Source of the DNA: Crossaster papposus
Taxonomy: Eukaryota > Echinodermata > Asteroidea > Velatida > Solasteridae
Length of the DNA stretch: 64,000 nt
Direction: 5' to 3'
Assembly: GCA_037893245.1 (NCBI GenBank)
Contig: JBAIAA010000261.1
Span: forward strand, 310,001-374,000
In this document: positions 1 to 64,000 of the stretch, one piece after another
Numbering within the stretch: the stretch's first letter is position 1
Layout: each line of letters opens with the position of its first letter
Notes under the pieces: model-generated
Databases searched by the model: none
Told to the model about the DNA's origin: nothing
Seen by the model: only the letters and a program-made list of their open reading frames with translations
Made by a program: the position numbers and the translations under genes

Positions 1-59
1 GGAAAAGGACCCATCGTCTAGGTATGTTTTATCATTTTAAGTCCAGTGCGAACATGGCT
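1..59. mobile_element. Right end of a Harbinger-type MITE (cut by window edge)
   Basis: The sequence matches the right terminus of the complete element at 40957-41463, ending in GTCCAGTGCGAACATGGCT followed by TTA at 60-62. The complete copy has TTA on both sides. The left part is outside the window. Confidence 0.6.
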
Positions 60-62
60 TTA

Positions 63-1880
63 GTCTCTTTCTGAACTTCGTTCAGGGGAGACAAAAACAG
101 TTGGACTCTGTTGGATCCAGCAACTATCAAAAACAAGAACCTAGATACCCATGATACAGCACCACGACCCTTTAAACATGTTAAATACATCTATCACATT
201 TCCAGAGATCTATCGGGGTCACCTTTGGAGTCTACAATCAGTAGATATCTGGAGGACCCTGACCCCAAGACCAACCCCATAATACCATAATAAAAGTAAA
301 TCTTCAAGTTATTCTGTCTCAATCATTTACAATATTTAACCATAATAACCTTGACCTTTGAATCAAGAATTGATAGCTAGAGGATCCCAAGACCAATTGG
401 TTTGCGTACGTAAGATGGGTAGCGTGCAAAGCGGCGTGGCATGGTGGATGATACCGTGTTGTGATTGGTCAACCCACACAAAAATGCTGATGAGATTTGC
501 TTTTTGGACAACCTTGTCAATAAGTTCTTTGTTTACATATTACTGGTACTTTCTCAACTACTGTCAAACCATTGGCCACCCACACTTCAACATTTTTCAC
601 TCAGCCACACTTTGGACTTTTATTTTGGGACTTGTAAGTAAATATTTACTTCAGTATTTAGGTTTGTTCATCTGTAATTGTTTCCCTTGAACTTGAAGCC
701 TTTAGGGCCAAAACAAGAAAGATTAAAGGAAGAGTATGTGTACCCTCTGAAGCTAAATTACTGTTGAAAGCAATTCTTGTTTCAAAGATATTAATGAGAC
801 TTACTACCTGTAACAATATTCCTTCTGGAATATTCTAACTTTAACCCTGACTGCCTACCCCATTTTTCTTAAACATACCCTGAATCCTGCAAAATTCTGC
901 GTTTCCAAAGTGTTAAAACTCCGTGTCAATAACCCGAATCCTGCAAAATCCTCTAATATGTATTACTGGGGACCACTGCAAAATCCTGCAGTGGATTTTG
1001 CAGGGTTTGGGATAGGTTAGGGTTAGGAAACATTGGCAAAAAAAAAAAGAAATGTGTTTAGCTTAACTGCCCGCTTCTTTTTTTGATGCCGCCTCCTTTT
1101 TTTATTTTTTTATTTTTTTAAATGATAATTTGTATAATTTATTTTTAAAAAAAATTCAAAAATCAAAAATCAAATAGTTTATACAATTTTCAGATTGTAT
1201 TTTAGACTTTAGCATCACTGTGTACATGCTGTGGAATTATTATCTTTTTTTAATGGAAGGCTAGGGTGTGACGTGTATGGTGCATACATGATCGACCCAC
1301 ATCAATTTTGATTTTTAATCGTGGGTGAGCCATGTTTTAATTTCAAATAGGAAGATAGGGTGTGACATGTTTACTACATTACTCGCATTAAAATGTGTCG
1401 GGCGGCCATTTTGAAAAATAATGTCATTTCCAAAGATTTGTCTCAGAGACCCAATTTCAACAATTTCTGAATTAGATGTTGGTTGGTACTATATCATGTA
1501 TGGCCATGTTTGAAATGTTGACTTTTTCTGTGACTTCGGCCGTTGCTACCGTATGCTGTTAGTGAGTCACAGGTCAAATCACAGCCTAATCCAACAATTC
1601 GTGAATGGTGCGCACTACTTCATCAATTACGAAAACATGCACTTGCTATTACAATGTATTTGTTGGTTCAATGCAGAACATCGCGGATGTAGCCAGCTGC
1701 ATTCGGCTAGTAAACAAAAACATGTCCCATGTCCTAAAAAGATGATTTCAGGTGCAATTCCAAAGATGACCCAGAAACTTTTGAAATGCATGAAATTGCG
1801 ATCATAGATTATAGTTTTATCAAAATATGCAACCTTCACCGAGACAAAACTTTATCGAGTTAGTTTTCAAGCACCTGCCT
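63..1880. other. No gene seen; AT-rich intergenic DNA
   Basis: I see no exon with protein similarity. There is a short internal repeat of the motif AATCCTGCAAAATCCT around 885-1010 and poly-A/T stretches at 1040-1170. Open frames here are short, mostly lack an ATG and resemble nothing I know. Confidence 0.5.
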
Positions 1881-1884
1881 TTAA

Positions 1885-2118
1885 CCAGTTCGCGCCGGAT
1901 GACGTATATAAACGCAAAAATTTCCAAAAATTCAAAACGGATGACGCATAAACACGCCAAGTTCAAGTTCGGAAATGTATGTCAGCAGCGAGCAAGGCCT
2001 GAAATGCGTGGGTGTGCTTCCCGGGACTATCAGCCTGAACACGCTTCGGATCGAGTTTCGTTAAAAATAATCCCGCCCGTCGGCTCGGCGTTGTTAAAAT
2101 AATCCCGGCGCGAACTGG
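1885..2118. mobile_element. piggyBac-like MITE, TTAA target
   Basis: TIRs read CCAGTTCGCGCCGG (left) and CCGGCGCGAACTGG (right), flanked by TTAA at 1881-1884 and 2119-2122. Complete relatives lie at 22060-22322 and 37353-37564, and a truncated one at about 53776-53880. A TTAA duplication with termini starting CC is the piggyBac signature; this is inference, as no transposase is present. The right TTAA is shared with the next element. Confidence 0.75.
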
Positions 2119-2122
2119 TTAA

Positions 2123-2532
2123 AGGTACTGTAGGATACACCATTTGCAGATATCAAAAATATTTACTACCGAATTATTGAGAAATATCTTACTCATTTGA
2201 AAGTAAATGTTGATTCTAGGCATCCAGCAAAATGATTGCACTAGATATCTTATTATCCTGTAATTATTTCGAAAAATAGAATTTTATAATTTTATAATTC
2301 GCGATCGCCGGACAGTGATCGCGAAAAAACAAAGATAACATAAGAATAACTGCTCGACGCCGGTTGAAAAAAAACGCTGTTTTTCAGGCTTTTCTCGGCA
2401 TCCATGATTGTAAAACTTCGGACAGCTCAGTTAAACGATATTTACTATAAAATACAACTCCCCAAATCTACTCATTTATGATAATTCAAGCAATTACCAA
2501 TGGTGTATCCTACTTTTTGTTTTCATGTACCT
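2123..2532. mobile_element. Kolobok-like MITE (GGATACACC family), copy 1
   Basis: It is flanked by TTAA (2119-2122 and 2533-2536). The left end is AGGTACTGTAGGATACACC; the right end contains GGTGTATCCTAC and then TACCT. Interior landmarks shared with the other copies are a GATCGCGAAAAAAC block and TCGGCATCCATGATTG. TTAA duplication with AGG termini fits the Kolobok rule (RRG). Other copies: 39495-39977, 44285-44673, 50092-50473, 56749-57095, 59459-59833, and a partial one at about 36945-37120. Confidence 0.75.
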
Positions 2533-2536
2533 TTAA

Positions 2537-2930
2537 ATCTTGAGCACTTTTAGCAGATACTATCCAACAGAACAAAATATACACAAATGGCAAATGGTCT
2601 TCCCTACCTTTTAATAAAGCTAGCGCAGTTAATAATACCCACATTTTTAAAATGATTTGTTTACATTAGAACTGATATTAAAAAGGGTAGGTCAGTTTAT
2701 CATCTCTACTGATACAAATTTAATTGGCAGTGGTCCAATATTTTGTGATAAGCTTGAAGATACCTGCCCATGTACATGTTATTGTAAGGCTAAACATTTT
2801 TTTTAATGGTTTCTTGTCCTCGCATGCATTATTTTTGGCTTTAAAAATAGTTTATTGGTTGTTATTTTTTCCCAAAATCCAAGTCATTTTCACATTGGCA
2901 CATTTCTTCCAAACGTAATTTTTCTCTTTT
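2537..2930. other. No feature seen
   Basis: AT-rich DNA between the Kolobok-like element and the 31-bp minisatellite. No repeat or coding signal was recognised. Confidence 0.4.
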
Positions 2931-3900
2931 GCCGGCACAGGCTAAGGTTTTGGACCCTCACCGAGCACAGGCTAAGACTTTGGACCCTTACCAAGGCACA
3001 GGCTAAGGCTTTGGACCCTCACCAAGGCACAGGCTAAGGCTTTGGACCCTCACCAAGGCACAGGCTAAGGCTTTGGACCCTCACCACGGCACAGGCTAAG
3101 GCTTTGGACCCTCACCATGGCACAGGCTAAGGCTTTGGACCCTTACCAAGGCACAGGCTTATTAGGCATTTGGACCCTCACCAAGGCAAAGGCTAAGGCT
3201 TTGGACCCTCACCAAGGCACAGGCTAAGGCTTTGGACCCTCACCAAGGCACAGGCTAAGACTTTGGACCCTCACCAAGGCAAAGGCTAAGGCTTTGGACC
3301 CTCACCAAGGCACAGGCTAAGGCTTTGGACCCTCACCAAGGCACGGGCTAAGGCTTTGAACCCTCACCAAGGCACAGGCTAAGGCTTTGGACCCTCACCA
3401 AGGCACATGCTAAGGCTTTAGACCCTCACCAAGGCACATGCTAAGAATTTGGACCCTCACCAAGGGCTAAGGCTTTGGACCCTTACCAAGGCACAGGCTA
3501 AGGCTTTGGACCCTCACAAAGGCACAGGCTAAGGCTTTGGACCCTCACCAAGGCCGTGTCCGAAACGGGCTTCCAGAGCTACGGCTACGTCTATTGTCAG
3601 CCTTCTCGCACGTAATTGTAATGGGCCAACACCTAGACAATAGCCTTAGACAAGAGATTCGGATGCGGCCTTAGGCACAGGTTAAGGCTTTGGTCCCTCA
3701 CCAAGGTACATGCTAAGACTTTGGACCCTCACCAAGGCACAGGCTAAGGCTTTGGACCCTCACCAAGGCACATGCTAAGACTTTGGACCCTCACCAAGGC
3801 ACAGGCTAAGACTTTGGACCCTCACCAAGGCACAGGCTAAGACTTCAGACCCTCACCAAGGCACAGGCTAAGGCTTTAGACCCTTACCCTCACCAAGGCT
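2931..3900. repeat. 31-bp minisatellite
   Basis: About 27-28 tandem units built on AAGGCACAGGCTAAGGCTTT plus GGACCCTCACC (31 bp). Units diverge by point changes (CACATG, AAGACTTT) and some are shortened. The array is split at about 3553-3673 by an unrelated insert. Open frames across it follow from the repeat, not from a gene. Confidence 0.92.
3553..3673. mobile_element. Small TIR insert inside the minisatellite
   Basis: About 120 bp of non-repeat DNA interrupts the array. Its ends form an imperfect inverted repeat, AGGCCGTGTCCGAA against TTCGGATGCGGCCT. The array resumes directly after it. The exact target duplication cannot be fixed, because the flanking repeat units themselves contain AAGG. 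Confidence 0.5.
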
Positions 3901-4107
3901 CTCGTTGTTTAGGGCCTTATTTAGGGCCTTGGCCTTGAAGGTCCAAAACCTTGGCCTGGGCCTTGGTCCTTTCTGTACTACAACATTGATTGTAATGTAA
4001 GTGACAAACTTGTGACATTGTGTGCAACAACAACGTACAATGTACATGCATGCAGAAACATGCAGGTTATTGAGTCCAACCAAATCATCTGCCATAGTGC
4101 CATCATG

Positions 4108-4988
4108 CAGGGTTCGATTTACCCGGGTGCACGCATGCACCAGTGCATGTAGATTTTTTGTTGTGCACGTAACTTTTCTGCCCCACGTGCACGCCGTGCA
4201 TGTAGCTTTTTGACCACCAAAGTACTAATTTCAGACATATATTTATCAGCCCCAGTGAGAATACGAATAAAGTTGGTTGAATACTTTACCAGATAATGTA
4301 CGAACGTGTTATTTATTTCATAAATCCATAATTTATTCCTTGCAGCAGATTCAGAATCAGTAAACTTGCGCACGCCGTCGCGTCGCGTCATGTTCTAGCG
4401 CTAGTGCTACTTTTGTAATCGGGAAAGCCCTCCATATTCGTACGTACATACATGTTGTTTACGGGAGTGACGTCATACAGGGGTTATCGTAATTGACACA
4501 ATTGTGGCTACCCCTCTAGGCAATATTTGCTCAGCACTCGCTGTAGTCTTGGTGCAAGACGTTGTTGTTCATTATCACGCAACTATCGCGATTTAGCGCC
4601 CTTGCGCCTAACGACTATCAAACAATAGAGGGCGCTGTTGGGAAACTTCCAGATAACCACCACACATCGGCTCAGAACAGATTCGCGGCTTCCAGAATAC
4701 GCCCTCTATCGGTGGAATAGTCGCGACGCGTATAGTGTTGAGTACATAGGCCCTATGGTTTTATGGTTTTACTAACTCAACAAGAACGTCTTGCACCAAG
4801 ACTACACTCGCTGTCGCACGCACGTGTTGCACGCGCTGTCAGTGAATTGTGATTTTTGCAATGGCGGCCGCGGAGTATAGTATGAGTTTGCAAAATTAAT
4901 GGTGCATGTAACTTTTTGCTGGTGCATGTAGGTTTTTTGGTCTACATGCACCAGTGCATGCAACTTTTCTTTTGTAAAACGAACCCTG
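4108..4988. mobile_element. Non-autonomous hAT-type element
   Basis: TIRs CAGGGTTCGATTTAC and GTAAAACGAACCCTG are flanked by a perfect 8-bp duplication, CCATCATG (4100-4107 and 4989-4996). Eight-base duplications with CAGGG ends are typical of hAT elements. The interior repeats GTGCATGTA-type motifs near both ends and hosts a second element at 4544-4804. No transposase is encoded. Confidence 0.88.
4544..4804. mobile_element. 261-bp TIR element with 9-bp target duplication (nested)
   Basis: Ends are TAGTCTTGGTGCAAGACGTT and its inverse AACGTCTTGCACCAAGACTA. They are flanked by a perfect 9-bp direct repeat, CACTCGCTG, at 4535-4543 and 4805-4813. Nine-base duplications are usual for Mutator-like elements (inference). 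It sits within the hAT-type element 4108-4988 and is therefore younger. Confidence 0.8.
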
Positions 4989-5189
4989 CCATCATGTGCA
5001 AATATTGAAAACTGTCAATATGCTTAATATTAACATGCATCCTTAAATGCCATCCTTAAACTTAAAAAGAAACGAAGAATGCAAAAAAATAAAAAATAAA
5101 AAAATAAAACTGTTTTATTGGGCCATCAAGATCAACTCAAGTTGCACTGGCCATGCCTGATGATGCCGATTCACCGGACCGGGGTACGG

Positions 5190-5678
5190 GTGTGACTATA
5201 TACCGGAAAACACTGGAAAACTACCGGAAAACAACCAGCGAAAACACCAGAAAACACTAAATACCAGAAAATTTCTGAAAACTACCAGAAAATTAACAGA
5301 AAACACACACAAAAATTACAGAAAACACCAACAAATTTCTGGTATTTAGTTGGTTTTTTTTGTGTTTTTTGTGTTTTCCGGTATGTTGGCGTTTTCTATT
5401 ATTTAGTTGTTGGTTTTTGTGTTTTCCGGTTTTAATTTTTTTTTAATTTTTATTATAATTTTTTTTGGGGGGAGGGGGGGGTGGAGTTATCTGGTTTTTT
5501 AGTGGTTTTTTTTCTGGTATTTGTTTTTTGTGTGTTTCCAAATTTCAGTAGGGCCTATTTAGTTTTTTGTTTTTAGTTTTTTTATGTTTTCCAGTATTCA
5601 GTTTTTATTTTATTTTTTTATTTAGTGTATTTTCCGATAGTTTTCCGGTGTTTACCGGTACTATCGTATCAGTCACAC
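5190..5678. mobile_element. Foldback element of CCGGAAAAC-type repeats
   Basis: Ends are inverted: GTGTGACTATATACCGG at left, and ACCGGTACTATCGTATCAG then TCACAC at right. The left half is A-rich with repeated CCGGAAAAC/CCAGAAAAC and the right half is its T-rich complement, so single strands would fold into a long hairpin. Probably a foldback transposon. Confidence 0.6.
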
Positions 5679-5691
5679 AACCAGACCGCCA

Positions 5692-5928
5692 CTATCGCCC
5701 GCAACCCATGCGAGTTATCTGGCGGCCTTCCTCGGCACGCATGTTCGGTATAATCATTCCTACCTCGTAATTTCGGGCGATATTCTCCTCGCTCTGAACT
5801 GAAATCTTCATCGCAGGTATCATCAAGTTTCCGGAAACGCCGGCCAGAACTTTACCACCGATCATTTCTTTCATAGCCACACACAGAAATTGCCGCCGTT
5901 TTGGGAAAAGCGAAAGAATCAGTCGCAT
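5692..5928 (-). CDS. Unrecognised ORF, possible first coding exon (78 codons)
   Basis: I do not recognise this protein. The frame has balanced codon use, unlike its AT-rich surroundings. An ATG at 5874 has a G at -3, and the frame continues MKEMIGGKVLAGVSGN. A donor-like GTAGGA follows GAG at about 5763, so a coding exon could end there. No continuation is visible leftward, where the foldback element 5190-5678 lies. It may be a first exon, a gene fragment, or chance. Confidence 0.22.
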   Translation of the reverse strand: MRLILSLFPKRRQFLCVAMKEMIGGKVLAGVSGNLMIPAMKISVQSEENIARNYEVGMIIPNMRAEEGRQITRMGCGR

Positions 5929-6330
5929 GCTTTACTGTTATATCAAAAGGCTACCTCCATGGTTCAATGCGTGCGAATTTACTACAAAAATATCGCGTTA
6001 TTAATTGTAATAACCTAACGCACATCACACGCGCCCATTGTTCAATTGGGTACAGTTCAACTCGGCCTCAAACAAACTCGGCCTCAAGTCAACTCGTCGG
6101 CATAAGCCGACATAACACAACTCGACAATTAAACTTTTCCCATAGAGTTATATACATGTATATACTTTTCCCAACTTTTTTTCTTTGCACTTTACATTTG
6201 GATTTGTTATGTTACTTCTGGGCTCCGTATTATTCTAATAAACCATGATAAATAAATAATACCACAGTTCCATAACGGTGTCCGTGCAACGCGGCACACC
6301 ACGCGCGACGTTCTGATCGCAGTCATGCAT
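5929..6330. other. Intergenic; short AACTCGGCCTCAA repeats
   Basis: At about 6055-6125 the motif AACTCGGCCTCAA recurs with variants. The inverse of this block appears at about 16555-16615, next to the truncated LINE, so it belongs to a dispersed repeat. No gene seen. Confidence 0.4.
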
Positions 6331-6740
6331 GCAGCGCGCGTTATAAATGGCGCGCGTAGCTAGGCCGCCGATGCGGGCGCCTTCTAACGTACGCCGTAGA
6401 CCTTCAAATAAAACGTCTTGGCTAACTTACATAATCGTTCGAAAAATTCCGAGCAGAATTGTGTTCATTTGCATGCGCATGTGACGTTGCCTGCATAATT
6501 ACGTGACGTAACAGCTACAGAAACAACTTGACCAATGAGACAGCGAGGATGCATGTTACGTCACGCGATTATACACACAATTAACGTCACACGCGCATTC
6601 AAAATGCATGAAAAATTCTGCTCGAAATTTTTCGAGCGATTATGTTAGTTAGCCAAGACTTCCTATTTGAAGGTCATGGCGTTGTTCACGGCGTACGTTA
6701 GATCGAAGGCGCCCACATCGGCGGCCTACGCGCGCTGCAT
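6331..6740. repeat. ~410-bp palindromic (foldback) element
   Basis: The left arm (6331-6460) and right arm (6618-6740) are inverted copies; shared blocks include GGCCGCCGATG, CTAACGTACGCCGT, CTTGGCTAACT and ACATAATCG. The central ~110 bp contains four TGACG/CGTCA motifs (near 6482, 6503, 6558 and 6585), the half-site of cAMP-response elements. It looks like a MITE; any regulatory role is speculation. Confidence 0.65.
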
Positions 6741-7009
6741 ACCACGATAGGACGTGTTGCAAGACTACGTGCTCTGCGGTACCGTACTCCGGGGCCGGCA
6801 CGCTTCGCGGCAGCGGCGTCGCGCGGGACGGCCATGACCGCTAAACTTTTTTGCCAACAAAAATGAAAAATAACAATATACATGTAGTAGGTTTTCTCGA
6901 TCAAGACAATTCTTAAGAAAATCGTGAATAAGATTAATACTGCTGCAAACTGCTTACTGGCTGGAATGACCTGAAATATACAAATCAAATAAGTTAAGAG
7001 GGCCTAATA

Positions 7010-7036
7010 TTTCGATCTTAACAAGATCTTCTTCAG
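7010..7036 (-). ncRNA. Hammerhead-like ribozyme core in Penelope terminal repeat
   Basis: Read on the - strand: CTGAAGA, then a 6-bp hairpin (GATCTT / AAGATC, 3-nt loop), then GAAA. This is the CUGANGA - stem II - GAAA arrangement of hammerhead ribozymes, which are documented in Penelope-like terminal repeats. I could not identify stem III or a cleavage site, so only the core is claimed. The copy at 55986 has lost the GAAA. Confidence 0.4.
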
Positions 7037-7319
7037 AGACTAAATGACTGTGTACAAGAAACAAACATATATAGGGCAATATACAGCATGATGCACATCA
7101 TGGACGCTGAAAAAACACAAAAGAAACAAAGCACAGAGTTCAATGGAACAAACAACAAAAGGAGGATTAGGCTGAGGGATTAATGGGTGAGGTCAGTGTG
7201 GGTAGGATCAAAGGTGGGGTAGGAACAAAAACAGAGGGGGTAAAGCCACAAGGAAAGGGGTCCAGGGTGGAGATCAAAGGGAAGAACTAACAAATAAGTA
7301 TGAATAGGAGTAATGAGGA

Positions 7320-7342
7320 GGGGGGGGGGGGGGGGGGGGGGG
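7320..7342. repeat. G homopolymer, 23 nt
   Basis: Twenty-three consecutive G lie in the 3' non-coding part of the Penelope-like element. Runs of exactly the same length occur at 48525 and (as C) at 54246. Confidence 0.95.
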
Positions 7343-7442
7343 TTTTGAGGAAAACCAGAGAAGTGAGAACAAACAAAAACAAAAACAAAATTCTGGCAAG
7401 GAATGAATCTGAAAGAGATGACAAATGGAGAAAAAATAGAAG

Positions 7443-10115
7443 TTAATCATTTCCTAGTTGGATGTTAAGCCCATGTGGTTGAATAGTCCGAAGACGATTC
7501 ATCCAAACTTTCTCCCGGCTGAGGCGGACTGAGTCTTTCCGATGGCCAAGTGATTCTATGCCCTGAAGAATCATATCAGAAATGCAATGGTTAGGCTGGT
7601 TAAAGTGATGTCCTACAGGGGTATCCAGTTTCTTGGTGTTGACAGTCGATCGATGACCGTAGAAACGCTTTTTTAGGGCATTTTTGGTCTCTCCGACATA
7701 CTGAACTCCACAAAACCTGCAAGAGATGAGATATATGACATTAGATGTACTGCAAGTGATGTTACCAATAATTCTATGAGTAGTATCAGAAGAGTGGCCA
7801 GAAAAGGAGTCAGACTCCTGAATGTGGATCTGGCAGACCACACATCTAGAGCTGCACTTGAAAGTTCCGTGCTGGATGGGGGGAGATGCATCCAAGCTGG
7901 GAACTTTGGCTCGAACAATGAGGTCTCGTAGATTTTGAGGGCGTCTATAGGCCAATACAGGGCTGTCGGGGATGGCCCGGACAAGGCGATCTGAAGTGTG
8001 GAGAATGTGATGGCTGTCGTTGGTGATTTTGCGAAGGGAAGGGAGACTGGGGTGAAAGGTAGTCACCAGGGGGATCATGGGTTTGGCATTAGCCTGGGGG
8101 GCCTTTACCTTTAGAGCCAAATTTCTGGGTACGGCTTTGGCTCTGGCAATGGCACGTTGAACTTGGCGGGAACTGTGACCCCTGGCAACCAAGTTGTTCT
8201 TCAGTATGTGTGAATGGCGGGAGAAATCATAGTCGTTAGAACAAATCCTTTTGAGTCTGAGGGCTTGACTAAATGCTATACCAGTCTTACAATGCCTAGG
8301 GTGACAGCTGGAGGAGTGGAGATACTGGTGTGTGTCTGTGGGTTTAGAATACAGATCAGTGGTTATTAAGTTGTCCTCCTTGCGGATGGTGACATCCAGG
8401 AAGTGGGCCTGATGATGTGAGTACTCTGATGTGAACTTGATGGTCCTGTGGAAGGAATTCATGTGATTAGTGAAAGTCAGCAGACTGTCCTCATCACTGG
8501 TCCATATGAAAAATACATCATCAATGTATCTCCACCAGATCCAGGGACGGCACGGTGCTAAGGCAAGCATGCGTTCCTCGAGGTCACCCAAAAAGAGGCA
8601 TGCAAAGGAGGGTGCCATGCGAGTACCCATTGCAGTGCCATGTACCTGTAGATAGTGCTTATCTAGGAAGGAGAAATTATTCTTTGTTAGTACAAGTTTC
8701 ATGAGGGCGCGAATGTCACTTATGGGAGGGGTCGTGTGTCCTGCCCTAGCTAGGGTTATGGAACAAGCACGAATACCTTCTTCGTGTGGTATGTTAGTGT
8801 ACAAGGATGAGACGTCAAAGGTCCCAATGATGGCCGTTCTGGGAATCTGGTCCTTGATTCCTTCGAGCTTGCGCAGGAAGTCCGGGGTGTCATGGATGTA
8901 TGATGGAATCCTATGGACAAGGGGTTTAAGAAAACTGTCAATAAACATGGAGATGTGTTCCGTGGGTGAGCCATTACCCGAGACAATAGGCCTACCAGGG
9001 TTACCAGTCTTGTGAATCTTGGGGAGAAGATAAAACCTGGCAGTTCTACAGTCAGTGGGTGAAAGAAATTTGTGAGCTTTCTTTGACAGTTGGTCACGTG
9101 ATCGCATGTCATCAAGCAACTGCTGTATCTCTCGAGAGAATGTACCTGTGGGATCAGAGTCAAGGCAGATATAGTTAGTACGGTTGTCCAACTGACGGTG
9201 GGCCTCGTCGATGTACTGCTGACGATCCATGATGACCACGGCTGAGCCTTTATCAGCTGGCTTGATGATGATGTCAGTACGAGAACGCAAAGCAGCAAGT
9301 GCAAGGCGCTCTTCCCTGGGGAGGTTATCATGGGTCCTGTGGGGAAAGTTACCAGGGTTAGTGACTTGGGTATTGACAACTTGAACGTATGTTTCGAGAG
9401 CTGGTACACGATTCTTGGGGGGTACCCATGTGCTCTTGACACGGAAGGGTTCTGGGTCACAAGGGTCAGAATCAAGAAAAAACTCACGGAGACGGATCCT
9501 ACGATAGTATTCCGTGAGATCTTGGCTGAGCTGTACCTGGTTCACAGTACGGGGAGTGGGACAGAAGTTCAGACCCTTGGAGAGAAGTTTGTGTTCAGCA
9601 TCTGATACGGATGAGGAGGAAAGGTTAATAACAGTATTGGCAGGGGGTGTTGTCGATTGGGGCTTGGGACGTCTAAAACGTCTCTGTCTGTGCTGATGCT
9701 GCTTGGCAAGCAAGCCACCAATCTTCTTGTTTCTCCTGTGGATAAGAACAGAGTCAAGGTTAGATAGGCCCTTATCAATCTCACCATGGAATTCCCTGTA
9801 CCTAGTGTCTGTACAGCTGGATCTGAGTTCTGAGTCAAGGTGGGCTATATTCTGGTGGAGGTCCTGAAGAATAAAATGACACTGTTGAGAGAGGATATTA
9901 ATTAGTTTAACAGATGCACCATGCAGAACTTGATTCCACCTCCTTTGCAGGTGTGGTGAGAGGGTTCCTAAGCACGGAGAGGGAGATAGTTGCAAACCTT
10001 TAGGGATAAATCGAGAGAGGGAGAAGAAATTGTAGTTATCCTGATGGTAGGAGTAGCGAAGGGCCTTCTCCCTATTCTTTCTGAGCTGTTGGAAAATACA
10101 AATAGTGTTACTCAT
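7443..10115 (-). CDS. Penelope-like element reverse transcriptase with GIY-YIG endonuclease
   Basis: An uninterrupted 890-codon frame encodes the single protein of a Penelope-like retroelement. Visible landmarks, by approximate residue: PKIHK (~365), catalytic FDVSSLYTNI (~433), GTAMGTRMAP (~494), the YIDD active-site box (~530) and SKPTDTHQYLH (~590). A CxxxCxxC metal-binding cluster (~754) precedes the C-terminal GIY-YIG nuclease (IYL ~795, VQYVGET ~805, Arg ~818, a late Glu in SREKVWMNRL ~868). This gene class is related to telomerase and uses the GIY-YIG nuclease for target nicking. The start is the ATG directly after a consensus intron acceptor (intron 10118-10182). All catalytic residues I can check are present and no stop interrupts the frame, so this copy may be recent or still active. 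The C-terminus recurs as a fragment at about 56420-56545. Confidence 0.95.
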   Translation of the reverse strand: MSNTICIFQQLRKNREKALRYSYHQDNYNFFSLSRFIPKGLQLSPSPCLGTLSPHLQRRWNQVLHGASVKLINILSQQCHFILQDLHQNIAHLDSELRSSCTDTRYREFHGEIDKGLSNLDSVLIHRRNKKIGGLLAKQHQHRQRRFRRPKPQSTTPPANTVINLSSSSVSDAEHKLLSKGLNFCPTPRTVNQVQLSQDLTEYYRRIRLREFFLDSDPCDPEPFRVKSTWVPPKNRVPALETYVQVVNTQVTNPGNFPHRTHDNLPREERLALAALRSRTDIIIKPADKGSAVVIMDRQQYIDEAHRQLDNRTNYICLDSDPTGTFSREIQQLLDDMRSRDQLSKKAHKFLSPTDCRTARFYLLPKIHKTGNPGRPIVSGNGSPTEHISMFIDSFLKPLVHRIPSYIHDTPDFLRKLEGIKDQIPRTAIIGTFDVSSLYTNIPHEEGIRACSITLARAGHTTPPISDIRALMKLVLTKNNFSFLDKHYLQVHGTAMGTRMAPSFACLFLGDLEERMLALAPCRPWIWWRYIDDVFFIWTSDEDSLLTFTNHMNSFHRTIKFTSEYSHHQAHFLDVTIRKEDNLITTDLYSKPTDTHQYLHSSSCHPRHCKTGIAFSQALRLKRICSNDYDFSRHSHILKNNLVARGHSSRQVQRAIARAKAVPRNLALKVKAPQANAKPMIPLVTTFHPSLPSLRKITNDSHHILHTSDRLVRAIPDSPVLAYRRPQNLRDLIVRAKVPSLDASPPIQHGTFKCSSRCVVCQIHIQESDSFSGHSSDTTHRIIGNITCSTSNVIYLISCRFCGVQYVGETKNALKKRFYGHRSTVNTKKLDTPVGHHFNQPNHCISDMILQGIESLGHRKDSVRLSREKVWMNRLRTIQPHGLNIQLGND

Positions 10116-10117
10116 AT

Positions 10118-10182
10118 CTGTAGCGAGGGAGAGAAATTAAAGTTAATGTACAGACAAAACAACAAAACAAAACAATACTTAC
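10118..10182 (-). other. Putative 65-bp intron in the Penelope 5' leader
   Basis: On the - strand a donor GTAAGT follows TTTTTGGCTT, and a pyrimidine-rich acceptor CTCCCTCGCTACAG ends two bases before the ORF ATG. Upstream (10183-10229) a short ATG-started frame, MIHSKTIFVVILLF, would be cut by the donor; after splicing it does not join the main frame. Introns are known in Penelope-like elements, so this is plausible but unproven. Confidence 0.45.
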
Positions 10183-10382
10183 AAGCCAAAAAGGAGGATC
10201 ACCACGAAAATCGTTTTAGAGTGTATCATTGAAACAATTTTGGTCACGGTGCCAATTGAATTACGTAGTTTTTATTCACTTTCAGGGCGTTCAGTTTCGT
10301 TTAGATAAATTAAATTTTGTTTGAGAATCGTAATGCTGCGCGGGAAGTGCACTTGTCAAAGGATCCAAATTGGATACCTTTC

Positions 10383-10490
10383 CTCTCTCAAAAGATATAA
10401 GAATAACAAGATATAAGGAGAGAGGGCAAACTTAGAGGTTATTTTAATTTTAATATCAACGTTTCGACCATTAGGCCTTTAAAAAACATC
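10383..10490. repeat. Penelope-type terminal repeat remnant / hairpin
   Basis: It contains the hairpin formed by CCTCTCTC...GAGAGAGG and, on the - strand, GGCCTAATGGTCGAAACGTT. That resembles the stem II - GAAA part of Penelope hammerhead motifs. It lies upstream of the Penelope ORF and could be the other terminal repeat of that or an older copy. Confidence 0.4.
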
Positions 10491-10494
10491 AAAA

Positions 10495-11630
10495 AGTGAT
10501 TGTAGCATTTTTACAGTTTGACTCACTCCATGCAGCCAAATACAATTTATCTTTTACAAATATATTCGTTCCTAGTTCTAGAAACATTGCACAAAACATT
10601 AATTCAATTTTATTAACATTTATCCAACGTTGTTTTGTACACAGTGATTCTTACACTAGTTTCTTAAGTACATATCTACCAAAATAGGATATTATTCTAC
10701 TAAGTGTAATTTATCAGAATACATAATTAAACAACAACGTTAGAGGTGAAGCAAAAGCTTTTGTTATCTAACCTTAAGACAGACAACTACAATGCACAGG
10801 ACCAATAGAAACAAAACACACGGACAATTAAGAACATATAACACGCAGGAGTAACGTTACAACGACATTAACTCTAACTGTATACTGAATCTATTTATTT
10901 CTTTATGAATTCCCAAGCACCTAGTTGTATAGGGTTCGAATGTTATAAATACACATTGATCAATTGAATTTTTAACTTTTTAACAAATGTAGATAGAGTT
11001 GATGATGCTTTGATCGACTCACTCAGAGCATTCCAGAAATTAATACTTCGCTGTACAAGACTGTTTTTCAACATTGAAGTTCTACTAGAACAAACCGGCA
11101 TACAGATTTTTCTTTGATACACTTCTAGTACAATACGAATGAACATTCGAGGTTAAAGTAAAACATGTATCAAAGCAACGTGGAAGTTTATTTATATATT
11201 TAAACATGAATTTACCCCAATTCAGGTAATATAGGTCATTAAATCGCAAAAGCTTGACGTTGGCAAATAAGGGATTATAGTGTGGTCACGATTTGGCATT
11301 GCTTATTATACGAATAGCTCTTTTTTGTAAAATGAGAAGTTTATCACACTGAGAAGAGCAACCACCCCATGTGAGAATTGAATAATTTAGACATGGGAGT
11401 ATCAAGGAGTTATAAAGAGTGATTAAACTATTTTTCGGAACAAACAACTTTATACGATTCATTATTCCAATAGTTTTGGATATTTTGCTTGAGACTATAT
11501 TAATGTGACACTTCCAGGTTAAGTTTTTATCAATATGTACACCTAAACATTTAGTAGTTTGAAGCTGTTTCAATGTGGTACCGTTAAAAAGGGATATTTT
11601 CGATACACTTATAATTGTCTGGAACAGAAT
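10495..11630 (-). pseudogene. LINE-B, decayed 3' portion (downstream half of a split element)
   Basis: Two frames encode the C-terminal third of a CR1/Jockey-type reverse transcriptase. 11286-11630 has NGTTLKQLQTTKCLGVHIDK, then LTWKCHINIVSSKISK and the ILTWGGC segment; 10943-11146 has INFWNALSESIKASSTLSTF. Frameshifts and stops separate them. The upstream part of the same RT continues at 16268-16487. The break at 11630/16263 is marked by a 5-bp duplication, AGAAT, so the LINE was split by the insertion 11631-16262. Confidence 0.85.
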
Positions 11631-11719
11631 CAGACGCGGATGTAGGATTTTTTTAGACGGGGGGCACAACGAAAACTAGAAAAGTGCGAGCGCGAAGCCC
11701 TTACGGCGTGGGGTCCGGG

Positions 11720-12027
11720 GCCCGCTTATTTATTTTATTTATTCCATTTCTTTACCCAGGGTGTGCCCAAACAGTTTAAAACTGGTTTTCATTGGGGCCC
11801 TGCATACATCATCAAAATAAAATAACAGTACATATTATAAATACAAGGATATTACAGGAATTCTAAACATTAATACTAATTCTGATTTACGAGATAGGCG
11901 AAAACCCGCCAAATAAAAAACCTTTTAGGTGAAAAATAAGAAGGGGAAATTCCTATCCGGCTCCACATTATAGTGGCAACCAAGTTCTAACTCCGTAGAT
12001 CAGCGCAATTGGCATAATATCTAACAC
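11720..12027 (-). mobile_element. LINE-A 3' untranslated region and tail
   Basis: On the - strand the region after the stop ends with CCTGGGTAAAGAAATGG and an AATAAATAAAATAAATAAG tail, an A-rich short-repeat end typical of CR1/Jockey-type LINEs. The tail marks the 3' end near 11724. Confidence 0.7.
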
Positions 12028-14952
12028 TCAGATGGCATGTCGGAGCTCTGATTTAAATGTGCTTAATGAGTCCAATGTTCGCAATTGTTCGGGCAGATTA
12101 TTCCAAATATTTGCACCACTCACAGCGAAACTTGTGGCGTAGCATTCTTTTTTGGCGAAAGGAACTTTCAGTGCCGTGTGGGTTGATTGCCTTGTTTCGC
12201 GAATTACTGTAAGTGGTTTGAAAATATTTGTCATGTACAAAGGAGTCATTTTGTTGATACTTTTGAAGACAAGAATAGCCTTTTTTGACTTGACTCTTTT
12301 TGAAAAAGGGGTCCAATTAAGACGAGCAAACATATCCTCTGAAGGGGTGAGGAAGGTACATTTAAGGATTATCCGCGCGGCTCTTTTGAGACATTTGTTT
12401 AACATATTATCGTGAGATATGTACCTTCCTCCCCACACAGTACAACAATACTCTAATGTTGGCATAACTAGACTTACAAATAGTGTGTGCAAGCTGTGCT
12501 GAGGAATACAATCACGGATTCTTCTTAGTATACCTAATTTAGACACCACATTTTTTCTTACGGATTCGACATGTGGGCCCCAACTTAATGCTTCATCAAT
12601 AATTACACCCAAACATTTATAAGACTTCACATTTTCAATACGACTACCAGCAATGCATACATTTAAATTAACATTAGATATTTTCTGCCTAGTACCAATG
12701 AGCATGCATTTGGTTTTGGTGGCATTTAAAGCTAGCTTGTTTCTTCCGCACCAGTTGTGAAAACTAGTAAGAGCTGTATTTAAGCTACTTTCTATTATAT
12801 TAATGTTGGAGGAGCTACACGTTAATGTTGAGTCATCTGCATACATAAATAAGTTGCAGTTTGGGGCAATACAAAATGGAAGGTCACTAGTATAAACAAT
12901 GAATAAAAGTGGACCTAGTATCGACCCCTGTGGAACACCAGTGTTTACGGACAGGACCTTTGATATGGTGCCGCCAATATTCACAGACTGACTACGTTCA
13001 CTTAGGTACGACTTAAACCAATTTATTACAGAAGATGACATGTTCATCCTTTCTAGTTTCTTTAGTAAGATTTCATGATCAACACAATCAAATGCTTTAC
13101 TGAGGTCTATAAACACACTGCCTGTAACTTGTCCATTCTCCATGGCCGCAAAACACTTGTTTGTTAAGTCATGTAGGGTGCTTTCAGTTGAGTGCAGGGG
13201 TCTAAATCCCGACTGGCAACTAGGAATCAGATTGTTTTCATCAAGATATCTATATACCGATGAGTGCACCCATCTTTCTAAAATCTTAGAGATAATTGGC
13301 AGTATAGAAATTGGACGATAGTTACCTGTACTACATTTATCTCCTCCCTTGTGAATTGGTGTTACTAAAGCATGTTTCCAATCTTTAGGGTATCGCTCAC
13401 ATCTTATAGACAGGTTAACAATATGAGTTAAAGATTTAATGATATAAGGTGAAGCAATTTTAATCATTTTAACACTAATTCCATCCGGACCTGTTGCTTT
13501 CCCAACCGACATGAATGATATTTGCTTTCGAACAAACTCTTCTGTAATGTTAGGTACTACGCAATCTTCATCAACAGAATCAAATATAGAGGCGTCAGTA
13601 TTGTCATCTATTTCAAGTTCACGCAAAGGGTAATTTCCAGCAGTACGCTTGCCGATTGTTGAAAAGTGTTCATTTAATGTATCAGCAATGTCGGCGATAT
13701 TGTCAATATTTTCCCCATTTGGGGAAGTAATCGAATTTGGTACAGTTTTTTGTTTCTTAGGGAGTACCTCCTTCAGAGTTTTCCACAGCATAGAAGAGTT
13801 GCTTTTATTTTCTTCTATGGCGGATGTGTAGTAATTACTCTTTTTACTGCGGATTTTATTAGTAACATTGTTCCGCAGGTTTTTGTATGAATCCCAATGA
13901 ATTTGTAAGCCTGTGTGCTTTGCAATTTTGTGTACACGATCGCGCTGCCGCATAAGTTTAAGAATTTCGCTATCGAGCCACGGTACTGAGGCACCCCGAA
14001 TGCGTTTGGTTTTGACTGGCGCATGGAGGTTAATAATACTCATAAATATGGAGTACCATATAGACCATGCATTATCCACATCATAACAACCAAAAACATC
14101 TTGCCATGGTGCATTACGGAGATCGTCCGTAAATGCATCACTGTTTATATTTTTTAGACATCGAAAATTTATTGAACGACCTTTCATTTTTGGTGTTTTC
14201 CAACTGTGTAGCCCATAAACAAGATAATGATCACTGATTAGGACTGGTAAAACACCACAGTCCTTTATGAGCTCTGGGTGGGAACTAAAAATGAGATCGA
14301 TGGTAGTTTTAGTAGATTCAGTGACACGTGTTGGGTCATGTATGAGTTGCGCCATTTGGAACAAACTAAAGCAAGAAATAATTGGATTTGATTGCATACT
14401 ATCGTATTCCTCTGAAACATCACAATTAAAGTCCCCAGTTGTAATAATTTCTTTACATTCACACGAGGCCTTATTAAGGATATCACTCAGTTTTCCCATA
14501 AATTCGACAGAGCTTGAAGGAGGCCTATAAATAGAACTGATAAGCACAGGCTGTCTTTGTTTGCACTTAATTTCAACCCATATACACTCGACATCATATA
14601 TTTCGAGATCTTCACGACGAGAGAACATTAGGGTATCTCGAATGTAAATTGCAACACCGCCACCATGTCGGTTCCTGTCTTTTCTGACAATAGAATAATT
14701 TGGTAGAGTTATTTCGTCATCAGAGATTGAGGCGTCGCAAAAAGTTTCGTTTAGACAGATGATGTCGAATGGATTTTTAGACATTACAATCTTAAAATGG
14801 TCAAATTTGTTTATGAGGCTTCTTACATTAAGATGGGCGAATGAGAAACCCTCGGAACTTTGATTGCAGATAATACCATCTGTTATGTCTATTTTAGAAC
14901 CTTGCCTTGTGGGTTGAGCAGCTCCCTGACCATTTTCAGATGTTGGTTCCAC
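12028..14952 (-). CDS. LINE-A ORF2: APE endonuclease and reverse transcriptase
   Basis: An uninterrupted 974-codon frame of a non-LTR retrotransposon (CR1/Jockey group). The N-terminal endonuclease shows AHLNVRSLINK (~40), LNETF (~67), IYRPPSS (~140), GDFNCD (~165) and SDHYLVY (~240). The RT shows GKATGPDGIS (~480), YRPISILPIISKILE (~545), DLSKAFDCVDH (~612), GVPQGSILGPLLF (~675) and the YADD catalytic box (~705). The C-terminus has the CR1-like ANIWNNLPEQLR segment. The chosen ATG follows a short non-coding leader; an overlapping frame at 14889-15134 may be a remnant of ORF1 or leader sequence. Intact catalytic residues suggest recent mobility. It lies inside the TIR element 11631-16262. Confidence 0.95.
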   Translation of the reverse strand: MEPTSENGQGAAQPTRQGSKIDITDGIICNQSSEGFSFAHLNVRSLINKFDHFKIVMSKNPFDIICLNETFCDASISDDEITLPNYSIVRKDRNRHGGGVAIYIRDTLMFSRREDLEIYDVECIWVEIKCKQRQPVLISSIYRPPSSSVEFMGKLSDILNKASCECKEIITTGDFNCDVSEEYDSMQSNPIISCFSLFQMAQLIHDPTRVTESTKTTIDLIFSSHPELIKDCGVLPVLISDHYLVYGLHSWKTPKMKGRSINFRCLKNINSDAFTDDLRNAPWQDVFGCYDVDNAWSIWYSIFMSIINLHAPVKTKRIRGASVPWLDSEILKLMRQRDRVHKIAKHTGLQIHWDSYKNLRNNVTNKIRSKKSNYYTSAIEENKSNSSMLWKTLKEVLPKKQKTVPNSITSPNGENIDNIADIADTLNEHFSTIGKRTAGNYPLRELEIDDNTDASIFDSVDEDCVVPNITEEFVRKQISFMSVGKATGPDGISVKMIKIASPYIIKSLTHIVNLSIRCERYPKDWKHALVTPIHKGGDKCSTGNYRPISILPIISKILERWVHSSVYRYLDENNLIPSCQSGFRPLHSTESTLHDLTNKCFAAMENGQVTGSVFIDLSKAFDCVDHEILLKKLERMNMSSSVINWFKSYLSERSQSVNIGGTISKVLSVNTGVPQGSILGPLLFIVYTSDLPFCIAPNCNLFMYADDSTLTCSSSNINIIESSLNTALTSFHNWCGRNKLALNATKTKCMLIGTRQKISNVNLNVCIAGSRIENVKSYKCLGVIIDEALSWGPHVESVRKNVVSKLGILRRIRDCIPQHSLHTLFVSLVMPTLEYCCTVWGGRYISHDNMLNKCLKRAARIILKCTFLTPSEDMFARLNWTPFSKRVKSKKAILVFKSINKMTPLYMTNIFKPLTVIRETRQSTHTALKVPFAKKECYATSFAVSGANIWNNLPEQLRTLDSLSTFKSELRHAI

Positions 14953-15303
14953 TCCTGGCCTCGATAATGTGTCGGGGCGGGTGCTCTGGTCTGGAATACT
15001 GGCTGCCGTCGTTGATTGAGGTTGATTTGGTGCCGTTTCGGATGGGGATGCGGGTAATACTGGTTGGCCATTAGAAAACCCGTCGGAACATCACGGGTCG
15101 CTGTAGTCCGCTTCGTCAGGACATCAGAGTACAAACTCTGACCGAAAGGGGTTTTCTGATGTGGAATGCGACTATCAAAGGGCCTAAGGGCCTCTGAACA
15201 TTTTGGATTTTATATGCTTTGTGGTGCAATCTGAGGCGATTCCTGGCCTCTTTCCTCTGATTTTTTTAGCAAAAGTTTTCAAGATTATATGGATATAAAT
15301 GGG

Positions 15304-15554
15304 CACTTTGGGAGACAATCCCATAGAGTCGTGCACAATCTTTATTGTAACCTAACCCGTTTTTACCTGGAGCTTTTTCCACGAAATTTCATATTTATGC
15401 TATTTAGACCCAAATCTGTCTTCTCCGAGCAAACATAACTCCAAAAAAAAGTTTTGTGGGGTAGCTAGACACTTAGGGAGACACTGAAATGTCTCCCTAA
15501 GTGCCACTGTCTCCCAAGTGAATCAAAACTATCGCTAATTTGTCTCCCAAAGTG
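15304..15554. mobile_element. MITE, CACTTAGGGAGACA family, copy 1
   Basis: Ends CACTTTGGGAGACA and TGTCTCCCAAAGTG are inverted. The same terminal motif occurs again internally as a facing pair (ACACTTAGGGAGACACTG ... GTCTCCCTAAGTG). A second copy at 51098-51360 shares GACCC(C)AATCTGTCTT and GGGTAGCTAGACACTTAGG. Confidence 0.75.
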
Positions 15555-16190
15555 CCTATTTGGAAGAATTATGCAGATTATAAATATATTATAAATATAT
15601 TAAAGTTTATATATGAATGTATATAAATATTTATAGCAAAACTTTCGCTAACAACCAACCAACTAACATTCTTTTACAAGGTAGTTAACAACATAAACAT
15701 TCATCCAGATAGGCCCCTATACTGCAATAAAATGGTAATTGGCGGGAGGGGACATTACTGCCAATTCAATGGCCACATGTCCACCAAACGCGGGATTATT
15801 TATCGAACCTCGATGCCACTGCCAGGTAGTCCGAGTACGTATCCGAGGTTAACGGAGCCAGTGATACCATGGAGCTATTTCTCCATGGTGATACCAACGA
15901 GCGGCTAGTGCGCGCCAGGCGGGTTCAGGTTGTCCTCTGCGGATAACACCAATGTCCGTCCGGCCTCGCTCTCCCGCTGCGAGTAGAGACCCTGAGAGGG
16001 CTTCATGTGCATAGACAATTTGAACGGGTGTGGGTCGCCATCTGGGGTTCCATGGATTGATAACTCTTTTTAGTCAGTATTATATTAATATGCCAAGAAT
16101 TAGACAGCAGATCCTCCGATCCGATCCTCCTCCCTTCCTTTTCTCCACCTCCCCTCTTTTCCCCCGGCCCCCCTTTTCCCCCACCCCCCA
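15555..16190. other. Interior of the 4.6-kb TIR element; nothing recognised
   Basis: Non-coding sequence between the MITE and the right TIR. A pyrimidine-rich block (16120-16190) borders the TIR. A small hairpin, CCATGGAGCTATTTCTCCATGG, is at about 15866-15887. Confidence 0.35.
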
Positions 16191-16267
16191 TTTAACAATT
16201 TTTAAAACTCATTTTACCCGGGGGGCACGGCCCCCGCGGCCCACCCCTGGGATCCGCGCCTGAGAAT

Positions 16268-16487
16268 ATCATATAGTTTGATTTAAGTAAGTTGATGCAA
16301 AGTTTGTTAGCTACAAGCCAAGTGCTAATTTTTTTAAGTTCACGGTTAAGATTAGTTACTGCAGTATACACATTACTGTGGTTGTACACTAAACTTGTGT
16401 CATCGGCAATAAAGTAAATGATATTATGTCAGTTGTATTACATATATCATTAATGTAAAGAATGAATAACAGGGGCCCCAAAACAGC
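16268..16487 (-). pseudogene. LINE-B, upstream half (5'-truncated RT fragment)
   Basis: On the - strand VLGPLLFILYINDI (RT motif, 16420-16487) runs into a disrupted active-site region. It continues as TAVTNLNRELKKISTWLVAN and LLKSNYMIF up to the 16262 boundary. The first half of the GVPQGS motif is missing, so the element is truncated on its 5' side. It rejoins the fragment at 10943-11630. Confidence 0.8.
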
Positions 16488-16868
16488 TAGTCGCTGGCGT
16501 GGCAGGCATGCGCAGTGGCGCGGCGCACCGTCGGATTGCCTTGACGGTCGAGTTGTCTCGTCTTGAGGCCGAGTTGACTGGGACCGAGTTGGTTTGGGGC
16601 CGAGTTGACTCGAAACCGTAAAATGTCGTATACGTCCCGTGTACACAAAAAAATGGTCTCATTCTTTTGCCGCGAACTTTAGTTAATTTAAATAATCAGT
16701 GTATTTATACTTCCAGAAAACAACAGAACAAAAATTGTATACATTTTCAAACATATCGAAGTAAATAAAATAAATATATTATTTTAATTTTATATAATAA
16801 ATATCCTTGTTTATGTTACTTATTTTAAATGAGAAATAAAGGGTGTTACTAATTTTGATGTTTTGTAG
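16488..16868. other. Non-coding: AACTCGG-type dispersed repeat, then MKK7 upstream sequence
   Basis: 16495-16630 carries the inverse of the repeat seen at 6055-6125. 16680-16842 is AT-rich. A branch-point-like TTACTAAT (16846-16853) precedes the acceptor TTTTGTAG at 16868, so exon 1 as drawn is probably not the transcript's first exon. No promoter was identified. Confidence 0.45.
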
Positions 16869-16896
16869 AGGCTGCTCTGACCCCAAATATTCTGAA

Positions 16897-17044
16897 ATGG
16901 CCAAAATGTCCTCTTCCGTGGAACTTCACCAGAAATTAAATCGCTTGGAAGCCAGTTTGCAGGCGGAGAATGAATCAAGAAAGAGGGACAGACCGCCCAT
17001 AGATTGGAAGCATGATTCTCCTAAATCTCACAGGCAAAGACCGG
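16897..17044 (+). CDS. MAP2K7: MKK7 exon 1 (N-terminus, residues 1-49)
   Basis: The exon begins at acceptor TTTTGTAG/AGG (16868/16869); translation starts at the ATG at 16897 or 16906. Product MAKMSSSVELHQKLNRLEAS onward matches the vertebrate MKK7 start (xxSSLEQKLSRLEAKL...). The donor is GTGAGT at 17045, leaving one base (phase 1) that completes an Ala codon with exon 2. The frame stays open upstream of the ATG, so part of 16869-16896 is 5' UTR or, less likely, coding. Confidence 0.85.
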
Positions 17045-17371
17045 GTGAGTAGGGTGGCCGGTGGGCCAGGGAAGATGGGTTAGAAATGCGTGGTTGACGT
17101 GATGGACAGGCATGACATTGATGTTTTTGTTTTGAACGATTTACATTTAAATGCAGCATAGGCCATCCCATGATGTAGGCCGGCCGTGACTGGGCTGAAG
17201 ACCCACTAATTGGGGCCCTTTAACTCCTCTCTTTCGAATTTTGGATTTTGCTTGTCGTACTTCTAGTACTACTACAGTTGTTTTCCTAGACCTAGTTCCG
17301 GGTTTTTTCTAGTTCCGGATCGCTTCAAATAAAACCTACCAAATTGTGGTCAGTCCAAAACTTAAATTAAA

Positions 17372-18060
17372 GGCCGTTGCTATTCTTACGTGACCGTAAT
17401 CCTACATACTTTTTCTATTCTTACGTGAGTTCCGGTAGCGCATGCGCAGTCCCTAGTTAATTGTTGTATACAGTCCCTAGTTTTTCGTATACACGACTTT
17501 TATACCTTTTTCTATAAGACCCTATCTAGATGAGATTATTAACCAACAATTTTAGTTAATAAAAAAAGGTTATGTAATGAAATAATAAAAAAAAAAAAAT
17601 GGAATTAACTTTTTACACATACATACAAATTACAATAATAACCTATTCCTATTACTGATATTACCTACTGAACACTTACTACATGTACAAACTTAGCTAT
17701 TGCCGTTGTTTAGTTTTATAGTTCGCTTTTTTGTCCACGACGAAGTCACGGCTATATTTTTATGAAAAATGTCAACATTTGAATACGAATGAAATGTAAT
17801 GTGAATTTTTCACTATGTTTGCACAAAAATCTAAATTCAATCACGGAATCGTTTGAATAATTACATATTATGGTCCAAAAAAGTGCATTTTGGACTAAAT
17901 ACCACAATTTTACATCGACTATTGCCAAAACAAATTTCCTGGGTGGTCTTCATACGTTCCGCGCGTATTGAGTTTCCCTTGTCTGTGTCGGGAACCAGTT
18001 AAATCACGTAAGAATAGAAAAAGTACGTAGGGTTACGGTCACGTAAGAATAGCAACAGCG
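17372..18060. mobile_element. Mutator-like TIR element in intron 1, 9-bp duplication
   Basis: Long inverted ends (about 55 bp): left GGCCGTTGCTATTCTTACGT, right ACGTAAGAATAGCAACAGCG, with an inner shared ACTTTTTCTATTCTTACGTG. The flanking 9-bp direct repeat TAAATTAAA is perfect (17363-17371 and 18061-18069). Nine-base duplications and long TIRs fit Mutator-like elements. No ORF of note. Confidence 0.83.
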
Positions 18061-18459
18061 TAAATTAAAAGGTACCCCTGGCCTACACTCTGTGCTATAG
18101 GCCATACGTCCATCAGTGCAAAAAACCCGGGATTTGTTTCACTTATTTCATGGAAATCATTAGGTCTCAAACTCGGCATGCAGGTTCATTTATTATATCG
18201 CATCGATATTTTGCTAAAATTAGGACTTTTCCGTGGTTCCGTCTGGTGTAATTTGTCTCTAAATCTGCATTATAAAGTTTCCAAAAAAATTGCGATAAAT
18301 GCAAAACAAAATGGCGGATCAAGTCTGCGCAGGTGTGCACAGCTCGTCGCACCAAACAGAGCAACAGAGGGCGCCTCTGTTACAGAGTTACTGGCCTCTA
18401 GTTATCGCTCTTTTAACATTTGGGCATTATCTTGACGAATGATTATTTCTTAAATGTGG

Positions 18460-18712
18460 TTCAAAATGTCGCCAAGACGCACGCGCACAGCCAAGTTTAG
18501 TTGTGCGGTAAGGACATTAACATGCGAGAACTCGTACGTGAACCAACACGCATGCGCGAGTATTTCATTCGTTATGAAGTCATGAACATGGAGAAAAGAA
18601 ATTCACCTCGAGTTCACCACTGGTGAACACGAGTTACCAGGCGATTAGAACGCCATTATTCGACTCGTGAACTCGTGAACACGATAAACACGACGCGATT
18701 GGAACGCAACAT
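18460..18712. mobile_element. Truncated MITE (inverted relative of 26226-26548)
   Basis: It ends in ACGACGCGATTGGAACGCA, identical to the terminus of 26226-26548. Internal landmarks ACCACTGGTGAACACGAGTT and CATGCGCGAG also match in inverse orientation. The other end is missing. Confidence 0.6.
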
Positions 18713-18894
18713 GAGTCGACAACCAGTGATGATAGATGGCCAAGTGGGTAGTTTTACAATGTCGGTGAGCAAAATTCTTAAAATACGCGGACAAATAAGT
18801 AATTCTCAGGAAGAATTGAAGCCTGGTCACTTGGTTTTTTTTGTCTCGCCTATTGTGCCATATAAACCACTCACCGTTCCATTTTCATTTACAG

Positions 18895-19027
18895 CTCTGA
18901 ATTTGCTAGATCATGGCCATGCGGCGTCCAGGGGCGGCGGCGGTGGTGTTCTAGGTGGGAAACACAAGGGCAAATTTCCCCTGCCATCGCCGCATTCGTC
19001 GGCACCGCAGAGAAACTCCATCGACAG
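18895..19027 (+). CDS. MAP2K7: MKK7 exon 2 (Gly-rich linker and docking-like site)
   Basis: Acceptor TTCATTTACAG; the first two bases complete the Ala codon begun in exon 1. It encodes about 43 residues (51-93), LNLLDHGHAASRGGGGG then VLGGKHKGKFPLPSPHSS and QRNSID. The donor GTAAAG leaves AG, which joins T of exon 3 to make Ser. KHKGKFPL has the basic-then-hydrophobic-x-hydrophobic form of a JNK docking site, as known in the MKK7 N-terminus (inference). Recognition rests on exact phase fit and position; the region is poorly conserved in the family. Confidence 0.78.
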
Positions 19028-19090
19028 GTAAAGTCAGGCTTGTTTACTTCTGACAAAAGCTCACTGTCGGGAAAAGACAGAGTTGTATTC

Positions 19091-20530
19091 AAGTCCTTTT
19101 ACAAGTCCTTTTACAAGTCCTTTTACAAGTCCTTTTACAAGTCCTTTTACAAGTCCTTTTACAAGTCCAGTCACAAGTCCAGTCACAAGTCCAGTCACAA
19201 GACCAGTCACAAGTCCAGTCACAAGTCCAGTCACAAGTCCAGTCACAAGTCCAGTCACAAGTCCAGTCACAAGTCCAGTCACAAGTCCAGTCACAAGTCC
19301 AGTCACAAGTCCAGTCACAAGTCCAGTCACAAGTCCAGTCACAAGTCCAGTCACAAGTCCAGTCACAAGTCCAGTCACAAGTCCAGTCACAAGTCCAGTC
19401 ACAAGTCCAGTCACAAGTCCAGTCACAAGTCCAGTCACAAGTCCAGTCACAAGTCCAGTCACAAGTCCAGTCACAAGTCCAGTCACAAGTCCAGTCACAA
19501 GTCCAGTCACAAGTCCAGTCACAAGTCCAGTCACAAGTCCAGTCACAAGTCCAGTCACAAGTCCAGTCACAAGTCCAGTCACAAGTCCAGTCACAAGTCC
19601 AGTCACAAGTCCAGTCACAAGTCCAGTCACAAGTCCAGTCACAAGTCCAGTCACAAGTCCAGTCACAAGTCCAGTCACAAGTCCAGTCACAAGTCCAGTC
19701 ACAAGTCCAGTCACAAGTCCAGTCACAAGTCCAGTCACAAGTCCAGTCACAAGTCCAGTCACAAGTCCAGTCACAAGTCCAGTCACAAGTCCAGTCACAA
19801 GTCCAGTCACAAGTCCAGTCACAAGTCCAGTCACAAGTCCAGTCACAAGTCCAGTCACAAGTCCAGTCACAAGTCCAGTCACAAGTCCAGTCACAAGTCC
19901 AGTCACAAGTCCAGTCACAAGTCCAGTCACAAGTCCAGTCACAAGTCCAGTCACAAGTCCAGTCACAAGTCCAGTCACAAGTCCAGTCACAAGTCCAGTC
20001 ACAAGTCCAGTCACAAGTCCAGTCACAAGTCCAGTCACAAGTCCAGTCACAAGTCCAGTCACAAGTCCAGTCACAAGTCCAGTCACAAGTCCAGTCACAA
20101 GTCCAGTCACAAGTCCAGTCACAAGTCCAGTCACAAGTCCAGTCACAAGTCCAGTCACAAGTCCAGTCACAAGTCCAGTCACAAGTCCAGTCACAAGTCC
20201 AGTCACAAGTCCAGTCACAAGTCCAGTCACAAGTCCAGTCACAAGTCCAGTCACAAGTCCAGTCACAAGTCCAGTCACAAGTCCAGTCACAAGTCCAGTC
20301 ACAAGTCCAGTCACAAGTCCAGTCACAAGTCCAGTCACAAGTCCAGTCACAAGTCCAGTCACAAGTCCAGTCACAAGTCCAGTCACAAGTCCAGTCACAA
20401 GTCCAGTCACAAGTCCAGTCACAAGTCCAGTCACAAGTCCAGTCACAAGTCCAGTCACAAGTCCAGTCACAAGTCCAGTCACAAGTCCAGTCACAAGTCC
20501 AGTCACAAGTCCAGTCACAAGTCCAGTCAC
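19091..20530. repeat. 12-bp satellite array, 120 units, in MKK7 intron 2
   Basis: Six units of AAGTCCTTTTAC (19091-19162) are followed by 114 units of AAGTCCAGTCAC (19163-20530). The only variant I see is AAG-ACCAGTCAC near 19200. It starts 63 bp after the exon 2 donor. Because 12 is a multiple of 3, long open frames run through it on both strands (SSHK, TSPV and VTGL repeats); none is a gene. The near-perfect homogeneity implies recent expansion or concerted exchange. Confidence 0.97.
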
Positions 20531-20535
20531 AAGTA

Positions 20536-21470
20536 ACTGGTTGAACAATTACAAACGAATGCTTTTGTCAAAGATAATTTGAATAGCTTGTGATTTGAAT
20601 TGGAACTGGAGGACTTGTGACTTACCGGGACTTACAGGGACTTGTGATGGACTTGACTACATCCCTGGGAAAAGATGATATGAGGGGGCCGTTTGGTTTG
20701 GATATTGACCCTAACAACCCCCATCCAGTCAAACTCCAACACCAGGCTTGTCATGTTTATTGGGATCTGTTAGGATAAGTACTGGACCCTTAAACTACTG
20801 CCTTTTACACTGGGTTAGGCATACATGTACCTCCATAATCAGTTTGTGTGTACAGTTTGCCATATGTTTTTTGGAAATAGGAGAATAGTTTCTAGTAAAT
20901 TAAACTAGGGGGTTAGGGTTAAACCTCTTTATAATTTAGTCAAACTAATTGGTACCATTCTATTGTGACCGCCATGTCCTAACCCTAACCCTTCTCAATC
21001 CTCCAAAGTTTCCCGGGAAGATTTGAGAGGATTGAGGCTGGATGGTTGATTTTTGGAAGATGCATCGTGTCAATTTTATAGATTGTACCCAGCATGGTTT
21101 ACGTTCAGTCATGCATAATTGAACCCTGCATTATGCTTGTTAACAGCCGCAGTGCTTCTGAATTTCTGCCTCGACCTACATGTATTACAGTGATTCACGA
21201 TTCACAAAGAGTTTGTAGGATTAAGGCAATGGGCACCCGTCTCCACAACAAATACAAGAAATAACAGATGATTTTGGAGGATTGAGGATGGTTCCCTAAC
21301 CAAAAGGGCCTAGGTGGTTAGGGTTAACCCTAATTCTCCTTGGACAATCCTCCTCAATTCTTTTTGGCACTAAGGGCATTTTTTGCTCTCAGGATTTCGG
21401 AGGATTAAGGCTAAATGGCAAAAAGTATCGATTGAATTTTGGAGGATACACTGGTTCAAGCTTGTAGGCT
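20536..21470. other. Intron 2, no gene; recurring GGAGGATTGAGG-type motifs
   Basis: Motifs such as GGAGGATTGAGG, GGAGGATTAAGG and their inverses recur from 20990 to 21420, and again near 21890-21970, 25680 and 38160. That suggests old copies of a short dispersed repeat. No clear ends were found. Confidence 0.35.
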
Positions 21471-21474
21471 GTCC

Positions 21475-21751
21475 CAGGGTTCTAGCAAAGCGTTGCCAGC
21501 GCAGCGATCAGAGCTCTCGCGCCTCACGGCCGGGGGTCCAGTTAATTTTTTCATGTTTCTGTGAAAGTCTAGCTAAGTCAATAAAATATATTACTACATG
21601 AACATGATTAACGTGACTTTGTATCTCCTCTTTCTTTTGTGCCCATAATTTGATTTAAAAAAAACAAAAAAAAACAACCAAATTGTGCCGGGCAAAAATT
21701 TGCAGTGCCGGGCGGTACCGCCCGGCGCCGCCCACCGTGGCTAGAACCCTG
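21475..21751. mobile_element. hAT-type MITE (277 bp)
   Basis: TIRs CAGGGTTCTAGC and GCTAGAACCCTG. The flanks are GGCTGTCC (21467-21474) and GGCTGTAC (21752-21759), an 8-bp duplication with one difference. Confidence 0.75.
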
Positions 21752-22059
21752 GGCTGTACCAATCATTGTTTGCGTTCATCCATGCGTAGTGGGACCAAAG
21801 TGGAACTCTTGCCTTGTGGTTGATATCATCTGCGCTGCTTCTGAATGTCATCGGTGCTGACTCTACCCATAGCAGTAATTCGTGGAGGCTTTTGAAAGAT
21901 TGAGGGAATGGTAACCCTTTCCACTGAACAAAGCAAGGAATGATGGAGGATTTTGGATGATGGAGGATGTGTGCTTTGCTGGAATTAAACAAGTACAAAA
22001 TGGTGGGCGCGGATAATGACCTTCGCCTTTGGCCTTGGCCTTTGAACCTGCTTGTTTAA

Positions 22060-22322
22060 CCAGTTCGCGCAGGGATTATTTTTAACATCACCGAGCCGAG
22101 GGGCGGGATTATTTTTAACGAAACTCGATCCGAAGCGGGTTCAGGCTGATAGTGCCGGGAAGCAGTAGCACACCCACGCATTTTCGGCCTTGCTCGCTGC
22201 CGACAGACATTTCCGAACTTGAACTTGGCGTGTTTATGCGTCATCCATTATGAATTTGGGGAAAACTTTGTATACATGTACATGTACGTTTATATACATG
22301 TACGTCATCCGGCGCGAACTGG
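22060..22322. mobile_element. piggyBac-like MITE, TTAA target, copy 2
   Basis: CCAGTTCGCGCAGGG at left and CCGGCGCGAACTGG at right, flanked by TTAA (22056-22059 and 22323-22326). The interior matches 1885-2118 in inverse orientation, including GGCGTGTTTATGCGTCATCC. Confidence 0.75.
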
Positions 22323-22393
22323 TTAAAAATACTAGCACGTGTTCACAGATATTTCAATATGACAGCGTTATATATTTTTTTCTTGACTCGTAG

Positions 22394-22460
22394 TCGGGAG
22401 ATTGAGAGAAAGCTGCAGGAAATCATGCGGCAGACCGGCAAACTGACCGTGGATGGAAGA
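22394..22460 (+). CDS. MAP2K7: MKK7 exon 3 (pre-kinase helix)
   Basis: Acceptor CTCGTAG, donor GTAAGT. It encodes REIERKLQEIMRQTGKLTVD then GR (residues 95-116), close to the vertebrate IEIDQKLQEIMKQTGYLTIGG segment just before the kinase fold. It ends in phase 0, as the P-loop exon copies require. Confidence 0.93.
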
Positions 22461-22551
22461 GTAAGTATCACTCATGGACAGACGTAACACTTTGTCAATT
22501 GAAACCTGAAAGAGAACATGTTAAATGAAGAGAGTGCTGTAACCGCCATTT

Positions 22552-22999
22552 GTGACCGGCTCTACAAAAAGGTGTATTAAGTCGCGCTATGCACCATCAT
22601 GTAATGGCCTGCTCAACGTTGAGAGGGTAAACATTTCATCAAAATGTGATTTTTATTTGTTATCATGAATGAAATCTTTAATACATATACCTACAGTTTA
22701 AGGTTTCATTAAAAGAAATGTTGATTTTGATGAATAAAGTGGAAAAAAATACCATTTTGTGTGCATCGTTCTGTTGTAGTGCAACAGAGCCGGCTATTTC
22801 AAAGCCTGTTTTCTCAGTTGTGTAATTTGAACTCCAAGAAAGTAATCAATATGTAAACACGTTGTGTCTCCAAAATGGGAGGGGCTATGGATCTCTATTA
22901 TATACTAAATGAAAGCTTACATTGTGGGCTTTCTTACCACGTATGTAACTTAATTTAATTTGTTCGCGACATAAGACGCCTTTTTGTAGAGCCGGTCAC
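22552..22999. mobile_element. GTGACC-superfamily MITE, subfamily GGCTCTAC
   Basis: Left end GTGACCGGCTCTACAAAAAG, right end its inverse CTTTTTGTAGAGCCGGTCAC (with GGCGT just inside), flanked by ATTT on both sides (22548-22551 and 23000-23003). Related copies: 39525-39871 and 43524-43977. Confidence 0.82.
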
Positions 23000-23102
23000 A
23001 TTTATTGAGATACAATGTACAGTGTATGTACATGCAATCAATATTACTACACCTCAAAATATTCATGAGCAAATGGGAGCGCGTCAATGACCGATTCTGT
23101 GT

Positions 23103-23487
23103 GCGTCCGGGAAGTACAAATGATACGCTGTCAGGTGACGTCATCCCGGTGAGTATCCAGCTCGTTGCCGTGCGGTATTTGTTTCTGGTAGCACCAAACA
23201 TTCCCTCTGGAACCTGCCTCGTAGACATGTAGTCTATCTGTGGCATGTAATCTTTACGGAACCAGTCTCGGTAACGTTACTAGATTTCCGTCATTGACTG
23301 ACGAAGAACTTGAATATCTTGTGCTGAATAAAGATGTAAAATCTACGAAGGCCGTTATCGAAAAGGCAGTGAATATGTATGAGGTGTAGTAAAACAAATA
23401 CAGCATGGTTTATTTCTGGAAAATAGTGGGAAATTACTGGTCCCTGGGACCAGTAATCCCCACTACTTCCCTTCAAACCATGCTGTA
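23103..23487. repeat. Dispersed repeat supplying the exon-array linkers
   Basis: It starts GTCCGGGAAGTACAAATG and continues through TGACGTCA (23136-23143) and GGTGAGTATCCAGCTCG to a hairpin ending ACCATGCTGTA. A second full copy follows the P-loop array (33104-33495), and its first ~65 bp are present between each pair of exon copies. A 34-codon frame (23285-23386, FPSLTDEELEYLVLNKDVKS...) resembles the start of tyrosine-recombinase (Crypton-type) proteins; that resemblance is tentative. Confidence 0.7.
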
Positions 23488-23547
23488 TAGTACATGTACC
23501 GGTAGGACTGTTCATCGAAACAGAGTACCCGTGGAGTGAAATACGGT

Positions 23548-24240
23548 ACCCTGTGGAGACATGAATACAATGGAAATGAATACGTCTCCACACAGTTTTT
23601 CACAAAATAGATATGTGACCTGGCACCACAAAATGGGTGGAAAGTCGCAAAATTGACATTACATGTATTACATTTCTAGAAAGAAGAAGTCCTAAGCTTT
23701 CAAATGATGTATTGTGTGTTGCTGTAGCTTATCCGTAGCCGCCACTATACTCTTTTGAAATTGCTGAAGTCATGCTCCGTCGGAGTTCGAAGTCTGTGAA
23801 CCGTGCCAACTATACTACCAATCAGTGCAATTCAGCCACCAAAAAACACACTTTAGAGTTTTAATTGAGCTATAACATATTGGAATATGATAAAGAAGGT
23901 TTTTTGTATGTAAAAAACATTAACAACTCGAAACCGACCTCCCTGACTTGAAAATGAAATGTTTCGGGCAATACCTTGTTTTGGCCATGTGCGACTTTCC
24001 GCTCATTTCGTGGTGCCAGGTCACATATATGGATTTAAAAACTAGGGTTAGGTTAGTGTTTGGGTTAGGGTATAATATAGGGCATATTGGGTCGAAATTT
24101 CAACCTACATGTACCGTACATGTGGGAAATTAATTATGGTTGAAATAGGAGCATTTTGAGAAAAAAAAGTTGTTGATTTTTGTATTGAACCATTTTGTAC
24201 ACGAGAACGAAGCAATGTCTCCACAGGGATACAATGCGAA
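23548..24240. mobile_element. GTGGAGAC-family repeat (inverted), split by a GTGACC element
   Basis: The fragment pieces TACCCTGTGGAGACATGAA, TTTGGGTTAGGGTATAATAT, TTGGGTCGAAATTTCAACC and TTGTACACGAGAACGAAGC match, inverted, the uninterrupted copies at 29867-30190 and 60537-60870. The element 23615-24024 lies in the middle. Its TTAGGG-like strings belong to this repeat and are not telomeric. Confidence 0.65.
23615..24024. mobile_element. GTGACC-superfamily MITE, subfamily GGCACCAC
   Basis: Left end GTGACCTGGCACCACAAAAT, right end ATTTCGTGGTGCCAGGTCAC, flanked by ATAT (23611-23614 and 24025-24028). Inside the ends lie GGAAAGTCGC and its inverse. A second copy at 62428-63604 is interrupted; this copy supplies the empty site for that insertion. 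Confidence 0.82.
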
Positions 24241-24420
24241 TGTGTACCCGACCATTGATGTCAGGAAATGATTCCAGATTATAGAATCGAATACCTGTAC
24301 ATCCCGGTATATTTATAAAAAAATTTCAACTTCGCAACATTTCTTAAAATGCGTCTGTGAGACACATTTTTTGATTTCGTTTATTATTATTAAGGGAATA
24401 AATGTGTGTTCGAGAGGTTT

Positions 24421-24532
24421 TAATCACTCTGTTTAATACCGCTTGGAGTCTGGGTGCTGATAATTACCCGAGCCGAAGGCGAGGGTAATTATCAGCACCT
24501 AGACTCCAAGCGGTATTAAACAGAGTGATTAA
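24421..24532. repeat. 50-bp-arm hairpin
   Basis: Near-perfect inverted arms TAATCACTCTGTTTAATACC... / ...GGTATTAAACAGAGTGATTA around a 13-nt loop. A similar but unrelated hairpin is at 60941-61108. Probably a foldback mini-element. Confidence 0.8.
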
Positions 24533-26222
24533 TACCGAAAAAAGCCAAAAAAGCCCCGAAAATCACGGAAAATTGTCGCAAGTGAATTTCGGTGTTTCGC
24601 CATTCTGTGCGTGTCAAATGACATGTTTCCACCTCTGTCGCTCTACACAATACATGCAATAAAGCGTATTTACTAGGAACCAGACTATTACTGCCATTGG
24701 CAACCTCGTTCCCAGGGTGTCGAGCTGTACGCGCCCAACACCACCCGTTCTTACACTAGAGATGTACGGTTGGAAATAAAGTGAGCCCTGGGGACGGGTA
24801 TAATGCGACATCGCGTGACGTATTTTGTTGCCAGCTGGTTTTAAACACTTCCAGCCATGTCTTTATCGTCCGTTTAATACCGGCCACGTGACGGGCTCTC
24901 GACCAATAGGAATGCCTAAACTGTCCCAGGTAGTTTATGAATATTTGTTTAAATGACAGCAGGACAACAATATCTTTACATCAAGTAAGATTTTAAACAG
25001 TAATTTGGTTGGTTACTTTTTGGATAGCTGCAAAAATGTATACTGTCACTTTAAATAACTGTCTGCTTCATCCAAAGAATTACACAGATAGTATAATCAG
25101 CCCTAAAACTCTCAGATATCAACTCCCTTTTAATACCCTAGCCTTGGTTTTTACCAAGTTAAAAGCAAACACATGTCTGTAATTGATTTACGACCGACCA
25201 AAAAACACCTCACTCCAAGAAAGTTAAAAAAATATGCACTGTCCAATTTCTCAAAAGCTGGTCCAGTATTTCTTGGCGAGTTTTTTTTTATTGTACAGAA
25301 ATGGAAGGGTTCATGGGGCAATGTGCCTGCCCAGGGAAGTTGTAGACTTATCCAAAGTGACTATCAACATAATTGGCCTGTCAAGTTCAATTTCCTACAT
25401 GTACCTCTGGGTCCCTGGGCATTGCAAACACAGACACTAAAGGGTATTGGCTTAGGGAGCTAGGGGGATGACAGAAATTAACACGTAATCGGGGGATTTC
25501 CCCTGGTTCAATGGGGATTACATGTACATGTGTCTATAAACATGTGTCTGTAAGACCCTATTTACGAAAGTGATAACATGTGACCCCACAAAATGGTATT
25601 ACCATACCGACTTCAACCTTAAAGGCATCGCACAGCATTGGTTTTTGGCCATTAACCCTAACTCCCTACACAACAAAGGAAGTTGGAGGATTTTGAAGGA
25701 ATTGTATTGTTCAATAACAATGGTGAGGGAGTTAGGGTTAAAGTAATCCATTTTTCTGTGAATAAAGATATGTAGTAAAATCTCCTTGTGGAAGTTTTAG
25801 CCTCATTGGTCATTTCATGTCCAAGAAATTTTTCTGAAAGATTTCTTATTGGCATCAGCGGATTAATTCTCGTCTCATGAGACCAAAACTAATTGTTTTA
25901 CTCATTTTTTATTAACGACTATAGCATTTCAGGCAAAACTATTCCATGGGAAGTTTTCTAACATCATGTTTATATCAGTTATTTGTAAATCTGTGAACAT
26001 TTATGTTTTCTAAGATTCCTAAAAGTAAACTGGTCGAAATCGTTGATTGCCAAAAATTCATTTATAGACTTTTCTAAAGAAAACATTGCAGTCTAACGTT
26101 AGTTTGTGTGTGCTTCCGACGGCTTCTACTGAGGCACAAAGTATGCTGTGTTGAAGTCGGGACCGATATCTACTCGATCATCATGTACGGTTGCCACCGT
26201 AACACTTGGCTACGTCTGGGAA
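24533..26222. other. Intron 3, no feature recognised
   Basis: AT-rich DNA. The motif TTAATACCGG near 24870 echoes the hairpin above. No coding or TIR signal was found. Confidence 0.35.
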
Positions 26223-26225
26223 TAA

Positions 26226-26548
26226 TGCTGCGTTCCAATCGCGTCGTGTTTTTTGTGTTCACGAGTTCACGAGTCATATAATGGCGTTCTAATCGCCTGG
26301 CAACTCGTGTTCACCAGTGGTGAACTCGAGGTGGATTATTTTTCTCCATGTTTACGACTTCGTAACCGAATGGAATGCTCGCGCATGCGTGTTGGTTCAC
26401 ATACAAGTTCTCGTGTGGGAAAGTCCTTATCGCACGACTACATGTAACTCGACTGTGCGCGTGCGTCTTGGTGGGTAGCGTTTAGAATGCAACCCACTCG
26501 TGAACATGGAGAAATTCACGGTAAACACGACGCGATTGGAACGCAGCA
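26226..26548. mobile_element. Harbinger-type MITE (323 bp)
   Basis: TIRs TGCTGCGTTCCAATCGCGTC and GACGCGATTGGAACGCAGCA, flanked by TAA on both sides (26223-26225 and 26549-26551). A 3-bp TWA duplication is the PIF/Harbinger rule. Inside is a second palindromic block, GTTCACCAGTGGTGAAC. Confidence 0.78.
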
Positions 26549-26551
26549 TAA

Positions 26552-27328
26552 CATACAAGCCAATGGAAAGTGGCTACAGATGCTTCCATACCCATGCTTT
26601 ATTTTCAGACGTAGCCAAGTAAATACATCGGATGAAAACAGATTTGCCTGGTACATACATGTACAATGTACGTCAACAATGCATGTCAACAATGCATGCT
26701 ATGGAGAATTTGTTGATTTTGAAATGTGAAATCGTGATGAGAGTGGGCAGCCCTAGTAGAGTACCATTCGAGATACGATTTAAATTCTCCCTACATGTAC
26801 TTTTAGTTAACTTCATGCACGGGTACCAGAAAAGCACATCTGGAAATACAGTACATTTATCGCAATATCGAGTAGTTGTTTACTGTGTCGCACCGACATC
26901 GTACCCGGCCGTGTGCAACGTTAGCTTTGACTGCAATGACTAATTTGTTTGCTTTAGACATTGGAGAACTTGCGAACATTTTCCAAAAATCTCCAGTGAA
27001 ATCTCAAAATGACATTCAAGGAACTCTTTGTGGACAACCATGGGGAAGATGAAGACGATTTTTTAATATTACCCCGAACCTGAAGAACCACGGAAGGGTG
27101 AAGAATGTCGACATGACAGTGCTTGAACCATGTTCTTCCAATCCTTCCTCTAACGATTTACAAACTTCTTACGACAAACTTCTCACATATATTTACATGT
27201 ACAACTCTAGACAACAACAAATAGACAACAATAGACAACAACAATAAATTCAAATGAAATGTCATGCCGACTGACCGACCCACTTTTTGTCTTTAACCAT
27301 GTGACTCGAACCAAAGGTATTTTTGTGG
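26552..27328. other. Intron 3, no feature recognised
   Basis: AT-rich intronic DNA with scattered TACATGTA motifs and short AACAATAGACAAC repeats near 27215-27245. Confidence 0.35.
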
Positions 27329-27336
27329 GTTTGGCC

Positions 27337-27825
27337 CATAGAGCTATATTTAATTACTAGAGCGCTAACTCTTCATTCTTACGCGCGGAGATACTTTGAA
27401 TCCATTCTGCGGGCAGACATTTTGAATTCATGTGCGTGTTGTAGAACATAATACAAAATACAAATAGATGAATTTAATTTTAAAAGTGTACTCTAAATGC
27501 AACGCGCGTGCAAGTAGAACCGACGCAAACAACTTTACGCGCGTCATGTCAGTTTAAAAAAGTCACGGCAAAATCAACTGCAGCGCGCGGATACGCACGC
27601 GCATTTGCAATGTTTGTGCTCATTTGCTGATCTTGCGTTTTGGTTTGGGGCGTATTGGCTTTGGTAACGCACTGTATGGAATACAAACGCAGATATGCAA
27701 ATAGCCGTACAAAAGCCGTACAAAATGTTGAGGTTTACATAGGTTTGTGCTCAAGAACGGATGCGCCCAGCTCGCATCACTTTGTACATCGAGCCAGCGC
27801 TCTAGTAATTTAATATAGCTCTATG
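27337..27825. mobile_element. TIR element with 8-bp duplication (489 bp)
   Basis: Left CATAGAGCTATATTTAATTA, right TAATATAGCTCTATG, both next to CTAGAGCGCT / AGCGCTCTAG. The flanks are GTTTGGCC (27329-27336) and ATTTGGCC (27826-27833), 7 of 8 identical. The interior is rich in ACGCGC motifs. Confidence 0.7.
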
Positions 27826-28078
27826 ATTTGGCCTAATGTATCTTGTGTGGCTGGGGTCCCGGTACATGTACATGGTGTGAAGTAGGGATTGCCATTTTGA
27901 AAAAAATGTATCTTTGGTACGGCCCTGACGGCTGTTAGGATCTACATGTACACCAGGCTGTGTTTAAATTAAAGGATGTAGTCTGATTGGTCTAAAGTGG
28001 ATATATCCTGCTCTCACACCTTGCACCAATGATGAGAAACTCGGAGGATATAGGAAATGGCACCCGGGCTGTGGTTTA

Positions 28079-28160
28079 TGGGGTTGGGGAAGGGGTGGGG
28101 AGGGGAGGGGAGGAGGGAAGGGATTGGGGAGGGGAGAAAGAGGGTGGAGGAGGGTGTTTG
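28079..28160 (+). repeat. G-rich purine tract (quadruplex-prone)
   Basis: At least seven runs of four G within ~80 bases (GGGGTTGGGGAAGGGGTGGG ...). This composition commonly forms G-quadruplexes; it lies in intron 3 on the sense strand. Confidence 0.7.
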
Positions 28161-28246
28161 TTATTAACAAACTGTACATGTACATTTATAAGGATTTCTA
28201 TAAGGTTACATGTACATTGTACATGTGTGCAGTACACTATCCACCT

Positions 28247-28645
28247 GACAATAAGCCATTTGCGCGTGACCCTGAGTTAAAGTTAAATAATATCTGGTAC
28301 ACTGACTTGTTCACACAGCTTGGCACAGTTTAATTCTCCAGACCAAAGACACTGTTGCTATATCACGTGATTCGGGGCAAGCTTTTGCATAGTTACGTAA
28401 GAGACGCTCAGCACCAATACATTGTTTACAATGGTTGAGAATGGCAAAAAGACCATTCCAGAGCTGCCAGGGGTTGCTAGCGTATGACGCGTAAAGCTTG
28501 CCCCGAATCACGTGATATAGCAACAGCGTCTTTGGTGTGGAGAATTTAAAGTTAAACTGTGCCAAGCTACCGGTAGGTGAGCAAGTCAGTGTACCAGATG
28601 TTATTCAAATTTAACTCGGGGTCACGCACAAATGGCTTATTGCCA
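28247..28645. repeat. ~400-bp palindromic element
   Basis: Arms of about 150 bp are inverted copies. Landmarks: CAATAAGCCATTTGCGCGTG vs CACAAATGGCTTATTG, GCTATATCACGTGATTCGGG vs CCCGAATCACGTGATATAGC, and TTGGCACAGTTTAA vs TTAAACTGTGCCAA. The loop is about 80 bp. Probably a foldback MITE. Confidence 0.82.
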
Positions 28646-28980
28646 TAATAAGTTATTTTCATTGGATAACAAGTTGAATTTGTATGTTCATGTACGGATA
28701 AATAAATTTGCCGAAACAAATAAGTTTAAGATGTTGTGCTTGTGCCGTGTCGATAATTGAATTGCATTGGACACGGCAGAAGCGCGGCAGCTAAAACAGG
28801 CCTAACTCTTGCCTTGAATTCATCCAAACAAAGCCATTCTAATAAAAAAAAGTACAGACAAAACTATGTTCTGTTTGTACACGTACAATGAGCATGTATG
28901 TATACGTACATGTATGCCCCATTATTGCTTGCCAGTTCGCATGTAAACCCGTCATGATACATCATTTACTATTGTATGTA

Positions 28981-29612
28981 CAGGGTTGTAGCTTCATGTA
29001 CGCTGGCCGGCGCCGGCCAGTGGTAGCCAGCATTCAACATCACCGGCCAGCACTCGTGGTAAAAATGAAGCTTGCCGGCCGGCACAAATTTTGCTGAATT
29101 ACATCGCGATTTTGTATTTTTTGCTGCATCACATCGCAATTTTGTACATGTCTATTTGTATGTTCCATGCCGCAATCGCTGATGCACGTATATATGTACG
29201 CGTACTGGCCACATGCATAAGAGCGCTCGCAGGTTTTCCGGTTCTCAGACCAAAATATTCTGACTAATTTCTGGTTGATTAGGTCAGGGGACCAGACTAT
29301 CCGACGTCACGTCGTTTTGTTTTATTCAATCATAGAGGGCGTGCTACATGTATCATCCAACTGGCCAGCCTGTGATTGTACATTGTACATACACATGTAC
29401 ATGTACGTGTAAATTAATCAGTTGACCCGCGAGCGCGTGCGCTCCTCGTTCTTGCAGCTAAACGAGCTGATACAGCCTCGACTCCATGGGCGCGTGCGCG
29501 TTAAGATCGTGCAAGGCATGGTGGGAAAACATGGCGCAGCAAGATCGTAGCCATGGTAACGAGGTTGGAGCTGGTACGACCGCGCGGTTCTCAATTTCTA
29601 GCTACAACCCTG
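28981..29612. mobile_element. Non-autonomous hAT-type element (632 bp)
   Basis: TIRs CAGGGTTGTAGCTTCATG and TCTAGCTACAACCCTG, with a perfect 8-bp duplication TGTATGTA (28973-28980 and 29613-29620). GCCGGCC-rich near its left end. Confidence 0.87.
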
Positions 29613-29866
29613 TGTATGTAGTGCCCTAAATGTATGCATTGATCACATTACTTTGTGAAATTTATTGCCAAATTATTTTTGTTGCTCTGTTCCGGGTTTT
29701 TACTCGACAACCGCTCATTTTTAAATGCACTTTGTTTTAATAGTTTTGGTCTGGTGTTATTTTTTAAAATGTTATAATTAGTTTTACATTGAAAGCAGGA
29801 TTTCCTGAATTGGGAAAATAGACGTACGGTACATGCATGAGGTACATGTACATGTATTTGCATTTT

Positions 29867-30190
29867 TGTATCACTGTGGAGATGGCTTTGTTCTCGTGTA
29901 CAAAATGGTTAGAAAGTCGAGCACGTTTTTAAAATGCTCCCATTTTAACCACAAATATTTTTTTGGGTTGAAATTTCGACCCAATATACCCTATATTATA
30001 CCCTAACCCAAACACTAACCCTAACCCACAACCTACATGTAACTCTAGTTATTGAGTAATTTAAGTAAATTTCTAAAATCGAATTCGTGAAATTCCTAAT
30101 GGAGACCTATTCATCTATAGAAATTACCCTTTGGAGACCTTTTCACTCCCATTGTCCCCATTGTGTTCACGCCTCCAGAGGGTACCAAAT
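29867..30190. mobile_element. GTGGAGAC-family repeat, uninterrupted copy
   Basis: It runs from GTATCACTGTGGAGATGGC to CCTCCAGAGGGTACC, imperfectly inverted ends. The core contains ACCCTAACCCAAACACTAAC. The near-identical copy at 60537-60870 defines the family; interrupted copies are at 23548-24240 and about 46455-47165, and a partial inverted one at about 50685-50880. Confidence 0.7.
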
Positions 30191-30199
30191 TCGCACCAC

Positions 30200-30300
30200 A
30201 CTTGCTCATAAATGGAATCTACCCTTTGCCTTGTACATGTATTGTAAAGCGTTTAGAGATAGATGTACACGATGGAAAGCGCTATATAAGCACTAGAATA
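30200..30300 (+). repeat. L2-type 3' tail fragment
   Basis: TGTAAAGCGTTTAGAG followed by GAAAGCGCTATATAAGCACT is the AGCGC-TATATAA style end shared with the LINE and SINE tails elsewhere in the window. Confidence 0.45.
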
Positions 30301-30483
30301 TGGTATGTGGGGCAAAAAGTGTGACTTTTGGGTGTTCCTGTTATATTGCTTTGAAATTTACCTCAAACTTGTTTTAATTTGTTTTATAGGTACTTTGTTT
30401 TACACTTTATTCACTCTTGAAGCTAGGAGGCGTCATAGAATGAGTCACGAATTTAGAGATTTTTTCTAAAGATTTTTCAGAAT

Positions 30484-30600
30484 TTAACAAACAAAATGTG
30501 TGGAGCAGGGTTCGAACCTGCGACCTCTGAATTATCGTTCCAGGGTGCTACCCGAAGCCATTAACCTGTACATGTATGTGGCCGGGGACCATGCCCAAAG
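30484..30600 (-). repeat. tRNA-derived SINE-like fragment
   Basis: On the - strand the B-box GGTTCGAACCC is preceded by GGTAGCACCCTGGAACG and AATTCAGAGGTCGCA, a degenerate tRNA-like head. It does not fold into a complete tRNA by eye. Confidence 0.5.
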
Positions 30601-30701
30601 TGACGTGTTTATGGCATCCGACTACAGACACTGTCCTTTGAAGAAAGATAATTGACAATTTTGATGAACTGCCAACATAGTGTACATGTACTGTACATGT
30701 G

Positions 30702-30780
30702 CAGTGCAGGTTAGCTCAGTTGGTAGGGCACCAGGACGGTAATCCAGAGGTCGGCAGGTTCAAGCCCAGCTTCAGTCAAT
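30702..30780 (+). repeat. tRNA-derived SINE head
   Basis: GTTAGCTCAGTTGGTAGGGC is a good pol III A-box and GCAGGTTCAAGCCC a good B-box at normal spacing. The acceptor arms do not pair well and the sequence runs on into TTCTTTTACAG, so I call it a SINE and not a tRNA gene. Confidence 0.6.
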
Positions 30781-30877
30781 TTCTTTTACAGTTCATTTTT
30801 CCAAAATATTATAATGCACCAAGTCAGTTTCATTTATGGTTCATTTTTACATCTCTCGCCAGATGTAACGGGGAGAT

Positions 30878-31245
30878 GATAATAATAATAATAAATAAAA
30901 TTTATATAGCGCTTAATACAAGTGTTTCTAAGCGCTGAGATTTCCCCGGTCATTGGGCCCATGAAACATTCCAAATACCATCTCGGCTCTCTGGGGAGTA
31001 TACAGCTCGATCATGCTGCCATTTTCGGCGCAAAGCAGCTAAATCAACCACAATAACCATCTTTGCCCTCACAGGTACCCATTTACTCCTGGGTGGGGAG
31101 AAGCAATGAGTGACAAAGTGCCTTGCCCAAGGGCACACGCACCATAGTCCCAGGCAGGACTCAAACCCACAACCTGTAGCTTTACCTACAGATTACACAG
31201 TCAATGCTCCAGACCATGAGGCCACGGCACTCCACAAATTTCATC
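30878..31245 (-). mobile_element. tRNA-headed SINE with L2-type tail
   Basis: Read on the - strand: a tRNA-like head (A-box TGGCCTCATGGT, B-box GGGTTTGAGTCC), a central body containing GCCCTTGGGCAAGGCACTTT and AGGAGTAAATGGGTACCTGT, then AGCGCTATATAAATTTTATT and an ATT-repeat tail. The tail matches the 3' ends of L2/CR1 LINEs present here, indicating mobilisation by their machinery (family knowledge). Confidence 0.75.
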
Positions 31246-31399
31246 CCCAAATTTATGTAATGACCAATGTTGATACCGGTAGGTTGTATTAGTAGTCAGC
31301 CAATGCATGACGTACATACATGTGTAGACTTCCAAGATTCAAGATTCATTTTATCAGTCATGTAAAGAAGAAATTACATGAGATATGATTTCCTATGTG

Positions 31400-32160
31400 C
31401 AATCAGTAACAATTATATCCATATGACATTGCAAAGTTGCAAAGAATTCAAAATTCTGCTGCCAGGCTTCTCACACGCACTAAATATCGGGACCACTTAC
31501 AACCAGTGCTATATAACCTGCATTGGTTGCCTGTTGCCCAGAGGATCGACTTCAAAATCTTGCTACTCACCTATAGAATCTTGAATGAGCTTGCACCAGT
31601 CTACCTAAATGAGATTGTCACAAAATACCAACCTAGTCGTAGTCTCCGGTCATCATCACAACACCTCCTACGCCAACCAGCGCGAGGACGCACTGCTTAT
31701 TACAGTGATCGTGCCTTCTCGCTCTCAGCTCCAAGGCTCTGGAACAATCTGCCGCCCCACATTCGTGACTCCAATTCACTGGAGCATTTTAAGAATATTC
31801 TTAAGACACATCTCTTCAACATTGCTTTTAGTTAGATATCTGTTTTAATTCATTAACGTATTCTTTTCGTTGTTTTTGAATGTTGTTTTTAATTAAGTTA
31901 CGTTTGTGTTTAATACGTGTCAATTAATTAAATACTAGTATTTTGTGCCATTATAGGTGACTTTTGCCAATTTTAAATTAAATTAAATTAAATTAAATTA
32001 TCATCTTTGAAGCATTAGATTTTAACTACCAAATTTTTACCACAAGAATATTTTATCATGCTAATCAATGTTTTATTTTCTGACCTATGTACAGCGCTTT
32101 GAGGCCTTTTAATTAAGATGAAAGGCGCTTTATAAGTAATTTTTATTATTATTATTATTA
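31400..32160 (+). pseudogene. L2/CR1 LINE 3' fragment
   Basis: 5'-truncated. A 132-codon frame (31437-31835) encodes the RT C-terminal segment: RIQNSAARLLTRTKYRDHLQ, LYNLHWLPVAQRIDFKILLL and APRLWNNLPPHIRDSNSLEH. The 3' end is AAAGGCGCTTTATAAGT and an ATT repeat at about 32145-32160. Same orientation as LINE-C, on the other side of the exon array. Confidence 0.88.
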
Positions 32161-32296
32161 TAAAAAGCCAATTTATATTTAAAACAGTAAAACAAGATTC
32201 GGTTAAATTTCCTGTCATTGGAACAGGAGCCCTAAAATATTTAAACTGTTTGCATAACACTGATTATAATTGGTGTCATTTTGGTGTCATTGCCAG

Positions 32297-32410
32297 CGAG
32301 TGCCTTTCAACATAGACTCACTGGAAGCAATAGACGAGCTGGGGTTTGGCAGCTGTGGGCACGTAATACGAATGAGACACAAGGAAACGAGAACCATCGT
32401 TGCCGTCAAG
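32297..32410 (+). CDS. MAP2K7: MKK7 exon 4, copy a (P-loop and VAVK), intact
   Basis: Acceptor TCATTGCCAG, donor GTACGTAC. 114 nt, 38 codons, phase 0 at both ends: RVPFNIDSLEAIDELGFGSC then GHVIRMRHKETRTIVAVK. It carries the glycine-rich loop (GFGSCG) and the ATP-anchoring Lys, so every active isoform needs exactly one such exon. It is the first of four tandem copies and the only one whose upstream intron is not derived from the dispersed repeat. The acceptor lacks a strong pyrimidine tract. Confidence 0.93.
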
Positions 32411-32515
32411 GTACGTACAAAATATAGCTACACGCGCGTCCGGGAAGTACAAATGATACGCTGCTAGGTGACTTCATCCCGGTGAGTATCCAGCTCGCTG
32501 CCGTGTCATTGCCAG

Positions 32516-32630
32516 TGAGTGCCTTTCAACATAGACTCACTGTAAAGCAATAGACGAGCTGGGGTTTGGCAGCTGTGGGCACGTAATACGAATGAGACAC
32601 AAGGAAACGAGAACCATCGTTGCCGTCAAG
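32516..32630 (+). pseudogene. MAP2K7: MKK7 exon 4, copy b, broken
   Basis: 115 nt. The first codon is TGA instead of CGA (a CpG transition). The segment CTG-GAA-GCA has become CTG-TAA-AGCA, giving a second stop and a +1 insertion. The 3' three-quarters and the donor are otherwise identical to copy a. If spliced in, it would truncate the kinase before its P-loop. Confidence 0.92.
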
Positions 32631-32735
32631 GTACGTACAAAATATAACTACACGCGCGTCCGGGAAGTAACAATGATTCACTGCCAGGTGACGTCATCCT
32701 GGTGAGTATCCAGCTCGCTGTTGTGTCATTGCCAG

Positions 32736-32849
32736 CGACCGCCTTTCAACATAGACTCGCTGGAAGCAATAGACGAGCTGGGGTTTGGCAGCTGTGGGCA
32801 CGTAATACGAATGAGACACAAGGAAACGAGAACCATCGTTGCCGTCAAG
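32736..32849 (+). CDS. MAP2K7: MKK7 exon 4, copy c, intact alternative
   Basis: 114 nt, phase 0, differing from copy a by Val2 to Pro (CGA-CCG for CGA-GTG) and a silent TCA/TCG change. Splice sites match copy a, but its upstream sequence (acceptor side) comes from the dispersed repeat. It could replace copy a in transcripts, or both could be included as a 38-residue duplication of the P-loop. Whether it is used cannot be seen from sequence. Confidence 0.85.
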
Positions 32850-32956
32850 GTACGTACAAATTATTACTACACGCGCGTCCGGGAAGTACAAATGATACGC
32901 TGCCAGGTGACGTCATCCGTGGGTGAGTATCCAGCTCGCTGCCGTGTCATTGCCAG

Positions 32957-33075
32957 TGAGTGCCTTTCAACATACCGTAGACTCACTGGAAGCAAAAGAC
33001 GAACTGGGGTTTGGCAGCTGTGGGCACGTAATACGAATGAGACACAAGGAAACGAGAACCATCGTTGCCGTCAAG
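32957..33075 (+). pseudogene. MAP2K7: MKK7 exon 4, copy d, broken
   Basis: 119 nt. The first codon is TGA, and a 5-bp insertion (CCGTA) after AACATA shifts the frame. There is also an Ile to Lys change (GCA-AAA). The downstream P-loop and VAVK codons survive, but not in the frame required from exon 3. Confidence 0.92.
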
Positions 33076-33097
33076 GTACGTACACAAAATAACTACA

Positions 33098-33495
33098 CAT
33101 GCGACCGGGAAGTACAAATGATTCGCTGCCAGGTGACGTCATCCGTCGGTGAGTATCCAGCTCGCTGCCGTGCGGTCTTCATTTCTGGTAGCACCAAACA
33201 TTCCTTCTGCAACCCGCCTCGTAGACATGTAGTCTGTGGCATGTAATCTTGACAGAACCAGTCTTGGTAAGGGTAATAGATTTCCATCATTGACTGAAGA
33301 AGAACTTGAATATATTGTACTGAATAAAGATGTAAAATCTACAATCTACATTAATTTGTACAATCAACAAGACAGTTAATATTTATGAGGTGTAGGTCAG
33401 CTCGACTACCTCCCTCTGCTTCTGGATGTAGTCAAGCTGACCTACACCTCGGGCCCAGTAATTCCCACTACTTCCCCTCAAACCATGCTGTATTT
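33098..33495. repeat. Second copy of the linker-type dispersed repeat
   Basis: It aligns with 23103-23487 from CCGGGAAGTACAAATGATT through TGACGTCA (33134-33141), TCTGGTAGCACCAAACATTC and TTGAATATATTGTACTG to AACCATGCTGTA. The 34-codon frame of the other copy is broken here after VLNKDVKST. A different hairpin (GGTCAGCTCGACTAC / GTAGTCAAGCTGACC, 33397-33450) occupies its right part. Confidence 0.7.
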
Positions 33496-33507
33496 TGTAT
33501 ACAATAG

Positions 33508-36498
33508 AAGTCTGCCAAACGGCAGACTTCTATTCCCCCCATTATAACAGACAGAAATGTCCATCACTGGGCTCATTGTCACCGTAATCGTGGAGTTAAC
33601 CTGTCTAATTTGAAACAAGTGGCTAATTCCTATATACCACCTCCTACATCCCTTAATGCTTGTTTATGGAACATTCATTCTGCCGCTAATAAATCCGTTC
33701 AAATTGCGGATTATGTTGAAGAACATGATATTGATTTGTTGATACTGACAGAGACATGGCTTCGTGATAATGATACAGTCATCATCGGGGAGTTGACACC
33801 TCCTGGATACTCGTACCTTAATGTACCTCGCCCCTCTGGTACCCGCGGTGGTGGAATTGGAATTGTCTCCAAAACCTTTCTCAAACTGCGTCAGATCCCA
33901 CAAGAACGGCATACCACGTATTTTGAAAGTGTATGCGCCACTGATTCCGCCAAGCATTTGAACCTTGTTGCTATTTATAGACCACCCCCGTCTCCTGCGA
34001 ATGGCTTCACAACATCTGATTTTTTGAATGAATTTGACTGTTTTGTTGATGACATATCTTTATGCCCTGGAAAACTGCTACTTGTTGGCGATCTAAACAT
34101 CTACTGGGATGATCAAAACAGAAGTGACGTCAAGCAGTATGCCTCCATTATATCATCTGCCAACTTGCAACAACATATTGGCACTCCCACCCACCAACAT
34201 GGACACATATTAGACCATGTTTTGTCATGTCCTGATGACAACCTTGTTAGTGATTGCAGTGTTCATCAAAACCTGTTGTCTGATCACCATAGCGTTCTTT
34301 TCAAAGTTAATCTTCCAAAGCCTTTGCCTCAGCGAATCAAACAAACTGTCAGGAACTACAAGACTATTAATGCTGAGCAATTTTCGGAGACTTTAAATCG
34401 CAAACTGAATCCTGTCCCAGCTATGAACAATGTTGATGATTTGTTTAGTTGGTATATTTCGGAAACGTCTGAATCTATTGACCAATTTGCACCTTCTTCT
34501 ATTCGTACCCGCTCTATCAGAACCCGTATGCCATGGTATAATGACCATGTCCACGTTGCTCGCCGTGAACGACGTAGAGCTGAAAGAAAGTGGCAACAGA
34601 CTCGTACAGATGAAGATCGTGATCTCTTTGTGACCAAGAACAATGAAGTTAAAACCTGCATCTTGAAAGCAAAGCAGTCATATTTTTCTAACAAGCTTTC
34701 AAATGCTGATAACAAAACGATTTTCAGTACTGTAAACATTCTGCTGAATAAGCAATCCAAACATCTTCCTGCTCATGATGACCCCAAGGAACTGAGTAAG
34801 AAATTTTCCAAGTTTTTTGTTTCCAAGATCCGCAAGATTCGCGATGGCTTGGAAAGCAATGTGCGTGAAGCGAGCCTAAATGGTAATCTTCCTGATGACA
34901 CATTCCCCAGCATCTGTACCCCCATGACTAATTTTCACACCTTTACAGAAGAGGCGGTGATGCGTGTCATCTCAAAATCATCCAATGCATCCTGTCTTCT
35001 TGACCCCCAACCCACGTGGTTGCTCAAGGAACACATACGGCATCATCTCCCTGCATTGACTGCTATTGTTAATGCTTCCTTAACATCTGGGGTGTTTCCC
35101 AAGTCAGCTCACCATGCCGTTGTTACACCGTTACTCAAGAAGCCCTCCCTTGATGAGGACAATCTTCAAAATTACAGACCTGTCAGCAATTTAATGCACT
35201 CGGCCAAGATCATTGAAAAATGCGCCGCAGTTCAGCTTATACAACATCTGAATACCAACAAACTCACAGACCCCCTCCAGTCCGCATATAAAGCTATGCA
35301 TAGCACAGAGAGTGCACTTATCAAAGTTACAAAGGACATCATCTCTGAAATGGATTCTAAGAGAGTGGTGTTGATGGTGTTGTTGGATATGAGTGCTGCT
35401 TTCGACACTGTAGATCATAACATCCTCTTAAGTCGACTTGAAAAGCGTTTTGCTGTAACTGGTGTCGCTCTCAAATGGGTTGCATCATATTTGCAGGGGT
35501 GGTTAAGTCAAGTCAACATAGGAGGTCACCTGTCGGACCCATCTGTAGCTGATTTTGGAGTACCACAAGGATCAGTGCTCGGTCCCCTGACATTCACTAC
35601 CTACATTGCACCAGTTGGAGAAATTGCTCGAAAACACAATATAGACTATCATATATATGCTGATGACACTCAATTGTACACATCATTTAATCCTCGTGTG
35701 CCTGGTGATCTCGAAGCCTTTCTTACCACTCTTAACGCCTGCATATCTGAAATTCGTTCATGGATGTCAGTAAATTACCTCAAACTGAATGACTCTAAAA
35801 CGGAGTTTTTTGTGGCAGGTTCAACCTATAGTCTCAGACTCCTTCCTCCATTGAAACTCACTATTGGTACATCAAATATTAAACCTTCCGACATTATTCG
35901 AAACCTGGGAGTCTTCTTCAATTCAACTATGTCATTCTCAAATCTTGTCAACCGTCTCCGCCAAACCATCAACTTTCAAATCAAAAACTTATGGCGTATC
36001 CGTAGATTTATTGACATTGACACCTCCCACCATGTTGCGCGAGCTTTAATTACATCACGGCTCGACTACTGTAATGCCCTTTTCACTCACTTGTCGTCTA
36101 AAGACACTACTCGCCTTCAGCGTCTCCAAAATAGCGCTGCGAGGGCCGTTTATGCAGTTGGGAGAAGAGTTGAGGTGGCACCTTTACTGAACGAGCTCCA
36201 CTGGCTTCCAATCTCTAAGCGGATCCTCTTCAAAGTTTTGCTGTATGTTTTTAAATGTTTAAACAATCACGCCCCATTGTATCTTTCGGACTATTTCACA
36301 AAATATGCTCCAGCTCGCCCACTAAGATCCTCTATGGACTCCACCCGCTTGACTATGCCAAAAGTCAGTAACTCAGTATTTGCAGAAAAAAGATTCAATA
36401 TCATTGCTGTTAAGGCCTGGAATGGACTGCCTTCTGCCATCAGAGCTGCGCAATCTGTTGACAGTTTCAAGAAACTTTTGAAATCATATTTATTTTAA
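33508..36498 (+). CDS. LINE-C ORF2 (L2/CR1 type), 5'-truncated
   Basis: The frame is open from 33508 with no convincing ATG; the first conserved residues (HRNRGVNLSNLKQV) suggest truncation just before the endonuclease. From 33610 it spans about 962 codons. Endonuclease: LWNIHSAANK (~20), TETWL (~48), IYRPPPS (~120), GDLNIYWDD (~160), SDHHSVLF (~222). RT: NYRPVSNLMHSAKIIEK (~520), LDMSAAFDTVDHN (~595), GVPQGSVLGPLTF (~650), IYADDTQLY (~682). The tail segment is LNELHWLPISKRILFKVLL (~860). No internal stop, so probably young. The 3' end has AAAGCGTTCTAAATGCC and an ATT repeat to about 36592. Confidence 0.94.
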   Translation, partial: KSAKRQTSIPPIITDRNVHHWAHCHRNRGVNLSNLKQVANSYIPPPTSLNACLWNIHSAANKSVQIADYVEEHDIDLLILTETWLRDNDTVIIGELTPPGYSYLNVPRPSGTRGGGIGIVSKTFLKLRQIPQERHTTYFESVCATDSAKHLNLVAIYRPPPSPANGFTTSDFLNEFDCFVDDISLCPGKLLLVGDLNIYWDDQNRSDVKQYASIISSANLQQHIGTPTHQHGHILDHVLSCPDDNLVSDCSVHQNLLSDHHSVLFKVNLPKPLPQRIKQTVRNYKTINAEQFSETLNRKLNPVPAMNNVDDLFSWYISETSESIDQFAPSSIRTRSIRTRMPWYNDHVHVARRERRRAERKWQQTRTDEDRDLFVTKNNEVKTCILKAKQSYFSNKLSNADNKTIFSTVNILLNKQSKHLPAHDDPKELSKKFSKFFVSKIRKIRDGLESNVREASLNGNLPDDTFPSICTPMTNFHTFTEEAVMRVISKSSNASCLLDPQPTWLLKEHIRHHLPALTAIVNASLTSGVFPKSAHHAVVTPLLKKPSLDEDNLQNYRPVSNLMHSAKIIEKCAAVQLIQHLNTNKLTDPLQSAYKAMHSTESALIKVTKDIISEMDSKRVVLMVLLDMSAAFDTVDHNILLSRLEKRFAVTGVALKWVASYLQGWLSQVNIGGHLSDPSVADFGVPQGSVLGPLTFTTYIAPVGEIARKHNIDYHIYADDTQLYTSFNPRVPGDLEAFLTTLNACISEIRSWMSVNYLKLNDSKTEFFVAGSTYSLRLLPPLKLTIGTSNIKPSDIIRNLGVFFNSTMSFSNLVNRLRQTINFQIKNLWRIRRFIDIDTSHHVARALITSRLDYCNALFTHLSSKDTTRLQRLQNSAARAVYAVGRRVEVAPLLNELHWLPISKRILFKVLLYVFKCLNNHAPLYLSDYFTKYAPARPLRSSMDSTRLTMPKVSNSVFAEKRFNIIAVKAWNGLPSAIRAAQSVDSFKKLLKSYLF

Positions 36499-36592
36499 TC
36501 ATGTGTTCTTGAATTTATTAATGGTTGACCTTTGTACACGCTTTGGTACTCTTGTGTAAAGCGTTCTAAATGCCTATTATTATTATTATTAT

Positions 36593-36944
36593 ACAACAGT
36601 GTTTATGCAGCAGTCAATTGGAGTCTTGAACCTACATGTACCCTCCTCAAGCCTAGACTCTTACATGTCTTCACCTTCCAGACAATAAGATTACAATGAT
36701 AGTGAGTTGATTCTTCACATTGGTAGTTCAAGACAGAAGGTGAACAAGTGTGAAGGAGTGTTCTTTCAAGAATCCCGTTGAGTGCTGCATAAGCCCTAAT
36801 CCATTGAGTACTTTAACTAAAAAGTATCCTGAATGACCCCCAAAATCCACCAAGTTTGTCATAATGCAAAAACCGCTGGTGTCCTGAGTCCATCAGAATT
36901 CACCAGTATAAATTCTGGGGATGTCCTGAATCCATTAAAAGATC
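36593..36944. other. Intron 4, no feature recognised
   Basis: Non-coding. CTGAATCC/CTGAGTCC motifs recur at 36830-36940. The stretch ends at a partial Kolobok-like MITE. Confidence 0.35.
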
Positions 36945-37120
36945 GCGAAAAAACAACATAAGAACAACATAACAACCACTGCCCGACGCCTTGCTTTTCT
37001 TGGCATCCATGATTGTAAAACTTTGAGTTAAACGATATTTACTATAAAATACCTGTACAACCCCCCCAAATTCGACCTATTCATTATAATTCAAGCAATT
37101 ACCAATGGTGTATCCTACAT
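36945..37120. mobile_element. Kolobok-like MITE, partial
   Basis: It starts inside the family at GATCGCGAAAAAAC and keeps the right end CCAATGGTGTATCCTAC followed by TTTAA at 37121-37125. The left half is missing. Confidence 0.6.
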
Positions 37121-37185
37121 TTTAACTGGTGAGTAGAAGGAAACCATGGATTTTAAGACGTGACTTTCCTGTTCTTTTTCTACAG

Positions 37186-37305
37186 CAAATGAGACGGTCA
37201 GGGAATAAGGAGGAGAATAAGAGGATACTGATGGATCTGGAGGTGGTTCTCAAGAGTCATAACTGTCCCTTCATTGTGCAATGCCTGGGGGCCCTGGTCA
37301 ATCCG
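37186..37305 (+). CDS. MAP2K7: MKK7 exon 5 (alpha-C helix)
   Basis: Acceptor TTTTTCTACAG, donor GTAACA, phase 0 at both ends. It encodes QMRRSGNKEENKRILMDLEV then VLKSHNCPFIVQCLGALVNP (155-194), nearly identical to vertebrate MKK7. It must directly follow one intact exon 4 copy. Confidence 0.95.
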
Positions 37306-37352
37306 GTAACACTTTTTTTTTGTCTCAAAGGACTTTTGTATTCAGGAATTAA

Positions 37353-37564
37353 CCAGTTCGCGCCGGGATTATTTTAACATCACCGAGCCGAGTGGCGGGA
37401 TTATTTTTAACTAAACTCGAACCGAAGCGGGTTCAGGCCGATAGTGCCGGGAAGCACATCCACGCATTTCCGGCCTTGCTCGCTGCTGACAGACATTTCC
37501 GAACGAATTCGTTTTGAATTTGGGGAAAACTTTGCATTTATATACGTCATCCGGCGCGAACTGG
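37353..37564. mobile_element. piggyBac-like MITE, TTAA target, copy 3
   Basis: CCAGTTCGCGCCGGG and CCGGCGCGAACTGG flanked by TTAA (37349-37352 and 37565-37568). It lies 44 bp after the exon 5 donor. Confidence 0.78.
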
Positions 37565-37679
37565 TTAACAAAGAAATCATCCAAGGAATATTAAAAAATC
37601 TCTGTAAGACCTTTGTGAATCCCCGAGGCACAGAACAAGACTTCTCACACATGCAGAGACCTCAAATTTTCTTTTCCAA

Positions 37680-38085
37680 GAAACCCCGAGGTCCCCACCT
37701 CCCCCCCCCGGAACCCCGAGACTCCCTAAAGACCTCGAGTCCCCCCCAGGGACCTTTAGTTTCCCCAGGGACCTTCAGTTTCCCCAGGGACCTTCAGTTC
37801 TCCCAGAGACCTAAAGTTCCTCCAGGGACCTAAAGTTCCTCCAGGGACCTTCAGTTCCCCCAGGGACCTCGAGTTCTCCCAGAGACCTCGAGTTCCCCCA
37901 GAGACCTCGAGTTCCCCCAGAGACCTCGAGTTCCCCCAGAGACCTCGAGTTCCTCCAGGGGACCTAAAGTTTCCCCCGGGGACCTAAGTTTCCCAAGGGA
38001 CCTCGAGTTCCCCCCATGGACCTAAGTTTCCCAAGGGACCTCGAGTTCCCCCAGGAAAATTAAGTTTTCCCAGGGACCCTTCATT
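37680..38085. repeat. 19-bp minisatellite in intron 5
   Basis: Tandem units around CCCCCAGAGACCTCGAGTT, with variants GGGACCTAAAGTTTCC and GGGACCTTCAGTTCC. Roughly 20 diverged copies. Confidence 0.9.
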
Positions 38086-38233
38086 GTGCTTTCCTTGTGC
38101 CCTCAATCCTGCCGATTTCTCCAGCGCTTCAATTTCCGAAGCCCCTCACTCCATCGAAATCCTCCATTATTACAGGATTTTGGAGGAATTGGGACGGTGA
38201 TCAACGGTCCAACGTTTTTGTTTTCTTTCACAG

Positions 38234-38341
38234 AGTGAGGTTTGGATCTGCATGGAGCAGATGGCCACCTGTCTGGAGAAGCTCCTCAAGAAATTAAGAG
38301 AGCCCATCCCCGAACAGATCATCGGCAAGATGGTGGTTGCA
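38234..38341 (+). CDS. MAP2K7: MKK7 exon 6
   Basis: Acceptor TTTTCTTTCACAG, donor GTAAGT. 36 codons (195-230): SEVWICMEQMATCLEKLLKK then LREPIPEQIIGKMVVA, matching the hinge and alpha-D/E region of MKK7 (DVFIAMELMGTCAEKL...). Confidence 0.95.
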
Positions 38342-38573
38342 GTAAGTGGACTAAATATTTGTCGTCTGTTTGTCAAGTAAATTTGACTTCCAGTCTCCAT
38401 AGATATTACAGCTTAAAAAGTAAAACAAATATCATGGGGCTGACTTGATTTCATCATATGGTTTGTTAGTGTAGAATGTTCAAACCAAAGCATTTACAAG
38501 CATCAACACAAAGCTACACAATTGTTATTGTGTTTCCTAAACAGGGCGATAACTAGTCCTAAATTCTGTATAT

Positions 38574-39022
38574 GTGACCCGCTCCAGGAAAAGGTGACAT
38601 AAGTCGCGCTATGCATTTATGAGTAATGGCCTGTTAAAGTTAATAGGGTAAATACTTTTGTCAAAATCTGATTTTCATTTTTTGTCTTAAATGACATCTT
38701 TAATATCCAAAGTTTCAGATTTAATTAACAAAAAGCTGGAATTTGATAAATAAAGTTAAATGTAATATGTTCGAATGATTCGAATGCATGGTTCCAATGT
38801 ATTGTCTTAGTTTTGTTGTGTTTCGAAGCCTGTTTGCTCAGTTGTGTATTTTAAATTCCATGAAACCATTAATATGCAAAAACGTCATATCACCAGAACG
38901 GGAGGGGCTATGGAGCTGTAATATGTACCAAATAAAAGCTTATATACTGGACTTTTTAATCATGTACATAACTCTACTTTTATTTTTTGCGACTTATGTC
39001 ACCTTTTCCTGGAGCGGGTTAC
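38574..39022. mobile_element. GTGACC-superfamily MITE, subfamily CGCTCCAGG
   Basis: Left end GTGACCCGCTCCAGGAAAAG then GTGACATAAGTCGC; right end is the inverse, ending GGAGCGGGTTAC. ATAT flanks both sides (38570-38573 and 39023-39026). Confidence 0.82.
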
Positions 39023-39226
39023 ATATCTCTGTTATTTAAGTTTGAAGTTAAGTTCTTTTGAGAAAAGAAATGTGTAACTTCTCCATGCTTTTATGGATTT
39101 TTTTGAAACTTGAAATGCAGTGACCTTTAGGTGAGAAGACACAATTGTTCTTCGGATTACTGAGGTCTTGGTCAAAAGGCAGAACGATAACCTTTTTTTG
39201 TCTTCCAATTTTGTCCCATTTTACAG

Positions 39227-39278
39227 ATTGTGAGTGCGCTGGATTATCTAAAAGAAGTACACGGTGTCATGCACAGAG
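39227..39278 (+). CDS. MAP2K7: MKK7 exon 7 (HR of HRD)
   Basis: Acceptor CCATTTTACAG, donor GTAAGA. It encodes IVSALDYLKEVHGVMHR (231-247) plus one base; the split codon becomes Asp248 with exon 8, restoring the catalytic HRD. Confidence 0.94.
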
Positions 39279-39494
39279 GTAAGAATGTAATTTAATCGGC
39301 TTTCCTTGAATGAATCTTGTGAGCCTACTACTGCTGTACGTCTTCACCAAGTTTTGTACATTAGTAGTTTCATACAAAGACCCCAGTCGGGTGTTATTGA
39401 TCATTTATTTAAACAGTGCCCTCTTGTGTTTCTTCTGGAAAAGCTATCTGTACTGGGAACCCCATTTTATGTATGTGGCGCCCTCTGTTGTTAA

Positions 39495-39977
39495 AAGTAG
39501 GATACACCATTTGCTCAATCAATTGTGACTGGCTCTACAAAAAGGTGTATTAAGTCGCGCTGTGCACTATCATGTAATGGCCCACTCAACGTTGAGAGGG
39601 TAAACATTTTATCAAAATGTGATTTTCATTTTTTGTCATAAATGACATATTTAATACCTACAGTTTAAGGTTTCATTCAAAGAAATGTTGATTTTGTTAA
39701 ATAAAGTGGGGAAAAATACCATTTTGTGTGCATCGTTCTGTTGTAGTACAACAGAACCGGCTATTTCAAAGCCTGTTTTCTCAGTTGTGTAATTTGAACT
39801 TCAAGGAAGTAATGAGAGGGGCTATGGAGCTCTATTATTTACTTAATACACCTTTTTGTAGAGCCGGTCACATTTTGCTGGATGCCCACAATCATTATTT
39901 AGTTTCAAAAAAGTAAGATATGTTTTAATAATTCAATAGTAAAAAGTGTTGATATCTGCAAATGATGTATCCTACTT
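39495..39977. mobile_element. Kolobok-like MITE split by a GTGACC element
   Basis: Ends AAGTAGGATACACCATTTGC and TGTATCCTACTT, with TTAA at 39491-39494 and 39978-39981. The interior is interrupted by 39525-39871. Without that insert the join near CAATCAATTTTGCTGGATGC matches the intact family copy at 50092-50473. Confidence 0.75.
39525..39871. mobile_element. GTGACC-superfamily MITE, subfamily GGCTCTAC, copy 2 (nested)
   Basis: GTGACTGGCTCTACAAAAAG at left, CCTTTTTGTAGAGCCGGTCAC-type inverse at right. Flanks AATT (left) and ATTT (right) differ by one base. Inserted into the Kolobok-like MITE. Confidence 0.78.
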
Positions 39978-40170
39978 TTAATGTTGATAAAGGTAATGAT
40001 AGGAGATTAATTTTGTTCACAACATCCACAAACCCTTAAATTTACCTCCGCCGAGTTCTGTCTCATTTGTGACACATACAAGCGTAGATACATTGTACAT
40101 GAAGATTAACTGTAAACATGTTAATAATAACACAAATTATGTACAGTACTTTGAAACCGACTCGGTAAAT

Positions 40171-40586
40171 GTGACCTGTCATCACAAAATGAGCGTAAAG
40201 TCGGCAAAATCAAAAATTGAGATATGGGTATTTCTAAATTCTGTGGAAACGGAGCTTTCCAATGGTATATAACACTTAATAGAGGTTTGATACTCAATAT
40301 TTTTTTTTATTTTTATTTTTTAGTCTGGAGTCTTAATACAGAGATTATGAGAAAACGGGCATTTCTTGTGTGAAAGGCATAGAAAGGCATAGTCAAAATT
40401 GTCTCAAAAACTAATTTTGTTTTTATCTGATCGTCCTGAAAAATTGGGAATTGATTGTTGGGGATTTAGTCTTTAAAAAAACCATATAATCTCAAAATCG
40501 ACCACCCCTTCAAATTTTGACTTTGACTGGCCGTACTGGGAAATCACTCCGTGCGACTTTACGCTCATTTTGTGATGACAGGTCAC
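40171..40586. mobile_element. GTGACC-superfamily MITE, subfamily TGTCATCAC, copy 1
   Basis: GTGACCTGTCATCACAAAAT with GAGCGTAAAGTCGG inside, and the inverse at the right. The ~100 bp to its left (40075-40170) are also repeated before the copy at 42996, so at least one of these two arose by a larger duplication. Its flanks (AAAT / ATTT) are not a direct repeat. Confidence 0.8.
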
Positions 40587-40654
40587 ATTTGGCCAGGACT
40601 GCTACACATTATTCAACCTAATGAGGAGAATCTTGTTTCTTTGATCTTCCTTAG

Positions 40655-40782
40655 ACGTGAAACCGTCCAACATGTTACTAGACGAGAAGGGCGTGGTCAA
40701 GTTGTGCGACTTCGGAATCAGTGGGCGGCTGGTGGATTCCAAGGCACGGACAAGGAGCGCCGGTTGCGTGGCGTACATGGCG
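40655..40782 (+). CDS. MAP2K7: MKK7 exon 8 (catalytic and activation loop)
   Basis: Acceptor GATCTTCCTTAG, donor GTAAGC. 42 codons after the split Asp: VKPSNMLLDEKGVVKLCDFG, then ISGRLVDSKARTRSAGCVAY and MA (249-290). It holds the metal-binding Asn253, DFG Asp266 and the two activation-loop phospho-acceptors Ser276 and Thr280. Confidence 0.96.
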
Positions 40783-40956
40783 GTAAGCAGAGCTAAAATG
40801 GGTCACAGAAAAAACTAAACATTTTATAATGAGTAATGTGGAACTTCTATTACCCCATTTTCCCAAAAGCAGCAAGTTAAAATTAAATAAAAAAAAAAAA
40901 ATCCAACCTATTTTTTTTTTGGAAGATAAATGTTTTCTGATTCCCTAAAACACTTA

Positions 40957-41463
40957 AGCCGTGTTCGCACTGGACTTTTGTGGGGGAAGTTTTTACTGAG
41001 ACGATGGTAAAAAAAAAATTGTCAAATGTTACCACTGTTCACACTTGGACTTTCGTCACGGGAACATTTTACCGAGACCGCGGGAGAAGTAGCCGAGCTG
41101 TCATTATATAATGACTCATGAAGGCGAACGTAATCACAATGCGATGTGCATGCATCAGCGCGTGCACGTAAACAATGCAAAGAGGGCATGCGCGGTGTCT
41201 TGTGTAGCATGAAATCGCACTGGGGGGGCCGGATGTACGTTTTCCTAAGCCGCTTTTACCGACTCGCGCTGTTCGCACTGGACATCTTCTAGGGAAAAGT
41301 TACCTGGAAAGTTTTCCCAGGTAGCAGTTGGCCGGTAAAAGTACCCACTGGACTCTGGGAAAAGTAACTGAGAGGAAAACGTCCTAGGCTGTTCGCACTG
41401 GACTTAAAATGTACCCATCGTCTCGGTAAGTTTTATCAAAAAAAGTCCAGTGCGAACAGGGCT
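40957..41463. mobile_element. Harbinger-type MITE (507 bp)
   Basis: TIRs AGCCGTGTTCGCACTGGACT and AGTCCAGTGCGAACAGGGCT flanked by TTA (40954-40956 and 41464-41466). The same GTTCGCACTGGAC motif recurs internally. A partial copy opens the window (1-59). Confidence 0.78.
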
Positions 41464-41634
41464 TTATATATTTTTCCCTACAAGGTGTTTTTGAGGTCGC
41501 AAAATCTTACCCCAAAAACATTTCCCCAAAAAATAATTAATAGAACTGGTCGAAAAAAGAGATTTAGAAAACGATAAAAAACATGTATTTTTCCAATCTG
41601 AATTCAGTGAAGGTACTGAAACTGTTATGTACAT

Positions 41635-42885
41635 TAGCGCCGGGCGAGTAACTTGATTATGTCATTACTCGTAATCAGTTTTTATTACTCGTTAAACTAC
41701 TAGCAGTTTTTCAACTATTCGAGTACTCGTGCCAGCCCGAGTAGCAATAAGTACTCGCGAGTAGTGATTGTTAGCGAGCGATGATTGTTGACATGTACCG
41801 ATTAAGTTGTGTTCGTAAGATTCAACGACACAAAATGAATTGACTTGCCGCTCCCCACAATTGCACCCTACAATGGCACTTTTTTCCCAAAATACATAAG
41901 GTTCAATGAACTAAATACTTTGAGTGAGCCCACACAAAATGTAGCAAAAATCCCCGACCGCAGATGTTCCCGGCTAGCTCTCTGACCGCAAAGTTTATAC
42001 AATGGAAGCAAATACCTCTCCTGCAAGATATCAGGTTTCAAAACCATGTTCCAGGTTTAGGTCCGTGGGATCGTAAATTAATTCAGCAGTGAGTTCAGTC
42101 AGTGATATAGTTTCTTTCCAGACAACGTAATCAGACAACATAGAGTTGACTTAATATATAGAAGGGATTTTTATCTTGGATGTTTGTGATTTGGAACTTG
42201 AGCGATAAAGGAAAACAAATTGCTGCAGAAGTCGCTGTGAAATTACCATTGTGTTATAAACATGTGTGTGACCGTCATTTTACCCCTTATGCTGCTCTCA
42301 CACTGTGGCGAATATCCTTGCGAATATGAATATTTGAATTATGCGGTGAATTCGCCCAGAAATTGCGATTGGATAGTGAATATTTTCATCTCAGTCACCC
42401 GTCGGTCGTCCTCGGTCGTCCCTCGACCTCTCCTTAAATATCTTACGAATATATTACGAATGCTTACCAACGCTTGCCAATGCTTGCCAATGCCTTACGA
42501 ATAGCTAACGAACGTTGCCAATGCTTACGCACGCTTTACCAACGTTACCAATGGCTTACCAATGCTTATGAAAATTGACGGCGAATGACCATCTTCACAA
42601 CATTCGCTGAAATTTAGGAAACGCTTCCTAAATTGACCGATCTTCGTAAGGAGGTGGAGAATGACGTTCCGAATTTGTTACCAATGCTTACAAAGACACG
42701 GCGAATGTTGCAAAGTTTGAGCGATTGTCAAATATTTCCATTCGTAAGCACATTCGCTAGCATATTCGCCACAGTGTGAGAGCAGCATTACAAAAATTGT
42801 TACAACTACTCGCGAGTACTTGATTAATCGTGAGTAATTTCTTCGCGAGTACTTGACTGGAAAAATCACTACACGCCCAGCACTA
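41635..42885. mobile_element. Non-autonomous hAT element (1.25 kb)
   Basis: Ends TAGCGCCGGGCGAGTA and CACGCCCAGCACTA (TAGYGCYGGGCG type). A perfect 8-bp duplication, ATGTACAT, is at 41627-41634 and 42886-42893. Both ends carry GAGTACT(C/T)G motifs. A Harbinger-type MITE (42290-42787) is nested inside. Confidence 0.88.
42290..42787. mobile_element. Harbinger-type MITE nested in hAT element
   Basis: TIRs TGCTGCTCTCACACTGTGGC (extending with GAATAT) and the exact inverse, flanked by TTA (42287-42289 and 42788-42790). The interior has many CTTACCAATGC / CTTGCCAATGC short repeats. Confidence 0.82.
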
Positions 42886-42995
42886 ATGTACATCGTACAC
42901 ATACAAGCGTAGATACATTGTACATGAAGATAAACTGTAAACATGTTAATAATAACACAAATTATGTACAGTACTTTGAAACCGACTCAGTAAAT

Positions 42996-43403
42996 GTGAC
43001 CTGTCATCACAAAATGAGCGTAAAGTCGGCAAAATAAAAAATTGAGATATGGGTATTTCTAAATTCTGTGGAAACAGAGCTTTCCAATAACACTCGGAGG
43101 TTTGATACTCAATATTTTTTTATTTATTTTTTAGTCTGGAGTCTTAATACAGAGATTATGAGAAAATAGGCATTTCTTGCGAGAAATTGTGTGGAAGGCA
43201 TAGAAAGGCAGTCAAAATTGTCTCAAAAACTAATTTTGTTTTTATCTGATCGTCCTGAAAAATTGGGAATTGATTGTTAGGGATTTAGTCTTTAAAAAAA
43301 CCATAATCTCAAAATCGACCACCCCTTCAAATTTTGACTTTGACTGGCCGTACTGGGGAATCACTCCGTGCGACTTTACGCTCATTTTGTGACGACAGGC
43401 CAC
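42996..43403. mobile_element. GTGACC-superfamily MITE, subfamily TGTCATCAC, copy 2
   Basis: Same ends as 40171-40586, flanked by AAAT (42992-42995 and 43404-43407). The sequence 42897-42995 duplicates 40077-40170. Confidence 0.82.
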
Positions 43404-43523
43404 AAATGTGTACATTGTAAACAGTCAAGGCACCACATTGCCCATCGCCACACTTCTCATGTGTGTACATTTTTTGACAATTGAGAATTTGAGATAATAA
43501 TACAAATAATAATAATACTAATT

Positions 43524-43977
43524 GTGACCGGCTCTACAAAAAGGTGTATTACATGTATGTCGCAAAATATGAAATTGAGGTATATACATGGTTGAAAAGC
43601 CCACAATGTAAGCTTTCATTTGGTACCGGTATATAATAGAGCTCCATAGCCCATCTCATTTTGGAGATACGACGTGTTTACATAATGATTTCTTCCTTGG
43701 AGTTCAAATTACACAACTGAGAAAACAGGCTTTGAAATAGCCGGCTCTGTTGTACTACAACAGAACGATTCACACAAAATGGTAGTTTTTGTTCACTTTG
43801 TTCATCAAAATTAACATTTCTTTGAATGAAACCTGAAACTGTAGGTAATAAAGATGTTATTCATGACAAAAAATACAAATCGCATTTTGATGAAATGTTT
43901 ACCCTCTCAACGTTTTGCGGGCCATTACATGAAAGTGCACAGCGCGACTTAATACACTTTTTTGTAGAGCCGGTTAC
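43524..43977. mobile_element. GTGACC-superfamily MITE, subfamily GGCTCTAC, copy 3
   Basis: GTGACCGGCTCTACAAAAAG and its inverse ending GAGCCGGTTAC, flanked by AATT (43520-43523 and 43978-43981). Inverted relative to 22552-22999. Confidence 0.82.
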
Positions 43978-44284
43978 AATTTTATAAATGCTTCTTTGTC
44001 GCAAAGAAATTCTAAAGCGCTGTACAAAAAAAAGATAAAAACAGTCATAAAACCAGAAAACTATCAATTTGGTGATAAAAAGTAATGCTTAAAAAGATGA
44101 GTTTTCAAATTGGCGTAAAAAATGTCAAGATTGGTGCTGGTACATGTAGCCTACTTGTACCTATGTATTATACAGACAGAGCATATGAATGATCGATCTC
44201 CATGGTATTAAATTTGTCCAAGTGGCTGCTGTAAATGTACAACACCAGAAGTTGTTAAGCGCAGAGTGCGTGTACTCGATTTAA

Positions 44285-44673
44285 AGGTACCGGTAAGATA
44301 CACCATGTGCAAGTATAAAAAAATGTTACTACCAAATTATTAAGATATACCTTAGTTATTTGAAAGTAAATAATGAATGTAGGTATCCCGCAAAATGATT
44401 GCGCTACCTGTATATATCCTGTAATTGTTAGGAAAAATTGAATTTTATTAAACAAAAACACGATCGCCAGATGGCGATGGCGATCGCGAAAAAACACCAA
44501 AACAACATAAAAACAACTGTCCGACGCCGATTAAAAACAAACGCCATTTTTCTTGCTTTTCTATGATTGTAAAACTTCGGACATGTCAGTTAAACAATAT
44601 CTACTATAAAATACAACACCCAAATCCACTCATTCCTGATAATTCAAGCAATTACCAATGATTTATCCTACCT
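44285..44673. mobile_element. Kolobok-like MITE, copy
   Basis: AGGTACCGGTAAGATACACC at left, TTTATCCTACCT at right, flanked by TTAA (44281-44284 and 44674-44677). It carries the family GATCGCGAAAAAAC block. Confidence 0.78.
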
Positions 44674-44683
44674 TTAACACTTA

Positions 44684-45341
44684 AGCCCTTTTCACACTGC
44701 AGAGCCAATCCCCGGGAAATAAATCCCCGGGGATTTTTTACCCCACCAACACCCCAGCAACCGTTCACACTAGACCCATTTGGTAACTCCCGGGGACACT
44801 ATTTCCCGGGAATCTGCACGGTCGTTTCAAACTGGCCATCAAACCTCGGGAAATTATAAATACACGTACACGAGAAGGAAGCTAAACACAGTCTTGTTCA
44901 CGACACTTCTTTTATTAAATATTAAAACCATTCATTTTGCTCATATTCTTTAAAATTAAATTATTTGTATAATTTTCAAACGTTATTATTTGTCTTTTGT
45001 ATATTTTTACGACAAGTTTGAAAGGTACTGCATTACAATACTAAGTCACCGCGCGAATTATTTGGCTCGCTATTTGTGACCCTGTGACCTTTCGAGATTA
45101 CCCGTGGACGCAAAAAGGTGGGGTAAGTTCAAACCCTGTGACGTTCACACTAGTTGCTTTTCCCCGGGAAAAACGTTAAACCCCGGGGATTTCTCCTTTA
45201 ACCCTACTCCCGAGCAGGGGTAAATATTTCCCGGGGAAAAGCAGTTTCCCGGGGATTTCTTTGGCAGTGTGAACAGACCGACCGAAATTCCCTGGCAATT
45301 CCCTGGGGAATTGCCAGGGAAATCGTCTAGTGTGAAACATG
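44684..45341. mobile_element. TIR-like element with CCCCGGGGA motifs
   Basis: Left AGCCCTTTTCACACTGC, right CTAGTGTGAAACATGTA, imperfectly inverted. Both halves carry repeated TCCCCGGGAAA/TCCCCGGGGA. The flank is TTA at left and TAA at right, so the target duplication is uncertain. It resembles the Harbinger-type elements in style. Confidence 0.5.
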
Positions 45342-45619
45342 TATAAACCTGGAGCCATTTCCTATATTATTATCTTGTAAATCAATTAGCTCCGCAATGT
45401 TACATTCCAAACACTTATTGACTGGAAGCCAATGTAAACTTTTCAACGCACTAGTAATATGCTCAGATTTGTAAGATCCTAGTTGACAAAGCGTGCAGCT
45501 GAATTTTAAAATCGCCTGTCATTTCCTGAATTTGAACTCAGCCAAGCCCAAAAAGCAAACTGCTGCAATAATACAGTCTTGATTACTGATGTTTCTGGGG
45601 GCTGCTAAACTATTTTATT

Positions 45620-46390
45620 ATTATTATTAAACAAGCCGAATCAGGTAGAGTGGGAAGAGTGCAAGCACTATAAGTTGCTTCTCGGCAACCCCCACATACC
45701 TGAAACGTCGAAGACAAAACATGAAACAGACTGAAGACAACATACAAACACACACAGTCATGTATAGACCGGCAATCGTGGACGGGGCATTGTCCGACCG
45801 TCTTCCCTCTTTTGTTTGTACTCTAACGTTTTTGGATGATCGCCATAGGATTTGTACACGAGAAAAGATCGTGGACGTTGTGTCAATCGTGGACCCATTG
45901 TTTGACTCCCAATTCTTTTGTCTGACAACCACGATTGCCGGTCAATACAAACACACACACACAGTCGTGAACCACATAACGACCGAGGATCGATATTGTG
46001 TTTTCCTTTCTTCCTTTACTTAACCCAATCCCCATTGCTTTGCCATTGCACCGTCGATCGAGGACAGAATTCGGACAAGCAAACCGTCGATCGAGGATCC
46101 TTTGTTCCCTTTGTTCTCTTTTGTGTTTCGATCCTCGATCGTAATGCAAGACAAGAACACACACACACACACAAGTGGGTAAATGCCGTCAATAGGGGAC
46201 GGGGCATTGTCCGACCGTCTTCCCTCTTTTGTTTGTACTCTAACGTTTTCGGATGATCGCCATAGGATTTGCACACGAGTCTGAATCGGGGACCTTTGCG
46301 GAATAGGGGACCCCATTGTTCCCTTTGTCATACGTCCCCTATTTCAATCAAAAACAAACGCACCCACACAACAGAAAACAAACTGGACAA
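45620..46390. repeat. Complex repeat with ~85-bp direct duplication
   Basis: GGGCATTGTCCGACCGTCTT begins an ~85-bp block at 45785 that recurs at 46203, ending near TGATCGCCATAGGATTTG. Inverted segments (GACCGGCAATCGTGGAC / CCACGATTGCCGGTC) and several GATCGAGGA motifs are also present. The frames that open across it on both strands look like shadows of the repeat structure. Confidence 0.55.
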
Positions 46391-46575
46391 TAAAGAATGA
46401 GAGACAGGGTTTATTTGTGAAACTCATCCCAAGGGCAGAGTGTACTAAATGTGTAGCTTTGTGGAGACATCTCTTTGCTCTCGTGAACAACATTTTTGGA
46501 CTGTCCAAAATTCTCTTCAAAATGCTCTTATTTTAACCACGGTTTAATTTCCCGGATTGAAATTCGGACTAAATG

Positions 46576-47007
46576 TGACCTGCTCCAATAAAACACGGAC
46601 AAAGTTGACAATTTTTGTTTTTTAGATTTTGCTTTTTCAAATTCTCTAGGTTCTCAGCTTTTAAACGATGTATCATTTACATATGTACCCCCCACCATAT
46701 CTACTGTACAGTGTACTTACACCGGGGGAAGTACATGTATTTAGTGATAAAACCCTGACAATCTAATTATGAGATAAACAGCTTTGAAGTTCAGACAATC
46801 GTATTATTTCTATACACAATTGCTTTAAAAAGAACCAAAAAAACACACTTCTGGGTGACGGATTATTTTAAAATGTTGTGAGATTGTAGATTAATAGTTT
46901 GTGATTCAAGTAAACCCTAAACCTTAAAATGGTAAAATCCAGCCCGAAATGATTTCACTGGTAAAAAAACACATTGACTTTGTCCGGGTTTTGTTGGAAC
47001 AGGTCAC
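46576..47007. mobile_element. GTGACC-superfamily MITE, subfamily TGCTCCAAT, inside a GTGGAGAC repeat
   Basis: GTGACCTGCTCCAATAAAAC and inverse GTTTTGTTGGAACAGGTCAC, flanked by AAAT (46572-46575 and 47008-47011). The flanks TTGAAATTCGGACT and GTACCCTATATCATACCC rejoin to match the uninterrupted GTGGAGAC-family sequence at 29970-30003, confirming the insertion point. Confidence 0.85.
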
Positions 47008-47161
47008 AAATGTACCCTATATCATACCCTAAACCCAAACACTAACCCTATTTTTTGAGTAAAATCCATAAATCTTTTTTGTGAAAACCTTCTGGAGACC
47101 TATTGATTTATAGAAATATATCCAGTGGAGACTTTTTGACTTTCATTGTCTCCATTGTGTT

Positions 47162-47410
47162 CAGGGGCCAATTTCATAAAACGTGTAAGCAGCAAAATTT
47201 GCTTAGCATGAACATTCTTCCTTGGACAAAAACAGGGTTATAAACCAAAATTTTCGTTGTTGTTTATTGTTTGTGACTGGTATTCAGCTGTTTGTTTTGC
47301 TTCGAATGAAAAGCATGTGGAGTTTTGGCCGATAACCTGTTTTTACTGAGCAAAACTTGTTTGTACTAAGCAAATTTTCGTGCTTACATGTTTTATGAAA
47401 TTGGCCCCAG
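47162..47410. mobile_element. CAGGGGCC-family MITE, copy 1
   Basis: CAGGGGCCAATTTCATAAAA at left and TTTTATGAAATTGGCCCCAG at right, with GCTTAGCATG inside. Copy 2 is at 59087-59332. Terminal style is hAT-like, but no clear 8-bp duplication remains. Confidence 0.7.
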
Positions 47411-47739
47411 GTTTCTACAGGGTACCAAATTTAGACTGATGTACCCTGATGAACCACAAACATGCACACAATCAGCTAGTTCAGTGCTAAACAACCATCT
47501 CAAACGTTTTTCAGACGAGAAATTTCATCTTCTTTTTTAATTAGCTGTAATTGTCCTAGGGGTGCAGGTGCCGTTAAATATTATACCATTTAAGCCCGCT
47601 GGCCTAATGCACATTTGTACACAATATTGCACAACAAATTGATTGCCATTTTCTTTAAAAGCCTCCGTTGGACTCGCAAGCATGAATCACATTTCTATTT
47701 GGGGGGATTTTATCAAAAGTTGCCGCCATCAATTGCCAA

Positions 47740-48030
47740 TTGTCAAAACAACTGGCCAGACTGACTACATTGTACTTCAATGTAAACCTTGGGGGGGAAA
47801 AGCTGCTGACCGCATACAAAACCGTCCCGCGCAGACGAGTCCCCGCAAATCAAATTCAGGCCAGACAGACGTACGTTATCGTGGGAGTTCCAAGCGACAT
47901 GCAGGAAAGATTTTGGGCGACTTTGGGACTGACAGACCAGACAAGAGTGATGTATTATTTCAATGTTTTTGGACGGCAATTTGGTTTGGGGAGTAGTGGA
48001 CCAATTAGGGTTATGTGTAATGTGAAGTGA
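47740..48030 (+). CDS. Unrecognised coding-like fragment (96 codons, no ATG)
   Basis: I do not recognise this protein. The frame reads KTVPRRRVPANQIQARQTYV, IVGVPSDMQERFWATLGLTD, TRVMYYFNVFGRQFGLG and ends GPIRVMCNVK before a TGA. Codon use is even and GC content is higher than the AT-rich surroundings, unlike random frames here. No convincing ATG or splice pattern is visible, so it may be the end of a captured or degraded gene. It lies in MKK7 intron 8, in the same orientation, but does not belong to the kinase. Confidence 0.35.
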   Translation: MSKQLARLTTLYFNVNLGGEKLLTAYKTVPRRRVPANQIQARQTYVIVGVPSDMQERFWATLGLTDQTRVMYYFNVFGRQFGLGSSGPIRVMCNVK

Positions 48031-48314
48031 GTTGGCAGGGAACCACCTGCCCCGGTGCCCTGTAGACTAGTGCAGAATCCCTCGCGTGTCTAGTCTAGTC
48101 TAGGCCGGGCCGTCCCGACTGGAGTTTGACCAAGATTTAGGGCTGTTCCGAATATACCAAATATTCGGGTAGTCGATCATTAAACCTTTCACTACCATGG
48201 GCAGGGTTAGAATCGTTGACGTCCTCGATTGAGATTCGTGTACAAAACCAATGAGAGTACAAACAAAGGAAATTATCAAGACGAACAAAAGAAACTCCTC
48301 GATTTACACCACAA

Positions 48315-48455
48315 ACAAACGTACATGTACATGTATACTACATGTACATGTATGTTCATGTACATGTACATGTATTACTTAACACATCAACACATTACAT
48401 ACATTACATTACATACATTACATGTACATGTTCATGTACATGTACCCGTACAACA
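48315..48455. repeat. TACATGTA-rich block
   Basis: Dense alternation of TACATGTAC and ACATACATT units. The palindrome TACATGTA is scattered through the whole window; this is one of its densest clusters. Confidence 0.7.
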
Positions 48456-48510
48456 TTGCAGCAAGGTGAGAGGCTTTGGTCGAGGTTCGTCCTGACAGAC
48501 TACTACTGTA

Positions 48511-48726
48511 CAGGCCCGTACGCAGGGGGGGGGGGGGGGGGGGGGGGTGTTGCGACGGGTGCGTACGCACCCAACAAATTACCAAAAGGTCCACATTTTC
48601 CGGGGTAAATAATGGTATTTTGATGTAGAAATAACGGTACTGGCACACACAAAATATTGGTCCCATTGTTGGTCCCATCAAGTACAAATTCGCACCCACC
48701 CATACAAAATCCTGCGTACGGGCCTG
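48511..48726. mobile_element. CAGGCCCGTACGCAGG element, ~5-bp duplication
   Basis: TIRs CAGGCCCGTACGCAGG and CCTGCGTACGGGCCTG, flanked by CTGTA (48506-48510) and TTGTA (48727-48731). Its left half holds a 23-G run followed by GGTGCGTACGCACCC. Terminal style and duplication length are like 11631-16262 and 52337-53045. Confidence 0.7.
48525..48547. repeat. G homopolymer, 23 nt
   Basis: Twenty-three consecutive G inside the 48511-48726 element, the same length as the runs at 7320 and 54246. Confidence 0.95.
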
Positions 48727-48731
48727 TTGTA

Positions 48732-49431
48732 CACTATGCATACACAATGTACAAAACCTGTTCAGGAACATCTCATGAATGCACATTACTCCACTTGGTG
48801 ATTTGGTATTCAAAACGATACCCCCTTGGGATGGGTTTTCCAAATCATATACAAACATAATTTCCACACTTTCTTTAACCGTACAAAGTTGTCTTTGTAT
48901 GGTCTGAGACTCATCTCGGGGTTAGCTCACCCTGGTGAGACAAGAATTTGCTCTGCCCTTGAGATGAGTTTCACAAAATAAATTCATACACTTCCTATAT
49001 ATTTTATTGACACAATTTATATATTATAATTAACTGGATAGTTAAACAGGGGGCCCTATGAGAACTGGTCATGGAGGATTGACCAGACACTCCGTGCATT
49101 TGTCCCCTCATGACCCGAAGGTACACCATGTGGACCTGTGAAAATACCGGTGGGGCCCCGGGCCCTTTAACTGCAAGGGAAACGGCCGGCCTTGCGGGAC
49201 CCATTTAGACAGGGTGCCGTGTGTCTGAGGGATCCTTCGTGGCCTGCCTTCCACGGGATTCTCCTGGAAAACTGCCTAGAATCAATCTATCGTTACACTT
49301 CAAAACAATAGTTCTTTCATTCTTTTGAAATGTTCTCATTCTTTTCCTGTGTGATAATTGTTCCTTCCGACTTCAAGTTTTTATATTCTCCACAGTTCAC
49401 TTGATTGTTTTTTATTACTACCTATTGTCTT
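48732..49431. other. Intron 8, no gene; short inverted repeat
   Basis: CTGAGACTCATCTCGG at 48903-48918 and CTTGAGATGAGTTTCAC at 48958-48974 are inversely related. The stretch 49407-49435 is the left flank of a repeat whose uninterrupted form is at 58750-58848. Confidence 0.35.
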
Positions 49432-49435
49432 ATAT

Positions 49436-49708
49436 GTGACCTGTCATCACAAAATGAGCGTAAAGTCGCACGGAGTGATTTCCCAGTACGGCCAGTCAAA
49501 GTCAAAACTTCTCGCAAGAAATGCCCGTTTTCTCATAATCTCTGTATTAAGACTGCAGACTAAAAAATAAAAATAAAAAAGATATTGAGTATCAAACCTC
49601 CAAGTGTTATATACCATTGGAAATCTCTGTTTCCACAGAATTTAGAAATACCCATATCTCAATTTTTGATTTTGCCGACTTTACGCTCATTTTGTGATGA
49701 CAGGTCAC
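49436..49708. mobile_element. GTGACC-superfamily MITE, subfamily TGTCATCAC, copy 3 (with empty site)
   Basis: GTGACCTGTCATCACAAAAT and inverse, flanked by ATAT (49432-49435 and 49709-49712). The surrounding sequence ACCTATTGTCTTATAT...TTGTACACATTCCCG recurs without the insert and with a single ATAT at 58775-58778, a direct empty site. Confidence 0.9.
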
Positions 49709-49875
49709 ATATTTGTACACATTCCCGCCGTAAATATGGCCAATGATGCCGGCACGGCGTTAAACCCTAAACTCACTCACTCACTCAAAACGATATCAAT
49801 AATGAAGCAGTTTACCACTAACAGACTGATAATGCCTTTGTGTATCGTTATCTCATCATCCTGTATGTATGACAG

Positions 49876-49956
49876 CCTGAGAGAATCGACCCACCGGACC
49901 CAGCCAATCCTGATTACGACGTCAGAGCGGATGTTTGGAGCCTTGGAATATCCCTG
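49876..49956 (+). CDS. MAP2K7: MKK7 exon 9 (APE to DVWSLG)
   Basis: Acceptor GTATGTATGACAG, donor GTGAGT, phase 0. 27 codons (291-317): PERIDPPDPANPDYDVRADV then WSLGISL. It completes the APE motif with Ala290 of exon 8. Confidence 0.95.
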
Positions 49957-50091
49957 GTGAGTACAAAGTTGATCCGTTGCATTCATTCCAGAAAGTAACG
50001 TCTATAACCCAATCTTTTAGCAAAGAGCACACTTGGATTAAAGGGACTGTGCAACTTCCCAACAATTTACCAACCCAATCATTTTGTTTAA

Positions 50092-50473
50092 AGGTATGAT
50101 ACACCATTAGTAATTGCTTGAATTATCATGAATGAGTAGATTTGGGGGGTTGTATTTTATAGTAAATATCGTTTGACTGACCTGTCCGAAGTTTTACAAT
50201 CATGGATGCCGAGAAAAGCACGAAAAACAGCGTTTGTTTTCAACCGGCATCGAGCAATTATTCTTATGTTATCTTTGTTTTTTCGCGATTACCGTCCGGC
50301 GATCGCGAATTTTTTTTTATAAAATTCAATTTTTCTGAATAATTACAGGATATCTAGCGCAATCAATTTGCTAGATGCCTAGAATCATTATTTACTTTCA
50401 AATGAGTAAGAAGATATTTCTTAATAATTCGGTAGTAAATATTTTTGATATCTGCCAATGGTGTATTCTACCT
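50092..50473. mobile_element. Kolobok-like MITE, copy (inverted)
   Basis: AGGTATGATACACCATTAG at left, GGTGTATTCTACCT at right, TTAA at 50088-50091 and 50474-50477. It serves as the uninterrupted reference for 39495-39977. Confidence 0.78.
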
Positions 50474-50593
50474 TTAAATGCTTACTTGAAGATGTAAAGA
50501 TGTAAAAAAAAAGGGGGGGGGGGGTGGTTTTGGTTGTTGTTTTTTTCAGATTTTCTTTCTTTTTGGTCGGGTCGGATTGGTGAGGTTAACAAA

Positions 50594-50880
50594 TATGTGA
50601 CCCGCTCCATCGAAATCAGGAATAAGTCTCGAAATGACTTTTTGAGATATGCAAGATATTTCAAGATTTTTTGATTGTACATAAATTACTCAAAAACTAG
50701 GGTAAGGATGTGGGTTTAAGGGTAATAGGGTAATACTGTAGGGTTAGTGTTTGGGTTAGGGTATATTGGGTCAAAATTTCAACCCAGGAAAATAATTGGG
50801 GTTAAAATGGCAGCATTTTGAAAAACGTGCTCGACTTTCTAACCATTTTGTACACGAGAACAAAGAGATGTACTTATGTT
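50594..50880. mobile_element. Partial GTGACC element joined to a GTGGAGAC repeat
   Basis: 50594-50660 is the left end of the CGCTCCATCG subfamily (GTGACCCGCTCCATCGAAAT). It passes directly into an inverted partial GTGGAGAC-family copy (AAAAACTAGGGTAAGG ... TTGTACACGAGAACAAAG). The right GTGACC end is missing. Confidence 0.55.
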
Positions 50881-51097
50881 TGTGTCATTTTAGATAAAGG
50901 TTTTGACAAATTGTTCTCGCACTGTATGCAAACTTGAAGCCCAGTCGCAATCAAACTTGGGTCATGTATGCAATATTGTAACCATTTTGTGATGTGCCTG
51001 TCACAGATCAAGTACCGAGGTTAAAGGCCATTTGTGGTCAAGTTGTAAAATGTTGTTAATCGCAAATAATAATAATGATAATAATATTTTAAACCAA

Positions 51098-51360
51098 CAC
51101 TTAGGGAGACAATCCCATAGGGATGTACACAAACTTAAAACAGTCCTAACTTGTTTACCCTAACCCTTTTCTCTAAGATCTTCGCGATTTATGCTACAGT
51201 ATTTGGACCCCAATCTGTCTTTCTAGAGCAAAAATAACTCCATTTTTGAAGGGTAGCTAGACACTTAGGGAGACACTGAACACTGAAATGTCTCCCTAAG
51301 TGTCACTGTCTCGTTAGTACCTAAAAACTTACGGTAATTTGTCTCCCTAAGGCCTAAGTG
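51098..51360. mobile_element. MITE, CACTTAGGGAGACA family, copy 2
   Basis: CACTTAGGGAGACAATCC at left, TTGTCTCCCTAAGGCC and CTAAGTG at right, with the same internal facing pair as copy 1 (15304-15554). Confidence 0.72.
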
Positions 51361-52077
51361 CTCATTAAGTGTAATAATAATAATAAACCATTCTTATATC
51401 TAGCACATATCACCGTGAGGTCCCTATGCGCTGTCATGAAATCAACAATTATACAAATTGAACAGATGTGTTTGGGCCCGGGCTTTGAATGGTTCTGTTG
51501 TCTCAGCCTGTTATTCCATAATTCGAGCGATTCACAATACCTAGAAGCTGCCGTTGGAGGCGCAAATCCTGCTATACTCGCAGTGCATCATGGGGAAAAG
51601 TCGGCATCAGTTTGAAAAACGGTATTCATTTTGCATGAACTTATCAGTTTTTACGTTTTTTTGGACGCGCACGATTAAAGTTCCAAATTTTTTTCTGCAA
51701 ATAACAATGTTTTAATCAACGACGCTTCCGGATACATTTATGTTTGTGTTGTACCTCGCGTGAACAACGAAGAATAGATATTTCACTACGGTATGATATA
51801 CGGAAGAAGTCGACCGTAAAGTTTAAAAGTGGCTCTTTTGAGTCAAACGCTTGGTGGCGCACTGCATTGTGAATCGCCCGAATTGAACAGCAGCTTATTG
51901 GAAGGAGCGGGAACCATAGGACTTTAGTTTTAGTATCTAATCAGCGCTGGGTCCTTCATCAAGGAAATCAGGTTTTAAGTATTTTTGAATAAGAATTCCT
52001 CCCAATTCTAGTATAAATGTACATTGTAATTGTATATTAAACCGGCCTGGAGTACTGGTACGATTGTATGTATGTAC
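51361..52077. other. Intron 9, no feature recognised
   Basis: Contains AATAATAATAATAA followed by a short inverse GCGCATAGGGACC region, perhaps an old LINE/SINE tail. A pair GGGCGATTCACAATGC-like / GCATTGTGAATCGCCC related to 51530-51545 and 51860-51880 may mark an old TIR element. Confidence 0.3.
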
Positions 52078-52081
52078 ATAT

Positions 52082-53200
52082 GTGACCCACTCCATCAAAA
52101 TCAGGAATAAGTCTCAAATTTCATAAGCTTTCTAATGATACCCATCACAAGTGTGTATCTTTTTAGGTTAACGAGTTATGGTCTGATGAAGATGACAGGT
52201 GTATATTTATTTGCCGAATCTACATTCCGAGAAAAACAGCTTTGAAATAAACAAAATTGACCAAAATCATACGGACAGCGCACACAAATCCTCTTCATTT
52301 TCATTTTTATTGATCGTTTTTACATACAGGACATTACAGGCCTCGAATTACACGGCGGCCACGACGGCCAGTGCCGTCGATGCCCTTGCAACTGGCCGTG
52401 GTGCCCCTCGAAAAAATACCCTTTTCACGGCCATAATGTCGTGCCCTTTTCCCCTGTTGGCCGTCGTGCCCTTTTTATGAAAGTTAAATATTTACTTGTG
52501 TTAGTTTTCAGCCTACGATGCATCTTGTGCTTGTGACGTGTTTTAATGTATATCCAGCGCAATCCGCTCGAACGAGTCAAAGGAAGTTGCACTAGCGTAA
52601 ATTGTTTACGTTCAACGCATTCGCGACTCTCTCGGCACCCGTTGTACACGAACACCCGATGTCTTTAAACAAGGGACCAGTCTAAAATAAAAAACATTGA
52701 CCAACAGAGGGCGCTCTCTGTTGTTTGAACGCCCTCTTCTGGTGGAATTGTTGCACCGCATGACTAGAAAAATGTTTTTAGTGAATGAATCCCGTCACCG
52801 TCCAAAACTTTTCGGATTAAACTACAAGAATTTAATAGAGTAACAATGCCGCGAAAAGAGCGTTTGAAGCGGACTGTTAAAGGTGAACTAGAACACTCTG
52901 CTGCCAAATGCAAGAAATTGGACTTCTTTTTTATTTTCGAATTTTGGCCTTGGTGCCCTTTCTACTGGCCTTGGTGCCCTCCCAAACTTTGAATACTCCA
53001 AGGCCAAAGTGGCCTTGCCCTAAAAAAATTGTAATTCCAGGCCTGCATTAATGACAATAATCTGTGATAACTACACTTCCTAAAAATACAATGTTAAGAA
53101 AATCGACTTGGTCACGATTTTCACCCATGCGTTCACTTCAACGGCCCATTGCGTAAAACGGCCATAGCGACTTATTCCTGATTACGATGGAGCAGGTCAC
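52082..53200. mobile_element. GTGACC-superfamily MITE, subfamily CGCTCCATCG, split copy
   Basis: GTGACCCACTCCATCAAAAT at left and GATGGAGCAGGTCAC at right; flanks ATAT and GTAT. Its body matches the intact copy 55205-55648, except for the element 52337-53045 inserted in the middle. Confidence 0.82.
52337..53045. mobile_element. CAGGCCTSGAATTACA element, 5-bp duplication (nested)
   Basis: TIRs CAGGCCTCGAATTACA and TGTAATTCCAGGCCTG, flanked by CATTA (52332-52336 and 53046-53050). The empty site is visible at 55494-55498, in ACATACAAAACATTAATGAC. The interior has repeated TTGGTGCCCT / GGCCGTCGTGCCC motifs. Confidence 0.87.
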
Positions 53201-53770
53201 GTATGTACACATGTACGCATTATGCATGAAAGAGAATCTGATATTTTGTTTTTGCCCGGCAGTCATATTAAAAATTGCCTCTTGTTGACTTCTCTTTGTC
53301 TTCATTATTCTGTCATTACCGGTGACAGCGGAAGCCTTAGGCACATTGACATTTTCAATGGTCATTGACCACACAGCCATTGCACTGTGATTGGAATTAG
53401 GAGAATATAGACAGTGTTTGATTTCATGAGAGTTGTACTCGCAATGATCCCGGCTGCAAAACAGACTTCAGCAAAACAGAAAAAAACAGACGTCCGGAGT
53501 AGCCAGTTTGGTATTGTCAGATTTTTTTCCCACATATTTTCAACAACATGGTAAAATGTTGTATTTACATGTACAACTGTACTAGTAAAAAGTTGTATCC
53601 AAAGCCGTAAGTTTCGAATACTTTTTTAGTTTGAGTCTATTATTCCAGCGAAATACATGTAGTACCGCATTGATTTTGCAACGGTTTCCAGTTGATCATA
53701 GCTTTACGCTTGGCATTTATAACATGATACCAGTTTCATCATGTACCTGTCGCGTACCCTATTCCATAGC
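53201..53770. other. Intron 9, no feature recognised
   Basis: AT-rich intronic sequence without visible TIRs or coding similarity. Confidence 0.35.
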
Positions 53771-53775
53771 GTTTA

Positions 53776-53880
53776 ACCAGTTCGCGCCGGGATTATTTTA
53801 ACATCACCGAGCCGACGCGCTGGATTATTTTTAACGAAACTCGATCCTAAGCAGGTTCAGGCCGCCAGTACCGGGAAAAT
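53776..53880. mobile_element. piggyBac-like MITE, truncated
   Basis: TTAACCAGTTCGCGCCGG at left and the family interior (AACGAAACTCGATCC, CAGGTTCAGGCC) up to TACCGGGAA. The right end is lost. Confidence 0.65.
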
Positions 53881-54051
53881 AAACTACAAAATGAGACCAT
53901 GCTAAATTCTTAAACCAGGATGGTAAAGACATGCACAATGTGTATAGCGGCCCCAATGCACAGCGCGCACTTGTCTCTACACACGTGTGTGGTACAAAAA
54001 ATATAAGCACGGGTCCGTACTTAAATGTATTTCACTTCATTCTGTCATTAG

Positions 54052-54194
54052 GTGGAGTTGGCAACAGGGGAGTTTCCTTACAAGAACTGCAACAATGACT
54101 TTGAAGTCCTGGCCCGTGTCCTATCGGAGGAGCCGCCCAGACTGCCGCCCAAGAGAGGCTTCTCAGTGGACTTCCACTCGTTTGTCCAGTGCTG
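54052..54194 (+). CDS. MAP2K7: MKK7 exon 10
   Basis: Acceptor CTGTCATTAG, donor GTAGGT. It encodes VELATGEFPYKNCNNDFEVL then ARVLSEEPPRLPPKRGFSVD and FHSFVQC (318-364) plus two bases, completing Cys365 with exon 11. It matches VELATGQFPYKNCKTDFEVL of vertebrates. Confidence 0.95.
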
Positions 54195-54245
54195 GTAGGT
54201 TGGATTTAAACATTGTCTGAAACATTAACCCTGAAAGGCCTTCAG

Positions 54246-54268
54246 CCCCCCCCCCCCCCCCCCCCCCC
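54246..54268. repeat. C homopolymer, 23 nt
   Basis: Twenty-three C, 51 bp after exon 10. It is followed by three imperfect repeats of ACTTTTACTGACATAATATTG (about 37 bp period, to 54385). Confidence 0.93.
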
Positions 54269-54385
54269 ATACTGCCATCTGGGTACTCTTACTGACATAA
54301 TATTGCAGTCATCCAGGTACTTTTACTGATATAATGTTGTCCTCATTCGGGTACTTTTACTGACATAATATTGCCGTCATCCATA

Positions 54386-55200
54386 GCATAGACCACCTCC
54401 ATGTTTGTACCAAGTCAATTAAACTTTAACAAGTTGGCGTTTGGCAGATTTAGTACTGTTGGTCTGTATGCTGTTGTTGAAGTTTGTTAGGTTTGGTATG
54501 CTTTCTAGTAAAAGAACCTACATGTAGGGTCTTGCGGCCCAAATATGGGTGCACTAGCCTAATTCGAGTCCCATTGAAAACAGTGTAAAATCCACAATGT
54601 TCAGGACCAAGTTTCATGCACATTGACATCACTGGGGTTTCTCAAACAACAATCAGATTATTGTCTTGGTCTTTATCTTTATTATATCTTTTCAATTTTT
54701 AGTGGGTTGGCCAATTACATTTTTTAATATTCACACCAAAAGAAACTCACCTCCCGAAAAGTGATACTTCCCGAGCCTGCAAGCAGCAATTAGGACCCAT
54801 TTTTTAACCGTATTTTTATCAAGTCTGCCCTCAGATTGAAGCTCAAAAACCAGGGAGTTGATCCCATGATTTATTTACACAATCCAACCATTTGTTTTAC
54901 CAAACGGCCTCCTTTTTCAAAAGAAACTGTGGGGGCACATTTCATGCTATTGAAACCGCGTAGAAATTCTCCCTCCAATTAGGGTAGTACACTCATAATG
55001 TACACCCAAGGTGTCATGTGTAAAGTATTTCAAAATCTGTAAGAATATGTTTTTGGTCAGAATTAGGTTTTATGGAATCTTTATAGCTATTTATGCCGAG
55101 ACCTTTTGGTTTTAGCTCCATTGATCTTGGTGTGTTTGTTCTCAAAGGATACAAATTTGCCAGACATCTATCGAAATGCCCCTCCAGTGTTCCAAGACTC
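54386..55200. other. Intron 10, no feature recognised
   Basis: Non-coding, with no TIR or protein similarity seen. Confidence 0.35.
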
Positions 55201-55204
55201 AATT

Positions 55205-55648
55205 GTGACCCGCTCCATCGAAATCAGGAATAAGACTTGAAATGACTTTTTGAGATATATGCACATGATGAGAAAGGGAATTTCATAAGCTTTCTAATGA
55301 TACCCATCACAAGTGTGTATCTTCTTAGGTTAACGAGTTATGATCTGATGAAGATGACAGGTGTATATTTATTTGCCGAATCCACATTCCGAGAAAAACA
55401 GCTTTGAAATAAACAAAATTGACCAAAATCATACGGACAGCGAACACAAATCCTCTTCATTTTCATCTTTATTTATCGTTTTTACATACAAAACATTAAT
55501 GACAATAATCTGTGATAACTACACTTCCTAAAAATACAATGTTCAGAAAAACAACTTGGTCAAGATTTTCACCCATGCGTTCACTTCAACGACCGATTGC
55601 GTAAATCGGCCCCAGCGACTTATTCCTGAGTACGATGGAGCGGGTCAC
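55205..55648. mobile_element. GTGACC-superfamily MITE, subfamily CGCTCCATCG, intact copy
   Basis: GTGACCCGCTCCATCGAAAT with AGGAATAAG inside; the right end is the inverse, finishing GATGGAGCGGGTCAC. Perfect AATT duplication (55201-55204 and 55649-55652). Confidence 0.88.
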
Positions 55649-55985
55649 AATTAAGGTTGTAAAGAAAGTGAATGGTATGTCCTCGGATTACCACTGCGGA
55701 GTTAGCTGCCCCTGGGTGGCAGCACGTCATTAGCCCGTGTGCGTGTCTAGGCATTTGGCAAGAAACCTCTGTTTTGCTCGCAGCCAAGAAACAAGAGATT
55801 GGGCCGCTCCCCTCTTACGAACCCCGCAGCTCTCTGCCGAACTGACATTTCTAGCGTGATAATAACCAGAGGCATCTCTGCCCTCTACGACTGTCAGTTA
55901 TAATTATCTGTCAAACGTTCTTTTGATTCTAACTCTTTTCTTTGTTTGTGTGTACGTTTGTTTTTGTCGTTTTTGTTCATTTAAG

Positions 55986-56645
55986 AGGGCCTAATATTTT
56001 GATCTAAACAAGATCTTCTTCAGAGACATGATAATGACTGTGTACACGAAACAAACATATATAGGGCAACATACAGCATGATGCACATCATAGCTGACGG
56101 GAGAAACACAAAAGAAAAAGCCTGTACAGAGTTCTGTGGAACAACAAAAGGGGGATTAGGCTGAAGGGTTAAAGGAAAGGTCAGTGTGGGTAGGATTAGA
56201 CAGAACTAACAAAGAAGTGTTAATACATGTAGGAGAAATGTGGAGGGGGGGCGGGGGGCGGCGGGGCTGGGGCGGCGGGGCGGGGGCGGGCGGCGGGGCG
56301 GGGGCAGGGCAATAGACAAGGGGAAACCAGAGGGGTGAGAACAAATAAGAACAAACTGCTGGCAAGGATTAAATCTTAAACAGATGACAAATGGGAGCAA
56401 ACAATAGAAATTAATAATTTCCTAGTTGGATGATGAGCCCATGTGGTTGAATAGTCCGAAGACGATTCATCCAAACTTTCTCCCGGCTGAGACGGACTGA
56501 GTCTTTCCGATGGCCAAGTGATTTTATGCCCTGTAGAATCATCAGAAAGATCGAAATATTAGGCCCTCTTAACTTATTTGATTTGTATATTTCAGGTCAT
56601 TCCAGCCAGTAAGCAGTTTGCAGCAGTTTTAATCTTTTTCATTTT
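55986..56645 (-). pseudogene. Internally deleted Penelope-like element
   Basis: On the - strand the last ~40 codons of the Penelope ORF (SLGHRKDSVRLSREKVWMNR ... stop, about 56420-56545) are followed by the same 3' region as 6960-7442, including a G-rich block (56240-56310). On its other side an inverted tail (56545-56640) matches 6918-7015. Nearly all of the ORF is missing. The element ends about 15-20 bp before MKK7 exon 11. Confidence 0.85.
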
Positions 56646-56659
56646 TTTTTATTTGATAG

Positions 56660-56705
56660 TTTGACAAAGGATTGCAGTCAGAGGCCCAAGTACAAGCAAC
56701 TTATG
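56660..56705 (+). CDS. MAP2K7: MKK7 exon 11
   Basis: Acceptor TTTTATTTGATAG, donor GTAAGA. The first base completes Cys365, then LTKDCSQRPKYKQLM (366-380), matching LTKDHRKRPKYNKLLE. It ends in phase 0. The next exon (docking tail, stop) was searched for to 64000 and not found. Confidence 0.92.
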
Positions 56706-56748
56706 GTAAGAAATCTCAGCTTATTAATGATGCACCTTTGTCACTGAA

Positions 56749-57095
56749 AGGTACCGTTAGGATACACCATTTGCAGATATCAAATAGTTTTACTACCAAA
56801 TTCTTAACAAAATATCTTACTTATTTGAAAGTAAATAATGTTTGTAGGCATCCATCAAAATTATTGCGCTAGATATCCTGTAATTGTTTCCAAAAAAAAT
56901 TGAATTTCGTAACAAAATAAATTTGGATCGCGAAAAAAAGAAAAAAAAGAGTTCCCATTTTTCTTACTTTTCTCAGCAACCATGATTGTAAAAAACTTTG
57001 GACAGGTCAGTTAAATGATATTTACTATGAAATACAACCCCCCAAATCTACCCATTCATGATAATTCAAGCAATTACCAATGGTGTATCCTACCT
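56749..57095. mobile_element. Kolobok-like MITE, copy
   Basis: AGGTACCGTTAGGATACACC at left, GGTGTATCCTACCT at right; the right flank is TTAA (57096-57099) and the left has mutated to TGAA. Confidence 0.75.
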
Positions 57096-57366
57096 TTAAG
57101 TTCGAATACCAGCATTGTAACAAGTCACTGATTTTTGCGAGTCGAGTCATTTTTAGAAAGTGACTAGATTTAAGTCAAATCATTCAATCAAGAAGTCGAG
57201 TCGAGTCCACAGTATAGCGCTTTCCCATCCAGTGACATTTCTCTCTCTGTGACTTGTATGGCTTAATTAAGCGCGAATTAGTCTAGGCCCGTTATGCCCG
57301 AAATAAATGGAATGGGCGAACACGAAAGACTAGATGACCGTTGTTGGTATAAGATAAATCTGATGT

Positions 57367-57990
57367 AATAATAATAATAATAATAATAATAATTTATTTT
57401 ATAAAGCGTAAAATCCACAAAAGTGCTCTAAAACGCTATTTAACATTATTATATGGCAAATTAATATATAACAAATGTATAGAATAAAACAGATAATTAG
57501 ATGAATATGAAGAATAAAAACACGTAAGTTAAAATGAGAGTCAGTTAGTAATAGTGCACATAACTAGAGTTCATTTCACAGTTCATATATTGCAGTAATA
57601 CTGTCTGAATAGGTAGGTTTTCAGTTTTGACTTGAATGTTATAAGACTGTAAACAGTTCTCAGTTCTACTGGCAACTTATTCCAGAGGCGCGGCCCAGCC
57701 ACTCCAAATGCTCTGTCCCCATAGCTGTTTGTCTTGGTGATCGGCACCTCCAGACGACTCTGACCAGCAGACCGTAGGGCTCTTTTTGGCTGATAAGGGC
57801 GGATGAGATCTTGCAAGTATGGAGGTGCCATGTTGTTCTGGCACTTGAACACAAGAAGAAGGACTTTGAACTTAATCCGCTGAGATACTGGCAGCCAATG
57901 AAGATCGTGGAACACTGGGGTAATATGACTAGATGTTTTAGTCAGAGTAACAATCCTTGCTGCAATGTTTTGGAGCCTCTGTAGTCTTTT
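57367..57990 (-). pseudogene. L2/CR1 LINE 3' fragment
   Basis: The - strand frame 57583-57915 encodes FHDLHWLPVSQRIKFKVLLL and PRLWNKLPVELRTVYSLITF, the RT C-terminal segment. Upstream residues (LQRLQNIAARI) run to about 57990. The 3' end has TTACGCTTTATAAAATAAAT and an ATT repeat at 57367-57393. Confidence 0.88.
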
Positions 57991-57993
57991 GAT

Positions 57994-58603
57994 CTGTTAC
58001 AAAATTGTATGTAGCCTAAATCCGGACAAACAATCGATATAAAACAGAAGCTGTGGACCTATGCAACCCTCACAGGGTGCTATATCACCTAACATTCCTA
58101 TTGATGTGATTTTATTTGGGGGTGCGAGGAGAGAATTGTAATCGCAAATTCTCTTGTGTCACTGCTTTCGTGTCTTTACTGTTATGACACTCGTCAGTTG
58201 CAGGTAGGTGATTCCATGGTGAGGAATCGGTTTTAACTCGCAAGGTGTGTGGGTTTGGTGTGGTACAATCAATGAACGTGAATTCCAGGTATTTGGAACT
58301 TAGCCATATTATTTATTTTTGGTCCGTATTATTTCTCTTGTAAAGAGAGCAGTATGTTGGGTTTCAACTGTGTTTGTTTACTGCTTGGTGTTTTAATTGT
58401 TACGGTCCGGTGGTTTATGGCTCGGTTGCTGATTGGAATTGGCGTTTTTGCGTTCGCATTTGCCAGAGAAGAGGTTTGATATTTGTCGGCTAAGGGATCT
58501 CATTGTTACCTTTTTTCAGTTTATTTCTTGCCATGGCTTTCCTATGCGGAAATTGTATATGAATATAATGAATATATTGGAATTGTGGGGCACATTGTAG
58601 GCA

Positions 58604-58605
<2 letters not shown>
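57994..58605. other. No feature recognised
   Basis: Downstream of exon 11, non-coding in all frames I inspected. Confidence 0.35.

Positions 58606-58643
<38 letters not shown>
58606..58643. repeat. T homopolymer, 38 nt
   Basis: Thirty-eight consecutive T, followed at 58650-58735 by an imperfect inverted repeat (GGAGCGC / GCGCTCC). Confidence 0.93.
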
Positions 58644-58747
58644 CTTAAAATTGTAAGGAGCGCTTTTTTTTGCTCTCCTTAAAATGTTTAAGGAGTGCGG
58701 AGAAGCGCAAGCGCAATCGCGCTCCTTTAAAACGAAGGCCTGTACTG

Positions 58748-58850
58748 TGGTTTTTTATTACTACCTATTGTCTTATATTTGTACACATTCCCGTCGTGAA
58801 TATGGCCACTGATGCCGGCATGGCGTTAAACCCTAAACTCACTCACTATA
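58748..58850. repeat. Dispersed repeat (empty site for 49436-49708)
   Basis: TTATTACTACCTATTGTCTT through ATGCCGGCATGGCGTTAAAC matches both flanks of the MITE at 49436-49708 without that insert. Confidence 0.8.
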
Positions 58851-59086
58851 ACTACTTTGTCGTCACAACTAAAGCTATAAAAACACCAACCCTGTGGCTA
58901 TCGTATAGTTTTAAGTTACAATCTATACTTGCTTTGTTTTAATAAGGTCACAGGCTTCACTTTGGCACCAGGCGAGGGGAGGGTTAAATAAAATTAATTA
59001 AATTAATTAGTGCACGTACAGTTTCAACATGATGTAGTGATGTAAAGATGTCTGTAGTTACATGCGTGTCCATGAATTGCTAGGAT

Positions 59087-59332
59087 CAGGGGCCAATTTC
59101 ATAGAGCTGCTAAGCACAACAATTTGCTTAGCATGGAAATTTGTCCTTGGCAAAAACAAGGTTACAGAACAAATTTTCACGTGATCTTTATTGTTTTCGA
59201 TGGATAATTAGCTGGTTTTGGGCTTAGCATGAAAAACCTGTACAATTTTGGCTGGTAACCTGTTTTAATGAGCAAGACTTTTGTGTGCTAAGCAAATTTT
59301 TGTGCTTAGCAGCTCTATGAAATTGGCCCCTG
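59087..59332. mobile_element. CAGGGGCC-family MITE, copy 2
   Basis: CAGGGGCCAATTTCATAGAG ... CTATGAAATTGGCCCCTG, with an inner GCTGCTAAGCAC / GTGCTTAGCAGC. About 75% like 47162-47410. Confidence 0.78.
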
Positions 59333-59458
59333 GTTGATGGGCTGTCCAAAAACATTGCTTTAAAGCTGAAGTTTACCTTTTGGAGCCATCCAAAAAGTAA
59401 CCAAACCATTAAACTGTTTAAAATCTTCGTTGCTGTACAGATATTTGACACTAAGATA

Positions 59459-59833
59459 GGATAGGATTAGAAAACACTATTTGCATATCAAAAACAAATA
59501 CTAACGAAATATTAAGAAATATCTTAATTATTTCAAAGTAAATATTGATTGATTTGTAGGCATCCAGCAAAATGATTGCGCTATATAATCATTAGTATAT
59601 ATCCTGTAATTGTTAACAAAACAAAAAAATTATAACAAAAAATCCCCGATTGCCGACAAAAAACAAAAAACATAAGAACAACTGCCGGAGGCCAGTTGAA
59701 AATTAATGCCGTTTGTCTTGCTTTCCTCGGCATCCATGATTGTAAAACTTCGCACAGGTCAGTTAAACGATATTTACTATCAAATACTTTTGTACAACCC
59801 CCCAAATCAAGCAATTACCAATGATGTATCCCA
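59459..59833. mobile_element. Kolobok-like MITE, diverged copy
   Basis: The left end is degraded (ATAGGATTAGAAAACACTATTTGC); the right keeps CAATTACCAATGATGTATCCCACCT. Body landmarks TCGGCATCCATGATTG and ACGATATTTACTAT are intact. Confidence 0.65.
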
Positions 59834-59837
59834 CCTT

Positions 59838-60536
59838 GATGTAACTCCTTGTGAAATTACATGCTGTAATTTTAAAGAAAATAATAAAAGAATGTCATTT
59901 CCAAAGATGTGTGTCCGAGATGCATTTTTGGAAATTTTGGAAACGTGTGGATAACGCTATTATTGGTCGGTCCAGAGCGTATCATGCTCGTAGCTGCATT
60001 TGGCTGAATGAGACATGCCTTGAATGCCGATTGTGGCCGCAATTTAAATTGTGACTCTGCACATTTTTGAATTGAAATAGAAATCTTCAATTATGTTTTT
60101 TTTATTTCTTGGAAATACATAGTATTAATAAATACCTAGGAGAGTTGCTGGCTTCTTCTGATTGGTCGAGACTCGATCACGTGGAGTGGATTATTTTGTA
60201 GTAATAGCCCGGCTTTCAAGAAAAAGTGAATAAATGTTCCCGGAACCAGCATTAATCAAGCATCATGTAAGCCAATGATTGGCCGAATGCAACAGTTCTA
60301 CGGTAACTTGTAACAAGGACGCGTCAAATCTTGATACTGCGCACTATGAATGTACGCGTAGAACGTTTGTATATACGTGCGGCATTTTTCAAAATGTGCG
60401 TGTCGTCTGTTAACGCTAGCGTGTTGCTATGCACGGTGGGCATCAGTGGTCAGCTAGTCTGGTCTCAAAGTATGGGTTATAATAACAACACATGTTAAAG
60501 AGACATGGTACCATGCATAAGCTAAAACACACATTC
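59838..60536. other. No feature recognised
   Basis: Non-coding. 59880-60060 has partial similarity to 1425-1720 (TGTCATTTCCAAAGAT, GAGACCCAATTTC-like), possibly old copies of one repeat. Confidence 0.3.
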
Positions 60537-60870
60537 GCATTTTTGTATCACTGTGGAGACATGTATGGCTTTGTTCTCGTGTACAAAATGGTTAGAAAGT
60601 CGAGCACGTTTTTCAAAATGCTCCCATTTTAACTATAATTATTTCCCTGGGTTGAAATTTCGACCCAATATACCCTATATTATACCCTAACCCAAACACT
60701 AACCCTAACCCACATCCTAATCCTAGTTTTTGAGTAATTTAAGTAAAATCAAAAAAAATCTAATTCGTGAAATTCCCAATGGAGACCTGTTCATCTATAG
60801 AAATTTACCCTCCGGAGACGTTTTGTCTCCATTGTACACATTGTGTTCATGTCTCCAGAGGGTACCGTAT
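60537..60870. mobile_element. GTGGAGAC-family repeat, copy
   Basis: From GTATCACTGTGGAGACATG to GTCTCCAGAGGGTACC; nearly identical to 29867-30190. Confidence 0.72.
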
Positions 60871-60940
60871 ATCGCCGAAAGGAAAGTCACGAAATTTGGA
60901 GCATTTTCACAATTTTTCTCGTTAAAAAGGTATTTATTAA

Positions 60941-61108
60941 AGGTAATAACAGTGCAAGGACCCGGTTATTACTGCGTGATAATGACCGGTTTGGGGGATG
61001 ACCGCTGGTAATGGACCTCGCCTTTGGCTCGATCCATTACCAGCGGTCATCCCCTAACCCGGTCATTATCACGCAGTAATAACCGGGTCCTCGCACTGTT
61101 ATTACCTA
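60941..61108. repeat. Hairpin with ~75-bp arms
   Basis: GGTAATAACAGTGCAAGGAC ... GTCCTCGCACTGTTATTACC, with arms paired almost throughout (GGTTATTACTGCGTGATAAT / ATTATCACGCAGTAATAACC) and a short loop CCTCGCCTTTGGCTCGA. Foldback mini-element. Confidence 0.85.
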
Positions 61109-61504
61109 AAGTAACAGAGCTAAAACTGTGTCGGGTTTAGTTGTCACGCATTATTCTTTAAATGTTGAGAACTCTTACTGCCTCAAACGATAAAAATTCA
61201 CAACTGACGAATAATATACTATAACTTTAAATGGAACGCGTTGATTGACAAACATTGATGCCCTAGCAGTGTCTTGTCATGTAATGGAGCACACGCGTTT
61301 CACACCTCATTTAGGGGGAAGTTAATATCGTTTTGTAGTCATGTCTCTACCCAAGTTTTATTTTTCTCAGTACAAGTAACACGAGATTATCGTAATCTCT
61401 CTGTCGCCGGATTTTCACCCCTGTCTGATCTCCTTGTCACCCACAGTCTGTATGTATCTTGAATTTCCAGTTCGTGTTAAAGAATTTCAGCTTTTGCTTT
61501 CAAA

Positions 61505-61760
61505 AGGGAGTCGGGTTGGCGTAGCGGTTCTTTCCTCGCCTTCCACTGCTGTGACCCGAGTTCGAATCCGGCCTGGGCCAATCTTTGGTTTCAGGTTTTT
61601 AGTCAATGCCTGATTCAGTGGGTTTTCCCTCCGAATAGTCTTATTTTTTGTTTTGTTACCACCTAAAGAAGAAATAAACTTCTTGTTGTCTGATCTCTGA
61701 CTACAGGTTTCCTCAGGCTTGGAGGTACAGTGACTGAGGGTTTTTGGAGGGAACCTTGCT
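61505..61760 (+). mobile_element. tRNA-derived SINE
   Basis: The head GTTGGCGTAGCGG (A-box) and GAGTTCGAATCC (B-box) are at tRNA spacing, followed by a body with GGGTTTTCCCTCCGAATAG and an AAGAAGAAATAAACTTCTT palindrome. Acceptor-stem pairing is poor, so this is a SINE and not a tRNA gene. Confidence 0.68.
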
Positions 61761-61808
61761 TTTATTACCAGAATATAGCTCAGTTTTGTAGATTTTCCAT
61801 TTCCATAT

Positions 61809-62423
61809 GTGACCTGTCACCACAAAATGTAAAGTCGGAAATATTGAAAATTGAGATATTGGTATTTTCAAATTCTTCAGAAGGAGAGCTTTCCAACGAT
61901 ATATAACACTTGGGGGTTTCAGATAAATACTGTTTACAATGCTCTAGAAAGTCACGGGTTTCACAAAATGTGTTTGTGAGAAAACTTATTTTAAACATCT
62001 TAAACAAAACAAGCAAAAGATTACAAAACAGGACAAGTAAGGTTCGGTTGAGCATAGCAACGGCTATGTTCTAATCATTATTTTTCACAAAAAATTTCCA
62101 CAAATACAAACTATTGTACAAACAACAAAATATTTCGAAAACGTGGGATACTTACGAGGACCTGATTTGCATATTTAATTACCGTGTTAATTAGACCACT
62201 AATGGGTTTTAATCCAAGCACTAACTACGCAAACACTACGCAAAAGTGCGTAATTTAAGAGGTTTTTAATCATCTGATCTCACCCCCAAAATGGTAATAT
62301 GTAGAGGAGGACTTGGGCTTTCAAAATTACGCAAAATCTCAAAATCTCATATTTTGACTTTGGATGGCCATATCTCTGAATCACATTGTGCGACTTTACT
62401 CTCGTTTTGTGGTGACAGGTCAC
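61809..62423. mobile_element. GTGACC-superfamily MITE, subfamily TGTCACCAC
   Basis: GTGACCTGTCACCACAAAAT and inverse ATTTTGTGGTGACAGGTCAC-type right end, flanked by ATAT (61805-61808 and 62424-62427). The next GTGACC element starts right after this ATAT. Confidence 0.8.
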
Positions 62424-62427
62424 ATAT

Positions 62428-63604
62428 GTGACCTGGCACCACGAAATGGGTGGAAAATCGCAAAATAACAAAATTGACATTATTACATTTCTAGAAAGAA
62501 GTCCTCAGCTTTCAAATGATGTATTGTGTGTTGCTGTAGCTTATTCCTAGCCGCCGCTATACTCTTTTGAAATGGCTGAAGTCATGCTCCCTTGTTTTTG
62601 AGAAAACGGAGTTCAAAGTCCGTGAACAGTGCCAACTATACTATCAATTCAGCCACCCAAAAAGTAACACACTTTAGCAGTCCTTCTGATTTGAAAACCA
62701 CAGGCGTGTGGAAAAAGGCACACCTGGAATTTCTAGGGGTGTGATTTTGCAAAAGCGTTATTACTCAACACCACTCACTATAGTCACCGCAAATTAAACG
62801 GCACCAATAGCGCTGTCGCGTGTTCCAGCACGCCAAGAGTACTTGTGAACTTGAACACGATTGGCCGAAACCATGTCAAGGCATTGCCACCGACCAATCA
62901 GTTTGCCTCACACAAAATACAGCCGTGCGAGTGTGTGGCCTTTTTTAAACTCCAGCTTTGCCTGCGCCTCCGTTCGTTTTGACTTGTTCGTTCACTTTGG
63001 CAATGGTGATGGAATCGCTTGGAGCCGGAGATTGAGCCCTAAGCTGGGGTTTAGAAAACGGCCTGTGCGTGTAATCTTTCAGTGGAGTGTGATACCAGGT
63101 ACGCGCGCATGCTTCGCACGTGCTTTCGTCAATGGTCAAATTGTACGTACATGGGACAAGGCAGACTGTTGGCCAGCAAAATCCGTTCCGCGCTACCGGC
63201 ACTAATTAAGTTGATCAATACAAAATACGGTGGGCATAATTTTTTCCTGTTTTTCCTAAATCACTGGCGTATTTTATTTCACAAATTATGAAGTTGATTA
63301 CGCTGGAAATGAACATTGAGGCATGTGGTGCAGAGGGATTAGGGCGTGCGATTATTCGCACTCCTGGGAAAGCTTTTAGGCGTGCGATGGCGTGGGGGTG
63401 CGATCGCACGCCTCAAATCAGAAGGACTGCTTTAGAGTTTCAATTGAGCTATAAAATGTTGGGATATGATAAAAAGAAGGTGTTTTTGTATGTAACAACG
63501 TTAACAACTCGAAACCGACCTCCCACTTAAAAAATGAACGGTTTCGGCCAATAACTCGTTTTAGCCATGTGCGACTTTCCACTCATTTCGTGGTGCCAGG
63601 TCTC
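62428..63604. mobile_element. GTGACC-superfamily MITE, subfamily GGCACCAC, split copy
   Basis: GTGACCTGGCACCACGAAAT at left; TTTCGTGGTGCCAGGT at right, with its last bases altered and ATAT at 63606-63609. The body matches 23615-24024 except for the insert 62678-63429. It shares the ATAT of the preceding element. Confidence 0.8.
62678..63429. mobile_element. CAGTCCTTCTGATTTGA element, 6-bp duplication (nested)
   Basis: TIRs CAGTCCTTCTGATTTGA and TCAAATCAGAAGGACTG, with a perfect CTTTAG duplication (62672-62677 and 63430-63435). The empty site is visible at 23851-23856 (ACACACTTTAGAGTTTTAAT). Next to each end are AGGCGTGTGG-like / AGGCGTGCGAT motifs. No transposase. Confidence 0.9.
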
Positions 63605-63609
63605 CATAT

Positions 63610-64000
63610 TCCTCAGCCAAGGCCCTGCCGAGTTGAAGTTTTATTTCTTCAGATGTGTTGTACATACATGAATTCAAAACAGGAATTTTAGCGTACATTT
63701 TAGTTACTTGATAAAAGTGAAGTGCTTATTGTAAAGTATGTCACAAGTCAATGAGGCTCATCCAAGGTACATGTACATGTACATCCAATGCTGTATATTC
63801 CAATAAAAAAAAATTCTACGATTTCGGTTTTGAACCAACTACCGTACCATGACTACCGGTACTAATGGAAATTGTCTCCGAGACGCATTTTGTTACTTCT
63901 TTTAATTTTTTTCTTTAAAATGACAGCAACAAAAAATGTAGGCCTGTGTCGGTATACTCTACTTTTGTTATAAAGTGTCAACCTTTTTTTTTTTTTTTTT
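63610..64000. other. No feature; window ends in poly-T
   Basis: Contains a TACATGTACATGTACAT run at 63769-63785 and a terminal T run (from 63984). MKK7 exon 12 was not found here. Confidence 0.4.

Follow-up and report, generated by a model that had tools for sequence, protein, structure and literature searches.

A fourfold tandem P-loop exon array in the MKK7 gene of Crossaster papposus, probably nucleated by a mobile element

In a kinase gene of Crossaster papposus, the exon for the ATP-binding loop and the VAVK lysine is present four times in tandem, and the locus raises the question of whether the additional copies are used in splicing or are by-products of the event that made them. The window (the whole stretch of DNA analyzed, 64 kb) was searched using TRF and a repeat finder, and one head-to-tail array was found at 32284-33172 on the plus strand, with a period of 220, 4.0 copies, and 92% matches. 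The four units are 219, 220, 221, and 226 bp long, and their mean column identity after alignment is 94%. Each unit begins with 13 nt of native intron end, followed by an exon copy, approximately 17 nt of the native intron behind it, and a piece of a dispersed element. The exon copies start at spacings of 219, 220, and 221, with gaps of 105-107 nt between adjacent copies; repeat finding and exon coordinates thus bear out the fourfold P-loop exon at 219-221 bp spacing that had been read from the sequence earlier (the original prediction).

All four exon copies are on the plus strand. Copy a (32297-32410; 114 nt, 38 codons, phase 0-0) carries the P-loop and VAVK, has native intron upstream, and is translated as RVPFNIDSLEAIDELGFGSCGHVIRMRHKETRTIVAVK. 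Copy c (32736-32849; 114 nt, phase 0-0) is open and differs from copy a by Val2 to Pro and one silent change (RPPFNID...); translation therefore confirmed that a and c are complete, in phase 0, and a single residue apart at position 2. Copies b (32516-32630; 115 nt, +1 shift) and d (32957-33075; 119 nt, +5) have TGA as the first codon when the proximal AG is used, and at that AG the defects described for them were found. The AAG/GTACGT donor and the CAG acceptor are present in 4 of 4 copies. Searching the genome (1.02 Gb, 1,841 contigs) with exon a and 10-nt flanks returned these four places only. A chance origin of the array is excluded, and the tandem exon duplication is confirmed as real, with adjacent, same-strand homologous exon copies within one gene.

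The assignment of the gene to MKK7 was upheld by comparing a 71-aa catalytic segment (two exons joined) to solved kinases, where MKK7 chains came first (E 5.6e-39) and MKK4 had an E value of 6.6e-27. With a human MKK7 sequence as the query, nine further MKK7 exon matches were found on the plus strand, in the expected succession between 16924 and 56705; three of them are weak alone (E 0.01-0.03). Among these other exons, AG was present at 8/8 acceptors and GT at 8/8 donors checked. No match was obtained for the last MKK7 exon or for part of the N-terminal region. The preceding exon found (22394-22460, plus strand; VDGR/gtaagt) ends in phase 0, and the next exon (37186-37305, plus strand; QMRRSGNKEENKRILM) starts in phase 0. 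A genome search with the predicted MKK7 protein gave 47 matches (136 of 160 candidates scored), and those with >73% identity were all on contig C261. Neither a second MKK7 locus nor a haplotype copy with a single exon was found by exon DNA or protein genome searches. A retrocopy preserved as a fossil cDNA was likewise rejected, as there was no high-identity match and the long unbroken matches (25-32% identity) were other kinases. A search for relatives in viral contigs gave nine pattern matches, of which none was a relative.

The source of the spacers was identified using the array as a genome query. The best 40 non-array matches scored, of 657 candidates, were approximately 50-80 bp long with 86-96% identity, and every one of them fell in the spacer, leaving the exon unmatched. 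A fuller copy of the element at 23041-23430 (plus strand), in the intron preceding the array, served as the reference; when used as the query, it gave 40 matches including itself (40 scored of 989 first-look candidates genome-wide). The fragment in unit a (32428-32505, plus strand) consists of the left tip CTACAC followed, after approximately 50 missing bp, by GCGCGTCC...CTGCCGTG. Equivalent fragments are present in units b, c, and d, the stretch kept after the gap in each spacer runs from GCGCGTCC to CTGCC, and the internal deletion of approximately 50 bp is common to all four units. Only unit d runs on into the right half of the element, which is present once, at 33170-33395 on the plus strand. 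The unit junctions show a 3-bp microhomology, GTG, which occurs both in the element (CTGCCGTGCGGTC) and in the native flanking sequence (TTTTGGTGTCATTGCC): the junction reads CTGCC-GTG-TCATTGCC, and the flanks read TTTTG-GTG-TCATTGCC and CTGCC-GTG-CGGTC.

The element family was aligned from 26 loci having an exact 16-base marker (of 36) and the 23-kb copy in the window. The short element is a possible MITE, with a high copy number and inverted ends CTACACCTCA / TGAGGTGTAG, but conservation extends past the right end in many copies. A 27-nt hairpin with 93% complementarity lies at 33387-33450, directly after the right half; similar sequence also trails the element in many family copies, and the true element is perhaps larger. 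A donor-like GTGAGTAT derived from the element is present in every unit (e.g., 32482-32489) as a second possible 5' splice site. The idea that the element habitually makes such arrays was rejected, as a tandem array (period 40-500) overlapped the matched stretch of the element in 0 of 36 loci (L003 and L063 are the same place). Arrays with a 130-bp period lie beside the element in 5 of the 36 loci (L004, L044, L046, L055, and L059), which suggests that the dispersed element frequently belongs to a larger one that carries repeats. Conversion of the spacers from other element copies was also discarded as the source of the spacer variants, as few or none of the 27 family copies have most of the states that are private to the array.

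Over 70 aligned element positions, spacers a to d have 3, 6, 2, and 5 differences from the family majority, and the mean divergence of the 27 family copies from the majority is 4.4% (the 23-kb copy is among them, and one place enters twice). In the single right half, 25 of 190 positions are different, compared to a family mean of 6.0%. From these differences, the insertion of the element seems older than that of a typical family copy. The array units have diverged about as far as family copies have from the majority, and the array, on this measure, is not brand-new. Copies b and d share the TGA (a CpG transition, possibly recurrent) and one spacer change, and c and d share a 2-bp insertion; because these shared changes conflict, no duplication tree is claimed for a to d.

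The reading that we prefer, with a probability of roughly 0.64, is a tandem exon duplication nucleated by the mobile element, in which copy a is the normal exon and copies b to d are by-products. We infer the following order of events. A short dispersed element would have been inserted approximately 17 nt behind the donor of a single MKK7 P-loop exon with the loss of approximately 50 bp from its left side. At the common GTG, a break or template switch may then have linked the intron, 13 nt upstream of the exon, to the middle of the element, duplicating the exon together with half of the element, and further duplication would have led to four units. As native intron sequence is retained upstream of copy a alone, this copy would be the normal and likely constitutive exon. 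The spliceosome would mostly ignore b, c, and d because element sequence takes the place of the branch point and tract; when used, these copies would usually give a truncated product, with c at the proximal AG being harmless. Conversion between neighboring copies may keep a part of the exon identical. The type of event is known, and seeding by a mobile element is its twist. Non-productive tandem exon duplications are known around dispersed repeats, with the repeat at the breakpoint and a microhomology junction; compared to these, the MKK7 array has four units and an unusually invariant core. If b to d are by-products, the locus is a snapshot of an element-seeded exon array before alternative splicing, with the broken copies still there.

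The acceptor regions bear on this reading. The 65 nt upstream of the copy a acceptor are AG-free, and copies b to d have upstream AGs at -22, -29, and -48 to -50. The original prediction that b and d keep their splice sites holds for the dinucleotides and fails for the surroundings: in b to d the native intron is limited to 13 nt upstream, and the remainder is element sequence with competing AGs. Tract scores were 0.94 for a, -3.40 for b, -1.41 for c, and -3.40 for d, and -1.82 to 9.02 for the eight other MKK7 acceptors, a small set on which the tract model was built. The acceptor of copy a scores under 7 of these 8, and copy c is only 2.4 bits under a and above the weakest constitutive MKK7 acceptor. 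As scored, the acceptor evidence favors a over b to d, with a itself being weak. Use of the AG at -22 brings b to a stop, puts c out of frame, and gives d an open in-frame stretch of 47 codons (start 32935); from an internal AG at +19, copy b gives an open in-frame exon of 96 nt. That each copy has some in-frame acceptor is true but was set aside as a signal, as this is easy by chance with 6 to 9 AGs scanned per copy.

Two features were missing from the original prediction, namely, the element that forms the spacer and an invariant core, which is the sole feature that might still argue for use of the copies. In copy a, the core extends over 81 bp (32339-32419, plus strand) and comprises 24 codons, the donor, and 9 nt of intron; its equivalents in b (32559-32639), c (32778-32858), and d (33004-33084), also on the plus strand, are identical to it. 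Among the 227 aligned columns of the array there are 27 variable events, 9 in the first part of the exon and 18 in the spacer; the 13-nt native lead and the 81-column run of the core are free of them. The chance of a run this long is 5e-5 with events spread evenly and 0.012 with neighboring events merged. Variation is alike in the spacer and the 5' part of the exon (18/85 and 9/48, P 0.82); at the spacer rate, approximately 17 events would be expected in the core, and none was observed. At the 17 silent sites of the core, 3.6 silent events would be expected and none was observed (P 0.027). These measures of core invariance were all made within the array. CpG content was rejected as the cause of the invariance, with counts of 6 in the core and 8 in spacer a. 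None of the 9 variable events in the first 42-47 nt of the exon is private to a, a weak signal, as the chance of this is roughly 10-18% with 6-8 independent events.

Dead copies would not be expected to share an invariant core, and its presence in all four counts against the by-product reading, as do the fully open frame of c and the weak acceptor of a with c close behind. Because b and d, when normally framed, escape selection at the protein level, the core would have to be kept by gene conversion or by a constraint on the core and donor in every copy. Short gene conversions between neighboring copies are the plainer reading and are assumed here.

For the consequences named in the original prediction (exclusive choice, a double P-loop, and poison-exon control), no support was found beyond the open and broken frames; inclusion of c and a poison-exon role are unsupported possibilities. 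The alternative that survives best, although unlikely, is that a and c are alternative P-loop exons, mutually exclusive or freely chosen, giving two MKK7 isoforms one residue apart. Copy c matches a in length, phase, and donor sequence and has an open frame, and FYN provides a precedent. The FYN tandem exons are numbered 7A and 7B. Duplicated exons over the ATP site of a kinase are thus already known, as FYN has tandem duplicated exons (FynB/FynT) over its ATP-binding site according to part of PMC9741552, and, like the MKK7 array, these span the N-terminal lobe of the kinase, ATP site included. As described there, however, FYN has one diverged pair with tissue-specific exclusive use, whereas MKK7 has four near-identical copies, two of which are broken at the native acceptor. 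In PMC3228551, mutually exclusive exons are characterized by near-equal length, sequence similarity, and a frame kept without an in-frame stop. The MKK7 copies are 114, 115, 114, and 119 nt long with 94% column identity, and the frame is kept in a and c and lost in b and d at the proximal AG. Against this alternative, the two isoforms would be almost the same, the in-frame acceptor of c must win over three upstream AGs within 50 nt, and three changes per 114 nt would easily leave a frame open by chance.

Pairing of the spacers with the right half of the element does not help the alternative use of a and c either, as it was not above that of shuffles (15 shuffles each). In a model set out in part of PMC6071210 for Dscam, 14-3-3zeta, and Mhc, competing pairings arise when an exon is duplicated along with a single stem-loop arm. 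The MKK7 array resembles these docking/selector clusters as described there in that an exon and a partial intronic element are duplicated, but, unlike in those clusters, its spacers have no excess pairing with the remaining half-element. The intron was also scanned for docking sites using 80-base windows in 40-base steps. No upstream window went beyond shuffles, and three downstream windows (35492, 33772, and 33732) scored slightly lower than any of 8 shuffles (best, -51.1 compared to -48.8), all three inside a retrotransposon ORF. Docking/selector pairing is therefore unsupported for the half-element, with the three retrotransposon windows slightly exceeding 8 shuffles. No match to any of 4,227 Rfam families was found at the gathering threshold in 32000-33500.

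Next in order, and also improbable, is poison-exon control, in which regulated inclusion of b or d (or of c via an upstream AG) would lead to message decay and set the MKK7 dose. The premature stop of a poison exon is found immediately when b or d is spliced at the proximal AG, copy c frameshifts from the AG at -22, and the core and donor are unaltered even in b and d. The acceptor regions of b to d are, however, poor and element-derived, and splicing of d at the AG at -22 keeps the frame, so that this copy is not necessarily poison. In U2AF1, as reported in part of PMC5224494, exons Ab and 3 have non-equivalent acceptors, and transcripts with both or neither are lowered by nonsense-mediated decay. 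The MKK7 array is like this pair in having a duplicated exon with unequal acceptors; by that account, U2AF1 has two coding copies retained through vertebrate evolution, whereas the MKK7 array has four copies, two of them broken.

The boldest reading, and an unlikely one, is a working splice device made by the mobile element, in which the core and donor would be kept, even in the broken copies, through exon recognition and not for one protein. The entry points would be the native AG in a and c, the AG at -22 in d, and, in b, the internal AG or use as a poison exon. If the extra copies are used, acceptors derived from the element would put a stress-kinase catalytic loop under splicing control, and the core would show an exon-recognition constraint separate from protein sequence.

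That the array is an assembly artefact of a single copy in the living genome is very improbable, as each copy has private substitutions and indels, the 0.9-kb array lies inside a 2.8-Mb contig with no N in the 64-kb window, and the junctions appear biological. Splicing of a and c (or more copies) together into MKK7 with a repeated N-lobe strand set is the least credible reading: both copies are in phase 0-0 and neighboring copies are 105-107 nt apart, but b would have to be skipped, and 38 extra N-lobe residues would probably unfold the kinase.

Among the papers listed on MKK7/MAP2K7 or ATP-site exons (titles and abstract starts), no MKK7 exon array appeared, in agreement with the original prediction that none was known. 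Tandem exon duplications are surveyed in PMC9013439.

The ORF noted above belongs to a non-LTR retrotransposon in the intron after the array (33610-36498, plus strand), which encodes an endonuclease and a reverse transcriptase in 962 uninterrupted aa and looks young. Elsewhere in the window, approximately 120 copies of a 12-bp unit (99% match) at 19090-20534 have long open frames on both strands, minisatellites are present at 2934-3888 (31-bp x 31) and at 37731-38055 (19-bp x 17), the latter between two MKK7 exons, and two long minus-strand ORFs are located at 7443-10115 (890 aa) and 12028-14952 (974 aa). The mitochondrial COX1 of the assembly fits genetic code 9 (AAA Asn, ATA Ile) at conserved positions, and among the mitochondrial ORFs, named by eye, nad2 and nad1 are reversed ahead of cox1, as would fit a sea star. 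In the assembly, contig C8 (>5.2 Mb; L033, L035, and L036) is possibly a bacterial chromosome of a symbiont or contaminant; it carries a COX1-like gene of 682 aa that is open by the standard code and a second COX1-like gene in two adjoining pieces.
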